DNA of 58,952 nt from Nautiliaceae bacterium (GTDB taxonomy: Bacteria > Campylobacterota > Campylobacteria > Campylobacterales > Nautiliaceae). The stretch spans positions 1-58,952 of the forward strand of contig JAMOSZ010000005.1 of NCBI GenBank assembly GCA_027062625.1. Reading direction: 5' to 3'. Of this stretch, positions 1 to 58,952 are shown piece by piece. The translations under genes were made by a program, and so were the position numbers. Position 1 is the stretch's first letter. Each line of letters starts with the position of its first letter. The notes beneath the pieces are model-generated. The model searched no databases and was not told the origin of the DNA. It was given only the letters and a program-made list of their open reading frames with translations.

Positions 1-126
1 TGATTGTCTGCTTTTGATTGTCTGCTTTTGATTGTCTGCTTTTGATTGTCTGCTTTTGATTGTCTGCTTTTGATTGTCTGCTTTTGATTGTCTGCTTTTG
101 ATTGTCTGCTTTTGATTGTCTGCTTT
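1..126. repeat. Tandem repeat, nine perfect copies of a 14-bp unit
   Basis: Nine identical head-to-tail copies of TGATTGTCTGCTTT fill bases 1-126 and run off the left edge, so the true copy number is unknown. There are no spacers, so this is not a CRISPR. On the plus strand every frame meets TGA. On the minus strand all three frames stay open because 14 is not a multiple of 3, giving a permuted 14-residue repeat, but I see no start codon or ribosome site feeding it. It lies just beyond the haoA terminator and is best called a noncoding minisatellite. Confidence 0.95.
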
Positions 127-154
127 TTCCTCTGACGCTATTTATAAATAAGAA

Positions 155-176
155 AATAAAAAAGCCCAAAAAGGGC
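155..176 (-). terminator. Probable intrinsic terminator of haoA
   Basis: GCCC (164-167) and GGGC (173-176) form a short stem with a 5-base A/T loop. On the minus strand this is followed by a run of six Ts and lies directly after the haoA stop codon. The stem is only four GC pairs, so termination may be partial. Confidence 0.55.
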
Positions 177-182
177 AAAAAA

Positions 183-1718
183 TTATTCGTGAGTAACAAC
201 TGGCATTGGAGGTTCTTCTGCAAGAGCTTTTTTAGGGTCTTTGTATTTTTTAAGCATTTTTAGTCTGTAATCATAAATATCTTTCATTTCTCTAATGTCT
301 TGCATTACTTGGAATACTCCATGCCAATGTGCATAGTCTGGGCTTCCCATTGCAGCACCATGTCTAAATCTTCTTCCTTCATGATGCCATAAATAATAAT
401 ATAGTTTGAAGAATGGATCACTCCATACATCAGATTTAATTAATCCTTTTGATTTTAAATCAGCCATCATTTTGTTTGCAAATGATTTATATTGGTTATA
501 AATTTTAACTGCTGCATCTACTCTTTGGAAGTAATTGTTTGTAAATGCTGCTTGGTGACAAGTCATACAAACTTTTTTCATTTCAGCTCTTGCTGCTTCT
601 GGACCACCTGGATTACCAGCTTTTGCGTTACCTCTAATTACAGTTTTACCCCACTCAACTTTTCCACCACCTTTCCAGAATGTCCAACCAGCAGTTTCAT
701 GTCCACCAGTTCTTAGGAAGCTATCTGGTGCCCAAAGGTTCCATTTAAGTCTAAGTGATACATTGTGAGTTGCTTTAAGTCCGTTAATTTTACTCATATG
801 ACATGTAAAACATGTACCAGCTCTTACATTTTTTCCTGGGATTTGTTCACTAGTTTCAAAGTTGTAATCTTCTTCGTTTGTTTCAAAGATATGTCCGTGA
901 ACGCTTGATTCAAATACTTCTTTCATTGGATGGTCAGGTCCAAGGTGACAGTTACTACATGCTGCTGGATGTCTTGCTTCTGCTGCTGTGAATTTATGTC
1001 TGCTATGACAGCTTAGACAGTTTCCAACTCCTCCATCTGGATAAAGTGATGCAATACCGTCATTTGGCCAAGTTGTTGCATCAGGTACTCCGTTTTTGTC
1101 AAGTTTAATAACAGTTCCGTGACATTGAATACAAATATTTGCTACATTTAAATTAGCAATTCTTGGATTTTTTTCATTTGCATAGAATACTTCATCATCT
1201 CTTCTGATGCCTTTTGCCATTTTTTCGCCACTAACACCATAAGTCGCGTTTTTACCTTTTAAACTTTCATAATGATACGCAAGTTTAGTCATTAAGTAAC
1301 CGTGTTTGTTTTTAGGAGTTGCAAGCCATTGAGCAGCACCTCTTGCGTGACCTGAATTTAGGTATTCTTCCACTTCTTTTGCGTGACATTTAGCACAAGT
1401 TACAGATGATACTGCAATTTGAACAGTCCAATCTTTTCCTTGAACTGGGTGAGCTTTAAATGCAGTTGGATAATCTTTTGGAACTACGTGACATTCAACA
1501 CATCCAACCCCCATTTTTGCGTGTTTAGAGTGTTTCCAATCAGCAACAATTCCAGGGTCCATAGTTTTGTGACACATAATACATTGATCGTTATTTACAC
1601 CTTTTGGGTGAAAACTTTTAAGTTTTGCATAGTTTGGATTAGAATCTAAGCTATTTGCTGCAAATGCAAGTGAGCTAATAGCTGCAATTCCAAGTCCAGC
1701 AGTTACTACTTTTTTCAT
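183..1718 (-). CDS. haoA: Octahaem hydroxylamine oxidoreductase-type cytochrome (epsilon-HAO)
   Basis: 511 aa with a Sec signal peptide (first ~21 residues) and exactly eight CxxCH haem-binding motifs between about residues 46 and 390, ending in a C-terminal helical domain with conserved WHHEGRR and DYAHWHG segments typical of the HAO family. In Campylobacterota such enzymes are described as reductases of nitrite/hydroxylamine rather than hydroxylamine oxidases, and in Nautilia they are proposed to replace NrfA. The gene follows the nap operon on the same strand after an 85-bp gap that holds its own candidate regulatory site (1758-1779). Electron supply probably comes from the tetrahaem protein at 10968. 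Whether the cross-linking tyrosine of oxidative HAO is missing needs an alignment. Confidence 0.9.
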   Translation of the reverse strand: MKKVVTAGLGIAAISSLAFAANSLDSNPNYAKLKSFHPKGVNNDQCIMCHKTMDPGIVADWKHSKHAKMGVGCVECHVVPKDYPTAFKAHPVQGKDWTVQIAVSSVTCAKCHAKEVEEYLNSGHARGAAQWLATPKNKHGYLMTKLAYHYESLKGKNATYGVSGEKMAKGIRRDDEVFYANEKNPRIANLNVANICIQCHGTVIKLDKNGVPDATTWPNDGIASLYPDGGVGNCLSCHSRHKFTAAEARHPAACSNCHLGPDHPMKEVFESSVHGHIFETNEEDYNFETSEQIPGKNVRAGTCFTCHMSKINGLKATHNVSLRLKWNLWAPDSFLRTGGHETAGWTFWKGGGKVEWGKTVIRGNAKAGNPGGPEAARAEMKKVCMTCHQAAFTNNYFQRVDAAVKIYNQYKSFANKMMADLKSKGLIKSDVWSDPFFKLYYYLWHHEGRRFRHGAAMGSPDYAHWHGVFQVMQDIREMKDIYDYRLKMLKKYKDPKKALAEEPPMPVVTHE

Positions 1719-1757
1719 TTTTACTCCTTTTTGGAATTCTCATTTATATTTTATAAA

Positions 1758-1779
1758 AAAAAAGTGTCTAAAAAGTGCC
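1758..1779 (-). promoter_or_regulatory. 11-bp direct repeat upstream of haoA (site A)
   Basis: On the minus strand the units read GGCACTTTTTA and GACACTTTTTT, spaced exactly 11 bp and pointing towards haoA, whose start is 40 bp downstream. Two candidate -10 elements (TATAAA at 1755-1750 and at 1748-1743) follow. The same repeat occurs at 8648, 10892 and 26287. The two-box, 11-bp arrangement is the usual operator form of OmpR/PhoB-type regulators. The binding protein is inferred to be the regulator at 8679. Confidence 0.65.
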
Positions 1780-1803
1780 AAAATAAGCAATAAATTAAAA
1801 ATT

Positions 1804-2148
1804 TTAATATTTTCCTTTAAGTGAGCCAAAATATTGAATTTCTTCGGCTTTTTTTTCTGTATTTAAGTCTTTTAGAGTTTTGTTAAAATCTATATCTTCT
1901 TTCATTTTATCAAGTTCTTCTTCGCAATAACTCATATGCATCTCAGCACTAATTACAAATGGCATCTCTTCAATTTGTCTTAATTTATCAATCTCCTCTT
2001 CTACACACTCTCCTTCAATTGTAATTATTATTATTCCTTTTTCCTTATCTCCAAAATGGACTTCACATAAATCACTCTCTTGTAAATTTAGCCAAACGGC
2101 ATCGTAATTTTTTGGTAATGTTTTTACAATAATGCTTGAAATATTCAT
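1804..2148 (-). CDS. napD: NapD, chaperone for periplasmic nitrate reductase maturation
   Basis: 114 aa. The N-terminal region (ISSIIVKTLP, then alternating strands up to about residue 85) matches the small ferredoxin-fold NapD family, which binds the Tat signal of NapA in the cytoplasm and delays export until the Mo cofactor is inserted. It has a charged C-terminal tail of about 30 residues beyond the core. It is the last gene of the nap operon, one base after napL, which is its usual place in Campylobacterota. The assignment rests on both sequence and context. Confidence 0.85.
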   Translation of the reverse strand: MNISSIIVKTLPKNYDAVWLNLQESDLCEVHFGDKEKGIIIITIEGECVEEEIDKLRQIEEMPFVISAEMHMSYCEEELDKMKEDIDFNKTLKDLNTEKKAEEIQYFGSLKGKY

Positions 2149-2149
2149 T

Positions 2150-3088
2150 TTACTCCTTTATTTTCCAAATTATGATTTCTGCTGGTGAGAAGCTAATTAT
2201 TTGATTTTTATCTAGGTATTTCATTCCATTTAGTGCCATTGTATGTCCTTTTAGAGTATATAGAGGTTTTTTGTAGATAGAAAATACTTTTATGTTGTTT
2301 TGCTCATCATATTGAATCGCAAAGGTATCAAGTTTTGGAGAAAGAGCGGCGGCATAAGGCAAAAATTTCGCTTTTATTGTAACTTTTTCGTTTCCATTTT
2401 CAGTATAAATTCCAATTTTTTTGTCTGAACTTCCATTAATGATTAAGTTTTTTTGGTAATCAAGGGTTAATGTCTTATCTTTATTGTAAGCTATTATTTT
2501 GTTTAAGATTTTTCCATTTTTTGTATCTACTATTTTTATAGCTCCACTCTCATCTCCAATGGCAACTTTTGTTTTTGTATTATTAAGTGCAAAAGTTGAA
2601 AAGCTATAATTTCCAACTTGTTTTCTATAAATTTGTTTTCTGTTTTTTAAATCGTATAAAATTAATTCATCACTTAAAAGTCCAAATAAAATATGATTAT
2701 TATCAATAAATCTTGCTTTCATTAAAGTATCTTTTGTAGTAAAGATTTTGGTGAGTTTTTTGGTGTTTAAATCCATTAAAAAAAGAATTCTTGATGCTTC
2801 TTCTCCTTCTGCTAAGATTAAAAGGTTTTTTTTGTTTGGGGATATATCAAGAGAGTAAATTGGCATTGCTACTAAATCTCCCATAAAATCGTGAATTTTT
2901 GGTAAAGAAAATTTGTAAAGAGTTTTTAGAGTTTTAAAATCTTTAAAAACAATTTCTCCATTTTCTAGTCCAGCTATTAAAAGTTCTTTATTAAAGGCTA
3001 TTTTTGAGATATAATAGTTATAAGTAACTTTTTTTAAAGGACCAATGGCAAATGCGTATACTGCTAAGAATATTACTAAAAGTCTCAT
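2150..3088 (-). CDS. napL: NapL, exported WD40-like beta-propeller protein of the nap operon
   Basis: 312 aa with a short signal peptide (ending near YAFA, residue 14). After it come repeated blades typical of WD40/YVTN propellers (for example AIGDESGAIKIVDTKNG and GSSDKKIGIYTENG). NapL is found in nap operons of Campylobacterota, where its role is only partly understood; it contributes to nitrate reductase maturation or activity. It lies between napF and napD with gaps of 8 and 1 bases, so it is co-transcribed. No catalytic motif is visible. Confidence 0.85.
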   Translation of the reverse strand: MRLLVIFLAVYAFAIGPLKKVTYNYYISKIAFNKELLIAGLENGEIVFKDFKTLKTLYKFSLPKIHDFMGDLVAMPIYSLDISPNKKNLLILAEGEEASRILFLMDLNTKKLTKIFTTKDTLMKARFIDNNHILFGLLSDELILYDLKNRKQIYRKQVGNYSFSTFALNNTKTKVAIGDESGAIKIVDTKNGKILNKIIAYNKDKTLTLDYQKNLIINGSSDKKIGIYTENGNEKVTIKAKFLPYAAALSPKLDTFAIQYDEQNNIKVFSIYKKPLYTLKGHTMALNGMKYLDKNQIISFSPAEIIIWKIKE

Positions 3089-3096
3089 TTTCTCTC

Positions 3097-3570
3097 CTAT
3101 AAAGTTTTTATTTCAATTGCATTGGTTGGACATACGCTTACACAAAATCCACAACTTGTACATTTATTTTCATCAATTATTGGGTAAAACATTCCTTTGT
3201 ATTGAATCGCGTTATCTTGACAAATGTCTTGACAAGAAAAGCAGATTGTTTGATTCCACGCAATGCATTTTTTAGGGTTTATTATCATTTCAGCTTCAAT
3301 TTTTCTTTTTTTATCTATTGATAATACGCCTATTTTGCACACTTTTGCACACTCGTCACAATATGTGCATCCACTTTTATCAAATTTTATAATAGGCATT
3401 TCGTTTTCAATTACTATAATTTTTTCATTGCACGCATTCAAACAATCTTTATCTTCACATTCTATACATTTTAAAAAATCTTCTTTTTTTTCGTAATATG
3501 GAGGAAATATGTAAGATTTCAAAGGAGAGGAGACTCTCCTAAAAAAGTTTCTTTTTGATTTATTTATCAT
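3097..3570 (-). CDS. napF: NapF, cytoplasmic iron-sulphur protein of nitrate reductase maturation
   Basis: 157 aa carrying four cysteine clusters: CxxCxDxxCxxxC near residue 35, CxxCxxCxxxC near 68, a CxxCxxxC group near 110, and a classical CxxCxxCxxxCP near 137. This pattern fits NapF, which holds [4Fe-4S] clusters and assists NapA assembly on the cytoplasmic side. No signal peptide is present. Its start overlaps the end of napB by 4 bp, indicating translational coupling. Confidence 0.88.
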   Translation of the reverse strand: MINKSKRNFFRRVSSPLKSYIFPPYYEKKEDFLKCIECEDKDCLNACNEKIIVIENEMPIIKFDKSGCTYCDECAKVCKIGVLSIDKKRKIEAEMIINPKKCIAWNQTICFSCQDICQDNAIQYKGMFYPIIDENKCTSCGFCVSVCPTNAIEIKTL

Positions 3571-4091
3571 TTTAGTCCTGCTTTACCTTTTAAGCTTTCA
3601 AATTTATTTTCCACAGCAAGTGGAATATTTGCTTGTGGTGCGTGACAAGTTGTACAGAACCATCTACTACCTGCAACTCTTTTAACTTTTTTTCCATTTT
3701 CAAAGTTGTCAATAAAGTGGTCTTCTGGCATAGGTGTAATTCCAAGTTGTTTTGCGTTTTGAGGTAAGTGACAATTTAAACACATATTTTGTTTTGCAGT
3801 AATTGGAACCATTCCTTTGATGCTATGAGGAATCATAGGAGGTGCTGTTACGAATGACTTTTCAAATGGTTTTACTTGACCTGGGATTGGTGCTGTTTCG
3901 TGATATTTTACAACTGGAAGGTTTGCACTTCCTTTATTTAAATCGCTTTTTCTAATACCAGTTATTTTTACTGGTTTTGCTACTTTTTTTGGAGTAGTAG
4001 TTACATTTTTAGAAGTAGTTGTAGTTGTTTGATTACAACCAGTAAGGATTAATAGTCCAATAACTACGCTACTTAGTAGGATTTTTTTCAT
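3567..4091 (-). CDS. napB: NapB, dihaem cytochrome c subunit of nitrate reductase, with a lipobox
   Basis: 174 aa with two CxxCH motifs (CLNCH and CTTCH) and the conserved NapB blocks around them (IPHSIKG, NCHLPQNAKQ, WFCTTCHAPQ). It passes electrons to NapA in the periplasm. The signal peptide ends in LTGC, a recognisable lipoprotein box, followed by a Thr-rich linker of about 20 residues. NapB is normally a soluble periplasmic protein, so a lipid anchor is unusual. The start overlaps the end of napH by 23 bp. Confidence 0.93.
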   Translation of the reverse strand: MKKILLSSVVIGLLILTGCNQTTTTTSKNVTTTPKKVAKPVKITGIRKSDLNKGSANLPVVKYHETAPIPGQVKPFEKSFVTAPPMIPHSIKGMVPITAKQNMCLNCHLPQNAKQLGITPMPEDHFIDNFENGKKVKRVAGSRWFCTTCHAPQANIPLAVENKFESLKGKAGLK

Positions 4092-4917
4092 TTTCTGCTC
4101 CTTTTTGTTTTATTAAATATCTTATACTAAATTTTAGCGCATTGTCATCACACACTTCAATACATCTTCCACAATTTGTGCATTCAATTCCATTTATAAA
4201 GTCAGATTTTTTATTAATCACAGGACTCAAAACTTGATTTTCTGGACAAATTGTAAGACAATTTCCACAATTTGTGCAATTTTCTTTTGTGTGATAAACC
4301 CTAATTAAACTTTTTGCTCCAATTATGCTATAAGTTGCGCCAAGTGGGCAAATATGTCCGCACCAACCATTTTTAAGAACAAATGCATCAAATAAAAATA
4401 TTACAAAAAGCCAAATCCATCCAAATCCAATTCCAAAAGCCACACCTCTTGTAAATATTCCAATAGGACTTATAAATTCAAATGCGGCTGCCCCAACTAT
4501 TGCTGATATTAATAATAAAGTAGCTGCAAAAAAGTATCTAAATTTTTTAATTTTTTGAGTTGAGATTAAATTGTCTTTTTCATGGTTAGTTTTTCTTCTA
4601 ACCCAAGCAGCTAAATCAGTAATCATATTTACAGGGCATACCCAACTACAAAACGCTCTTCCTCCAATAAGTCCATAGATGATTAAAATTACCAAAACTC
4701 CAATGATTAAATCAGCACTAATAATAGCTCCGGCAAATACCATTTGCAAAAATGCATATGGATCTGTAAGAGGAATAGTATTTAAAAATTTAGAAAAACT
4801 TAAATTTCCCACTAAAATTTTCCATCCAAAATAGTTTGCTCCAAAGTATAAAAACAAAATAAGAATTTGAGATAGGCGTCTTAGGATGAGGTATTTATTT
4901 TTAATTATTTGTCCCAT
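4069..4917 (-). CDS. napH: NapH, membrane quinol dehydrogenase subunit with [4Fe-4S] clusters
   Basis: 282 aa with four to five hydrophobic segments (about residues 15-33, 55-85, 130-150, 160-180). It has the NapH CxxxCP motifs facing the cytoplasm (CSWVCPVNM, CGHICPLGA) and two C-terminal ferredoxin motifs (CTNCGNCLTICP, CTNCGRCIEVC). With NapG it oxidises menaquinol and feeds NapB, replacing NapC, which is absent from the operon. It overlaps napG by 13 bp and napB by 23 bp. Confidence 0.95.
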   Translation of the reverse strand: MGQIIKNKYLILRRLSQILILFLYFGANYFGWKILVGNLSFSKFLNTIPLTDPYAFLQMVFAGAIISADLIIGVLVILIIYGLIGGRAFCSWVCPVNMITDLAAWVRRKTNHEKDNLISTQKIKKFRYFFAATLLLISAIVGAAAFEFISPIGIFTRGVAFGIGFGWIWLFVIFLFDAFVLKNGWCGHICPLGATYSIIGAKSLIRVYHTKENCTNCGNCLTICPENQVLSPVINKKSDFINGIECTNCGRCIEVCDDNALKFSIRYLIKQKGAENEKNPTK

Positions 4918-5726
4918 TGTATACCTTCATTTAGATTTTCAATTGCACTTTTTTTGCTTCTACCAGTTTGAGTTGTTGTGTTTATTGAAGCGTTTTTAAC
5001 TCTTTCTTGGTCTTTTTTATCCCATCCTTTAACATACCTATCTCCGGCTTTTCCTAAGAATACTTCTCTTGGGAATATTTTAATTGCTGGTTTTTCAGTT
5101 ACACAAGCCATCTCACACATTCCACATCCAGTGCAAGCTTCTTCGTGTACTACTGGAATTCTATAAGCGTGTTTTCCGGTTCTTTCGTTTTTTCTCCATT
5201 CAATGGTAATTGCTTTATCCATCTCTGGACATGCTCTATAACAAGCAGTACATTGAAGTCCCCAAAAGGCAATACAACTGCTTGGGTCAATTACTGCAAC
5301 TCCCATTTTTGCATAGTCTATTGAAACTTCGCCTTTATCATTTTTACACATATCAGGAGTTAAAGCTCCGGTTGGACATGCATACATACAAGGAATAGTA
5401 TCACACATAAAACAAGGTCCAGTTCTTGGAATAAAATAAGGCGTTCCTATTGGTGCTTTATCTCCTGGTGCAGCAAGTTTTAAGGTTTCAATCTCTTTTC
5501 CATCAATAATTACTTTATTTTCTCTGTTTTTGCAAGCTTCAACGCAAAGCCCGCATCTAATACAAGTTTTTAAAAACTCTTCTTCTTTTAATGCCCCAGG
5601 AGGGCGAAGAGTTAGAGGTTTGTCTTTGTTTTCTTCTACAAATCCAGCGACAACACTTCCAGCAGCAACCGCCGCAGCGGAAGCTTGGATTATTGAAGTT
5701 AGGAAAGAACGCCTTTTATTATCCAT
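4905..5726 (-). CDS. napG: NapG, Tat-exported ferredoxin-type quinol dehydrogenase subunit
   Basis: 273 aa. A twin-arginine signal (KRRSFLTSI followed by an Ala-rich stretch) precedes four [4Fe-4S] motifs, including CIRCGLCVEAC near residue 55 and CTGCGMCEMAC near 195. It works on the periplasmic side of the membrane with NapH to transfer electrons from menaquinol to NapB. It lies 8 bp after napA. The gene order napA-G-H-B-F-L-D is the one characteristic of Campylobacterota. Confidence 0.95.
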   Translation of the reverse strand: MDNKRRSFLTSIIQASAAAVAAGSVVAGFVEENKDKPLTLRPPGALKEEEFLKTCIRCGLCVEACKNRENKVIIDGKEIETLKLAAPGDKAPIGTPYFIPRTGPCFMCDTIPCMYACPTGALTPDMCKNDKGEVSIDYAKMGVAVIDPSSCIAFWGLQCTACYRACPEMDKAITIEWRKNERTGKHAYRIPVVHEEACTGCGMCEMACVTEKPAIKIFPREVFLGKAGDRYVKGWDKKDQERVKNASINTTTQTGRSKKSAIENLNEGIQWDK

Positions 5727-5734
5727 TAAATTCC

Positions 5735-8560
5735 TTATGCTTTGTAAATTTTAACAGCTGCTTTTTTATAATCAGTCTCTTTACTTAATGGACAAGTTGC
5801 GTCAAGACAAACTTTGTTTACTAATACTTTTTCATCAAACCATGGAATGAATACAAGTCCTCTTGGAGGTTTGTTTCTACCTCTTGTTTCAACTCTTGCT
5901 TTAACTTTTCCTCTTCTACTCTCAATTACAACTAAGTCAAATCTTTGGACTCCAAGTTCTTTTGCGTCTTCTGGGTTCATATAGCAAAGTGCTTCTGGCA
6001 TTGCTCTATATAACTCTGGTACTCTCATAGTCATAGTTCCACTGTGCCAATGTTCAAGTACCCTTCCAGTACATAGCCAGAAATTGTATCCATCTTTATC
6101 ATATTTAGGGTCTTCTGGATGCACCATAAATGGTCTGAAAAAGATTTTTGCTTTATTTGGAAGATGAACTTTTCCTTCACTTTCAATTGGTCCTTGAAGG
6201 TTACCTTTTTTAATTGTTTTTAGAAGTGGTCCATAGAATGCAAATTTTTCACCTTCTTTTGCATGTTTTCTTGCATATGGGTCATATTCAACATTAAATC
6301 TCCATTTAGTCTCTTTTCCATTAACTACTGGCCATCTTAGACCTCTAACTTTATGGTATGTATCAAAGTCTGCTAAGTCGTGTCCGTGTCCAAGCCCAAA
6401 TTTTCTATACTCTTCCCAAAGTGCTTTATGTATGAAGAATCCATATCCTTTAAATGGTTTACCATCTTCACCCATAATATCTCTTCCATCGCCAGCTGCT
6501 TCTGTATTTGGATGAAGTTTACCAGTTTGTGGATTTTTTGCAATTGGATCTGGCCATGGGAAGTTTTTGCGATACTCTTCTCTATTATAAAGCACATCAA
6601 ATAGAGTCATCTCAGGGTCATATCCCATCTCTTTTGCTTTATCAAGCACATTTGGTAATTTTGCCTGTGGCCATTCTTTCCAAACTTCTTTTAGTTTAAA
6701 TCTTTTAGAAAATTCCATAATTGTCCAAAGGTCTGGCATTGCTTCACCAGGAGGCGTTACTTGTTGTCTCCAATGTTGTGTTCTTCTTTCAGCATTTCCA
6801 TAAGCTCCCCATTTTTCATAAATCATAGCAACTGGTAAGATTAAGTCAGCTACTCTTGCACTAACTCCTGGATAACACTCATTTACAACAATAAAGTTAT
6901 CTTTTGTTCTTGCAGTTTTTAGCCAATGGTTTGCGTTTGCTGTATTTTGCCAAGGGTTATTTACATGTACCCAAACCCATTTAATTTTACCTTCTTCCAT
7001 ATCTCTCATAATTTTTAAGAAGTGGCTACCAACTTTTGGATTTAGAGTACCTTCTGGAAGTTTCCAAAGTTTTTCAGTAATTTTTCTGTGTTTTGGATTA
7101 GCAACAAGTAAATCTGCTGGAAGTCTGTGAGCAAATGTTCCAACTTCTCTTGCAGTACCACAAGCACTTGGTTGTCCTGTTAGAGAGAATGCTCCATTTC
7201 CAGGTTGAGATTGTTTTCCAAGTAGTAAATGAATCATATAAATTTGTTCGTTAACCCAGCTTCCTCTTACGTGTTGGTTAAAGCCCATTGTCCAAAAGCT
7301 TACAACTTTTCTATTTGGATCACAATATAAATCAGCAAGTTTTACAAGTTTTTTCTTAAACTCTTCAAGACTTTCTTCTTTATTACCTTTTGCTACTTTT
7401 GCTACATAATCAAGAGTATAAGGTTCAACTGCTTTTTTGAAATCATCAAAACTGATAGCCCAGTGCCAGAATGGTGCTTTTCCTTTTGCGTGTGTCATCT
7501 CCATCTCATCACCAGCTTTCCATTTACCAATAGGTGAGAGTGCGATAGCTTCTTCTTCTGTTACAACTTTTGCTGCTTGTTTTTTGATTGTTTGAAGTTC
7601 TTTATCCGAATATCCAAGAGCTTTTGCTTTTTTAGGGTCTCTTAATCCATATCCAATATCAGCGTGTCCTGTTGCAAAGATTGTATGTTTTTTAACAAAG
7701 TCCCAATTTACTGCGTTTCTATGGATAATTTCTCTTGCGATGTAGTTCATAATTGCTAAGTCTGTGTTTGGTCTAAAAATTATTTCCATATCTGCAAGGT
7801 TAGAACATCTGTTTCTATAAGTAGATAAGTTTACTACAAAGTATTTATCTGGATTGTTTAGTTTTGCATCAGATACTCTTGACCAAAGAATTGGATGCAT
7901 CTCAGCCATATTTGCACCCCAAGTAATAACAGTATCAGTAATTTCAATATCATCATAACATCCAGCTGGTTCATCAATACCAAATGTTTGATAAAATCCA
8001 ACAACCGCACTTGCCATACAGTGTCTTGCATTTGGGTCAATGTTGTTGCTTCTCCATCCCCCTTTTACAAGTTTTACTGCTGCATAACCTTCTTGAATTG
8101 TATATTGTCCACTACCAAAGATTGCAACTCCGGTTGGTCCAAGTTCGTTGTAATATTTTTTAAATTGTTTTTCCATCTCATCAAATGCTCTTTTCCAAGA
8201 AACTGGTCTGAATTTTCCGTTTTTATCAAATTCACCTTTATCGTTCATTCTTAGAAGTGGTTGAGTTAATCTATCAGCCCCATACATAATTTTTGCGTTA
8301 AAATAACCTTTAATACAGTTAATACCTCTATTTACTGGGTTTAGTGGGTCACCTTTTACTGCTACAACTTTATCATCTTTTACTGCTACCATAATCCCAC
8401 AACCAGTACCACAGAAGCGGCAAACTGCTTTATCCCATTGCCATCCTTCCTCAGCTTTGTTAGCCTCAGCTTTTGCAGTTTCTGGGATAGAAATTCCAGC
8501 TGCACTTGCTGCTGCTACTGCTGCTGCGGTTTTTAGGAAGTCTCTTCTATTCATTGACAT
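5735..8560 (-). CDS. napA: NapA, catalytic subunit of periplasmic nitrate reductase
   Basis: 941 aa. The twin-arginine signal (NRRDFLK) is followed by the [4Fe-4S] motif CxxCxxxC (residues 47-54) plus a fourth Cys in GINCIKG. The molybdenum-ligand Cys lies in [10 protein letters not shown] and the molybdopterin-binding domains follow; the length is normal for epsilonproteobacterial NapA. It reduces nitrate to nitrite in the periplasm using bis-MGD, whose synthesis needs MobB (57216). The start was chosen because AGGAG lies 6 bases upstream of this ATG. It is the first gene of the operon, divergent from the response regulator, with the direct-repeat site 8648-8669 between them. Confidence 0.98.
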
Positions 8561-8647
8561 ATATTCTCCTTTTCAAGAAGTTTCATTTATAATAATACTA
8601 CTTTTTAACTAAATTGTGGTAAAATTTATGGAATAAAATTATTAAAA

Positions 8648-8669
8648 GGCACTTTTTTGGCACTTTTAA
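8648..8669 (+). promoter_or_regulatory. 11-bp direct repeat between napA and the response regulator (site B)
   Basis: Two units, GGCACTTTTTT (8648-8658) and GGCACTTTTAA (8659-8669), in exact 11-bp phase. The site ends 10 bp before the response-regulator ATG, overlapping its ribosome-site region, which suggests autoregulation. It lies 88 bp from the napA start and reads away from it. That is almost the same distance (87 bp) and orientation as site D upstream of hydA. Candidate napA -10 elements (TATTAT/TATAAA on the minus strand) lie at 8597-8586. Confidence 0.7.
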
Positions 8670-8678
8670 GGAGAATTT

Positions 8679-9326
8679 ATGAAAATTTTGCTTGTTGAAG
8701 ATGATGAGTTTATAGGGGAGAGTATAAAAGAGTATTTTGAACTTCAAGGAAATAAAGTTGATTATTTTAACTCTCCTACAAAAGCTTTGGAAGTTATTTA
8801 TCCTAATAAGTATGATATTTTTTTAATTGATATTAATATGCCTGAAATGAATGGATATGAATTTTATGAAGAGCTTAAAAATTACGCAAAAGATATTCCA
8901 GTAATTTTTATAACTGCTTATTCGGATATTAATCATATGGAAAAGGCTTTTAATTTAGGGGCGGCGGATTATATTAAAAAGCCTTTTGATTTAAAAGAGC
9001 TTGAACTAAGGACAAAAAGACTTGTTTTTAAAAATACTAATATAGTTAAGATTACGGATAATTACTATTTTGATTTAAATAAATTAAAACTTTTTTACAA
9101 AGATAAGGAGGTAGAACTCTCTCAAAATGAGAAATATTTTTTGGAGCTTTTAGTAAAAAATAGAGGTCAAGTGGTAGATTTAAATACTTTGAAAGATTAT
9201 GTGTGGGATGGTAAAAATATTTGCGATAATACAATAAGAACTCGCGTTAAGAAGTTAAGGGCGAAGTTAAAAGAGAATTTTATTAAGAATGTAAGAGGAA
9301 GTGGATATAAAATTGAAAAAGAGTGA
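8679..9326 (+). CDS. OmpR/PhoB-type response regulator
   Basis: 215 aa. A receiver domain covers residues 1-115 (acidic EDDE near the N-terminus, phospho-acceptor Asp in FLIDINMP, then ITAYSD and KKPFD). A winged-helix DNA-binding domain covers about 125-213 (LSQNEKYFLELLV, RTRVKKLRAKL, VRGSGYKIE). Such proteins dimerise on two direct half-sites 11 bp apart, exactly the form of sites A-D. AGGAG lies 7 bases before the ATG. The 3' end overlaps the kinase gene by 26 bp. The signal sensed is unknown; its position between nap and the tetrahaem gene suggests respiratory control. Confidence 0.93.
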   Translation: MKILLVEDDEFIGESIKEYFELQGNKVDYFNSPTKALEVIYPNKYDIFLIDINMPEMNGYEFYEELKNYAKDIPVIFITAYSDINHMEKAFNLGAADYIKKPFDLKELELRTKRLVFKNTNIVKITDNYYFDLNKLKLFYKDKEVELSQNEKYFLELLVKNRGQVVDLNTLKDYVWDGKNICDNTIRTRVKKLRAKLKENFIKNVRGSGYKIEKE

Positions 9327-10878
9327 TTTTAAATTTGATATTATTACTGCTTTTTTTTTGTTTGGGTTTTTAATTGTAGTGGTTGTAACTTATAGTGCGG
9401 TTTATATTTTTAATAAATCGGTTAGTATGGAGTTTAAAGATAAAGTTAAGCTATCTGCAAATAATATCTTTTACATATATAAAGAGAGAGCGCTTAGTAT
9501 AAAAAAAAGCACCTTAGCCCTTGCGAAAAATGATATTTTTGATTCTAAATTTAATGTTAATCCAATTGTTATAAAATCGGTGTTTAAAAGCCTTCTTTTA
9601 TCAAATAGTGATTTGACAAAAATTATTTACTTTAATAAAGATAAAAGAGTAGTGCTTGGGTGTTTTAAAAGAGAAGATGATGTAGTTTGTAATTCATTGT
9701 ATGAAAAGCTACCATTTAAGAAAGGATTTAGGGAAAAAGTTAGCAGTGGAGGGATAAAAATTTTATCCGTTGCTCCTATTAAGAATAGAGGTTTTATTGA
9801 GGTTGGAGGATTTATAAAAGAATTTCCTCTTGGAGATTTGTATGATGTGATGTTTTTGGGAAAAAATGGGAATATTTTTTTTAATAGAGTTAGAGAAGCT
9901 AAGAGTATTTATGATGTTTTTCCTTATATTTTGGCAAAAAAAATTTTAAAAAAAGAGAGTGGATTTATAAGTGATGATATTTATATTAAAAAATTATCAA
10001 AAGATTTAAAGCTTGTTTTTATTCAAAATAGACAAATTTTAGAAAAAACAAATACCCTCTCTCAAAGACTTGTTTTAATTATGTTGATTGTCTCTTTTGT
10101 TGTTGCTATTCCTCTTGGGATGTTTTTCTCAAAACCTCTTTATCACTTTTATGAAGAGCTTGATAAGAGGGTAAAAGAAGAGATTGAAAAAAGGCGTCAA
10201 AAAGAGCAACTTCTTATGCACCAAAGTAAGCTTGCAGCCCTTGGAGAGATGCTTGGAAATATTGCTCATCAGTGGAGACATCCTCTAACTCGTCTTTCTT
10301 TGCTTATTCAAAATCTTGATATGGCATTTAAAATGGGTAAGCTTGATAAAGAGAGGTTTGAGAAATTTAAAGAGAATGCGCTTATGCAAATTAATTATAT
10401 GAGTGATACGATTGATGATTTTATAAATTTTTTTAAAAGGGATACAAAAAAGGTAAAGTTTTATCCAGATGAGATTATAAATGATGCATTAAGATTAATT
10501 GAGGGTAGGTTAAAGCAAAATAGAGTTAAAGTCTATTTAGAGGTTAAAAATAAAGAGGCGATAAATGGGTATAAAACTGAATTTTCGCAAGTAATTTTAA
10601 ATATTTTAAATAATGCAATTGATGTATTAAAAGATAAAGAAGAGAGAAAAATTTGGATAAGAGTTGATGGGAAAAGAATTGAGATTGAAGATAGTGGGGG
10701 AGGTGTTGATAAGAAGATAATGGATAAAATTTTTGAGCCTTATTTTACTACTAAATTTCAATCCCAAGGGACTGGTATAGGGCTTTATATGAGTAAAATT
10801 ATAATTACTAAGCATTTTAATGGTAAATTGTATGTGTATAATTCTAAAAGAGGGGCGGTTTTTGTAATAGAATTGTGA
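9301..10878 (+). CDS. Membrane sensor histidine kinase, partner of the regulator at 8679
   Basis: 525 aa from a GTG start that overlaps the regulator gene (a TTG 12 bases on is an alternative). Transmembrane helices at about 14-37 and 256-278 enclose a periplasmic sensor region of about 215 residues. A short linker then leads to the dimerisation domain with the phospho-His in NIAHQWRHPL, and an ATPase domain with N box (NILNNAID), DSGGG, and GTGIGLYMSK motifs. The sensor region has no motif I can name; nitrate, nitrite or redox state would fit the context. It is comparable in role, though not shown to be homologous, to the nitrate-sensing Nss system of Wolinella. Confidence 0.92.
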   Translation: MDIKLKKSDFKFDIITAFFLFGFLIVVVVTYSAVYIFNKSVSMEFKDKVKLSANNIFYIYKERALSIKKSTLALAKNDIFDSKFNVNPIVIKSVFKSLLLSNSDLTKIIYFNKDKRVVLGCFKREDDVVCNSLYEKLPFKKGFREKVSSGGIKILSVAPIKNRGFIEVGGFIKEFPLGDLYDVMFLGKNGNIFFNRVREAKSIYDVFPYILAKKILKKESGFISDDIYIKKLSKDLKLVFIQNRQILEKTNTLSQRLVLIMLIVSFVVAIPLGMFFSKPLYHFYEELDKRVKEEIEKRRQKEQLLMHQSKLAALGEMLGNIAHQWRHPLTRLSLLIQNLDMAFKMGKLDKERFEKFKENALMQINYMSDTIDDFINFFKRDTKKVKFYPDEIINDALRLIEGRLKQNRVKVYLEVKNKEAINGYKTEFSQVILNILNNAIDVLKDKEERKIWIRVDGKRIEIEDSGGGVDKKIMDKIFEPYFTTKFQSQGTGIGLYMSKIIITKHFNGKLYVYNSKRGAVFVIEL

Positions 10879-10891
10879 AATTAATGTTAAA

Positions 10892-10913
10892 GGCACTTTT
10901 GGGGCACTTTATT
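10892..10913 (+). promoter_or_regulatory. 11-bp direct repeat upstream of the tetrahaem cytochrome gene (site C)
   Basis: GGCACTTTTGG (10892-10902) and GGCACTTTATT (10903-10913) in 11-bp phase, reading towards the gene at 10968. The site ends 4 bp before the -10 element TATAAT (10918-10923), so it occupies the -35 region. This is the layout of PhoB-type activated promoters. Confidence 0.7.
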
Positions 10914-10917
10914 TATT

Positions 10918-10923
10918 TATAAT
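10918..10923 (+). promoter_or_regulatory. -10 element of the tetrahaem cytochrome gene
   Basis: A perfect TATAAT 45 bp before the ATG at 10968. No TTGACA-like -35 is seen at the right spacing; its place is taken by the direct repeat 10892-10913, which suggests an activator-dependent promoter. Confidence 0.65.
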
Positions 10924-10967
10924 TCTCCAATCATTAACAAACGAAAAAAGTATAAAAAAGGTTTAGT

Positions 10968-11528
10968 ATGAAAAAATCTACACTTGGAGCTTTAATAGCA
11001 GGTGCTGTTATTGGGCTTGGAATTTCTTATATTGCGGCTGTTTTGGTGGATAAAACAGGTCAGCCAAGCTTTTGTCAAAGTTGTCATACAATGAAACCTA
11101 TGGTTGAGAGTTTTCATTTTAGTGTGCATGGTGGAAACAATCCTCACGGATTTGCAGCTCATCATTGTACGGACTGTCACTTACCTCATAACTCTTTGAT
11201 TGGTTATTTAGTGGCAAAAGGATTAAGCGGTACAAGAGATGCCTTAGCTCAGTTTGGAATTATAAAAAGAGTTGATTTTAAAGAAAATTTCTGGGAAATG
11301 AAACATTATACATATGATAGTGGATGTTTAAGTTGTCACCATGGAATAAAAGAACCTGCAAAAGCTATTGGACTTAGTGAGGAAGTTAAGAAAATTCATG
11401 AAAAATATTATTGGGAAGCAAAAAGAAATGGAGAAGATGTTAGTTGTGTGAAATGTCATAATGACTATGCAATGTCAAACTTTGCTCATCCTAATCTTCT
11501 TAATATTTTAGATAAGGAAGAAAAATAA
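10968..11528 (+). CDS. haoC: Tetrahaem NapC/NrfH-family quinol dehydrogenase, probable partner of HAO
   Basis: 186 aa. A single N-terminal membrane anchor (about residues 7-27) is followed by four CxxCH motifs: CQSCH, CTDCH, CLSCH and CVKCH. The first is CxxCHxM, as in NrfH. Family members oxidise menaquinol and hand electrons to a periplasmic multihaem reductase. No nrfA is present in the window, and the nap operon already has NapGH. I therefore infer that it serves the octahaem enzyme at 183-1718, as in the haoCA pairs of other Campylobacterota, although here the two genes lie about 9 kb apart. Both carry the same direct-repeat site upstream. NrfH or NapC are alternative names. Confidence 0.8.
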   Translation: MKKSTLGALIAGAVIGLGISYIAAVLVDKTGQPSFCQSCHTMKPMVESFHFSVHGGNNPHGFAAHHCTDCHLPHNSLIGYLVAKGLSGTRDALAQFGIIKRVDFKENFWEMKHYTYDSGCLSCHHGIKEPAKAIGLSEEVKKIHEKYYWEAKRNGEDVSCVKCHNDYAMSNFAHPNLLNILDKEEK

Positions 11529-11573
11529 TCTTTCTTTATTTTTTTCTTTCTTAATTTCTTACATTTTTGTTAC

Positions 11574-11596
11574 AATACTCCTAAAAAAGGAGTATT
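11574..11596 (+). promoter_or_regulatory. Inverted repeat covering the ribosome-binding site of the next gene
   Basis: AATACTCC (11574-11581) and GGAGTATT (11589-11596) pair perfectly over 8 bp with a 7-base A-rich loop. The second arm contains the GGAG ribosome site and ends against the ATG at 11597. It could reduce translation when folded. A TACAAT at 11571-11576 could be a -10 that would start transcripts inside the loop and remove the hairpin. Confidence 0.5.
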
Positions 11597-12016
11597 ATGA
11601 AAAAAATCATATTATTGATTTTAGGGATTTTTCTATTTGCGGTTGATTGGGGCGGTAAAGTTAATTGGGCTATGAGTTATGATTTAGCAAAGCAGCTTGC
11701 TAAAAAAGAAAATAAACTTATTATGGTAGATGTTGCATTATCTCATTGTCCTCCGTGTAAATATCTTGCTACAAAAGTTTATACAAACGATGAAGTTGCA
11801 AATTATATTAATAAGCATTTTGTGCCAGTTTTTTATTTAGCTGATAAAGATAATTTACCAGTAGATGTTCAAACTTATTTTACAGGTTCAACTCCTACCA
11901 TTATGTTTATTAAGCCAAATGGAGAATTATTTTATCGTTTTATTGGCGCAAGACCTCCAAAAACATTTTTGCAAGTTTTAAAAGATGTAAATAATAGATA
12001 CCAAGGTCAAAAATGA
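11597..12016 (+). CDS. Exported thioredoxin-like protein, probably for cytochrome c maturation
   Basis: 139 aa with a signal peptide (ending FLFA near residue 15) and a thioredoxin fold of the DUF255/thioredoxin-7 kind. The active-site motif is CPPC within SHCPPCKYL, and the cis-Pro region is STPTIMFI. The gene overlaps the start of ccsBA by 4 bp. In System II cytochrome c maturation a periplasmic thioredoxin (CcsX/ResA) keeps apocytochrome cysteines reduced, so this role is inferred from location and motif. Substrate specificity cannot be read from the sequence. Confidence 0.82.
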   Translation: MKKIILLILGIFLFAVDWGGKVNWAMSYDLAKQLAKKENKLIMVDVALSHCPPCKYLATKVYTNDEVANYINKHFVPVFYLADKDNLPVDVQTYFTGSTPTIMFIKPNGELFYRFIGARPPKTFLQVLKDVNNRYQGQK

Positions 12017-14496
12017 ATATTTTAAAAAGAGTTGGAGATATATTTTTTTCACTTGAAATGGCGGTAATTTTGTCAATTATCTTCTTAATAGCCCAAGCTT
12101 ATGCCACTTTGCTTCCAAATATGCAAGAAGCTTGGGGAGCTGTTTATGAGACAAAATGGTTTGAAGGGTTGATGTGGCTTATTGGGATTAATTTAATTGG
12201 AGTTATGTTTAAATATAAAACTTATAAAAAACCTCCAATTTTTGTTCTTCATTTGTCAATTATTATAATTTTACTTGGTGCAGCTATTACAAGATATTTT
12301 GGGTATGAAGGGACTTTACATCTTAGAAACTCTCAAATGAAGTGCGAAATTATGGTAGAAAAGAGCAAAGCAAGACCTTCTGATATGTATCCAAAAGAGC
12401 TTGGTTTTTGTGTTAAACTTGATAAGTTTGTTATGAGAAAATATCCAGGAAGTATGCAGCCAAGTAGTTATGATAGTTATGTTACTATTTATGATACAAA
12501 TGGGAATAAACTTTTTAAATATCACATTTATATGAACCATATTTTAGTTTATAAAGGATATAGATTTTATCAAGCAAGTTATGATATGGATGAGAGGGGG
12601 AGTATTCTCTCAGTAAATCACGACCCTGGGATGTGGGTTACTTATTTTGGATATATTTTAATGGTAATAGGATTTTTTTGGAGTATGTTTTATAGAAAGA
12701 GTAGATTTATGCTTACGGTTAAAAAACTTAAACAAAGCGGGCTTTTTGGGTTATTGGTACTTTTGATGGTTGGGTTTAATTCTCATTCTTATGCTTTTGA
12801 TTTAAAAGAGTATGCTCAAAAATCAAAAGCGGTAAGTGATGAGTGGAGTAAGGTTTTAGTGCAGCAAAGAGGTAGAATTGAGCCAATGGATACTTTGGAT
12901 TTGGATATTGTTCATAAACTTACGTTAAAATCTCATCTATTAGGTATGGATTATAATCAAATAGTAGCTGGGATGGTCGCTTTTCCAGATGTCTTTGAAA
13001 AGCTTCCTTTAATTTATGTTGGGCATCCAAAAATTAGAAAACTTCTTGGAATTAAAGGAAAATATGCAAGTTATAATGACTTTTTTGATAAAAATGGAGA
13101 GTTTAAATTTACAAAAGAGATAGACAAAGCCTTTAAAACTCCTGATAAAGATAGAAATATTTTAGATAGAGAGTGGTTAAAAATTAATGAGAGAGTTTAT
13201 GTCGCATTTGAAGTTTATACTGCAAAAATATTTAAAATCTTCCCAACTCCAAACTCAAAAAGTATGAATTATCGTTGGTTTAGTATTGATGATATTAAGC
13301 AAGTAATTAAAATGGGGCTTATGAATCCAATGGATGCTCAGTTTTACTTTAATCTTTTTAGTAATTTAGCAAAAGGGATTCAAACTTATAATGTAGAGCT
13401 TGAAAAGTCTACAAGAGAAAAAATTTATCAACTTCAAAAAGATTATAGTAAAGAGATTTTACCATCTCCTTCTAAAATTGAGTGGGAGATAAGATATAAT
13501 AGAATGGCAATTTTCCCAAAACTTATTGGAGTTTATACAACTCTTGGACTTCTTGCAATACTTCTTGGATTTATTGAAATAATCAAAAGAAAAAGATACA
13601 AAAAAGTAGAACTTGCTTTGATTGTTTTAGGATATGTTGGACTTATTTTACATACTGCAAATATGATTTTAAGATGGTATATTGCAGGACACGCTCCTTG
13701 GTCTGATGCTTATGAGTCAATTGTATTTATTGCTTGGGGTAGTGCCTTTGCTTCATTAATCTTTTTTAGAAAGTCAATGCTTGCACTTGGAGCTGGGCTT
13801 TTTGTAGCTGGTATGTTTATGATGGTAGCTCACTTAAACAATATTAATCCTCAAATTACTAATATGGTACCGGTATTAAAGAGTTACTGGCTTTTGATTC
13901 ATGTTGCGGTTATTACATCAAGTTATGGATTTTTGGGCGTTGGTAGTATGCTTGGACTTTTGAATTTGATTTTGTTTGCAATGAGTAAGAAGTATGATTT
14001 AAAAGCTCAAATTAAGCAGCTAAATAATATTATCTACATCTCTTTATATATTGGACTTGCATTGCTTAGCATTGGGACATTTCTTGGTGGAGTTTGGGCA
14101 AATGAGAGTTGGGGAAGATATTGGTCTTGGGACCCAAAAGAGACTTGGAGTCTTATAGCGATGATTGTTTATGCGCTAGTTATTCATACTAAAATGATTC
14201 CGGAGATGAAGGGAGAGTTTATCTTTTCGCTTCTTAGCTTTTTATCGTTTTTCTTTATTTTGATGACATATTTTGGAGTAAATTTCTATATCGCCCAAGG
14301 GCTTCATAGTTATGGTCAAGGAGTAGCTGATGGATATTGGTGGATAAATATTATTTTTGCTGGAATGGGTGCTTGGATTTTGGTTGTTTTAGTAACGCTT
14401 ATTGGTGGAATTATTCAAAGAAGAAAAAAAAGTATGGAGATAATCAAAAAAGAAAAAGAGACTCACGATTATCATCCAGAATATAAAGGAAATTAA
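12013..14496 (+). CDS. ccsBA: CcsBA, fused System II cytochrome c haem lyase
   Basis: 827 aa, a natural fusion of ResB/CcsB (N-terminal half, four helices plus a periplasmic region) and CcsA (C-terminal half, about residues 500-800, six or more helices). The haem-binding WWD signature is visible as WGRYWSWDPKETWSL. Flanking conserved histidines occur in LHTANMILRWYIAGHAPWSD and in HTKMIPEM. It exports haem and ligates it to CxxCH motifs in the periplasm, as needed for HAO (8 haems), HaoC (4) and NapB (2). Position between the thioredoxin-like gene and hem genes fits. Some Campylobacterota have several isoenzymes with different motif preference; this one cannot be typed by eye. Confidence 0.95.
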   Translation: MNILKRVGDIFFSLEMAVILSIIFLIAQAYATLLPNMQEAWGAVYETKWFEGLMWLIGINLIGVMFKYKTYKKPPIFVLHLSIIIILLGAAITRYFGYEGTLHLRNSQMKCEIMVEKSKARPSDMYPKELGFCVKLDKFVMRKYPGSMQPSSYDSYVTIYDTNGNKLFKYHIYMNHILVYKGYRFYQASYDMDERGSILSVNHDPGMWVTYFGYILMVIGFFWSMFYRKSRFMLTVKKLKQSGLFGLLVLLMVGFNSHSYAFDLKEYAQKSKAVSDEWSKVLVQQRGRIEPMDTLDLDIVHKLTLKSHLLGMDYNQIVAGMVAFPDVFEKLPLIYVGHPKIRKLLGIKGKYASYNDFFDKNGEFKFTKEIDKAFKTPDKDRNILDREWLKINERVYVAFEVYTAKIFKIFPTPNSKSMNYRWFSIDDIKQVIKMGLMNPMDAQFYFNLFSNLAKGIQTYNVELEKSTREKIYQLQKDYSKEILPSPSKIEWEIRYNRMAIFPKLIGVYTTLGLLAILLGFIEIIKRKRYKKVELALIVLGYVGLILHTANMILRWYIAGHAPWSDAYESIVFIAWGSAFASLIFFRKSMLALGAGLFVAGMFMMVAHLNNINPQITNMVPVLKSYWLLIHVAVITSSYGFLGVGSMLGLLNLILFAMSKKYDLKAQIKQLNNIIYISLYIGLALLSIGTFLGGVWANESWGRYWSWDPKETWSLIAMIVYALVIHTKMIPEMKGEFIFSLLSFLSFFFILMTYFGVNFYIAQGLHSYGQGVADGYWWINIIFAGMGAWILVVLVTLIGGIIQRRKKSMEIIKKEKETHDYHPEYKGN

Positions 14497-14961
14497 ATGG
14501 TTTGTGAACTTTGTGGAAGTGGAAAAAATGTAACTGGATTTGAGGTTGAGGGTGAGATTGTAAATTTGTGTGAAGAGTGTAAAAGTCAAATTGAGAGTGG
14601 AGATTTGGATGAAAACCATTTTCAATGTTTGAATGAGAGTATGTGGAGTGATAAAAAGGGCGTTAAGATTTTAACTTACCGCCTTTTGAAAAAGTTAGGC
14701 AGAACGGATTTATTGGATATGATGTATTTAAGTGATGAAGAGCTTGCACTGGCACAAAAAGAGGAAGAAGAAAAACTTGATAGTGTGGGAAATAGGCTAA
14801 GAGATGGTGATAGTGTGATGGTTATTAAAGATTTGAATGTAAAAGGGGGAGGAGTTATAAAAAGAGGAACAGTATTTAAAAATATCCGTTTAGGAGATAC
14901 GCCAGGGCATATCTTGGCAAAAAATATTTATATCAAAACGGAGTTTGTAAAAAAGGTTTAA
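14497..14961 (+). CDS. phnA: PhnA/YjdM-domain zinc-ribbon protein
   Basis: 154 aa. The N-terminus has a zinc-ribbon-like pair (CELCGSG and CEEC). The C-terminal ~70 residues match the PhnA (YjdM) domain (GDSVMVIKDLNVKG, RGTVFKNIRL, TEFVKK). Despite the historical link to alkylphosphonates, the function of this family is not settled. It directly follows ccsBA without a gap and sits one base before hemA, so it is part of the same operon; no role in haem synthesis is known. Confidence 0.8.
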   Translation: MVCELCGSGKNVTGFEVEGEIVNLCEECKSQIESGDLDENHFQCLNESMWSDKKGVKILTYRLLKKLGRTDLLDMMYLSDEELALAQKEEEEKLDSVGNRLRDGDSVMVIKDLNVKGGGVIKRGTVFKNIRLGDTPGHILAKNIYIKTEFVKKV

Positions 14962-14962
14962 G

Positions 14963-16222
14963 ATGTATTATGTAATTAGTTTTAATTATAGAAACTCAGA
15001 TGTAGTTTTAAGAAGCAAGCTATCCCAGCTTAGACTTGACGATTTTAAGGAGTTTAAAGAAGTTTTGCTTTTGTCTACTTGTAATAGAATTGAGGTTGTA
15101 TTTGATAAAAAAAGAGATTTAAATGAACTTTATGATAAAGTTTTTTACAAATTCATCTCTCCTGAGGAGATGGTAAAGGCTGAGAAGTTTGAGGGGGATG
15201 AGGCGATTGAGCATATTTTTAAGGTAGCTTCAAGTCTTGATTCTATGGTAGTTGGAGAGACGCAAATTACTGGACAATTAAAGGATTCTTTTTATGAAGC
15301 GTATGAGAGAGGATATATTGGTAAAAATCTTACGCGTCTTATCCATTTTTCTTTTAAATGTGCTAAAAAGATAAGAAATCAAACTCAAATTTCATCTGAG
15401 CCTGTAAGTGTTGCAAGTATTGCAGTAAAAGAGGCAAAAGAGAGACTTGGAGATTTGAGTGGGTATAGTGCAATTGTAGTTGGAGTTGGGGATACTTCAA
15501 GGATTGTTTGTAAAAATTTGATTAAAGAGGGAGTAAATATTATTTTAGTTAATAGGACTATTGAAAATGCAATTGCCCTAAAAGAAGAGCTTGGAGATGA
15601 GGTTAATATTGATGTGCACTCTCTTGATAGTTTGCCAAAGCTTGTTAATAATTATAGACTCCTCTTTTGTGCTACTTCTTCTCCTACTTTTGTTATTAAA
15701 AAGGAGTTTGTAAAGCCAACTAAGTTTAAAAGAGTTTGGTTTGATTTGGCTATTCCAAGTGATATTGAAGAGATTGAATGTGGAGATATTGAGATTATAA
15801 GAGTTGATGATTTAAAAGAGATTAGTCAAAGAAATATTGAAAAAAGAAAAAAAGAGCTTGTAAGTGCGAATAAGCTTATTAAAAGATGCGTTGATGAATA
15901 TAAAAAGTACCTCCAATCAGTTTCAGTTGAGCCCGTTATTAAATTTTTGCAAGATAAAGCGAAAGAGTGTTCAAAAAGAGCTTTAAAAAATGCCGTAAAA
16001 AAACACTATATTCCAAAAGAGCTTGAAGATGAGGTTGAAAAAGTTTTGCATAACGCTTTTAAACGTTTTTTACACCACCCAAATATGACTCTTAGAAAGA
16101 TATCAGATAATGCGGAGGCTGATTTGTTTGTATCGGTTATAAAAAGGCTTTTTGGTGAGAATGATTTAAAGATGGATATGAATAAGTGCGAATATCATAT
16201 GGAAAAAGGAATTTTTAAATAA
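14963..16222 (+). CDS. hemA: Glutamyl-tRNA reductase
   Basis: 419 aa. The catalytic Cys lies in [10 protein letters not shown] (near residue 48), followed by the signature [10 protein letters not shown], the NADPH-binding domain ([11 protein letters not shown]) and a C-terminal dimerisation helix. It makes glutamate-1-semialdehyde from glutamyl-tRNA, the first step of C5 haem synthesis. It opens a run of five hem genes placed directly after ccsBA, a sensible grouping in a cell making many multihaem cytochromes. Length is normal for the family. Confidence 0.97.
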
Positions 16223-16232
16223 AGGATTTAAT

Positions 16233-17273
16233 ATGGGAAAAATTTTTATTGATGCGTGTTTTGGCAAAAAGACTCCATATACCCCTGTTTGGATGATGAG
16301 ACAAGCTGGGAGGTATTTGCCTGAGTATATGGAGGTTAGAAGAAGAGCTGGTGATTTTCTTACGATGACAAGAAATCCTGATATAGTTGCTGAGGTTACG
16401 CTCCAACCAGTTGAGATTTTGGATGTTGATGCTGCTATTTTGTTTAGCGATATTTTAAATCTTCCAATGGAGATGGGGCTTCCTTTGAGGTTTGAAAAAG
16501 GGGTTGGTCCTGTTTTTGATAAAACTATTGAGAGTGAGGAGGATATTGATAAGTTAGATTCAAAAGCTGATGAGAAGATAAGCTATGTTTATGAAGGGAT
16601 TAAAAAGATAAAAGAGAAACTTCCAGAAGATAAGGCTCTTATTGGATTTGCCGGAAGTCCTTGGACGATTGCCACTTATATGGTTGAGGGCAGAGGCTCA
16701 AAGCAGTATGCAAAAATAAAAAAGATGGTTTATGCTAACCCGATGCTTCTTCACAGATTAATAAGTTTTAACACAAAAGAGACAATAGAGTATTTAAGCA
16801 AACAAATTGAAGCTGGGGCTGATGCTGTTATGGTGTTTGATAGTTGGGGGGGAGCTTTGGAGAGAGAGAAGTTTTTTGAATTTTCTTGGAATTATATAAA
16901 AGAGATTGCAAGAAGATTAAAAGAAAAATACCCTCATATTCCAGTAATTGCGTTTAGCAAAGGTGTTGGACTTTATATGGGGGATATGGATGGAGAGATG
17001 GATGTAATTGGAGTTGATTGGAATACTCCAATGGAGTATGCACTTGAAATTTTTGAAGATAATTATACTCTTCAAGGAAATATGGACCCAACAAGGCTTT
17101 ATAGTAAAAGTGCAACAAAAGAAGCAGTTGAGAAAATTGCAAACATAATGAATGGGCATAGGCATATTTTTAACCTTGGGCACGGGATTTTACCGGATGT
17201 GCCGGTTGAGAATGCTAAGTTTTTTGTAGATTATGCAAAAGAGTATTCTAAAAAATTAAGGGAGCAAAAATGA
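16233..17273 (+). CDS. hemE: Uroporphyrinogen decarboxylase
   Basis: 346 aa with the two family signatures: [15 protein letters not shown] near the N-terminus and the central [14 protein letters not shown]-terminal [11 protein letters not shown] is also conserved. It converts uroporphyrinogen III to coproporphyrinogen III in the cytoplasm. A ribosome site (AAAGGA) precedes the ATG, and the stop overlaps the hemB start by 4 bp, so translation is probably coupled. Confidence 0.97.
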
Positions 17274-18247
17274 ATCTTAGACGCCTAAGACTTAATAGCA
17301 ATATAAGAGATTTAGTAAGAGAAACTTATCTTACAAAAAATGACCTTATTATGCCAGTTTTCATAAAAGAAGGGCTTGATGGAAAAAAAGAGATAAAGTC
17401 AATGCCCGGGATTTATCAGTTTGGTGAAAATGCGTTTTTGGATGAGGTTGGTGAGTGTATAGAACTTGGAATAAAAGCAGTTATTTTATTTGGAATTCCA
17501 AAGTTAAAAGATTCTTGCGGGAGTGATGCTTTGGATGAAGAGGGGCTAATTGCAAGGAGTGTAAGAAAGATAAAAGAGACTTTTGGAGATAAAATTGCCG
17601 TAATTACAGACTTGTGCTTTTGCGAATTTACAGACCACGGACATTGTGGGATAATCAATCCAAAGCTTAAAACAGTGGATAATGAAGCAACCTTAAAAAT
17701 CTCTGCAAAGCAAGCTATAATTCACGCAAAAGCTGGGGCTGATATTATTGCACCAAGTGGGATGATGGATGGGATTGTTAAGACTTTAAGAGAAGCTCTT
17801 GATAAGAGTGGATTTTCTTATATGCCTATTATGAGCTATTCTACAAAGTTTGCTTCCTCTTTTTATGGACCTTTTAGAGATGCAGCGGAGAGTGCACCTG
17901 TTGAGAGTGAGTATCTTCCAAAGGATAGAAAAACATATCAAATGGATGTAGCAAATGCAAGAGAAGCGCTTTTGGAGAGTTTGGTTGATGAGGCTGAGGG
18001 AGCTGATATTTTGATGGTAAAGCCTGCCCTTGCATTTATGGATATTATTAAAACAATAAAAGAGAACACCCTAAGACCGCTTTGTGTTTATAATGTAAGC
18101 GGGGAGTATTCAATGGTAAAAGCGGCAAGTATGAATGGGTGGATGAATTATGAGAGTTTAATGATGGAGATACTTCTTAGCTTTAAAAGAGCAGGGGCTG
18201 ATATGATTATAAGTTATCATAGCAAAGATGCTGCAAAACTTTTATAA
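17270..18247 (+). CDS. hemB: Delta-aminolevulinic acid dehydratase (porphobilinogen synthase)
   Basis: 325 aa. Metal-binding Cys region ([14 protein letters not shown], near residues 118-131), the two Schiff-base lysines expected in [17 protein letters not shown] and MVKPALAF, and the C-terminal YNVSGEY block are all present. It joins two 5-aminolevulinate molecules into porphobilinogen. The three-Cys metal site suggests the Zn-dependent type. It is co-transcribed with hemE. Confidence 0.97.
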
Positions 18248-18253
18248 TTTTGG

Positions 18254-18259
18254 TAAAAT
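18254..18259 (+). promoter_or_regulatory. Possible internal -10 element before hemC
   Basis: TAAAAT preceded by TTTTGG, the extended -10 form seen elsewhere in the window (for example 57192). It lies in the 32-bp gap between hemB and hemC and could give hemC and hemN extra transcription. No clear -35 is visible. Confidence 0.35.
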
Positions 18260-18279
18260 TAATATAAAAAAGGGTTTGA

Positions 18280-19167
18280 ATGAAACTAAAAATTGCAACG
18301 CGTGGAAGTAAGCTTGCTTTATGGCAGGCTGAATGGGTTAAAAAAAGACTTGAAAAATTAGGACACGAAGTTGAGCTAAAAATTGTAACAACAACGGGGG
18401 ATAAAATTTTAAATAAGCCGCTTGCTGATATTGGAGGTAAAGGGCTTTTTATTAAAGAGGTAGAAGAGGCGCTTTTAAGAGGGGAAGCTCAAATAGCCGT
18501 TCACTCTTTAAAAGATTTTCCAACTCAATATGATAAAGAACATTTCACTCTTGCAGCTATTCCAAAAAGAGAAGCGGTTGAGGATTGCTTTTTGAGTGAG
18601 ACTTTTGAGACACTTGCTGAGCTTCCTCACAATGCGGTAATTGGAACAAGCTCAATAAGAAGGGCTATGCAGTTAAAAGCGTTTAGGAGTGATTTTGTAA
18701 TTGTGGATTTGAGAGGTAATGTGGATACTAGGATTAATAAGCTAAAAAAGGGTGAGTTTGATGCTATTATCTTAGCTTATGCTGGCATTAAAAGACTTGG
18801 GCTTATTAAAGAAGTAAAATATGTTGAAGTGCTTGATACTGATATTATGGTTCCTGCAATGGGGCAAGGAGCTCTTGGAATTGAGACAATAAACGATGAA
18901 GAGGTAATTAAAGCAGTTAAGCCTCTTAATGATTTATGGACAGAGGTTGAAGTTAGTGTGGAGAGGGATTTTGTAGATGAGTTAAACCTTGGATGTCACG
19001 CTCCTGTTGGAATTAATGCAAAAATAATGGTAGATGATAGCATTAAAATAAAAGGGGTGGTTCAAGGAAAAGATGGTAAAGTGATTAAAAAAGAGTTATT
19101 AGTTCCATTTGATGAGTGGAAATATGTTGGAAGAGAGTTTGCAGATGAGTTTAAGGAATATCTATGA
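18280..19167 (+). CDS. hemC: Porphobilinogen deaminase (hydroxymethylbilane synthase)
   Basis: 295 aa. It starts with IATRGSKLALWQAEWV, contains VHSLKDFPT and IGTSSIRRAMQL, and carries the dipyrromethane-cofactor Cys in LNLGCHAPVG (near residue 241). It polymerises four porphobilinogen units into hydroxymethylbilane. It overlaps hemN by 4 bp. hemD, needed for the next step, is not in this window. Confidence 0.97.
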   Translation: MKLKIATRGSKLALWQAEWVKKRLEKLGHEVELKIVTTTGDKILNKPLADIGGKGLFIKEVEEALLRGEAQIAVHSLKDFPTQYDKEHFTLAAIPKREAVEDCFLSETFETLAELPHNAVIGTSSIRRAMQLKAFRSDFVIVDLRGNVDTRINKLKKGEFDAIILAYAGIKRLGLIKEVKYVEVLDTDIMVPAMGQGALGIETINDEEVIKAVKPLNDLWTEVEVSVERDFVDELNLGCHAPVGINAKIMVDDSIKIKGVVQGKDGKVIKKELLVPFDEWKYVGREFADEFKEYL

Positions 19168-20516
19168 TAGACTTTAAAAAGCTATCTCGCTTCTCTCGCC
19201 ACGCTCCAAGATATACCTCTTATCCAACGGCGGTTGAATTTAAAGAACTCTCACCTGAGAGTATTATTGATGAGTTAAAATCCACTAGACCTCTTAGCCT
19301 TTATTTTCATCTTCCTTTTTGCAGGAGTGCGTGTTATTTTTGCGGATGTAATGTTGTTTATACCAGCAAAGCCGATAAAAGAAAAAGATATATTGATTAT
19401 TTAAAAAAAGAGCTTGATATTTGGGCAAAATATCTTGATACAAAAAGACTTGTTAGACAACTCCATTTTGGAGGAGGGACGCCTACATTTTTTACGCCAG
19501 ATGAGCTTGAAGAGATTTATAAAACAATTTATTCTCATTTTGATAATTTTGAAAATGATGCTGAGATAAGTGTTGAGATTGACCCAAGATTTTTTAGTAA
19601 AGAGCATATGGATGTTTTGAAAAAGTTTGGGGTAAATAGAGTAAGTTTTGGGGTTCAAGATTTTAATGAGGCAACTCAAAAAGCAGTAAATAGAATTCAA
19701 TCTTTTGAAGTTACAAAAAAAGCGGTGGATATTGCAAGGAATGGAGGGATTGAGAGTATTAACATTGATTTAATTTATGGGCTTCCTTATCAAAGTTTAG
19801 AGACTTTTAAGAAGACTTTAAATCTTGTAAAAGAGTTAGACCCAAACAGACTTGCGGTATTTAACTACGCTCATGTGCCTTGGCTTAAAAAAGGGATGAG
19901 AAAAATTGATGAGACTACTTTGCCAACACCTGAGGAGAAGCTTAAAATTTTTAAATATGTAATTGACTTTTTTGAGAATAACGGATATAAGATGGTTGGA
20001 ATGGACCATTTTGCAAAGCCAGATGATGAGTTGTTTAGAGCTATTGAAAAAGGGGAGCTTCACAGAAACTTCCAAGGCTATACCACAAAAGGCGGGGCTG
20101 ATTTGATAGGGTTTGGTTTAACTTCTATTAGTGAGACAAAAAGGGCTTATTTTCAAAACTATAAAGATTTAAAATCTTACGAAAGAGCCATTGATGAGGG
20201 GAGACTTCCGGTATTTAGAGGGGTTAAGTTGAGTGATGAGGATTTGATTAGAAAGTATGTAATAATGGAGATGATGGCGAATTTTAGCTTTGATATTGAG
20301 AGATTTGAAAAGACTTTTGGGATTGATTTTAGGGAAAAATTTGAAAATGAACTTAAAGAACTTGAAGAGTTTGTAAGAGAGGGACTTTTAGAGATTACTC
20401 CAAAAAAGATACTCATAAACAAAACTGGTTCTCTTTTAATAAGAAATATAGTTTTACCGTTTGATGAGTATTTTAAGAAAATGGCAAATCAAAAAGTATT
20501 TTCAAAATCAATTTAA
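19164..20516 (+). CDS. hemN: Oxygen-independent coproporphyrinogen III dehydrogenase
   Basis: 450 aa radical-SAM enzyme. The cluster motif is CxxxCxFCGC in LPFCRSACYFCGCNV (near residue 52-60), with the HemN hallmark FGGGTPTFF and the C-terminal HemN domain with GMDHFAKPDDEL. It decarboxylates coproporphyrinogen III anaerobically, which suits a strict anaerobe. It is the last of the hem genes and is followed by an unrelated short gene after 9 bp. Confidence 0.96.
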   Translation: MIDFKKLSRFSRHAPRYTSYPTAVEFKELSPESIIDELKSTRPLSLYFHLPFCRSACYFCGCNVVYTSKADKRKRYIDYLKKELDIWAKYLDTKRLVRQLHFGGGTPTFFTPDELEEIYKTIYSHFDNFENDAEISVEIDPRFFSKEHMDVLKKFGVNRVSFGVQDFNEATQKAVNRIQSFEVTKKAVDIARNGGIESINIDLIYGLPYQSLETFKKTLNLVKELDPNRLAVFNYAHVPWLKKGMRKIDETTLPTPEEKLKIFKYVIDFFENNGYKMVGMDHFAKPDDELFRAIEKGELHRNFQGYTTKGGADLIGFGLTSISETKRAYFQNYKDLKSYERAIDEGRLPVFRGVKLSDEDLIRKYVIMEMMANFSFDIERFEKTFGIDFREKFENELKELEEFVREGLLEITPKKILINKTGSLLIRNIVLPFDEYFKKMANQKVFSKSI

Positions 20517-20525
20517 GGGATAAAA

Positions 20526-21221
20526 ATGAGAATTTCAATTGGAAATTTGCCTTTAAAAGAGATAAAGGCTGATATTTTTATGCATCCAATAAGAGTTGAA
20601 GGTAAAGAGTGTATTGCTTATGAGCCAATGGCAGAAGAGGCAGTTATTGGGCTTATTGCAAAGCATTTTACTTATAATAAAGTTCCAGAAGTCGTAAAGA
20701 AATATTTTGATGAGATGGATGATGGGTATTTGTTTAGTGAGAGTAATTTTGATGAGTTTGATTTAGAAAAACTTAATAAGGGTAAAATTTTAATTGGAAG
20801 AGATGTTTTGCTTCATCCAAAAGTTGAGAATATCAAAAAGTTTTTGGTATTGTTAAAAGAATTTGGGGAATTTGAGATTGAGGGAATAGATTTACCAAAT
20901 TTTTTTGCTCCTTCTGATCCGATTTTAGAAGAGATTTTAGAGGTTGAGAGAGAGTTTAAATTGGATGAGATTGATGAGCTTGATAGTTTTGATGGAAGCG
21001 TTGTTTATGCGTGTGTTGACCCAAATATTGTAAAAAGCAAAGAGCTTTTGTGCTCGCATCAATTTGTAATAGCCAATAAGATAAAATCCTTAAAAGTAAA
21101 AGTTGATGGAGAAATTAAAGAAGTTAAAAAGCTTCCTTTGCTTAAAGGGACTTTTGGAGTAATTTTGAAAAAAGTTGATGAGTATCCATTTTTGAGGGTA
21201 AAAATAGAAAATGTAAGTTGA
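20526..21221 (+). CDS. Unrecognised protein with slight resemblance to the NuoG C-terminal region
   Basis: 231 aa, acidic, no signal peptide or membrane helix. I do not recognise a family with confidence. The block ILIGRDVLLHPKVENIKKFL (about residues 87-106) resembles the GEDLYxHPRAxNIAKLL segment of epsilonproteobacterial NuoG C-terminal extensions. The later VVYACVDPNIV and LPLLKGTFGVI also recall that region. This could make it a stand-alone relative, but the link is weak. It follows hemN by 9 bp with an AAGGGA ribosome site, so it is probably in the hem operon. Confidence 0.6.
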   Translation: MRISIGNLPLKEIKADIFMHPIRVEGKECIAYEPMAEEAVIGLIAKHFTYNKVPEVVKKYFDEMDDGYLFSESNFDEFDLEKLNKGKILIGRDVLLHPKVENIKKFLVLLKEFGEFEIEGIDLPNFFAPSDPILEEILEVEREFKLDEIDELDSFDGSVVYACVDPNIVKSKELLCSHQFVIANKIKSLKVKVDGEIKEVKKLPLLKGTFGVILKKVDEYPFLRVKIENVS

Positions 21222-21246
21222 AAAAATAAATAAAATTTAGTATAAT
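21218..21246 (+). promoter_or_regulatory. Promoter of the DJ-1/PfpI gene
   Basis: TTGAAA (21218-21223), 17-bp spacer, TATAAT (21241-21246), about 20 bp before the ATG at 21268. It is one of the best sigma-70-type promoters in the window. Confidence 0.75.
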
Positions 21247-21267
21247 AGACTAAAAAAGGAGGGCAAA

Positions 21268-21819
21268 ATGGCAAGAGTGTGTGTTCCACTTGCAAACGGG
21301 TTTGAAGAGATTGAAGCTATGAGCTTAATTGATGTTATGAGAAGAGGTGGGCTTGATGTTGTTGTAGCTGGTGTTGGAGGGGATGTTATTTTTGGAGCTC
21401 ATAATATAAGAGTAATTCCAGATACTAAGGTTGAGCTGGTAAATGCTGATGAGCTTGATTTGGTTGTGCTTCCTGGTGGGCTTCCTGGGGCAATTAACTT
21501 GGCAAAAGATGAAAATGTAAAAAGACTTCTCCAAGAGATGGATAAAAAAGGTAAATATGTAGGTGCAATTTGTGCGGCTCCTTATGCACTAAAAGAAGCA
21601 GGAGTTTTAAAAGAAAAATATACAGCTTATCCTGGATGGGAAGAGAATATCAAAAAAGATGGATATGTAGCCGATGCAAAGGTTGTAGAGGATAAAAATG
21701 TTTTAACTTCAAAAGGTCCTGGGACAGCAATTTGTTTTGGGCTTGAAATTGTAAGAAAATTTGCAGGGGAAGAGATTTATAAACAGCTAAAAGAAGGGCT
21801 TTTGGCGGATTACTGCTAA
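21268..21819 (+). CDS. DJ-1/PfpI-family protein (YajL-like)
   Basis: 183 aa, full length for the family. The elbow nucleophile Cys lies in GAICAAPYAL (near residue 105) and the acidic partner in the N-terminal NGFEEIEAM. VVLPGGLPGA is also typical of the DJ-1/YajL/ThiJ branch. Family members act as glyoxalases or redox chaperones that protect against methylglyoxal and oxidative damage; the exact activity is not settled. It has its own promoter (21218-21246) and a strong GGAGG site. Confidence 0.9.
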   Translation: MARVCVPLANGFEEIEAMSLIDVMRRGGLDVVVAGVGGDVIFGAHNIRVIPDTKVELVNADELDLVVLPGGLPGAINLAKDENVKRLLQEMDKKGKYVGAICAAPYALKEAGVLKEKYTAYPGWEENIKKDGYVADAKVVEDKNVLTSKGPGTAICFGLEIVRKFAGEEIYKQLKEGLLADYC

Positions 21820-21832
21820 AATGGAGGATAAT

Positions 21833-22135
21833 ATGAGAGGAGTTGAGGCACTTGAATATTTTTTAGAAGTTTGGCACTCTAAGATAAAAGAGTTTGATGA
21901 GGTTGAAGAGTTTGAGGCGGTTGTTGAGTATGCCCTTGGAAGTGATAGAAGGGTTGTAAATACAAAAGTTATTGTAGAGAAGTTTTTTGATAAAAAAATA
22001 AGATTTGATGATTTAATGTTTGATGACTTAAAAACTTGCTTTTTACCAGAAGATGTTGAGTTTGATCCAGAGAGTGGGAATTTGTATATAAATAGAAATT
22101 TATACAGAGTTAAAATCGCTCCAAAAATATGCTGA
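21833..22135 (+). CDS. Small acidic protein of unknown function
   Basis: 100 aa, acidic, without signal peptide, membrane segment or recognised motif; it ends in a Lys-rich tail and a Cys. An ATG at 21821 is in frame, but it overlaps no ribosome site. The GGAGG at 21823-21827 lies 5 bases before the ATG at 21833, so I place the start there. It follows the DJ-1 gene closely and is probably co-transcribed with it. It ends in a hairpin shared with hypA. Confidence 0.7.
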   Translation: MRGVEALEYFLEVWHSKIKEFDEVEEFEAVVEYALGSDRRVVNTKVIVEKFFDKKIRFDDLMFDDLKTCFLPEDVEFDPESGNLYINRNLYRVKIAPKIC

Positions 22136-22154
22136 TGAGGTTACTCCTCATCAG
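22132..22154. terminator. Bidirectional hairpin between convergent genes
   Basis: CTGATGAGG (22132-22140) and CCTCATCAG (22146-22154) pair perfectly over 9 bp with loop TTACT. It spans the stop codons of the convergent gene at 21833 and hypA. T-runs are weak on both sides, so it may act as an mRNA end stabiliser as well as a terminator. Confidence 0.65.
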
Positions 22155-22494
22155 TTTCAAGTTCTAAACTCATAAGATACATATCTTCTCCATCAATTAT
22201 CTTTATATCTCCGCTTTTACATTTAGGACAAAGATATTCATCTTTATTTAGAGTGCTTTTTGTTTTGCAATTATTACACTCAATTACAACTGGCTGGATA
22301 TTCATAATAAACTCAGCATCTTCACAGAGAGTTCCTTCTTTAAATGTCTCAAAAGCAGTTTTTAAAAGTTCAGGTTCCACTCCGCTTAAAACTCCGATTT
22401 TTACTTCTACTTTTGTTACTTTTTTTGCATTGTTTTTTATTGCGTGTTCTTCTGCAAGTTGAAGGAGGGAGTCCACTATTGAATACTCATGCAT
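22141..22494 (-). CDS. hypA: HypA, nickel chaperone for hydrogenase maturation
   Basis: 117 aa. It begins [11 protein letters not shown] with the conserved nickel-binding His2, and carries a zinc site of two CxxC pairs (CNNCKTK near residue 75, CPKCKSG near 89). With HypB it delivers nickel to [NiFe] hydrogenase large subunits (and urease in some relatives). It lies alone on the minus strand between hydrogenase regions; the rest of the hyp genes are not in this window. A C-terminal acidic tail is slightly longer than usual. Confidence 0.95.
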
Positions 22495-22513
22495 TTATAA
22501 CCTTTTTTTTGAA

Positions 22514-22526
22514 ATTATATTATAAT
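22514..22526. promoter_or_regulatory. Overlapping divergent -10 elements for hypA and the TetR gene
   Basis: On the minus strand TATAAT occurs at 22519-22514 and 22524-22519, facing hypA. On the plus strand TATAAT occurs at 22521-22526, facing the regulator at 22549. The two promoters overlap, so a TetR-type protein binding here could control both; no clear operator palindrome beyond the AT-rich core is visible. Confidence 0.5.
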
Positions 22527-22548
22527 AATGGCTAAAAAAAGGTAAGAG

Positions 22549-23127
22549 GTGAGAGAGAAGAAGAAGTTAGAGATTATGCACACAGCCCTAAAACTTTTTG
22601 CAAAAAAAGGATTTTTTAATACAACAATTGCTGATATTGCAAAAGAGATGGGAATGAGTGTTGGGAATATGTATAACTATTTTCCAAGCAAAGAGTCTTT
22701 GGCAAAAGAGCTTTTGTTATATACTGCGAGAATTTTTGGAGATGAGATTAAAAAAATTAATGAAATGGATATATCTACAAAAGAGAAGATTAAAAAAATA
22801 GTTGAGCTTTATTTTAAAAAAGCAAAAGAAGAGCCTGAGCTTGTGGATTATTTTATGAGAGTATATTTATCAAACAAAGAGATTTTTTCAAATGGATGTG
22901 AGGGAATGCTTTGTGTTAGCCCTTTTGTAACGGAGATTATGATTTTTTTTGAAGAGGGAGTTAGAAAAAAGGAGCTAAAAAATCAGGATTTTTTTGCGGC
23001 TTTTGGTCTTTTTATGGGGTATATCGGAGGGCTTGCTTTTTTAAATAGGGAAAATATTTTAGGCAAGTCTCTTGATGAATATATTGAACCTGTAAGCGAA
23101 AATATCTATAATGCGCTCAAAGCCTAA
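22549..23127 (+). CDS. TetR-family transcriptional regulator
   Basis: 192 aa from a GTG start (the only plausible start). The N-terminal helix-turn-helix is clear: LKLFAKKGFFNTTIADIAKEMGMSVGNMYNYFPSKE. The C-terminal ligand domain is variable, with two Cys (residues 122 and 126) in NGCEGMLCVSPF that might bind a metal or respond to redox state. Its 3' end overlaps the following hydrogenase small-subunit gene by 17 bp, so the three genes probably form one operon. A link between this regulator and hydrogen or nickel is inference. Confidence 0.9.
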   Translation: MREKKKLEIMHTALKLFAKKGFFNTTIADIAKEMGMSVGNMYNYFPSKESLAKELLLYTARIFGDEIKKINEMDISTKEKIKKIVELYFKKAKEEPELVDYFMRVYLSNKEIFSNGCEGMLCVSPFVTEIMIFFEEGVRKKELKNQDFFAAFGLFMGYIGGLAFLNRENILGKSLDEYIEPVSENIYNALKA

Positions 23128-23971
23128 ACTTTTATGGATAGATGCCGTTAGCTGTAACGGTTGTTCTCACTCTTTTTTTAATATAGATTTAAGTTTTCTT
23201 GATGATTTTGAGCTTCTCTATCACCCTTTACTTCCAAGCGGGGATTTTAAAATCCAAAGCAGTGATATTTTGATTGTTGAAGGTGCGATAAAATCTAATT
23301 TTTTAAGACTCGGATTTGATTTGAATGAGCTTATAAGTAAACTTTTTTTTAAGGCAAAAACGGTTATCGCGCTTGGAACATGCGCTGTTTATGGGGGAAT
23401 TTTTGGAGAGGGGCTTGTTTTTAATAAAACTTCAAAAGGTAAATTTTTTAAATGCAAAGATAAAGTTATAAATATTCCCGGCTGTCCTGCGCATCCTGAA
23501 TGGCTTTTTTATGTTTTAAATATGCTAAAAGAAAACAAAAAAATAGTTCTTGATGAATTAAATAGACCCGTTGAAATTTTTTCATATACTTCTCATATGG
23601 GATGCACTAGGAATGAATATTTTGAATGGAAAGTAGATGCTAAGAGGTTTGGGGAAAAAGAGGGATGTCTTTTTTACTATTTTGGATGTCAAGGACCTTT
23701 TACTCATAGTAGTTGCAATAAAATTCTTTGGAATGAAGTAAATTCAAAACCGCGTGCCGGAACGCCTTGTTTTGGATGCACCGAGCCTCTTTTTCCAAAA
23801 GAGAATCTTTTTCAAACAGAAACTTTTATGGGAATTCCAGCAAACATTCCTCTTGGGGTTAGTAAAAGGGCGTATCTTACATTAAGCGGGATTGCTAAAA
23901 GTCTTACAAATGAAAGGCTTACGAAAAGACTTATAAAGTGTGAAAATGAAGATAAACAAAAAGATAATTAA
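23111..23971 (+). CDS. [NiFe]-hydrogenase small subunit, cytosolic (group 2-like)
   Basis: 286 aa. No Tat signal and no C-terminal anchor, so it is cytoplasmic. Cluster-binding cysteines are visible in SCNGCSHSF (residues 15 and 18), LGTCAVYGG, IPGCPAHP, HMGCTRNEYF, GCQGPFTHSSCN and PCFGCTEP. This resembles small subunits of the cytosolic uptake/sensory hydrogenases (HupU, Aquifex-type). It may supply low-potential electrons for CO2 fixation or sense H2; the sequence alone does not decide. It overlaps the upstream TetR gene and the downstream large-subunit gene. Confidence 0.85.
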   Translation: MRSKPKLLWIDAVSCNGCSHSFFNIDLSFLDDFELLYHPLLPSGDFKIQSSDILIVEGAIKSNFLRLGFDLNELISKLFFKAKTVIALGTCAVYGGIFGEGLVFNKTSKGKFFKCKDKVINIPGCPAHPEWLFYVLNMLKENKKIVLDELNRPVEIFSYTSHMGCTRNEYFEWKVDAKRFGEKEGCLFYYFGCQGPFTHSSCNKILWNEVNSKPRAGTPCFGCTEPLFPKENLFQTETFMGIPANIPLGVSKRAYLTLSGIAKSLTNERLTKRLIKCENEDKQKDN

Positions 23972-25100
23972 TAAAATTGAGGGTGAGGCGACTTTAAAAA
24001 TTTATGGAGATAAAGTAATTGAGTTTGCAGAAATTGAGTTTTGGCAATATAGGGGAATTGAAAAGTATCTTCAAAACAGACACTATATGGATGCACTTGT
24101 TATAAATCCAAGGGTATGTGGTATCTGTGGACACTCTCATCTGCTCGCAACTGCAAAGGTTATTGAAAATGCTTTTGGTATTAAAGTCAGTAAAAAGGCT
24201 GAAATTTTAAGAGAAATTACAACAGGTCTTGAAATTATTCAAAATCATATAAAATGGTTTTATGTAACTTTGTATCCTACTCTTATTCAGGATAAATCTT
24301 TAATATTAAAATCTCTAAGTATAACCTCTTTTATTGCAAAAATTATTGCTGTAATTGCCGGACAGTTTCCTCACAACTCTTATATAATCCCTGGGGGTGT
24401 TACCTGTGATTTGACGAATTTAGATATTTTAAGGGTAAAAGAGGATTTAAAAAAACTGCAAGAAAAAATAGACAAAATAATAGATAAAAACGGAGATTCA
24501 AACGATTTAAAAAGGTTGTTTGAAAAAATGGATAAAAATATAGGAAAAGGTTTAAACAGATTTTTAGTGTTAGGAGATAATCTTTATTTTAAACCAACAG
24601 GTGATTTGACATTTGTAAAAGAGGAAAAAACAAAATCTTTAAGTAAAAACGCTTTATATAAAGATGAATTTTTTGAAGTGGGACCTCTTGCTAGGAATTT
24701 GCATCATCCTTTAATAAAAAGCGTTTATGAGAACTATCAAGATAGTGTATATACAAGGATTTTTGCAAGACTTTATGAAATGCATCTTATTTTGGAAAAA
24801 ATTTTAAATGAAATAGATAAGATTGATATGTGCGAACCTTCTTTTATTGATTACACTCCAAGAAATTCAGAAGGGAAAATCGCAATTGAAGCTCCAAGGG
24901 GAAGTTTAATTCATTCAATAGAGATATCTGATGAAAAAATAAAAGAGTATAATATTATTGTCCCAACACAGTTTAATCTATCAAACTCTACAAAAGAAAA
25001 ACCATCTCCTGCACAAGCTGCTTTAATAAAAGAAGATATAAAGTGGAGTGATTTTATTTTTAAATGTTTTGATGTATGTGCTGTTTGTAATACACATTAA
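23946..25100 (+). CDS. [NiFe]-hydrogenase large subunit lacking a C-terminal extension
   Basis: About 384 aa from the ATG at 23946 (a GTG at 23940 is also possible), short for the family (usually 450 or more). The N-terminal nickel motif is RVCGICGHSH. The C-terminal motif is DVCAVCNTH, where the usual DPC is DVC, and the protein ends exactly at the final His. Large subunits of H2-sensing hydrogenases also end there and need no maturation protease, whereas HydB at 27649 has a normal extension. It overlaps the small-subunit gene by 26 bp. Function: regulatory or cytosolic uptake hydrogenase. Confidence 0.85.
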   Translation: MKINKKIINKIEGEATLKIYGDKVIEFAEIEFWQYRGIEKYLQNRHYMDALVINPRVCGICGHSHLLATAKVIENAFGIKVSKKAEILREITTGLEIIQNHIKWFYVTLYPTLIQDKSLILKSLSITSFIAKIIAVIAGQFPHNSYIIPGGVTCDLTNLDILRVKEDLKKLQEKIDKIIDKNGDSNDLKRLFEKMDKNIGKGLNRFLVLGDNLYFKPTGDLTFVKEEKTKSLSKNALYKDEFFEVGPLARNLHHPLIKSVYENYQDSVYTRIFARLYEMHLILEKILNEIDKIDMCEPSFIDYTPRNSEGKIAIEAPRGSLIHSIEISDEKIKEYNIIVPTQFNLSNSTKEKPSPAQAALIKEDIKWSDFIFKCFDVCAVCNTH

Positions 25101-25113
25101 AAGTTGTTATAAT
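25085..25113 (+). promoter_or_regulatory. Promoter of the rhodanese/TauE gene pair
   Basis: TTGTAA (25085-25090), 17-bp spacer, TATAAT (25108-25113), 23 bp before the ATG at 25136. The -35 falls inside the end of the hydrogenase gene. Confidence 0.65.
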
Positions 25114-25135
25114 TACATCAAAAAGGAGAGAAATT

Positions 25136-25492
25136 ATGTTCATTAAAGAAATTACACCTTCAAATATGAAGAATTTAAGAGTAAGTGCGGATGAGTTTAT
25201 AAAACTTTATAATGAAGGTAAATGTGAATTTGTAGATGTAAGAGAAGAGTTTGAAAATAAAGTTTGGGGATTTGGTTTTGGACTAAAAATTCCAGCTAAA
25301 AATCTGCCTGAAAACTTAGATAAACTCCCAAAAGATAAAATTATTGTAACAGCTTGTCCTCATAAAGACCGCTCAAATGCCGCTGCTATGTATTTAAGAA
25401 GTCAAGGGTTTGATGCGAGATATTTAACCGATGGATTGACAGGATTAATTGAACGTTTAAGTGGAGGGAAAGCAAAAGATATTAAGGTTTAA
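25136..25492 (+). CDS. Rhodanese-domain protein
   Basis: 118 aa, single rhodanese domain. CEFVDVREEFE is the conserved N-terminal block, and the active-site Cys lies in the loop ACPHKDRSN (near residue 80), followed by the typical AAMYLRSQGFDARYLTDGLTG. It lacks a signal peptide, so it would act in the cytoplasm as a persulphide/sulphur transferase. It has its own promoter and is followed after one base by a TauE-type membrane protein, suggesting a role in sulphur compound handling. Confidence 0.92.
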   Translation: MFIKEITPSNMKNLRVSADEFIKLYNEGKCEFVDVREEFENKVWGFGFGLKIPAKNLPENLDKLPKDKIIVTACPHKDRSNAAAMYLRSQGFDARYLTDGLTGLIERLSGGKAKDIKV

Positions 25493-25493
25493 G

Positions 25494-26225
25494 ATGTTTT
25501 ATGTTGAGGTATTTTTTATAACGCTTTTTCTTTCAACTTTTTTTGCTATGGGTGGGGTTGGAAGTGCGGTAGCGCTTGTACCGATATTACACTTTTTAGG
25601 AGTAAATTTTAATCTCTCAAAAGCAATAGGTCTTTTTGTAAATACTTCTACTACACTTACCGCAACTATTATGAATATAAAAAGAAAAATTCTTGATATA
25701 AAATTTGCCCTGCCTCTTGCTTTTTCTTTATCTCTTTTTGCTCCTCTTGGAGCTTATATGTCAAAGTTTATTCCCGAAGTTTATGTAAAAGGGCTTTTTT
25801 TTATTTTTTTGATTTTTTCAGGAAGTATGCTGTTATTTGGTAAAAAAGAGTCAAAATTTCATTACAATAAACCTTGGGTATTGGTAGTTTTAGGAGCAAT
25901 TGTTGGAATAATCAGCGGTCTTTTAGGAATAGGGGGAGGTAGTATTTTAATACCGTTTTTGATACTTCTAGGGTTTGATGCTAAAAAGTTGGCTATTACT
26001 ATAAGTTTTATTATTCCTTTTTCTACTTTTGCCGCATTTTTGACTTATCTTCAAATAGTAAAAATGGATTGGATTTTGCTAGGAGTAGCAACTGTGGCGT
26101 CAATTTTAGGAGGTATTATAGGAAATCATATAATGTATTATAAATTAAATCAAAACCATATTAAAAAGATTATCGGAATTACGCTTTATTTAATAGCTTT
26201 AAAAATGCTTTTAGCCCTTTTTTAA
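25494..26225 (+). CDS. TauE/SafE-family membrane exporter
   Basis: 243 aa with about seven to eight hydrophobic helices. The two TauE/SafE repeats are recognisable by GGVGSAVALVP (N-terminal) and GIISGLLGIGGGSILIPFL (centre). Family members export sulphite, sulphoacetate or other organosulphonates. An in-frame codon upstream (25461) would run into the rhodanese gene. The ATG at 25494 has AAGG at 25484-25487 and starts straight at the first helix, so I use it. It is paired with the rhodanese, consistent with sulphite or thiosulphate export. Confidence 0.88.
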   Translation: MFYVEVFFITLFLSTFFAMGGVGSAVALVPILHFLGVNFNLSKAIGLFVNTSTTLTATIMNIKRKILDIKFALPLAFSLSLFAPLGAYMSKFIPEVYVKGLFFIFLIFSGSMLLFGKKESKFHYNKPWVLVVLGAIVGIISGLLGIGGGSILIPFLILLGFDAKKLAITISFIIPFSTFAAFLTYLQIVKMDWILLGVATVASILGGIIGNHIMYYKLNQNHIKKIIGITLYLIALKMLLALF

Positions 26226-26286
26226 TCTTTTTTACTTCTTTTGCTAATACCTTGTTATGATAAAAAATTTTTTTTGACAAAACAAT

Positions 26287-26308
26287 AAAAAAATGTCTTT
26301 AAAGTGCC
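26287..26308 (-). promoter_or_regulatory. 11-bp direct repeat upstream of hydA (site D)
   Basis: On the minus strand the units read GGCACTTTAAA (26308-26298) and GACATTTTTTT (26297-26287), in exact 11-bp phase. The second unit is the weakest of the eight known half-sites. The site lies 87 bp before the hydA start and about 64-85 bp before the predicted transcription start, a position typical of upstream activator binding. Confidence 0.6.
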
Positions 26309-26335
26309 AAAAATGTTGATTTTTTATTAAAGCCA

Positions 26336-26365
26336 TTGAAAATGAATATTTATTTATACTATAAT
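26336..26365 (+). promoter_or_regulatory. Promoter of the hydABC operon
   Basis: TTGAAA (26336-26341), 18-bp spacer, TATAAT (26360-26365). Transcription would start near 26372, giving a leader of about 23 bases with a strong AGGAGG ribosome site before the ATG at 26395. Confidence 0.75.
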
Positions 26366-26394
26366 ACAATGAGTAAAAAAATTAGGAGGCGGCG

Positions 26395-27528
26395 ATGAAA
26401 GATGCTTTAATGGAAAAAATGAGAAAAAGAATTGAAGAGCTAAGAAAGCTCCCAGGAGTTAGTAATAAATCAATTAAAGAAGTTTTAGAAGAAAATGGAA
26501 TTAGCAGAAGAGATTTTCTAAAATGGGCAGGAGCTTTGGCGGTTACTCTTGGACTTCCAGCATCATTTGCACCAGTTGTAGCAGAAGCGGCTGAGGTGAG
26601 TGATAGATTACCAGTTGTTTGGCTGCATTTAGCAGAATGTACTGGATGTAGTGAAAGTTTAATCAGAACTGATGCACCAAGTATTGATGATTTAATCTTT
26701 AACTATATCAATCTTCAATATCATGATACTCTTATGGCAGCGGCTGGATGGCAAGCTGAGGAGAATTATGAAGAGGCGCTTAAAAAATTTGCAGGTAGAT
26801 TTATTTTATGTGTTGAAGGTGGGGTCCCTACAAAAGATGGTGGAGAGTATTTAACAATTGGACCAGAAGCTGAAACTGGACTTGAAAAATTAAAAAGAAC
26901 AGCAGCAAAAGCAGCAGCTGTTATTGCGGTTGGAACTTGTAGTAGTTTTGGTGGAATTCAAGCAGCTTATCCAAACCCAACAGGAACTGTTGGAATTAGC
27001 AAAGTATTAAACAAACCAGTTATTAATGTACCAGGATGTCCTCCAAGTGCAAAAAATATTGTTGGAACTATTGTTTATAGGATTTTATATGGAGCACTTC
27101 CGCCAGTTGATAATTTAAATAGACCAAAATGGGCTTATGGGCTTAGAATTCACGATTTATGTGAGAGAAGAGGACATTTTGATGCGGGTGAGTTTGTAGA
27201 AGAGTTTGGTGATGCTGGTGCTATGAATGGATTTTGTTTATACAAAGTTGGATGTAAAGGACCATATACTTTTAACAACTGCTCGCGCGAGAGATTTAAC
27301 CAACACACTTCTTGGCCAGTACAAGCAGGGCATGGATGTATTGGATGTAGTGAGCCAGACTTTTGGGATGCAATGGCACCATATGAAGAACCACTTGCTG
27401 ATCATAAGTTTATGAGTGTAAATGCTGATGCAACTGCTGATAAAGTTGGAGTTACAATTTTAACTCTTGCAGGTGTTGCAATAGTGGCACATGCAGCAAT
27501 TAGTGCTATTAAACCTCCAAAAGAGTAA
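26395..27528 (+). CDS. hydA: HydA, small subunit of membrane-bound uptake [NiFe] hydrogenase
   Basis: 377 aa. A long Tat signal (SRRDFLKWAGALAVTLGLP, about residues 42-60) precedes the cluster-binding domain (CTGCSESL, VGTCSSFGG, VPGCPPSA, CKGPYTFNNCSR, CIGCSEPDFW). The protein ends in a hydrophobic helix that anchors it in the membrane. It carries three Fe-S clusters and passes electrons from the NiFe centre of HydB to cytochrome b HydC and on to menaquinone (group 1). The N-terminal stretch before the twin arginine is unusually long (about 40 residues) but typical for epsilonproteobacterial HydA. Strong promoter and AGGAGG site upstream. Confidence 0.96.
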   Translation: MKDALMEKMRKRIEELRKLPGVSNKSIKEVLEENGISRRDFLKWAGALAVTLGLPASFAPVVAEAAEVSDRLPVVWLHLAECTGCSESLIRTDAPSIDDLIFNYINLQYHDTLMAAAGWQAEENYEEALKKFAGRFILCVEGGVPTKDGGEYLTIGPEAETGLEKLKRTAAKAAAVIAVGTCSSFGGIQAAYPNPTGTVGISKVLNKPVINVPGCPPSAKNIVGTIVYRILYGALPPVDNLNRPKWAYGLRIHDLCERRGHFDAGEFVEEFGDAGAMNGFCLYKVGCKGPYTFNNCSRERFNQHTSWPVQAGHGCIGCSEPDFWDAMAPYEEPLADHKFMSVNADATADKVGVTILTLAGVAIVAHAAISAIKPPKE

Positions 27529-27530
27529 AA

Positions 27531-27605
27531 GTGAGAAAAACTTTAATAGCACTTTTGGCAACTTTTGTTTTTGCTCATTTTGATGAGCACCATAAGTATC
27601 ATTAA
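27531..27605 (+). CDS. Putative 24-residue His-rich exported micropeptide
   Basis: A GTG-start ORF two bases after the hydA stop. Residues 1-15 look like a minimal signal peptide (MRK, then a hydrophobic core ending VFA). Cleavage after Ala15 would leave HFDEHHKYH, nine residues with four His. Several secreted proteins of this window have signals ending in the same FxFA style (11597, 41942, napL), which supports a real reading frame. The ribosome site is weak; coupling to hydA is likely. It could be a metal-binding peptide or a decayed gene stub. Confidence 0.4.
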   Translation: MRKTLIALLATFVFAHFDEHHKYH

Positions 27606-27648
27606 AGATTATAATAGAATTTGCAAAAATCAAAAAAGGAGATTTGAA

Positions 27649-29385
27649 ATGGCAAAAAGAGTAGTAATTGACCCAATAACCAGAATTGAAGGTCATTTAA
27701 GGGTTGAGGTTGTAATTGATGAGAATAATGTAATTAAAGATGCATACTCTTCGGCAACTTTGTGGAGAGGAATTGAAGTAATTCTTAAAGGAAGAGACCC
27801 AAGAGATGCAGGATTTATGACTCAGAGAATTTGTGGAGTTTGTACATACTCTCACTATAAAGCTGGTATTAGTGCAGTTGAGAATGCACTTGGAATTGAA
27901 CCACCTTTAAATGCGAAATTAACAAGAACATTGCTCGATTTTGCATTGTTTTTCCATGACCATATCGTGCATTTTTATCAACTTCACGCACTTGATTGGG
28001 TTGATATCATTAGCGCCCTTAAAGCTGACCCTAAAAAAGCAAGTGAAGAAGCGTTTAAATATGTACCAAAAGGGTATAATCCAATTGCAACTGGTGAAGA
28101 TGAGCTTAGAGAAGTTCAAAAAAGAGTAGCTAAATTTGCTGAAAAAGGTGATTTAGGACCATTTAAAAACGCATATTTTGGACATCCTACAATGAAATTT
28201 ACACCAGAACAGAACTTAATTGCACTTAGCCATTATCTAAAAACACTTGAAATGCAAAGAATTGCAGCTCAAATGATGGCAATTTTCGGTGGTAAGAACC
28301 CACATCCACAAAGTTTAACAGTTGGTGGGGTTACTTGTGTTATGGACCTTCAAGACCCGGCAAGACTTGCTGAATATATGACTAAATTCAAACAACTAGC
28401 TGATTATACAAACAGAGCTTACTATGCTGATATTGTAATGGCAGCAGAAGCATATAGAAATGAACCAAGTGTAGTCCAAAAAAATAATCTTGGTAACTAT
28501 ATTACATACAAAACTATGCAAACATCTCAAAATAGTTGGCTTTTTGATGCTTGCGGATATATTAAAGATTTTGACTTAGGTAAATTTTATGAGATTGATG
28601 AGAGTAAGATTGAAGAGGATGTTACTCACTCTTGGTATAAAGATACTGGATTTAGACATCCTTATAATGGTGAAACTATTCCAGATTATACGGGATATGT
28701 TGAGGGTGAGAGTATTAATGGTGAAGGAAAAGTAGTTCCAGCAAAAGTAGCAAATCCAAAAGGAAAATACTCTTGGATTAAATCTCCAAGATACAATAAA
28801 GAGCCAATGGAAGTTGGACCACTTGCTTGTATGGTGGTTAACTATGCAAAAGGAAATGAAAAAGTTAAAAAAGTAGTGGATGAATTTTTAAATCAAACAG
28901 GATTGCCAGCAGAAGCACTCTTTACAACTCTTGGAAGAACCGCTGCAAGAATGCTTCAAACAAAAGTAATCGCAGATTATGGAATTGAAGCATTTAACAA
29001 CTTAGTAGAAAACTTAAAAGTTGACCAAACAACAGTTGCTCCTTATGTAATTGATGAGAATAAAGAGTATAAAGGTAGATTTATAGGTGATGTGCCAAGA
29101 GGAATGTTAAGCCATTGGTGCAGAATTAAAAATGGAAAAATTGAAAATTGGCAAGCAGTTGTGCCATCTACTTGGAATGCAGGACCAGCTGATATGAATG
29201 GTAAAAAAGGTGCTTATGAGGTTAACTTGATTGGAATGAAACTCCAAGACCCAGCAAAACCTCTTGAAGTTATCAGAAATATTCACTCATACGACCCTTG
29301 TATTGCGTGTGCAGTGCATGTAATGGATGTTAAAGGTAAAAAACTTGGTGAATTTAAAGTAGACCCACTTTATGGTGGATGTTAA
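27649..29385 (+). CDS. hydB: HydB, large subunit of membrane-bound uptake [NiFe] hydrogenase
   Basis: 578 aa from the ATG at 27649, which has AAAGGAG 7 bases upstream and gives the standard N-terminus MAKRVVIDPITRIEGHLRVE; a longer frame from 27565 has no ribosome site. Nickel ligands are in RICGVCTYSH (N-terminal) and DPCIACAVH (C-terminal). A C-terminal extension of about 20 residues follows the last His and would be removed by HydD. It splits H2 in the periplasm, exported together with HydA. Confidence 0.97.
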   Translation: MAKRVVIDPITRIEGHLRVEVVIDENNVIKDAYSSATLWRGIEVILKGRDPRDAGFMTQRICGVCTYSHYKAGISAVENALGIEPPLNAKLTRTLLDFALFFHDHIVHFYQLHALDWVDIISALKADPKKASEEAFKYVPKGYNPIATGEDELREVQKRVAKFAEKGDLGPFKNAYFGHPTMKFTPEQNLIALSHYLKTLEMQRIAAQMMAIFGGKNPHPQSLTVGGVTCVMDLQDPARLAEYMTKFKQLADYTNRAYYADIVMAAEAYRNEPSVVQKNNLGNYITYKTMQTSQNSWLFDACGYIKDFDLGKFYEIDESKIEEDVTHSWYKDTGFRHPYNGETIPDYTGYVEGESINGEGKVVPAKVANPKGKYSWIKSPRYNKEPMEVGPLACMVVNYAKGNEKVKKVVDEFLNQTGLPAEALFTTLGRTAARMLQTKVIADYGIEAFNNLVENLKVDQTTVAPYVIDENKEYKGRFIGDVPRGMLSHWCRIKNGKIENWQAVVPSTWNAGPADMNGKKGAYEVNLIGMKLQDPAKPLEVIRNIHSYDPCIACAVHVMDVKGKKLGEFKVDPLYGGC

Positions 29386-29394
29386 GGAGGGAGT

Positions 29395-30084
29395 ATGAAA
29401 TTTTTAAAAATAATGGGAGAATACCTTGGCGGAATTGAATTTTCCGCTGGGTATAGATGGCAACACTGGATTAGGGCTATCTCTATTTTTGCATTGGTTG
29501 CTACTGGATTTTATTTGGCAAACCCATTTATTACATTTGCAAACCCATCTCCAACTCCAACTCGCTTTTTGCATGCAGAAATTAGAGAGTGGCATATTAT
29601 TTTTGGTTTTGCAATGATTGGGGCTGTTTTGTATAAGACTATTTACTTTTTCTTTTTTAAAGAAGCAAAATATGAAAGAGAGTCAATTAAAGATGCTTTT
29701 AATATAAAACTTGCAATCCAGCAAATTATGTATTATATGCTTATTGCAAAACATCCTCACACTCGCGGAATTTATAATCCACTTCAATTTTGGGCATATA
29801 CAATGCTTTATGTATTCTTTTATGGAATTATAATTACAGGGCTTGCACTTTATGCTGAGGTTTATCACGCTGGACTTGGTGGAATGCTTTATCCTTTTGC
29901 AAAAGCGGTTGAGAGTTTTTTTGGTGGGCTTGCTTATGTTAGACTTTGGCATCATATCTTTATGTGGGCGATTATTATTGTAGTATTTATCCATATTTAT
30001 ATGGCAGTATACAATGCTGTATTTGGAAAAAATGGTGGAATGGATGCTATTTTTAGTGGTATGAAATGGGAAAAAGAGGAGTAG
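29395..30084 (+). CDS. hydC: HydC, cytochrome b subunit of the uptake hydrogenase
   Basis: 229 aa with four membrane helices and conserved haem-ligand histidines: RWQHWIRA, REWHIIFGF near residue 67, and the C-terminal RLWHHIFMWAIIIVVFIHIYMA. It accepts electrons from HydA and reduces menaquinone. It follows hydB after 9 bp with GGAGGG. Two strong hairpins come after its stop codon, separating hydABC from hydDE. Confidence 0.96.
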   Translation: MKFLKIMGEYLGGIEFSAGYRWQHWIRAISIFALVATGFYLANPFITFANPSPTPTRFLHAEIREWHIIFGFAMIGAVLYKTIYFFFFKEAKYERESIKDAFNIKLAIQQIMYYMLIAKHPHTRGIYNPLQFWAYTMLYVFFYGIIITGLALYAEVYHAGLGGMLYPFAKAVESFFGGLAYVRLWHHIFMWAIIIVVFIHIYMAVYNAVFGKNGGMDAIFSGMKWEKEE

Positions 30085-30096
30085 TTCCTCTTTTTC
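30070..30096 (+). terminator. Intrinsic terminator at the hydC 3' end
   Basis: An 11-bp perfect stem: GAAAAAGAGGA (30070-30080) pairs with TCCTCTTTTTC (30086-30096), loop GTAGT, followed by TTTC. The stem contains the hydC stop codon region. It probably gives partial termination so that hydD and hydE are less abundant than hydABC. Confidence 0.7.
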
Positions 30097-30132
30097 TTTC
30101 AAAAGATAAATTGTTAATTTATTTTTTGAAAG
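30096..30132 (+). promoter_or_regulatory. 17-bp hairpin covering part of the hydD ribosome site
   Basis: CTTTCAAAAGATAAATT (30096-30112) pairs with 30116-30132 with a GTT loop. All pairs are Watson-Crick except one G-U (30105/30123). The right arm ends in GAAAG, the first half of the hydD ribosome site. It could restrict translation of hydD or protect the 3' end of hydABC mRNA. Confidence 0.6.
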
Positions 30133-30139
30133 GAATTTA

Positions 30140-30712
30140 ATGAAAATTTTGGTGCTTGGAATTGGTAATATTTTATTTGGAGATGAGGGAATTGGGGTGC
30201 ATTTAGTAAATTATTTGGATGAGAAGTATGAATTTAGAGGTCCTCATCAAGTGGATTTGATAGATGGAGGGACTTTGGCTCAAAGACTTATTCCTATAAT
30301 AGTTGAATATGATAAAGTGTTTATTTTTGATACGGTTGATGTGGATGATGGAAAAATAGGAGATGTTTATTTTTTTGATTTTTTAGATGTGCCAGAGTGT
30401 GTGAGCTGGCAGGGAAGCGCTCATGAAGTGGAAATGCTTCAAACTCTTGAAATGATTCATATGATGGGTGATTTGCCAGAGACAAAAATTATTGGAGTTG
30501 TGCCTTATGTGATTGGAGAAGATACTACTTTTAATATTACCGAGCCTGTACTTAAAGCTGCAAAATTGATGGAAAAAATTTTAATTGATGAGCTTAAAAA
30601 ACTTGGAGTTGAGGTTAGAGTTAAAAATCCTAATGTCTCTTTGCAAGAGGTTGCAAAAATTTCTTATAAAAGAGGGGTACCAAAAGAATCTTTAAGAGGA
30701 TATGAGCTATGA
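30140..30712 (+). CDS. hydD: HydD, hydrogenase maturation endopeptidase
   Basis: 190 aa of the HybD/HyaD peptidase family: GIGNILFGDEGIGVHLV at the N-terminus with the conserved acidic Ni-binding Glu/Asp, FDTVDVDDG in the middle and a conserved HE in GSAHEVEML. It recognises nickel in the HydB precursor and cuts off the C-terminal extension after the last His. It overlaps hydE by 4 bp. Only HydB, not the hydrogenase at 23946, has an extension for it to cut. Confidence 0.95.
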   Translation: MKILVLGIGNILFGDEGIGVHLVNYLDEKYEFRGPHQVDLIDGGTLAQRLIPIIVEYDKVFIFDTVDVDDGKIGDVYFFDFLDVPECVSWQGSAHEVEMLQTLEMIHMMGDLPETKIIGVVPYVIGEDTTFNITEPVLKAAKLMEKILIDELKKLGVEVRVKNPNVSLQEVAKISYKRGVPKESLRGYEL

Positions 30713-32391
30713 TATTAAAATTTATTTTTAAAACTTCATCAACTCAGGGTATTATAGAGAAAATTTCTCTTAGAGTAGCAAAAGAGGTTGGAGCTGAAAT
30801 TGGGCTTAGTAGGGATTTGGATAAAATTTATGTTTATGTAAAAAATAATTTTGAAGAGTTTTCCAAAAGACTCTCAACTCAACTTCCAATTTCAATATTT
30901 TTAGAGAGTGTTGAAGCTGAGGTTGTAGATGAGTTTAGAGATGATTTAAAAAGAGATTTTCCTTCCATTTCTCTTCCACCTTGCCCAAAGTGTTTAGAAG
31001 AGGTAAAAAATCCAGATAGTCCTTACTATTATGATATTTTTCATCATTGTGAAGTTTGTGGATATAAAGCAGAAGGTAAGAAAACTTCAAAAGAGCTTTT
31101 TGAAAATCTTGCATCAAAAATTAAAGATAAAATCAAAATTCAAACAATGAATGGGGCATTTGAAGTGGGAGTTGATTTTAAAGATGCCGATGTTGTAGTT
31201 GCAAGGGATTTAGCAGCAATTGGAAAATATTTTTTCTCTTTTAAAAACGATGCAAAAGCCTTAGCAAGTATTGAAAAACCTATGATGAAAATGAAGACAA
31301 ATTTAGAGTTTAAAAAAAAGTTTGGTCCTTATAATGCGTTTTGGGTGAAGTTGCCAGATTGTATGGTATTGGAGCTTTTGTTTGATAGTAGTGATTTGGA
31401 GCTTTTAGCATTAAAAAGGATTGATAAGCCAGTTGATTTAGTGTTTGATGTTAAAATTCAAAAACCGCTTAAAGCAGTTGTTAGTGAGAGTGATGTATTA
31501 GTGTATGATGGAGATAGAGGGCTTTTGCCAAAGTTTGAGAAGTTTGTTAAAGAGGGGATAATTGGTAAGCATAAAAAGTATGTTGCATTTAGTAAAGATG
31601 ATAAAACAATTATAAAAAGAGACGATTTAAAAAATACGATTGAGGCAAAAGAAGTTTATGCTGGGTTTTATGGAGTTTTGAGTCAGTGGGAGCTTGAAGA
31701 TAAGAATGTTTTAGGCTTTTCTTTTTATAAGGATGATAATAAAATTTTTCTTTATTCAAAAAAATTTGGGCTTGTGGAGTATTTAGATTTTAAATTTGGG
31801 TTTGATGATTTTGAAGAGATTTTTGCGCTTATTGCCAGAATGAATGAGAGTGGGAAAAAATTGGTTGAGAATTTTGTAAATAAAAGAGCTTCATTATTTA
31901 ATCACGCTATAAGTTGTGATATTTCAAGTAAAAGCAAAGGGATTTATTATCTTTGGGGGCTTGTTGGAATTTTACTTGGGCTTGGGGATGATGTAGAGAG
32001 TGGGGTTAGAGAACTTTTAAAAAGAGCGAATGAAGCGATGACCAAAAAAGGTCCAAGGATTGATTATAAATTTGATGGGAATAACTTAAATCCTCTTTGG
32101 ACAATAAGAACTGCTATGAGTTTTAATTTAGCTGGGGTTGATGAGTATTTGCTAAGTTATGGGGTTGTTGAGAGTTTTGCTGAATTTTTGAGTAATATAT
32201 ATGAAGAAGCCAATAAAGATAATAACCTTGATGGTGCGATTATTGTTGGGGATATGTTTGAGGGGGAGTTTTTTGCAAAAATATACTCTTATATTAAGAA
32301 AAATTATCCTACTTTTATTCCAAAAGCTTTGCCAAGTAGTGGCGCAATAGAGGCGTATGGAAGTTTAGTGATTGCTTCAAAGGGTGATTAA
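30709..32391 (+). CDS. hydE: HydE, HypF-like hydrogenase maturation protein
   Basis: 560 aa. Residues about 95-135 hold a zinc-finger pair (CPKCLEEV and HHCEVCGYKAEG) like that of HypF carbamoyltransferases. The C-terminal half has a HypF-like layout (HAISCDISSKSKGIYYLWGLVG). The N-terminal acylphosphatase domain of true HypF is not evident. HydE is known from the hyd operon of Wolinella as needed for hydrogenase formation, but its exact step is not settled. It overlaps both neighbours by 1-4 bp. Confidence 0.85.
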   Translation: MILKFIFKTSSTQGIIEKISLRVAKEVGAEIGLSRDLDKIYVYVKNNFEEFSKRLSTQLPISIFLESVEAEVVDEFRDDLKRDFPSISLPPCPKCLEEVKNPDSPYYYDIFHHCEVCGYKAEGKKTSKELFENLASKIKDKIKIQTMNGAFEVGVDFKDADVVVARDLAAIGKYFFSFKNDAKALASIEKPMMKMKTNLEFKKKFGPYNAFWVKLPDCMVLELLFDSSDLELLALKRIDKPVDLVFDVKIQKPLKAVVSESDVLVYDGDRGLLPKFEKFVKEGIIGKHKKYVAFSKDDKTIIKRDDLKNTIEAKEVYAGFYGVLSQWELEDKNVLGFSFYKDDNKIFLYSKKFGLVEYLDFKFGFDDFEEIFALIARMNESGKKLVENFVNKRASLFNHAISCDISSKSKGIYYLWGLVGILLGLGDDVESGVRELLKRANEAMTKKGPRIDYKFDGNNLNPLWTIRTAMSFNLAGVDEYLLSYGVVESFAEFLSNIYEEANKDNNLDGAIIVGDMFEGEFFAKIYSYIKKNYPTFIPKALPSSGAIEAYGSLVIASKGD

Positions 32392-33587
32392 TGGCACTTT
32401 TGTTTATAGCTATTTATGCGCTATATGTTTTTGTAAAGATATTAATTGAGATAAGAGAGATTATTTTTATAAAAGATGCTTTGTTAAAAGAAGCGGTTTT
32501 GATGCAAGAAGAGGAGTATAAGGTAGCTGGGCTTTATGCTATTTATTCTCACTTTTTAAAAATTTTATCCGATATCGTCTCTTTGATAATTGTTGTTTTT
32601 TGGTTTGAGATTGGATTTAAGATTATAAATTTTGGAGATGGATTGTTTAAGGAGGTAGCAGAAGTTGTTGTCTTTTTTGGAGTTAATTATCTTTTTACTT
32701 TGCCGTTAAAAATTTATAGTAAAAAAATTGATGAGAAATTTGGATTTAGCACAAGTGATTGGAAACTATTTTTCAAAGATGAAATTAAAAAGGCGATTTT
32801 GTTTTTGATTTTTGGGACATTAATTTTTGTAGGGCTTATCTATTTTATTGATAATTTTAAAAATTGGTGGCTTATTGGTTTTTTATTTTCGTTTTTGGTT
32901 GTTATTTTGGTTAATTTGCTTTTTCCTTTTTTTGCAAGACTTTTTAATAAGTTTGAGCCTTTAAAAGATGAGGAGTTAAAAACGGAGATAAAAACTCTTT
33001 TAAAAAAAGCTGGATTTAAAACGGATAAGATATTTGTAGTAGATGCAAGTAAGAGAGATACTAGACTTAATGCTTATTTTGCAGGAATTGGGAAAAGTAA
33101 GAGAGTTGTTTTGTATGATACTTTGATTAAAAAGTTAGACAAAGATGAGCTTTTAGCAGTCCTTGGGCATGAGCTTGGGCATTTTAAACATAAGGATATT
33201 TTTAAAAATATAGCCGTTATTGGAGTTATGCTTTTTATTCTTTTTTTTGTATTAGGTCATATTCCAGATAGTTTTTTTGAAGATATTGGATTGAGCAAAA
33301 ATGGAGCTGGTATTATAATGATTGGGATTTTTGTGAGTGATATTTTATTTTTCTTACTTCAACCTCTTATTAACTTAGTAAGTAGGGTAAATGAGTTTAG
33401 AGCTGATGAGTTTGGAAGTTTACTTGTTAGTAAAAATGCTTTAAGAGAAGCACTTGTTAAGCTTGTAAGCGAGAATAAACATTTTCCAAGAGTTAGTAAG
33501 CTTTATTCAATTTTATATTATACCCATCCGCCAATTTTGGAGAGAATAAAAAGGCTTGAAGATGAGAGTGTTAATAACAGGGATTAG
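32391..33587 (+). CDS. Ste24-type M48 membrane metallopeptidase
   Basis: 398 aa with about five to six membrane helices and the zinc motif HELGH in VLGHELGHFKHKD (near residue 262), with the downstream Glu in NEFRADEF. The block RDTRLNAYFAGIGKSKRVVLYDTL is typical of the Ste24/CAAX protease 1 branch of M48. In bacteria such proteins act in membrane protein quality control. It starts at the last base of hydE and is the first gene of an overlapping series running to prmC. Confidence 0.9.
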   Translation: MALLFIAIYALYVFVKILIEIREIIFIKDALLKEAVLMQEEEYKVAGLYAIYSHFLKILSDIVSLIIVVFWFEIGFKIINFGDGLFKEVAEVVVFFGVNYLFTLPLKIYSKKIDEKFGFSTSDWKLFFKDEIKKAILFLIFGTLIFVGLIYFIDNFKNWWLIGFLFSFLVVILVNLLFPFFARLFNKFEPLKDEELKTEIKTLLKKAGFKTDKIFVVDASKRDTRLNAYFAGIGKSKRVVLYDTLIKKLDKDELLAVLGHELGHFKHKDIFKNIAVIGVMLFILFFVLGHIPDSFFEDIGLSKNGAGIIMIGIFVSDILFFLLQPLINLVSRVNEFRADEFGSLLVSKNALREALVKLVSENKHFPRVSKLYSILYYTHPPILERIKRLEDESVNNRD

Positions 33588-34206
33588 TAGAGGTATAGGT
33601 TATGGTTTAGCTAAGTATTATCTTCAAAGAGGGTATGAGGTTATTGGGCTTGGAAGAGTTAATCCTTTTAGAGAAATTGAATTTTATGAAGTTGATATGA
33701 GGACTTTTGAAAAGTTAGGAAAGATTGCAAGTAAAATAAAAAATATTGATTTAGCGATTTTAAATGCTGGGGTTTTAGGGGAGATTAAAGAGTTAAAAGA
33801 TTGGAGTATAAGAGAGCTTGAAGATGTTTTTGATGTAAATGTTTGGGCGAATAAAATTTTAATAGATGAATTGGATGCTAAAAAGATTGTAGCTATTAGT
33901 AGCGGAGCTGGGGTAAATGGAAATAAAGGTTGGGGAGGTTATTCTCTTAGTAAGTGCGCTTTAAATATGATGGTTAAAATTTATGCAAAAGAGATGGATA
34001 AAAAAATATATGCGCTTGCTCCTGGGGTTATTGAGACGGATATGGTAAAAAAAGTTATAAGTGTAAATAAAAGTAAGTTTCCAAGCGTTAATAGGGTAGA
34101 AGCTGGAATGATTGATTTAGAAAGAGGAATTAAGAGAATAATAAAAGCAATTGATAGACTTGATGAATTTGAGAGTGGAAGCTTTGTGGATGTGAGGGAG
34201 TTATGA
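33562..34206 (+). CDS. Short-chain dehydrogenase/reductase
   Basis: 214 aa from the ATG at 33562 (a TTG two codons earlier is possible). The NAD(P)-binding TGISRGIG, the NAGV motif, and the catalytic Ser and YSLSK are all present. Substrate unknown. It overlaps the end of the peptidase gene by 26 bp and the start of the next gene by 4 bp. Confidence 0.9.
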   Translation: MRVLITGISRGIGYGLAKYYLQRGYEVIGLGRVNPFREIEFYEVDMRTFEKLGKIASKIKNIDLAILNAGVLGEIKELKDWSIRELEDVFDVNVWANKILIDELDAKKIVAISSGAGVNGNKGWGGYSLSKCALNMMVKIYAKEMDKKIYALAPGVIETDMVKKVISVNKSKFPSVNRVEAGMIDLERGIKRIIKAIDRLDEFESGSFVDVREL

Positions 34207-35252
34207 AACATATTGAGCTTTTGTCTCTTTTGTGTAGACATAAAAAGTTTTTAGATGAAGCCTATAAGCAAAAGAGACTTTTGTTTGTTCCAAGTGAGCT
34301 TGTTGAAGTTGGACTTTTTAGTAAGGTTGGAGGATATTATTATTTAAATGATGTTTATCTAAATTTTGTTGATACTCTTCTTGCAAGGGCTGATTTTAGT
34401 TATGTAGCTGAGGATTTTGATAAAGAGCTAAAAAAGCTTTTAGATTTAAAAGAAGATTATAAATTAAGTAAGAATTTTTATTTAAAAGATGCAATTTTTT
34501 CTCTTTTAAATAGAATTTATCAAGGAATGAAGAATAGAGATAAAAAACTTCTTAGCTTAATTGAAAGTTTAGAGAGTGATGATGTTAGTGAGCTTGATAT
34601 TTTAATTAAAGAGGCTAAGAGGATTTTAGCTTCAATTGAAGAGATAATGCAAAAAAATTCTCAGATAAGCAAAGTTTTTGAGGAATTTGAAGGATTTGAG
34701 GAGTTTAGAGAGTTTGTTGGAGATGGGTTGGTTGATATTATTAAATTAAATCAAAATATTGATTTGTATTTAAAAAGATTAAAAGAGTTTATCTCTCAAA
34801 GCGAGAAAAAAAGAAAATTTAATCAAAAACTAAATAAAATAGCTTTAATGATTTTAAAAGAGGATGGTAGGATTGATGAATTTTTGGCTTCTAAAAGATT
34901 TGTTTATAAAGGCAAGATTACTCCGCTTGTAGATACTACTTACTTAAATTATCAAAAAGCAAGAGAGGTTATAGGTAGCATAAAAAAAGAAAAAAATATT
35001 AAAAAAGTCTCTATTAAAAAAGATTTAAAAGAAGTAATAGAGCTTATTAATTTAAAAAAGCTTTTAGCAAGAGTAAGAGGGAGTGAAGATATTTTTAAAG
35101 CGATTGTTGAATATGTTGGTAAGATTGATAGGGAGCTTTTAAATGAGAGTATTAGGATATTTGTTTATATTTTAAATGAATATGATAAAGAGCTTATTTA
35201 TACGGATGAGTTTAATGAATTTAATGTAAGGGTTGTAAGATGGAGAGTGTGA
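34203..35252 (+). CDS. jetA: JetA/MksF-like kleisin subunit of a Wadjet-type SMC complex
   Basis: 349 aa, no membrane segment, long helical stretches, N-terminal winged-helix-like region (ELLSLLCRHKKFLDEAYKQKRLLFVPSELVEVGLF). On its own it would be unrecognised. Position directly before the JetB-, JetC- and JetD-like genes and its overall make-up identify it as the kleisin (MukF/MksF type). It is shorter than commonly reported JetA proteins (about 450-500 aa). 4-bp overlap upstream and 13-bp overlap downstream point to coupled translation. Confidence 0.75.
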   Translation: MKHIELLSLLCRHKKFLDEAYKQKRLLFVPSELVEVGLFSKVGGYYYLNDVYLNFVDTLLARADFSYVAEDFDKELKKLLDLKEDYKLSKNFYLKDAIFSLLNRIYQGMKNRDKKLLSLIESLESDDVSELDILIKEAKRILASIEEIMQKNSQISKVFEEFEGFEEFREFVGDGLVDIIKLNQNIDLYLKRLKEFISQSEKKRKFNQKLNKIALMILKEDGRIDEFLASKRFVYKGKITPLVDTTYLNYQKAREVIGSIKKEKNIKKVSIKKDLKEVIELINLKKLLARVRGSEDIFKAIVEYVGKIDRELLNESIRIFVYILNEYDKELIYTDEFNEFNVRVVRWRV

Positions 35253-35752
35253 TTTTTGATATTTTAAGTAAAGGAGTTATTATCTCTACAAATTCTTCTA
35301 AATTTATTAAAGAATCAAGATGGCTTTTGGATGAAGATAATTTTAATAGTTTTAATTTTCTTTTAAATAGACTAGGATTTTATTTAGTAGGTGAGAGAGG
35401 GTATTTTTATCTTAGCAAAGAGTTAAAAGCAAGTGAAGAGGAGAAAGTTTTAAATGCTCATAAGAATATAATTTTAGCTATTGCTCTTTTAAAGAGAGTT
35501 TTTTTGCATCTTGATAAAGGACATAGGATTAAAAAGAGCGATTTTATTAAAAGATTTGAGAGTAAAAAAGATGAAGCAATTGTAAAAGTATTGTTTGATA
35601 GTGATGATTTAATAGAGATTACAGATAAGCTTTTTAATCTGCTTGAAAAGAATTATATCTTAGAGAAGGTTTCAAAGCAGGATGAGTATTTGGTTTTAAA
35701 TAGTATTGATTATTATTTGGACATTGTTGATGGAATAGGAGATGGAGAATGA
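35240..35752 (+). CDS. jetB: JetB/MksE-like winged-helix subunit (DUF4194 type)
   Basis: 170 aa; a small winged-helix protein with alternating helices and a strand hairpin (GFYLVGERGYFYLSKE), the form expected of KITE subunits that bind the kleisin. Length is a little below the usual ~200. The assignment rests mostly on its place between the kleisin and the SMC ATPase with 13- and 4-bp overlaps. No other motif is visible. Confidence 0.75.
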   Translation: MESVIFDILSKGVIISTNSSKFIKESRWLLDEDNFNSFNFLLNRLGFYLVGERGYFYLSKELKASEEEKVLNAHKNIILAIALLKRVFLHLDKGHRIKKSDFIKRFESKKDEAIVKVLFDSDDLIEITDKLFNLLEKNYILEKVSKQDEYLVLNSIDYYLDIVDGIGDGE

Positions 35753-38700
35753 AGAGAGTATATTTTTTTAATGCGGCGAATTTTCCATATGCTGAGATTG
35801 ATTTGAGTAAAGGAAATGTTTTTTTTGTAGGTGATAATGGAAGTGGTAAAACTACTGCTATTAGAGCGATTCATTATTATTATAACTCTGATGTAAAGTC
35901 TCTTGGAATAGATGTAAATAAAAAAGGATTTAAGGATTTTTATTTTCCTTATGATAACTCTTTTATTGTTTATGATTTTGGAGATTATTTTGTATTAATG
36001 TATAAAAGATATGGAGAAATAAAGAAGATTTTTAGCAAACAGAAGTTTGACTTAAATAAGATAAAAGATAATTTAGAACTAAAAGATGTTATCTCTTATG
36101 CAAAGGAGACTTTTTATTATATACCAAAAACTAATGAAGAGTATAAAAAGACAATTTATGGATTAAATAGTAGGTATTTAGATTTTAAGCTAACTACGAT
36201 TAAAAATTATCAAACTTTTATAAATCTTTACAATAAGATTTTTAATGTAAATAAAGCGGTTTTTGATACAAAAAGTATAAAAGAAACAATCTTTACAACT
36301 CTTGATAGAGTAGAACTTGGAGAAATTGAGTATGAGGAGTTTTTAAGAGAGCTTAATAATTATAGGCACTATTTTCTTTTTTATAAAAAATTTAAAGAGC
36401 AAGAGGCAAATATTGAAAAACTTTTTTTATATAAAGAATCTCTCTTGAAGTTACAACAAGAGATTAAAGAGCTTCTTGGAAAGATTGCATATAAAAAAGA
36501 AGTTGAAGAGAGATTACTTTTAGAAGTAATAGATAAATTAAAAAATCTTGAAGAGAAGAAAAGAAAAGTAGCAGGGCAGTTTAAGTATTTTAAAGAGAAG
36601 TTTGAGTGCATTGATAGAAAGATTAATTCTTTAATTTTTGAGTTAGAATCAAAGATTGAAGAGATAGAGGAATTAAGAGAAAAATTTAATTTAAAAGCTT
36701 TGCAAAAAGCAAAGAGGGACTTATTAGAAAAAGATGAGCTTAGTAAAAAACTTATCTTTTTAAAAACGACTTTAAATGAGCTTATAAGTGGAATAAAGAG
36801 TGAAGTTGAAGTTATAGAAGATGAGATTGATGCTTTAAAAAGAGAGCTTAGAGTTTTAAGAGAAGAACTTAGGGAAAAAGAGATTGTGTTAAAAAGAGAA
36901 GTGGCAGAAGAGTTTGAAGAGGAGAGTGATAGGATAAAAGAGGAGTATTTGCAAAAAGAGTATCAGATTTTAGAAGAGATAGATAAATTAAAAGAACTTA
37001 TAAAAAGCTTAGAAGAGAAAAAAGAGAGTTATTTAAAAGAGTTAAAAAAAATTAAAGAGAAATATGAGTTAAAAAGAGAGGCTTTAAAAGAAGAGATTAA
37101 AGAGAAGATAAAGAGTCTAAAAAGAGAGATTAAAGAGATTGATTTTAAAAAAGAGAGTTTGGTTGATGAGATTTATAACTTAAAAAAGAAGCTAAATAAA
37201 TTAAAAACTAAGTTAAAAGAGGATATTGAAAAAGTAAAAGAACATTATGAAGAAAAAATAGTTAAAAATCAAGAGAAAATTAAGGATTATGAAGCTATTT
37301 TGCATACTCCAAAAAACTCTTTTAAAGAGTTTTTAAATCAAAATGTAGAAAATTGGGAAGAGGAGTTATATCCTGTTATTGATGAGGAGCTTTTAAGAAA
37401 AAGTATAGATGAATTAAAACCAAGGATTGTTAGTGAGGTTATTTTTGGGATAGAGCTTAATAAGAGTAGTTTAAAATCAATTCCTACAATGAAGGAGGCA
37501 CAAGAGGAGATAGAGAGGCTTAGGATTTTAAATGAGAGTTTGCAAGAAGAGTTAGAGAGTAAGATTTTGATTTTGGAGAAGGAGTATAAGAAAAAAGAGA
37601 TAGAGATTTTGTCTTTGATTGAAGTTAATCAAGAAGAGATTAAAAGAATTGAGAGAGAAAAAGAGTTTTTAAAAGAAGAGATTGAGAGATTAAATAAAGA
37701 GTTAAAAGAGAATCTTGCAAAATTTGATGAAATAGAAAAGAGTGAGATTAGATTAGTTAATGTTAACATTAAAAAACAAGAGGATAAGATTAAAGAAATA
37801 TTAAATGAGATTAAAAGTTTAAGAAGAGAGATTGATAATTTAAAAAGAGAACTTAAAAGTGAAATAAAATCTCTTGAAAATAGTAAAGAAAAAAGATTAA
37901 AAGAGTTAAAAGAGAGATTAAAAAAAGAGTATGCAAAGAAAGAGATAAAAATTAAACAAAAGATAGATGAATTAATCTCTAAAAAAGAAGCAATCTCAAA
38001 AGATGAGAGAATAAAAGAACTTCAAAAAGAGATTTCTAAGATAGAAGAGAGGCTAAAAAGGATTCAAAGAAGTGAGTTGTTTTTGAGGGAGTATGAAGAA
38101 AAAGAAGAGCTTTTAGAAAATTTAGATAAGTTAAAAACTTCTCTTAGAGAATATAAAGAGAAAAAAAGAAAGTTTGAAGAGTTTTATAATAATCTTATGA
38201 AAAAAATTGAAGAGAAGTATAGAAGATTTGAAAGGGAGATTTTAGAAAGAGAAAAAGAGCTTGATAGGATAAAAGAGGGATTAAGAGAGGTTAAGAAATT
38301 GAGTTTGCCAAGCGAAAAAAGAGAGAGTAATGAATTTTTGGTAGTGCTTATTGAGGATTTGAAAAGAAAAGAAGCGGAATTTAAGGAAAAAAGAGTTAGT
38401 TTAAAAGATGTTGCAAGCAATATAAAAACTGCACTTAATAGATTTAGTATTAATGGACTTGATGTTAATTTTAATATTGAGCTTTTAGCCAGCCTTGATA
38501 AGAACGAGCTTGATAAGATAGATGAGCTTTATCTTTTTAAGAGTAGGAAATTTGAAGTGTTAAATAGAGCAATGGCAAAGGGGATTAAAAACTTAGTTAG
38601 TGGGATTTTGGAGAAAAAATTTGATAGATTTGAGAGGGCAAAAGAGGAGTTTTTACATCAAATAAGAAGAATAAATAAGAATTTAAGCAAAGTAGATTTT

Positions 38701-39285
38701 GGGATTATAAGAGATATAAGAATTGAAATTGAAGAGAGCAAAAAAGATATATTAAAGCTTTTTGATGAGATAAAAGAGGAAGTTACTATTCTTATGGGAT
38801 TATTGGATAATGAGAGTTTGTTTTTTGATAAAGTTGAGAGCGAGAGAAGAATTAAAAAGATTGAAGAGTTGTTTGATAGGATTAAAAGAGAATTAAAAGA
38901 AGAAAAATTTAGCTTAGTTGATGTTGTGGATATTAATGTAAAATTTATTGAAAACGAAAAAGAAAATTCCCTTAAACTTATAAAAAACGAAAGCTCAACT
39001 GGTGGGTCAATTTTGCTAAAAATTGCAATTGCGGTAAGTCTTCTTGAACTTTTCTTAAAAGAGAGGGCTCCTTTGTTTTTGATTTTGGATGAGGTGAGTG
39101 TATTATCAACTAAGAATCAAAAACTTTTGAAAGATTTTGTAAATGAAAAAGGACTTGGCGTAATTTATGTAACCCCTGACTTGCCACTTGTTGATGTTGA
39201 GGATATTGATATTTATAAATTTAGAAATGTAGGTGGAGAGTTTGAGGTTGTGAGATTGATAGGTAAAGAGGGGGTTAAAATTTGA
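35749..39285 (+). CDS. jetC: JetC/MksB-like SMC ATPase
   Basis: 1178 aa. Walker A GDNGSGKT at residues 28-35, then very long coiled coils (about 230-480 and 590-920) around a hinge-like region, and a C-terminal head with the signature SSTGGS (1082-1087) and Walker B LFLILDEV with Asp1114-Glu1115. This is the MukB/MksB/JetC architecture: it extrudes DNA loops and, in Wadjet, hands small circular DNA to the nuclease JetD. Lysine/glutamate-rich codons reflect the coiled coil, not foreign origin. Overlaps both neighbours by 4 bp. Confidence 0.9.
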   Translation: MKRVYFFNAANFPYAEIDLSKGNVFFVGDNGSGKTTAIRAIHYYYNSDVKSLGIDVNKKGFKDFYFPYDNSFIVYDFGDYFVLMYKRYGEIKKIFSKQKFDLNKIKDNLELKDVISYAKETFYYIPKTNEEYKKTIYGLNSRYLDFKLTTIKNYQTFINLYNKIFNVNKAVFDTKSIKETIFTTLDRVELGEIEYEEFLRELNNYRHYFLFYKKFKEQEANIEKLFLYKESLLKLQQEIKELLGKIAYKKEVEERLLLEVIDKLKNLEEKKRKVAGQFKYFKEKFECIDRKINSLIFELESKIEEIEELREKFNLKALQKAKRDLLEKDELSKKLIFLKTTLNELISGIKSEVEVIEDEIDALKRELRVLREELREKEIVLKREVAEEFEEESDRIKEEYLQKEYQILEEIDKLKELIKSLEEKKESYLKELKKIKEKYELKREALKEEIKEKIKSLKREIKEIDFKKESLVDEIYNLKKKLNKLKTKLKEDIEKVKEHYEEKIVKNQEKIKDYEAILHTPKNSFKEFLNQNVENWEEELYPVIDEELLRKSIDELKPRIVSEVIFGIELNKSSLKSIPTMKEAQEEIERLRILNESLQEELESKILILEKEYKKKEIEILSLIEVNQEEIKRIEREKEFLKEEIERLNKELKENLAKFDEIEKSEIRLVNVNIKKQEDKIKEILNEIKSLRREIDNLKRELKSEIKSLENSKEKRLKELKERLKKEYAKKEIKIKQKIDELISKKEAISKDERIKELQKEISKIEERLKRIQRSELFLREYEEKEELLENLDKLKTSLREYKEKKRKFEEFYNNLMKKIEEKYRRFEREILEREKELDRIKEGLREVKKLSLPSEKRESNEFLVVLIEDLKRKEAEFKEKRVSLKDVASNIKTALNRFSINGLDVNFNIELLASLDKNELDKIDELYLFKSRKFEVLNRAMAKGIKNLVSGILEKKFDRFERAKEEFLHQIRRINKNLSKVDFGIIRDIRIEIEESKKDILKLFDEIKEEVTILMGLLDNESLFFDKVESERRIKKIEELFDRIKRELKEEKFSLVDVVDINVKFIENEKENSLKLIKNESSTGGSILLKIAIAVSLLELFLKERAPLFLILDEVSVLSTKNQKLLKDFVNEKGLGVIYVTPDLPLVDVEDIDIYKFRNVGGEFEVVRLIGKEGVKI

Positions 39286-40022
39286 GAAGAGATAGAGTTT
39301 ATAGGATAATTAAAGATATAAAAGAGGGCAGAATTAAAACTAAAAAAGATAAAAAAGATATTTTAGCACTTGTTAAAGAGTTTAGCGATAAAGAGGGGGA
39401 GAGTAGATATTTTTTGCTTTTTGAGGGTAGTAAGCCAAGAATTAAGGATGAAGTTGTTTTTAAAAAGTTTGTAAAATATTATCTTGGATGTTATTTTGAA
39501 GAATTTGAAGAAGTTAAAAGTAAAAAAGAACTTATTGAAGTCTTTAAAAATTCAAAATTAAAAAATATCCATACTAGTGATATAACAATAGTGCATAGGA
39601 AAAGAGGTAGACTTCCTCAAATTTTTTATGATGAATTTGAACCTAGGGTTAATGGAAGAGTAGTAGTTGTAGAGAATTATGAAAGTTTTTTGAGAATTAA
39701 TTTTGATTTATTTGATGAAGAAGATTTTGTATATCTTGGTGGATTTTGTAATAAAAAAACTGCTAAGTTTTTAGAAAATAAGGATATTTTATTTTTTGGA
39801 GATTTTGATTTTTATGGGATGATGATTTTTGATACTCTTAAAGCTAAATCAAAAGATTTTTTTATACCTACTAATTTAGAGTATCTTTTTGAAAATTATT
39901 CCAATAAAGAACTTTATTTAAATCAAAAATTTATTGAAAATAAAGTAAAAAAAGTAAATCCTGTTTATAAATTAATAAAAAAATATTTAGGAGTAGTTGA
40001 ACAGGAGATTTTGAATATATGA
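39282..40022 (+). CDS. jetD: JetD/MksG-like Toprim nuclease subunit, compact
   Basis: 246 aa from a TTG start. The Toprim core is visible: Glu in VVVVENYESF (residue 131), Asp residues in GDFDFYG (174 and 176; the common form is GDIDTHG), and a C-terminal EQE (240-242). Known JetD proteins are usually about 350-400 aa with an N-terminal arm (DUF3322). Here that part is reduced to about 100 residues. JetD cleaves plasmid DNA presented by JetABC. Overlaps jetC and prmC by 4 bp each. Confidence 0.82.
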   Translation: MRRDRVYRIIKDIKEGRIKTKKDKKDILALVKEFSDKEGESRYFLLFEGSKPRIKDEVVFKKFVKYYLGCYFEEFEEVKSKKELIEVFKNSKLKNIHTSDITIVHRKRGRLPQIFYDEFEPRVNGRVVVVENYESFLRINFDLFDEEDFVYLGGFCNKKTAKFLENKDILFFGDFDFYGMMIFDTLKAKSKDFFIPTNLEYLFENYSNKELYLNQKFIENKVKKVNPVYKLIKKYLGVVEQEILNI

Positions 40023-40822
40023 AAATAAAAGAATTTTTAAAAGAGATAAATGGTAGTTATATTTTAGAAAAAGTCTTAAATAAAGATAGAGCTTGGCTTT
40101 TTTTAAATGATGAACTTCAAGTTCCAAAAGAAGCGATTGAAATTTTAGAAAAAGTAAAGAGTGGGTATCCAGTTGAATATCTTTTTGAAGAAGTCTATTT
40201 TTATAAAGATAAGTTTTATATAAAAGAAGGAGTACTTATCCCAAGAGATGATACCGAGGTTGTGGTAGAGAGAGGGATAGAGCTTGTTAGGAGGTTAGGG
40301 GCTAAGAGGGTTGTTGATTGCTGTACTGGGAGTGGGGTTATTGCGATAGAGATAGCAAAACATACAGATACAAAGATTTTGGCAACAGATATAAGTGAGG
40401 AAGCATTAGAGGTAGCACGAAAAAATATTATGTTAAGGGATGTGGAAGAAAAAGTAAAAGTTATAAAAAGTAATTTATTAAAACCTCAAAATCCAAAAGA
40501 AGTTATAGATTTTGGGTTTGAAGTAGATAATAATCTAATAAAAGGAGAGATTTTAATCTCAAATCCTCCTTATGTAGAAAATTCTTGGGTTAAGCCAAAT
40601 AAGTATGAACCAGATATTGCGTTTTTTGGGGGAGAAGATGGGCTTGATATTATCAAAAGACTTATAAAAGAAGCAAAAGAGGCTGGTTACATAGCGGCTA
40701 TAATTGAAATTGGATATAAGCAAAAAGAGGCTTTAAGCAGATTTTTAAAAAATAAAGTTGAGAGTTTTGAATTTTTTAAAGATTTAGGAGGGAGAATTAG
40801 AGGAGTTGAGGTGCTTTTTTGA
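40019..40822 (+). CDS. prmC: PrmC, peptide chain release factor N5-glutamine methyltransferase
   Basis: 267 aa. SAM-binding VDCCTGSGVIAIEIAK and the catalytic NPPY (ISNPPYVENSW, near residue 182) identify the family. It methylates the GGQ glutamine of release factors RF1 and RF2. As an essential-type housekeeping gene it closes the operon that contains the Wadjet-like system. Its 3' end overlaps the convergent MFS gene by 26 bp. Confidence 0.95.
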   Translation: MKIKEFLKEINGSYILEKVLNKDRAWLFLNDELQVPKEAIEILEKVKSGYPVEYLFEEVYFYKDKFYIKEGVLIPRDDTEVVVERGIELVRRLGAKRVVDCCTGSGVIAIEIAKHTDTKILATDISEEALEVARKNIMLRDVEEKVKVIKSNLLKPQNPKEVIDFGFEVDNNLIKGEILISNPPYVENSWVKPNKYEPDIAFFGGEDGLDIIKRLIKEAKEAGYIAAIIEIGYKQKEALSRFLKNKVESFEFFKDLGGRIRGVEVLF

Positions 40823-41945
40823 GATAGGGTATTGTAAAGATTGAGAGTAGAGTTAAAATAGCTGTAATTAAAAAAGTGTTAAAAAGTCCAATTTTTTCAC
40901 TAATGAAGCCTATAAAGTAAACAATAATTGAGCTTATGATAAAATTTAAAGCCATATAGATGCTATTGATAAATGTAGGAGTTTGGCTTTTTAATTTGTT
41001 TACGATTGCAAGAAGTATTGGAGATTGAGCAAATAGAAAAAATCCAAGTGGTAAGATAATTATCCAAAGCGCTTGTTTGTAAAAAAACAAAAATAAAATT
41101 AGCATAATTCCACTTCCAATTGAAGAGATTGTAAGCATTTTATCAGTTCCTATTTTATCGGAAATTTTCCCAGAAAATAAAGCTCCTAAGATTCCAGCTC
41201 CTTGCATTATCCCAAAGGCGATGCTTGCTTTTTCTACTGAAAATCCATTGTGAGTTAGAAAAAGTGGGAAAAAGAGGCTAACTCCAAATCTTGAAGTATA
41301 GTTTAAGCTCATAAAAATTGCAATGCTTTTAAAAAATGGGGTAACTTTCTTTATAATTGTTTTTATTTCGCTTTTTTCTATCTTTTTAGCTTTAAAAGAT
41401 GGTTTGTAGTCTTTTAATTTAATGTATAAAAATAAAGAAGCTAAAATCCCAATTGGTGTTAATTTCCAAATCCCTTCAAGTCCCCAAGTACTAAATGCCG
41501 CTGCTCCAAGTAAAGGTCCAATTGTCCTTGCACTCTCCCCTCCTACCATAAAGTAACTCATTCCTTTTCCAATTTCTTTGCCAGCTGATAGTTCTTTTAT
41601 CATTGCAGGGGCTGGAATGTGAAATAAAGCTGCGCTAAGTCCGGCAATAAATAGTAAAAAAAGTCCAATTGCATAAGATGAGGTGATACTAAGAAGTCCC
41701 ATTGATATTGCGGTTATTGATGGAGTTAAGATTACAAAGTATTTAACATCTTTTCTTTCTATCATAAGTCCAATTAATGGATTGATAATAGAGACTGATC
41801 GTCTAACAATTTCCATCAGTGAGGCTTGGGTAAGAGTTATTCCCATTTTTTCAATTAATAAAGGGAGCATTGGAGCAAGAAGGCTTGAAAATATGTCGTG
41901 AATAAAGTGAGCAAAAGAGATTATTAATACTTTTTGCTTATTCAT
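40797..41945 (-). CDS. MFS transporter, Fsr-like
   Basis: 382 aa, about twelve membrane helices. N-terminal SFAHFIHDIFSSLLAPMLPLLIEKMG resembles the fosmidomycin-resistance (Fsr) branch of the major facilitator superfamily. Substrate unknown. It overlaps the end of the upstream small gene by 4 bp and prmC tail-to-tail. Confidence 0.85.
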   Translation of the reverse strand: MNKQKVLIISFAHFIHDIFSSLLAPMLPLLIEKMGITLTQASLMEIVRRSVSIINPLIGLMIERKDVKYFVILTPSITAISMGLLSITSSYAIGLFLLFIAGLSAALFHIPAPAMIKELSAGKEIGKGMSYFMVGGESARTIGPLLGAAAFSTWGLEGIWKLTPIGILASLFLYIKLKDYKPSFKAKKIEKSEIKTIIKKVTPFFKSIAIFMSLNYTSRFGVSLFFPLFLTHNGFSVEKASIAFGIMQGAGILGALFSGKISDKIGTDKMLTISSIGSGIMLILFLFFYKQALWIIILPLGFFLFAQSPILLAIVNKLKSQTPTFINSIYMALNFIISSIIVYFIGFISEKIGLFNTFLITAILTLLSIFTIPYLKKAPQLL

Positions 41946-42214
41946 TTAGCAAGTTTTTCGTTCATTTTTATATACTCTGGTCTTGTTTCAATACATTGCA
42001 TTGCTGGACTTGTTTTTGGGTCGTCTCTAAAAATTACAACGCAATGCATTCTTGGATATCCTTGGGTGTCAAATTCGTATACTCTTGGATTTATTCCACT
42101 TGTCTCAATTGTGTAGCTAATTGTGTTGATTGTTTTTTTAAAAACTCCAATAAAGCTATTCCAGTTAAAAGCAAAAGCAAATGAAGCTATTGAAATTAAG
42201 ATTAACTTTTTCAT
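41942..42214 (-). CDS. Small exported protein of unknown function
   Basis: 90 aa with a clear signal peptide (MKKLILISIASFAFA). The mature part of about 75 residues has two Cys and no family I recognise. A -10 (TAAAAT on the minus strand, 42252-42247, preceded by GTGG) lies about 33 bp upstream. It is co-transcribed with the MFS gene. Confidence 0.75.
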   Translation of the reverse strand: MKKLILISIASFAFAFNWNSFIGVFKKTINTISYTIETSGINPRVYEFDTQGYPRMHCVVIFRDDPKTSPAMQCIETRPEYIKMNEKLAK

Positions 42215-42230
42215 AAGCCATCCTTTTTGA

Positions 42231-42236
42231 TATAAT
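42231..42236 (+). promoter_or_regulatory. Promoter -10 of mutS7
   Basis: TATAAT in the extended context TTTTTGATATAAT, the same core as at 47748 and, with small changes, at 45106 and 50412. No classical -35 is visible; T-rich upstream DNA is usual for Campylobacterota promoters. It lies 33 bp before the ATG. Confidence 0.6.
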
Positions 42237-42269
42237 TAAAAATAAAATTTTACCACAAAAAAGGGAAAT

Positions 42270-45017
42270 ATGGACATTAATAAATTATTAAATTCAAATA
42301 AACTGCTAACTCAAATCTACTTTGATATTCAAAAATATTATGACTCTTTATATCCTAATGCAGTTGTTTTAATGGAGGTTGGAAGTTTTTTTGAAGTTTA
42401 TGAGGCTGAGGGAATTGGGAGAGCAAGAGAGATAGCAAATGTTTTAAATATCCAGCTTACTAAAAAAAATAAAACAATTCCAGAAGTTAACATTAAAAAT
42501 CCTCTAATGGCAGGCTTTCCATCAGCCGCGCTTGATAGATATTTGGAAAGACTTATTGATGAGGAGAGATATACTATAATTCTTATTCGTCAAAAAGGGA
42601 CTCCTCCAAATGTAAAGAGGTATTTAGCAGAGATTATCTCTCCTGGGGTTAATCTTGATTCAAAATCGTATGAAAATTATGTAACTAGTATTATTGTTGA
42701 AAAATATTCAGCCTATCATGTAGGGTTTGCAAATATTGATGTAAATACTGGTAAAAGCTATGTGTTTGAGGGGTATTCTACAAAGGATGACCCAACTTTT
42801 GCTTTGGATGAACTTTTTAGATTGCTTCAAACATATAAGAGTGGTGAGATTATTTTGACCTTAAAAAATGTTGATTGCGATGAGATTGTAAATTATTTAG
42901 AGCTTGATGGAAAAAATATAATTATTAATAAAACGAGAATGAAAATTGAGTATCAAAATGAGCTTTTTAGAAGAGTTTATAATATTAATTCTTTATTAAC
43001 TCCAATTGAGATAATGAATCTTGAAAAGTTTCCTTTAATTACAGAAGCCCTTGGAATTTTACTTGAATTTGTAATAGCTCATAATAAAGAGCTTCTAAAT
43101 AAAGTTAAGCTTCCAGTTTTAATTGAGAGTGATAAGTTTGTTTATCTTGGGAATAATCCAATAAAGCAGCTTGAAATTGATAAAGTTTTAAAGTTGATTG
43201 ACAAAACAAAAACTCCAATGGGGAAAAGACTTATAAAAGAGAGGCTTTTTAATCCAATTTATGATAAGGAAGAGTTAAAAAAAAGGTATGAAGCAGTTGA
43301 ATTTATGTTAAAAAGGCATAAAGAGTTTGATGAGATTAAAGAGATTTATGATATTGAGAGGTTAAATAGAAAAATAAAAATAAAAAAACTTCATCCTTTT
43401 GAATTAAACTTTTTACTCTCTTCTTTGAAGGCTTCAAGTTCCATTTATACAAAACTGAAAAAGAAATCTACAAAGATAGATAATTTTATTGAATATTTAG
43501 AGAGTATCTTTGATTTGCAAAAGGCAGTTTTTAAGATTGATGAGATTAAAGAGAGTTTTTTCAAAAAAGGAATTGATAAGGAGCTTGATGAGCTTATAAA
43601 AGAGAGGGAATATTATGTTAATGAGATTTATAAAATTAAAAAAAAGATAGAATCACTAGGAGATATAAAAGTTGATATTGGAGTCTTAGAAAAAGAAGGA
43701 TATTATTTATCTCTTACAAAAAGCAGGTTTAAGTTAATTAAAGATAAATTTTTGGAAACTTTTTTGGAAGTTGATGGGAGAGAGGTCTTTTTTAAAGATT
43801 TTAATATAAAGTATTTAACAAATAGCGTAAAAATTAGAGGAGGTGTGATTGAAGAGTTAGGTGAGAAGATTTTGGCGCTTGATGTAAAAATTGCGTCTTT
43901 GACAAAAGAGATTTATCTTAAAAAACTTGAAGAGATGAGCAGGTTTGATTTTTTAGATGAGGTTGGAGGTGAGATTGCAAAAGTTGATGTAGCAATTTCA
44001 AGTGCAAAAGTTGCAAAAGAGAGAAACTATTTTAAGCCAGTTTTAAGTGATAATAAAGCAAAATTTTTTGAGCTTAGGCATCCTTTAATTGAAGCAAACG
44101 AAGCAAATGGAGTTTATGTTCCAAATGATATAGATTTTAATGAGTATGATGGGATGCTTTTGTATGGGATAAATAGCTCGGGGAAGAGTTCTTTGATGAA
44201 AAGTGTTGGAATCGCGCTTTTTTTAGCTCAGGGTGGATTTTTTGTGCCAGCGAAGATGGAATTTAATCCTTATAGGGCAGTTTTTACCAGGATTGAGGCA
44301 AAGGATAATTTGGCTAAGGGGCTTTCTACTTTTGCGGTTGAGATGCTAGAACTTAAAAACATTTTCAATAGAGCCGATAAAAATTCACTTGTGTTAGGAG
44401 ATGAGATAGCTCACGGCACAGAGACTCTCTCAGCTCTTAGTATAGTTGCAAGTGCGGTTATAAAACTTGCAAAAAGAGAAGTAAATTTTGTTTTTGCTAC
44501 TCATTTGCATCAGCTTATGGACCTTGAAGAGATTAAGGAGCTTCCTAATGTAGTTGCAAAGCATTTAGAAGTTTGGTTTGATGGAGAAAAACTTATTTAT
44601 GATAGGAAACTTAAAGATGGGAGTGGAAGTAGTGTTTATGGGCTTGAATTTGCAAAGTCAATTTATATGGATAGAGAGTTTTTAGAAATGGCAGATAAGA
44701 TAAGGAAAAAACTTGCAAAAGAGTATAATGCGTTAGAGCTTTTAATAAAGAAGAAAAAGTCGCGTTATAATAAGAGTTTATATCTTACAACTTGTGCAAT
44801 TTGTGGTAGAGTAGTTGAAGATGTTCATCATATAAAAGAGAAGACAAAAGCAAAAGATGGATTTATTGGACATATGAATGTTAATCATAAGTTTAATTTG
44901 ATTCCACTTTGTAAAGAGCATCATAAAAAAGTGCACGAAGGAAAAATAAGGATTCTTGGATTTGTTACGACAAGTAAAGGAATTGAACTTCATTGGGAGG
45001 AAGTTGAGAAGGTGTAG
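42270..45017 (+). CDS. mutS: MutS7-type mismatch repair protein fused to an HNH endonuclease
   Basis: 915 aa. The mismatch-reading Phe-x-Glu motif is kept as FFE (residues 40-42). Connector, lever and clamp regions follow, then the ATPase with Walker A GINSSGKSS (633-641) and the ABC signature region. From about residue 840 a zinc-type HNH domain is appended: CAIC (842-845), VHHI (852-855), NHKFNLIP and LCKEHHKKVH (880-889). This is the MutS7 architecture known from some Campylobacterota, large DNA viruses and octocoral mitochondria. It could bind and cut mismatched DNA without MutL/MutH. It has its own promoter. Confidence 0.93.
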   Translation: MDINKLLNSNKLLTQIYFDIQKYYDSLYPNAVVLMEVGSFFEVYEAEGIGRAREIANVLNIQLTKKNKTIPEVNIKNPLMAGFPSAALDRYLERLIDEERYTIILIRQKGTPPNVKRYLAEIISPGVNLDSKSYENYVTSIIVEKYSAYHVGFANIDVNTGKSYVFEGYSTKDDPTFALDELFRLLQTYKSGEIILTLKNVDCDEIVNYLELDGKNIIINKTRMKIEYQNELFRRVYNINSLLTPIEIMNLEKFPLITEALGILLEFVIAHNKELLNKVKLPVLIESDKFVYLGNNPIKQLEIDKVLKLIDKTKTPMGKRLIKERLFNPIYDKEELKKRYEAVEFMLKRHKEFDEIKEIYDIERLNRKIKIKKLHPFELNFLLSSLKASSSIYTKLKKKSTKIDNFIEYLESIFDLQKAVFKIDEIKESFFKKGIDKELDELIKEREYYVNEIYKIKKKIESLGDIKVDIGVLEKEGYYLSLTKSRFKLIKDKFLETFLEVDGREVFFKDFNIKYLTNSVKIRGGVIEELGEKILALDVKIASLTKEIYLKKLEEMSRFDFLDEVGGEIAKVDVAISSAKVAKERNYFKPVLSDNKAKFFELRHPLIEANEANGVYVPNDIDFNEYDGMLLYGINSSGKSSLMKSVGIALFLAQGGFFVPAKMEFNPYRAVFTRIEAKDNLAKGLSTFAVEMLELKNIFNRADKNSLVLGDEIAHGTETLSALSIVASAVIKLAKREVNFVFATHLHQLMDLEEIKELPNVVAKHLEVWFDGEKLIYDRKLKDGSGSSVYGLEFAKSIYMDREFLEMADKIRKKLAKEYNALELLIKKKKSRYNKSLYLTTCAICGRVVEDVHHIKEKTKAKDGFIGHMNVNHKFNLIPLCKEHHKKVHEGKIRILGFVTTSKGIELHWEEVEKV

Positions 45018-45105
45018 CTATTGATGCTTTAATCTTGTTTATATTTCTATTTTATATTCCTATGCTTATTTAGGATAAATTAACAAATAAGTAAGTCTTT
45101 TGTGA

Positions 45106-45111
45106 TATAAT
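45106..45111 (+). promoter_or_regulatory. Promoter -10 of the MlaF-like gene
   Basis: TATAAT in the context TTTTGTGATATAATCC. The predicted start of transcription (about 45118) leaves a very short leader before the TTG at 45138. The rest of the 105-bp gap after mutS7 is AT-rich without other visible signal. Confidence 0.6.
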
Positions 45112-45137
45112 CCCCTAAAATTTTGGCGGGGGTTTTT

Positions 45138-45899
45138 TTGATTAAGATAAGGCATTTAAAAAAGGCTTTTGGAGATAAAGTTGTTTTAAAAGATGTAAAT
45201 CTTGATATTTACGATGGTAAAATTACCTACATTTTAGGACTCTCAGGACAAGGAAAATCTACTATTATTAAACATATTGTTGGGCTTTTAAAGCCAACTT
45301 CTGGTGATATTTGGGTTGATGATATAAATGTTGCAAAAGCTTCTTTACAAGAGCTTTATAAGGTTAGAAAAAGAGTTGGATTTACTTTTCAAGAGGGGGC
45401 ATTATTTGATAGTATGAATATTTATGAAAATGTGGCGTTTCCTTTAAAAGAACATACAAAGCTAAAAGAAGCTGAAATAAAAAGAGAAGTTTTTAGAGTT
45501 CTTGAAATGGTAGGGCTTGATGCAAAAAGGGTAGCTTATCTTTATCCTCACGAATTAAGTGGGGGGATGAGAAAAAGAGCAGCGACTGCAAGAGCTATAA
45601 TCTTAAAACCAAAGTATGTCCTTTATGATGAACCAACAAGTGGGCTTGACCCAATTATTAGTGATAAAATTACCAGAATGATTGAGAGTTTAAACAAAAA
45701 TTATAATATGACAAGCGTTGTAATTTCTCACGATTTAAAAGAGACTTTTAAGAGTGCTGATTATGTTGCGTTTTTGTATATGGGAGAGATTATTGAGTTT
45801 GGGGATGTTGAGAGTTTTAAAGCCTCTAAAAATCCAATCGTTAGAGCCTTTATAGAAGGAAATAGTGAACTTTATGAAAAAATTGCACAAGGAGTATAA
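45138..45899 (+). CDS. MlaF-like ABC transporter ATPase
   Basis: About 253 aa. Walker A GLSGQGKST, signature LSGGMRKRAATARA and Walker B VLYDEPTSGLDP are those of the MlaF/Ttg2A ATPases for phospholipid trafficking to or from the outer membrane. There is no ATG; I choose the TTG at 45138 because the GGCGGGGG block lies 7 bases upstream and it starts directly at the first conserved strand (IKIRHLKKAF). No MlaE permease or MlaD gene is adjacent. Confidence 0.85.
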   Translation: MIKIRHLKKAFGDKVVLKDVNLDIYDGKITYILGLSGQGKSTIIKHIVGLLKPTSGDIWVDDINVAKASLQELYKVRKRVGFTFQEGALFDSMNIYENVAFPLKEHTKLKEAEIKREVFRVLEMVGLDAKRVAYLYPHELSGGMRKRAATARAIILKPKYVLYDEPTSGLDPIISDKITRMIESLNKNYNMTSVVISHDLKETFKSADYVAFLYMGEIIEFGDVESFKASKNPIVRAFIEGNSELYEKIAQGV

Positions 45900-46628
45900 A
45901 TGAGATTTTTTATGATATTTTTGGGTAGTGTTTTGTTTTTATTTGCTTATAGTGCCAAGGTTGAGCCTTTTGATGTGTATGAGGTAGCTTCTCCGGTAGC
46001 TGGGCAGGTTATAAAAGTTAGAAAAGATAAAGAAGCTCAGGTATTTAAAGGGGAGCTTGTAAAGATTGATGATGCAGTTGATAAAATTGAGCTTAGAAAT
46101 ATAAATGCTCAGATTGATATTTTAAAAAGTGAGATTCAAAATCAAGCTTCAATTGTTAGAAGAAAGTATGAAACTTATTTAAGATATAAAGCTTTAAAAA
46201 CAAAATCTCTTGAAGAGAAAAATTTGAAGTATTATGATTATATGCTTGCTAAAAATCAGCTTCTCTCTTTAAAGTCTCAACTTAGCAATCTTGAAGCAAA
46301 CAGAGCCAAAATTCTTGATACGATTAATAAAAAGTCTATTAAAGTTAATGGATATGTTAATCAAATTTATGTTGATAAATATAATTATGTAACTCCTGGG
46401 ACAAAAATTGCAGAAGTTAATGATATTTCAAAAGAGAAACTTACAATTTATATCCCTATTGATAAGATGAAAAGATTTAAAGAAGTTTATATTAATGGCA
46501 AAAAAAGTAACTTTAAAATATACAAAACTTGGATAGTGCCAGATAAAAAGTATGTTACAAGTTATAAAGTTGAACTTGTTGGAAGTGGACTTAGGATAGG
46601 AGAAATTGTGGAAGTAGAGTTAAAATAA
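45900..46628 (+). CDS. Exported HlyD-like periplasmic adaptor protein
   Basis: 242 aa with a signal peptide (first ~16 residues). A biotinyl-lipoyl-like hairpin (VASPVAGQVIKVRKDKEAQVFKGELV) and a coiled coil (about 65-140) resemble membrane fusion proteins of efflux systems. The second lipoyl half follows (VNGYVNQIYVDKYNYVTPGTKIAEV). It starts at the stop of the ATPase gene and so is its likely partner. Which permease they use is unclear. Confidence 0.75.
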   Translation: MRFFMIFLGSVLFLFAYSAKVEPFDVYEVASPVAGQVIKVRKDKEAQVFKGELVKIDDAVDKIELRNINAQIDILKSEIQNQASIVRRKYETYLRYKALKTKSLEEKNLKYYDYMLAKNQLLSLKSQLSNLEANRAKILDTINKKSIKVNGYVNQIYVDKYNYVTPGTKIAEVNDISKEKLTIYIPIDKMKRFKEVYINGKKSNFKIYKTWIVPDKKYVTSYKVELVGSGLRIGEIVEVELK

Positions 46629-47726
46629 CTACTCCCACTTTTTAATTACATCTTTAAAAATTTTTGAGAGTTTAATAACTTCTTCTTTGGTTGTTCTTTC
46701 GTTTGGAGCGTGGATTGTATCGTTTTTTACTCCAAACTCAACTACCTTTACTCCATATTCGGCAAAAAATCTTGCATCACTTGTTCCACCGGCAGTTGAA
46801 TGTTTTGGAGTTATGTTTGTCTCTTTTTTAATTGCTTTATCAAGCATTGTTACAACTTTTGTGTTAGGGTCTGTAATAAAAGGTTTTGCACTCTCTTTTA
46901 GAGTTAGAGTGTAATTCATATCTTTGAAGTGTTTATGGATAAATTTTTGTATTTTTTCTTTGTCTGTTTGAGTATTGTTTCTTACATTAAACATCATTTT
47001 AAGTTCCCCGGGAGTAACATTTGTAACCTCCATTCCAGCTCTTATATCAGTTACTACAAATTTACTTGGTGCAAAATACTCATCTCCTTTGTCTAAATCT
47101 ACTCCGGCAATTTTGTGTAAAACTTGCGCAACTTTATGAATAGGATTTATTGATTTTTCTGGATAAGCAGCATGTCCTTGAAGTCCTATTTTTTTTAAAA
47201 CTCCGTTAATTGAGCCTCTTCTTCCAATTTTAATTACATCTCCAAATTCTCTCTCACAAGTTGGCTCGGCTACTATTGCATAATCTGGTAGCATATTTTT
47301 CTTTTTTAAAATTTCAAGCATATACTTTGTTCCCCAAATTGCATCTCCTTCTTCATCGCTTGTAATAAGTGCGCTAAGAGTTCCATTGAAATTTTTAGCG
47401 TTTTTCATAGCCCATAAAAATGCAGCAAGTCCACTCTTCATATCTTGGGCTCCTCTTGCGTATATTTTTCCATCTCTCTCAACTGGTTCAAACGGGTCAC
47501 TCTCCCATCCATCACCAGGAGGTACTACATCAATATGCCCTCCAAAACATAAATGCTCTCCATCTCCAAATTTTTTGTAAATAAATAGATTTTTGACTCC
47601 TTCTTTTTGAGTCTCTATTACTTCAAAGTTATTTAAATAATCTTTTATAAATTCCATTGCTCCATCGTCATTTGGAGTTATTGATTTGAATTTAAGTAAG
47701 GTTTTAAAAAGAGAAATAACATCCAT
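46629..47726 (-). CDS. dapE: DapE, succinyl-diaminopimelate desuccinylase
   Basis: 365 aa M20-family metallohydrolase. Zinc-site motifs GGHIDVVPPGDGW, RGAQDMKSG, SDEEGDAIWGT and the C-terminal GGTSDARFF are the DapE pattern. It makes LL-diaminopimelate for lysine and peptidoglycan. It is convergent with the adaptor gene with no gap, and divergent from the next M20 gene, sharing a 45-bp intergenic region. Confidence 0.95.
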   Translation of the reverse strand: MDVISLFKTLLKFKSITPNDDGAMEFIKDYLNNFEVIETQKEGVKNLFIYKKFGDGEHLCFGGHIDVVPPGDGWESDPFEPVERDGKIYARGAQDMKSGLAAFLWAMKNAKNFNGTLSALITSDEEGDAIWGTKYMLEILKKKNMLPDYAIVAEPTCEREFGDVIKIGRRGSINGVLKKIGLQGHAAYPEKSINPIHKVAQVLHKIAGVDLDKGDEYFAPSKFVVTDIRAGMEVTNVTPGELKMMFNVRNNTQTDKEKIQKFIHKHFKDMNYTLTLKESAKPFITDPNTKVVTMLDKAIKKETNITPKHSTAGGTSDARFFAEYGVKVVEFGVKNDTIHAPNERTTKEEVIKLSKIFKDVIKKWE

Positions 47727-47747
47727 TTTTGCCCTTTTGTTTTTTGA

Positions 47748-47753
47748 TATAAT
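47748..47753 (+). promoter_or_regulatory. Promoter -10 of the M20 amidohydrolase gene
   Basis: TATAAT in the context TTTTTTGATATAATA, 24 bp before the ATG, in the short divergent region with dapE. Confidence 0.6.
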
Positions 47754-47771
47754 ATAAAAAAAAGGGCGAAT

Positions 47772-48929
47772 ATGGAAAAGATTATAGCTGAAATTGATAA
47801 ATTAAAATCCAAAATCATAGAGATTAGACGCCATATTCATATGTATCCAGACCTCTCAGGAGAAGAGTATCCAACAAGAGATTATGTAAAAAACATTTTG
47901 GAAAAAGAAAATATAAAAACAAAAACTTTTAAAAATCACGCAGGGATGGTTGTAGATATAAAAGTAGATAAAAAACTTCCAATAATTGCATTTAGAGCAG
48001 ATATGGATGCTTTGCCTATTCAAGAAGAAAATAATATACCTTACAAATCAAGAAAAGATGGGATAATGCATGCGTGTGGGCATGATGGACATACGGCAAT
48101 ACTTACGGGATTTTTACTTGCTTGTAATAGACACAAAGATAAATTGCCTTTTAATATAAGAGGGATTTTTCAGCATAAAGAAGAGGTAATGAATGGGGGG
48201 AGTGAAGATTTAATAAGAGATGGCGCACTTGAAGGGGTTAGTGCTATTTTTGGGCTTCATATGTATCCATATTTAAAAACGGGAGAGATTGGGTATAAGT
48301 ATGGTGAAATGATGGCGAGTGCTGATAGTTTTGAGATTGAAATTTTTGGTAAAAGTTCTCATGGAGCAAGACCACATGAGGGGGTTGATGCGATTTTAAC
48401 AGCATCTCTTGTAGTAAATTCAATAAATCATATAGTAAGCAGAAAAATAGACCCACTCCATCCAGCGGTTATTTCGTTTGGCACTATTGAGGGTGGAAAG
48501 GCTGCTAATATTATATGCGATTATGTAAAACTTAGTGGAACAGTTAGGACTTTAAACGATAAAGTAAGACAAAATATTAAAGAGATGATGGATGAGGCTA
48601 TTAGTGGGATTTGTAAGTCAATGGGGGCTAAGTATAATTTTAATTATATTTTTGGAAATCCTGAGCTTATAAATGACGATAAGATGGTAGATGTTGTAAT
48701 AAAGGCTGCTAAAAAGTTTGCAAAGCCTATTGATTTAAGACTTCCAGTAATGGGTGGGGAAGATTTTGCTAATTATTTAAAAGTAGTAAAAGGAGCGTTT
48801 TTTAGACTTGGTAGTTGTAATGGAAAAAATACGTGTTATCCTCAGCATCATCCAAGGTTTGATATTGATGAGGAGAGTTTGGTAATTGGAGCAAAAATAT
48901 TTGCGGGGATTTTAAAGGAGCTAAAATGA
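47772..48929 (+). CDS. M20 family N-acyl-amino-acid amidohydrolase (hippurate hydrolase-like)
   Basis: 385 aa. Conserved metal-binding HACGHDGHTA (near residue 98), FRADMDALPI, and GSHGARPHEGVDA-type blocks identify the HipO/AmaA-like peptidase M20D group. It removes acyl groups from amino acids; the preferred substrate cannot be read. It overlaps the acetyltransferase gene by 4 bp, so an acylation/deacylation pair is possible. Confidence 0.88.
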   Translation: MEKIIAEIDKLKSKIIEIRRHIHMYPDLSGEEYPTRDYVKNILEKENIKTKTFKNHAGMVVDIKVDKKLPIIAFRADMDALPIQEENNIPYKSRKDGIMHACGHDGHTAILTGFLLACNRHKDKLPFNIRGIFQHKEEVMNGGSEDLIRDGALEGVSAIFGLHMYPYLKTGEIGYKYGEMMASADSFEIEIFGKSSHGARPHEGVDAILTASLVVNSINHIVSRKIDPLHPAVISFGTIEGGKAANIICDYVKLSGTVRTLNDKVRQNIKEMMDEAISGICKSMGAKYNFNYIFGNPELINDDKMVDVVIKAAKKFAKPIDLRLPVMGGEDFANYLKVVKGAFFRLGSCNGKNTCYPQHHPRFDIDEESLVIGAKIFAGILKELK

Positions 48930-49942
48930 AAGGACATAGTGGAATTTCGTCTCCTTTTTTTATTGTAAGGGGTAAGATAGATGCAATAATTAGAGATATA
49001 AAAAAAGAAGATGCAAAGGATGTGGTTGAACTTTTTAAATTAAATTACGGAGATACTTACTATAAAAAAAGTTTTTATGACCCAAAGACTTGGGTAGAGA
49101 TGGTTGAGAGTGAGAAATATTATCCAGTAGTTGCTGAGGTTAAAGGGAGAATTGTTGGGCAGTTTTTACTTACGAAAAATGATAAGTATAATGGAGAAAT
49201 TGGTGCTGTTGTTGTGCATCCAGATTTTCAAGGAAGAGGACTTATGAATAAGATGTTTGATTATTTATTAAAAAAAGCTGAAAGTCTTGGGCTTTATGCG
49301 ATATATGGCGAAGCTATTATGTTTCACCCTTTTTCTCAAAAAGCAAATTTAAAACACGGAATGATAGAAACGGCTCTTCAACTTGGAGAAGTGGCTTCTT
49401 GGATTGCTCAAAAGGATATAAAATTTGAAAAACGCTCAGGTACGCTTGTTGGGTATAAAATTTTTAAAAAACAAAAACGCTCTTTATACGCTCCAAAGGT
49501 TTATAAAAAACTTATTTTAGATAGATACAAAAAAGCATCTCTTCCTCTCTCAAAAGCTTCTATTAGACCTATAAAAAAAAGACTCTCTCTTTGGGAAAAT
49601 AGACTTTTGAAAATTTCGGGGATTATAATAGATGGGAGAGTTAAAAATTTTGAAAATAGATTTAATCTTTTGTTTGCAAAGGCAAAATTAAGAGGAGAGA
49701 TGATTTATGCGGATATAAATTTGCACACAAGAGAGATTGAAGAAATTACCAAATTTTTAAATAAAAAGAGATTTTTTTATAGTGGGGTTTTGTTTTATAG
49801 ATATAATGGGTTTGATTATTTAAGATTGCAATTTGAAAACACTCATAATGTTGAAGAGAGATTAAATGTTTGTTATAGTGATTATTGTAAGTTTTTGAGC
49901 AAATTTGTAAGGAGAGATAAAAAAAGAGTTAGTAGACTTTAA
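48926..49942 (+). CDS. GNAT-family acetyltransferase with a C-terminal extra domain
   Basis: 338 aa. A GNAT domain (about residues 20-160) shows the acetyl-CoA loop VVVHPDFQGRGLMNKM. The remaining ~170 residues form a basic domain I cannot assign. Substrate unknown. Coupled to the amidohydrolase by a 4-bp overlap. Its end overlaps the convergent lipoprotein gene by 4 bp. Confidence 0.82.
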   Translation: MKGHSGISSPFFIVRGKIDAIIRDIKKEDAKDVVELFKLNYGDTYYKKSFYDPKTWVEMVESEKYYPVVAEVKGRIVGQFLLTKNDKYNGEIGAVVVHPDFQGRGLMNKMFDYLLKKAESLGLYAIYGEAIMFHPFSQKANLKHGMIETALQLGEVASWIAQKDIKFEKRSGTLVGYKIFKKQKRSLYAPKVYKKLILDRYKKASLPLSKASIRPIKKRLSLWENRLLKISGIIIDGRVKNFENRFNLLFAKAKLRGEMIYADINLHTREIEEITKFLNKKRFFYSGVLFYRYNGFDYLRLQFENTHNVEERLNVCYSDYCKFLSKFVRRDKKRVSRL

Positions 49943-50268
49943 AGAGGGTTTTCATAAAAAATATAAGTTTCATAGTTTGTTATTTCAAAATAGACTTTTT
50001 TCTCTCCTTTGTCTACTTTGTAATTAAAATTTTTATCAATATATCCATATCCGAATCTATAAGGGCGAGGTAAATTATCATCAGTTCCGTGAGCGGTTGT
50101 AAGTTTATCCACTTTTAAAAATCTCATAACAAGTTTCCCTCCACTATAAATATCCACAACTCCATTAACTCCGGTTAAATTTTGGATTGAGCGACCTATT
50201 TTGTTTTGTTGTTCCTGAGTGCATCCAAGAAGCAGTAGTAAAGATGAAATAAATATTAATTTTTTCAT
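49939..50268 (-). CDS. Small lipoprotein of unknown function
   Basis: 109 aa. The signal ends in the lipobox LLGC (Cys16), so the protein is predicted to be lipid-anchored. The mature part has strand-rich segments (GVVDIYSGGKLVMRFLKVDKLTT, FGYGYIDKNFNYKVDKG) and is like small lipoproteins common in Campylobacterota; no function is known to me. A minus-strand TATAAT (50301-50296) lies about 28 bp upstream. Confidence 0.8.
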   Translation of the reverse strand: MKKLIFISSLLLLLGCTQEQQNKIGRSIQNLTGVNGVVDIYSGGKLVMRFLKVDKLTTAHGTDDNLPRPYRFGYGYIDKNFNYKVDKGEKKVYFEITNYETYIFYENPL

Positions 50269-50411
50269 TGCTTGACCTTTTTGTATTTTTGTAATATTAT
50301 AACAAAAAAGGAAGCTTTTTGCTCACAAACCTTAGCAATATTTAATCAACTTTTTTAATGAAAGAGATATAAAATTATTGACTAAGTTAAATGAAATTTT
50401 TGCAAATTTGA

Positions 50412-52470
<2,059 letters not shown>

Positions 52471-52471
<1 letters not shown>

Positions 52472-52764
52472 TGGCATTAAAAGAGATAAGAAAAGTTAAA
52501 ACTCGCTTTATTACGCCAAAACTTTATAAAGTAATTTTTTTAAATGATAATTTTACTACTTTTGATTTTGTAATAGAAGTGTTAAAGTGTATTTTTCACA
52601 AAAAAGAGCAAGAGGCTATTGATTTGACCTATAAGATAGACAGAGAAGGGAGTGCAGTTGTTGGAATTTACCCTTATGAGATTGCAAGGGAAAAGATTGA
52701 TGAGACTCACAATATGGCAAGAAGTAGAGGTTTTCCATTAAGAGCTAAGATGGAGGAGGCTTAA
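52471..52764 (+). CDS. clpS: ClpS, N-degron adaptor of ClpA
   Basis: 97 aa from the ATG at 52471, which has GGAGGAG just upstream. The conserved ClpS core is visible: YKVIFLNDNFTTFDFVIEVLKCIF, then DLTYKIDREGSAVVGIYPYEIAREK. It brings proteins with bulky N-terminal residues to ClpAP. It overlaps clpA by one base and shares an operon with clpA and aat, the complete bacterial N-degron set apart from ClpP. Confidence 0.95.
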
Positions 52765-54947
52765 TGAATATTACAGAAAATCTAAAAATTATTTTACAAA
52801 ACATAGTAGAAGAGGCAAAATTACGCCATCAAGAATATATTACAATTGACCACGCTTTTTATGTTTTATTAAGAGATAGTGAAGTGATAAAAGATATTTT
52901 AAAAGATTTTTATGTAGATGTTGATTATATTATAAGAGGGCTTGATTATTATCTTGATACTTTTATTGAAAAGAGTTTAGAAGTTGCTTTTCCAAAAGAG
53001 ACGCAAGCTTTAAAACAAGCAGTAAGTAGGATGTTTGCACATGTAGAAGGAATTAATAAGCATTATGCTGATGAAGTTGATTTTTTTACATCTTTGCTTG
53101 AATTTGAAGAGAGTTATGCGGTGCAGCTTTTAAGAGAATTTAATGTATCAAGAGTTGATATTTTAGAGTATTTAAGCGATATGGATACTTTGCATAAAGA
53201 ACTTGAACAAGAGGAAGAAAAAAAAGAGGAATTTAAAGAGAATTTTGATGGATTTTTAGAGGAGATTACAAGTAAGGCTTTAAAATTTGATGATGTAATA
53301 GGAAGAGAAAAGGAGATAGAAAGAGTTATTGAGATTTTAGCAAGAAGAAAAAAAAACAATCCTATTTTAGTGGGAGAGCCAGGGGTTGGTAAGAGTGCTA
53401 TTGTTGAGGGACTTGCTAAGAGGATAAAAAGAGGGGATGTGCCAGAGTTTTTAAAGGATAAAAAGATTTATTCTCTTGATGTTGGAGGGCTTATTGCTGG
53501 GACTAAGTATAGAGGAGAGTTTGAGAAAAAGTTAAAAAAAGTTTTAAGCCTCTTAAAAAAAGAGGATGAGCCAATTTTATTTATTGATGAAATTCATACT
53601 ATCGTAGGAGCTGGGGCGGCTGGTGAGAGTAGCTTAGATATTGCAAACATTCTAAAACCAGCCCTTGCAAGAGGAGAGATTAGATGTATTGGGGCTACTA
53701 CTTATGATGAGTATAAAAATAGGATTGAAAAAGATAAAGCATTAGAGAGAAGATTTCAAAAGCTTGATGTAAAAGAGCCGTCAATTAAAAATACCATAAA
53801 AATCTTAGAAGGGCTAAAACCAAGATATGAAGAGTTTCATAATGTAAAGTATTCAAAAGAGGCTATCAAGTCAGCGGCTTTTTTGGCAAAAAAGTATCTT
53901 AGAGAAAAATTCCTCCCAGATAGTGCGATTGATTTAATTGATGAAGCTGGGGCTAAATTTAAGCTAAAAGGTAAAAAAGTTATTAAAAAAAGCGATATTG
54001 AAGAAGTTATTTCACATATTGCCAATATTCCAAAAGAATCAGCAACTCATAATGAGATTGAAAAAATAAAAACTCTTGAAGAGAAGCTAAAACAAAAAGT
54101 CTTTGGTCAAGATGAAGCTATAAAAGAGCTTATAAAGGTGATAAAACGCAAAAAAGCTGGGTTAACCCGCGATGATAAGCCAATTGGAAGTTTTTTATTT
54201 GTTGGTCCAACAGGAGTTGGGAAGACTGAAATTGCAAAACAACTTGCATCATTACTTGGGATTGAGTTTATAAGATTTGATATGAGTGAGTATCAAGAAA
54301 AACACTCAGTCTCAAAACTTATCGGTTCGCCTCCTGGTTATGTTGGATATGAAAAAGGGGGACTTTTAACAGAAGTTATAAGAAAACATCCTCATGCAGT
54401 TTTGCTTTTGGATGAAATTGAAAAAGCTCATCCAGATATTGTGCAAGTTTTGCTTCAAGTTATGGATAATGCAACTCTAAGAGATAATGAGGGTAGGATT
54501 GCTGATTTTAGAAATGTTATTTTGATAATGACAAGTAATCTTGGAGTAGGAGAAGGGAGTGCGCCAGGATTTTTATCCCAGCAGAGTAATTTTAAAGAGG
54601 AAGCAATTGAGAGGTTTTTTGCACCGGAGTTTATAAATAGACTTGATGCGATTGTAAAATTTAAGCCGCTTGGAGTGAGTGAAGTTGTACTTATTGTTAA
54701 TAAGTTTATTGATGAGCTTCAAGAAAAACTAAATAAACGCAAAATAAAATTAACTCTTACCAAAAAGGCAAAAGAAGCCCTTGCTAAAAAGGGATATTCT
54801 TTAAAATTTGGAGCAAGACCACTCTCTCGCGTAATTGAAGAGGTTATTGTTGAGCCTTTGAGTGAGAAGATAGTATTTGAAGATTTAAAAAATAGCGAAG
54901 TAGTGGTTGATTATGATAAAGATTTTGTTATAAAGAGGAAGCAATGA
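52764..54947 (+). CDS. clpA: ClpA, ATPase of the ClpAP protease
   Basis: 727 aa. An N-terminal Clp domain binds ClpS. Two AAA modules follow, with Walker A GEPGVGKSA (near residue 210) and GPTGVGKTE (near residue 490), Walker B LFIDEIHT and LLLDEIEKAHP. The C-terminal domain has the ClpP-loop region. It unfolds substrates and feeds them to ClpP. Length is normal. Overlaps aat by 4 bp. Confidence 0.96.
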   Translation: MNITENLKIILQNIVEEAKLRHQEYITIDHAFYVLLRDSEVIKDILKDFYVDVDYIIRGLDYYLDTFIEKSLEVAFPKETQALKQAVSRMFAHVEGINKHYADEVDFFTSLLEFEESYAVQLLREFNVSRVDILEYLSDMDTLHKELEQEEEKKEEFKENFDGFLEEITSKALKFDDVIGREKEIERVIEILARRKKNNPILVGEPGVGKSAIVEGLAKRIKRGDVPEFLKDKKIYSLDVGGLIAGTKYRGEFEKKLKKVLSLLKKEDEPILFIDEIHTIVGAGAAGESSLDIANILKPALARGEIRCIGATTYDEYKNRIEKDKALERRFQKLDVKEPSIKNTIKILEGLKPRYEEFHNVKYSKEAIKSAAFLAKKYLREKFLPDSAIDLIDEAGAKFKLKGKKVIKKSDIEEVISHIANIPKESATHNEIEKIKTLEEKLKQKVFGQDEAIKELIKVIKRKKAGLTRDDKPIGSFLFVGPTGVGKTEIAKQLASLLGIEFIRFDMSEYQEKHSVSKLIGSPPGYVGYEKGGLLTEVIRKHPHAVLLLDEIEKAHPDIVQVLLQVMDNATLRDNEGRIADFRNVILIMTSNLGVGEGSAPGFLSQQSNFKEEAIERFFAPEFINRLDAIVKFKPLGVSEVVLIVNKFIDELQEKLNKRKIKLTLTKKAKEALAKKGYSLKFGARPLSRVIEEVIVEPLSEKIVFEDLKNSEVVVDYDKDFVIKRKQ

Positions 54948-55627
54948 TAAAGGTAAATGAATATCCGCCTCTTTATTTGTTAGATGATTTTACTTTTCCA
55001 TCCCCTTATGAAGAGTTTGAGGATGGATTTATTGGAGTAAGCTATGATTTACATCCAAAAAGGCTTCTTGAAGGGTATTCAAGAGGCTTTTTCCCTTGGT
55101 ATCAGGATGAAGATGGGATGTTTCATTGGTTTGTTTTGAATGAAAGGATGCTTTTAAAAACTGATGAAGTAAAAACAACTAAGCGTCTTAGACAAAAGCT
55201 AAGAAGCAAGAAGTGGGATTTTAAGATTAATACTAGATTTGATGATGTAATAAGAATGTGTAGTGAGGTTAAAAGAAAACATGAAGATGGAACTTGGATA
55301 AATGAGGCTTTTATTGAGGCTTATACCACTTTAAATAGGCTTGGATTTGCTTTGAGTGTTGAAGCTTATTATAAAGGGGAGCTTGTTGGAGGATTTTATG
55401 GAGTTGCAATTAATAAATATTTTAGTGGTGAGAGTATGTTTCACATAAAATCAGATGCAAGTAAGCTTGCACTTATTTATTTTTGTGAGGTTTTAAGGGA
55501 TAATGGAATTGAGTTTATTGATTGTCAAGTCCCAAGCGAGCATTTAGCTTCAATGGGAGGAAAAGTTTATAAAAAAGAGGAGTTTATCCCTCTTATTCAA
55601 AAAGCATCAGGCATTTTAAAGGAGTAA
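54944..55627 (+). CDS. aat: Aat, leucyl/phenylalanyl-tRNA-protein transferase
   Basis: 227 aa with the family blocks GYSRGFFPWYQDEDGMFHW, GTWINEAFIEAYTTLNRLGFALSVEAY, GGFYGVAINKYFSGESMFH and CQVPSEHLASMGG. It adds Leu or Phe to proteins with N-terminal Lys or Arg, creating degrons read by ClpS-ClpAP. Placement directly after clpS-clpA makes the pathway explicit. Confidence 0.96.
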   Translation: MIKVNEYPPLYLLDDFTFPSPYEEFEDGFIGVSYDLHPKRLLEGYSRGFFPWYQDEDGMFHWFVLNERMLLKTDEVKTTKRLRQKLRSKKWDFKINTRFDDVIRMCSEVKRKHEDGTWINEAFIEAYTTLNRLGFALSVEAYYKGELVGGFYGVAINKYFSGESMFHIKSDASKLALIYFCEVLRDNGIEFIDCQVPSEHLASMGGKVYKKEEFIPLIQKASGILKE

Positions 55628-55629
55628 AA

Positions 55630-55926
55630 ATGAAAACACTTAAAAAATTTAGTGTGGAAGTAGAAGAAGTAAAAACAAAAATGGGAGCTTTGCTTTATAA
55701 AATCAATCTCTCTCCAACTCACTTTTTCTTAGAGCAAAATCCTCTAAAAGATTCAAAATATGCCCTTTTTTATAAAGAGTTAAAAGCAAAATATCCAGAT
55801 TTTTATATGTTTTGGGAGTTTGAGAATGGAGATTATACGGGTAGGATTTTAACTGGTATGATAATGAAAAAGGAAGGTTTTGACGATTTTGCAAGAAGGC
55901 TTTTAGAGGATAAAAAGAGTTACTAA
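55630..55926 (+). CDS. Small cytosolic protein of unknown function
   Basis: 98 aa, basic, no signal or membrane segment, no recognised motif; one aromatic-rich stretch (YPDFYMFWEFENGDYTG). It follows aat after 2 bp with AAAGGAG, so it belongs to the same operon. Its end overlaps the convergent membrane gene by 24 bp. Confidence 0.7.
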   Translation: MKTLKKFSVEVEEVKTKMGALLYKINLSPTHFFLEQNPLKDSKYALFYKELKAKYPDFYMFWEFENGDYTGRILTGMIMKKEGFDDFARRLLEDKKSY

Positions 55927-57159
55927 GAGGCTTAAAAGAAGGGTTAAAAAGAGGATTAAGAAAAATTTTGTAATCTCTTTTGCAAGTTCTTTTGTTCCAA
56001 AAATCCATACAAGAGATAGTTTAAAAATTGAGTTTGAAACAGCGGCTATGGTTATACCAATGGCTGCTGTTTTTAAAGGTATTTGGGATTTTGAGAGAGA
56101 TGAGAGGGAGAGGGTGATTGCATCTACATCTGTAAGTCCTGAAATAAGAGAGATAATATAAATTCCAATACTCCCAAACCTATCCCCTATAAAATGGATA
56201 GCTCCATAGATTATAGCAAAAATTATTGCAAATTTTAAAGCTTCGTCTAAACTAAGCGGATTTTTGTTTATTATAAATGAGGTGTTGACTTTTTGTGAAG
56301 GGGATTTTTTGTAAAACCTGTATGAGATGTAAATTCCCATAATTGTTGTAATTAAAAAGGGGATTGAAAGATAGGTTATAAGGTTTTGGTTTATTAAAAA
56401 AGCTTCTACTAAGATTCTAGCAAACATTATTGTATTGGCAATTGCAATAGCACTTGCATATGTAAAAAGGGAGGTTTTGTTTTTGATGTTAGCAAACATT
56501 TTGCTAAGAGAGTAACTAACAGCCGTGCTGCTTACAAACCCCCCAGCAGCTCCGGTTATTAATATTCCATATTTTTCTCCTATAAGTTTAATGGCAATGT
56601 ATCCTAAAAACGATAAAGATGAGATAATAATTGCCATAAGCCAGGTTTTATATGGGTTTATATAATAAATCATCTTATCTGGCAGATAGGGAAGGATAAG
56701 GAAAGTCATACCAAGAAGAAGTATGGCACTGTTTATATCCTCTTTTGAGAGAGTATTTTCCACTCTTTTAAAAAGAGATTTTAAGTTTAAAAGAGCAATA
56801 AGCAAAATGGTAATGGTAATTGCAAAAAGTTTCTGATTATAAAAGATAAGAAGTCCTATAAAAAAGGTGACAATTGCACTAAAATGAGTAGTGCTTCCCT
56901 CTTTTTTATATTTGAAGATTTTTACAAAATAGGCAAGTGAGATAAGCAGTGATATGCTTGCAAACCCAAAATAGATAAACATATTCTCAAACTTTGAGAG
57001 GTATCCGCTAAGATATCCACTTAGGGCTATTATGCTAAATGTCCTACTTCCAGCAAAGCTTGTGACATTCTCCTCTTTAAAAGAGATATTTCTTTCAAGT
57101 CCGATTAAAAATCCAAGTATTGTGACAATAAAAATTGACTTTAATGTTTCAATATCCAT
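55903..57159 (-). CDS. MgtC/SapB-DUF4010 family membrane protein
   Basis: 418 aa with about twelve helices. The N-terminus has the MgtC-like GFLIGLERN motif and the later R-T-F block (AGSRTFSIIALSGYLSGY). The C-terminal half is the DUF4010 region, with GFVSSTAVSYSLSKM and SGLTDVDAITLSLS. Function unknown; the MgtC name implies magnesium but these long proteins have not been tied to it as far as I know. Confidence 0.85.
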   Translation of the reverse strand: MDIETLKSIFIVTILGFLIGLERNISFKEENVTSFAGSRTFSIIALSGYLSGYLSKFENMFIYFGFASISLLISLAYFVKIFKYKKEGSTTHFSAIVTFFIGLLIFYNQKLFAITITILLIALLNLKSLFKRVENTLSKEDINSAILLLGMTFLILPYLPDKMIYYINPYKTWLMAIIISSLSFLGYIAIKLIGEKYGILITGAAGGFVSSTAVSYSLSKMFANIKNKTSLFTYASAIAIANTIMFARILVEAFLINQNLITYLSIPFLITTIMGIYISYRFYKKSPSQKVNTSFIINKNPLSLDEALKFAIIFAIIYGAIHFIGDRFGSIGIYIISLISGLTDVDAITLSLSSLSKSQIPLKTAAIGITIAAVSNSIFKLSLVWIFGTKELAKEITKFFLILFLTLLLSLLVTLFIL

Positions 57160-57191
57160 TGTTTCTCCTTTAAATAATTATATCATTTTGG

Positions 57192-57197
57192 TAAAAT
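57192..57197 (+). promoter_or_regulatory. Possible -10 element of mobB-fbp-metG
   Basis: TAAAAT preceded by TTTTGG, an extended -10 form, 19 bp before the TTG start of mobB. A short leader with AAAAGGA follows. Confidence 0.45.
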
Positions 57198-57215
57198 TAT
57201 GCAAAAAGGATTTTT

Positions 57216-57700
57216 TTGAGAAAAGCTATTGCTTTTACAGGTCCAAGTAATTCCGGAAAAACAACACTTATAGAAAAAATTGCCAAAAGGCTTATTGGCA
57301 CTTACAAAATCGCCATTATAAAAAACGACCCAAGTGATAAAGCCCAGTTTGATACTCCCGGCAAAGATAGTTATAAATTTTTTCAAACAGGAGCTGAGGT
57401 TGTTGTTACTTCTCCAAACCGCACAACTTACTTTTCTCATCGCCAAAAGTCAATAAAAGAGATAGCCGATATGATAAAAGATTTTGATCTGCTTTTGGTT
57501 GAAGGATTAAAATATCTACCTCTTCCAAGACTTGCTATATTTAGAGGGGATGTTGATGAGAGTTATTTTCCTTATGTGCAAGCGGTAGCAGTGGATGAGA
57601 GCATTGATAAAAGTAAAATTCCACCTTCAATTGAGATTTTGGATTTAAATAATATTGATGAAATTATAAGCTGGATTTTAAAAAATGCTAAGGAGATTTA

Positions 57701-57701
<1 letters not shown>
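57216..57701 (+). CDS. mobB: MobB, molybdopterin-guanine dinucleotide biosynthesis adaptor
   Basis: 161 aa from a TTG start with AAAAAGGA upstream; no ATG is available. Walker [14 protein letters not shown] and the later DLLLVEGLK identify the MobB GTPase family. It helps make the bis-MGD cofactor required by NapA. It overlaps fbp by one base. Confidence 0.93.

Positions 57702-58952
<1,251 letters not shown>

Follow-up and report, generated by a model that had tools for sequence, protein, structure and literature searches.

A compact, divergent MksBEFG (Wadjet-like) locus with a putatively detachable nuclease at a fixed operon site in Nautiliaceae

Introduction

Nautiliaceae are bacteria of the deep-sea-vent type, and the genome of one of them carries a complete SMC gene set within a housekeeping operon. 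Does this locus cut plasmids, as its likeness to Wadjet systems would suggest, or does it organise the chromosome of its host? The question arises from a stretch of 58,952 nucleotides (the window), which belongs to an assembly of 1.48 Mb that is 99.9% complete. An earlier note, made from the letters of the window alone, had called a compact Mks/Wadjet system there and had surmised that it was a long-term resident which may also serve as the cell's condensin.

Results

A four-gene run within a housekeeping operon

On the + strand of the window, a [NiFe] hydrogenase group is followed by genes for a Ste24-type peptidase, an SDR oxidoreductase, MksF, MksE, MksB, JetD and PrmC. The peptidase, of the M48 family (32391..33587, +; PF01435, 1e-42), has an orthologue at the same site in relatives and so marks the site as fixed. 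The SDR (33562..34206, +; PF00106, 3e-23) is the left border of the cassette site, adjoining MksF here or prmC in empty sites; it more likely starts at ATG 33562 (MRVLITG) than at TTG 33556, the start given in the ORF list. The MksF-MksE-MksB-JetD block spans 34203-40022, and prmC (40019..40822, +), recognised by PF17827 PrmC_N at 24.3 bits, barely above the cut-off of 23.4, and by methyltransferase profiles, is the right border. Adjacent genes overlap by 4 bp at the SDR/MksF, MksE/MksB, MksB/JetD and JetD/PrmC junctions and by 13 bp at MksF/MksE. The ORFs thus bear out the arrangement described in the earlier note, in which kleisin, KITE, SMC and Toprim genes follow one another with overlaps of 4-13 bp between a Ste24/SDR pair upstream and prmC downstream. 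This is the A, B, C, D operon of four genes by which Wadjet is recognised and, since conserved orthologues exist for all four proteins, the locus is not a product of chance. No mobile-element genes were seen at the cassette site of the window; the cassette is inserted scarlessly into the housekeeping operon.

At 25-27%, the block has the lowest raw GC in the window, which probably reflects the many Lys and Glu residues of the coiled coil. The GC3 values of MksF (0.186), MksE (0.193) and MksB (0.232) lie near the window mean (0.220, s.d. 0.034), whereas that of JetD (0.126) stands at -2.8 s.d. from it. The host-like base composition claimed for the system therefore holds for MksFEB and fails for JetD.

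Two other genes of the window were characterised. A 560-aa protein encoded between the hydrogenase genes and Ste24 (30709-32391) gave Rdx and HypF-finger matches, both sub-threshold; its position suggests a possible hydrogenase factor of the HydE type. At 42270-45017 lies the gene of a MutS-family protein with MutS domains I, III and V above cut-off. Its C-terminal stretch resembles an HNH motif (CAICGR...HHIKEK...CKEHHKKVH); the protein also matches DUF968 weakly and is reminiscent of the MutS7 type.

Identity of the four subunits

MksE/JetB (170 aa; 35240..35752, +) is a KITE subunit of the MksE family, matching PF21980 at 56.7 bits (5e-15) against a cut-off of 27. MksB/JetC (1178 aa; 35749..39285, +) is a MukB-like SMC ATPase (PF12128, DUF3584, 71.8 bits, cut-off 31) with intact ATPase motifs, namely Walker A GDNGSGKT, signature SSTGGS and Walker B FLILDEV, whose key residues are the same in all 12 aligned sequences. 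JetD/MksG (246 aa; 39282..40022, +) matches PF09983 JetD_C at 35.5 bits (cut-off 22). With MksE, DUF3584 and JetD_C all above their curated Pfam cut-offs, the compact Mks/Wadjet identity is supported. The comparison of each subunit with Wadjet types I-III, which had been proposed as a check, gave no such agreement: among the PADLOC Wadjet models, JetA and JetB had no match, the best JetC match was E=0.033, and JetD1 matched at 1e-7 across the C-terminal part only. The compact form is thus nearly missed by the defence-system model library PADLOC-DB 2.0.0.

MksF/JetA (349 aa; 34203..35252, +) gave no significant match in sequence profile searches, and was recognised by its fold, its operon position and its orthologues. 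The first nine PDB matches obtained with Foldseek for its AlphaFold model (pLDDT 76.5) are MukF chains and one JetA chain, all weak (E 1e-3 to 3e-2, with low TM-scores). The modelled fold supports, but does not prove, that MksF is a kleisin of the MukF/JetA type. A sequence search of the PDB with the JetD, MksF, MksE and MksB profiles returned only coiled-coil and other chance-like matches.

Across 15 aligned JetD sequences, one of them truncated at a contig end, E131, D174 and D176 never vary and E240/E242 hardly do. The tested or proposed residues of Corynebacterium glutamicum MksG are E236, D279, E349 and E351 (PMC10123090); E131, D174, E240 and E242 correspond to these, and the E-to-D spacing is 43 in both proteins. 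JetD is thus a Toprim nuclease of the MksG/JetD kind with its catalytic Glu and Asp residues in place, and their retention points to plasmid defence. Compared with C. glutamicum MksG, 105 fewer residues precede the catalytic Glu, and this compact form is common to related Campylobacterota. Foldseek found weak Toprim-like matches for the JetD model (pLDDT 83.8), with no solved JetD among the best 50. The view that JetA and JetD are smaller than the common forms is well founded for JetD (246 aa, where the JetD1 profiles of PADLOC have 382-409 positions), whereas for JetA it depends on a comparison made through the fold search only, in which 349 aa stand against the 466 aa of the E. coli JetA chain.

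MksFEB is a long-term resident of one site

MksB matches occur in 11 of the 21 family genomes, that of G176 being weak and short, and in 20 of 397 phylum genomes; the other 377 have none. SDR and prmC border the cassette in G000, G015, G079, G178, G179 and G033, in the last of which an HI0933-like gene sits between SDR and MksF. In G185 and G186, MksB runs into prmC on contigs that end before reaching SDR, and in G189 MksFEB is located elsewhere. The same site is empty in G078 and G184, where SDR and prmC overlap by 4 bp, and nearly so in G187, which has the HI0933-like gene between the two borders, and in G048, which has a single opposite-strand gene there; these four genomes are 97-100% complete. 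In G182, which is 89% complete, SDR is missing and Ste24 adjoins prmC. Several relatives, G177 among them, are represented by draft MAGs.

At least three genera of the family have MksFEB at one and the same site, which supports the supposition that it has long been resident there. The overlap with prmC, which had been read as a hint of function, was rejected as functional coupling, because prmC overlaps or abuts whatever gene lies upstream in relatives, SDR included where the site is empty.

JetD is missing from most relatives, and the cassette is exchanged

JetD was found in 3 of 21 family genomes, all of the window's genus, and a profile search of the 397 phylum genomes detected no JetD anywhere in G015, G178, G033 or G185. 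JetD-less forms also occur in a Sulfuricurvum and in the maf-MksFEB-bioF group, for which absence refers to the locus only. Between G179 and G185, neither of which has a JetD match, pN/pS was 0.20 for MksB and 0.07 for MksE, with PrmC at 0.13 and MutS at 0.10; the comparison covers MksB and MksE, the MksF gene of G185 being truncated at a contig end. These low values show purifying selection on MksB and MksE, which are thus kept even where JetD is missing.

The N-terminal segment of MksE was considered as a contact for JetD and rejected, the segment being much alike in Nautiliaceae with and without JetD. In the JetD-less maf-MksFEB group (L086-L088, L091, L095, L103) the MksE N-terminal motif is MMKG instead of LSKG, which may be a lineage effect only. 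Two Campylobacteraceae contigs (L092, L094) carry MksB without adjacent MksF and MksE.

A tree of MksF, MksE and MksB groups the Nautiliaceae forms with support 1.0. DNA identity between contig C162 of G177 and G079 is 89% over MksFEB and 75-76% over Ste24/SDR, with the switch at the SDR/MksF junction. The second G177 copy and G079 are 87.8% identical in JetD and 78.7% in MksFEB, and pS is 0.45 for JetD against 0.69-0.74 for the three MksFEB genes. Both G177 copies call for care, as that draft is 70% complete. Flank-gene and MksFEB trees otherwise broadly agree. To judge from these identities, the cassette moves horizontally as a block. In Nautiliaceae, MksFEB would be a cassette resident between SDR and prmC that is retained, lost or exchanged as one piece, and JetD its detachable part, present in the window genome and missing from most MksFEB-bearing relatives.

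Smc-ScpAB is not found, and a needed condensin is unlikely

As the earlier note had advised, the host genome was searched for Smc, ScpA and ScpB; none was found there or in the sampled relatives. The search covered TIGR02168, PF02616 and PF04079. SMC (TIGR02168) above its cut-off and ScpA (PF02616) were each found in 0 of 150 phylum genomes, the positive controls being detected, and ScpB (PF04079) in 0 of 21 family genomes. The lack of Smc-ScpAB in the phylum applies to these sampled genomes. Two of the better SMC_N matches in the host genome are RecN-like and SbcC-like proteins, each below its NCBIfam cut-off. Among literature hits, represented mostly by their titles and abstracts, no statement was located that Campylobacterota lack SMC.

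These results invite the reading that the complex is the cell's own condensin, needed for chromosome organisation in the absence of Smc-ScpAB, and that JetD is its accessory. The constraint on MksB and MksE in JetD-less relatives is in keeping with this, as is the fact that Pseudomonas aeruginosa MksBEF acts in chromosome segregation (PMC7485682). A sole condensin should, however, be kept in close relatives that have no detected Smc-ScpAB, and the near-complete genomes G048, G078, G187 and G184 lack MksB and also have no detectable ScpB or, for G048 and G078, SMC and ScpA. The many phylum genomes without an MksB match, the exchange of the cassette and the catalytic JetD retained in the window weigh in the same direction. 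The needed role proposed earlier is therefore not upheld, and we consider the condensin reading unlikely; the complex may have a side role on the chromosome, or a condensin role in JetD-less relatives. It had also been stated that a complete Smc-ScpAB together with a patchy locus would mark an ordinary defence system; the locus is indeed patchy, but Smc-ScpAB was not found.

Passenger genes at the operon

In G079, McrBC is inserted between MksB and JetD. In G015 (L022, 12219-16672) an 838-aa WD40-repeat protein and a 646-aa calcineurin-like phosphoesterase occupy the place of JetD; the latter matches NCBIfam anti-phage models below their cut-offs (best E 2e-23), and its occurrence in G015 only, among 397 phylum genomes, speaks neither for linkage to MksFEB nor for independence from it. 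A PLD-SNF2 helicase and a type IIG restriction-methylase lie between JetD and MksF in a Sulfurimonas (L102, 1386-8375); L121 (8260-15408) has a pair that resembles it in position and in N-terminal sequence. YhcG (L090) or RES (L082) is found between MksF and MksE, and PIN genes (L083, L093) or a cytosine methylase with a PD-(D/E)XK protein (L088) in or beside the operon. An enrichment of such genes at this operon is an impression only.

Such passengers would fit a broader view, in which MksFEB of Campylobacterota serves generally as a platform for DNA loops on which effectors can be swapped (JetD; JetD and McrBC; WD40 and calcineurin-like phosphoesterase; type IIG and helicase), the effector-free form being the cell's only SMC condensin. 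We regard this as distinctly unlikely. The passengers count in favour of the defence reading preferred below and, together with the patchy distribution and the odd GC3 of JetD, also of an ordinary mobile Wadjet defence island that landed by chance in the operon of this strain. Residence at the same site in three genera already weakens that explanation; the broad match of MksFEB and flank-gene trees, the host-like codon composition of MksFEB and the lack of visible mobile-element genes at the window site make it quite improbable. That the locus is a decaying or repurposed remnant, with JetD in the course of loss and defence given up, is barely credible since the four frames of the window are open with catalytic residues intact, even though JetD-less forms are the commoner in the family, JetD, MksF and MksB are each split into several frames in an apparently decaying Sulfurimonas operon (L110), and the JetD match of G258 has in-frame stops beside open MksF, MksE and MksB.

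Discussion

The reading that we prefer, with a probability of roughly 0.7, is that the locus is a compact and divergent MksBEFG (Wadjet-like) system, a loop extruder at a fixed site within an operon, with a detachable nuclease, which serves in plasmid defence here. Loop extrusion and plasmid cutting are known from relatives (PMC10586767, PMC10123090). By analogy with these, MksB, MksE and MksF would together extrude DNA loops as an SMC complex; where the DNA is small and circular, extrusion would reach its end and the complex would stall, whereupon an attached JetD/MksG Toprim dimer would cut the plasmid. The window copy most likely works in this way, and for the JetD-less relatives we infer a chromosome-organising or other non-cutting role.

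At a single chromosomal site, then, Nautiliaceae show forms with the nuclease, forms without it and empty forms, and Smc-ScpAB was not found in these hosts. Such a series, occurring in nature, offers a way to ask if a nuclease-free SMC complex still organises chromosomes, and it bears on how bacteria manage without a known condensin.

Both C. glutamicum MksBEFG and the type I Wadjet JetABCD share with the window an SMC protein, a kleisin, a KITE subunit and a Toprim nuclease in one operon, as well as the nuclease residues, the E-to-D spacing and the ATPase motifs. The window proteins differ from type I Wadjet in sequence, so far that the PADLOC models nearly miss them, and C. glutamicum has Smc-ScpAB (PMC7083940), whereas none was found in the window host. 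The compact architecture is not unique to the window: the Persicobacter plasmid pPP6 has the same order F-E-B-D with E-B and B-D overlaps, and encodes a 285-aa JetD-like protein (4e-21 to the JetD profile built here). It differs in phylum (Bacteroidota), in its plasmid location and in the weak likeness of its MksF (2.5e-7). MukBEF, the chromosomal condensin of E. coli, has no nuclease subunit; MukF chains rank first for the model of the window MksF. Finally, P. aeruginosa MksBEF shares the three-subunit core and is the counterpart of the JetD-less Nautiliaceae forms and of the maf-MksFEB-bioF group; it differs from the window copy, in which JetD is present, and P. aeruginosa has Smc-ScpAB besides (PMC7485682). 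A review proposes that the chromosomal MksBEF of Pseudomonas derived from Wadjet through the loss of JetD (PMC10586767), a proposal to which the Nautiliaceae series relates.
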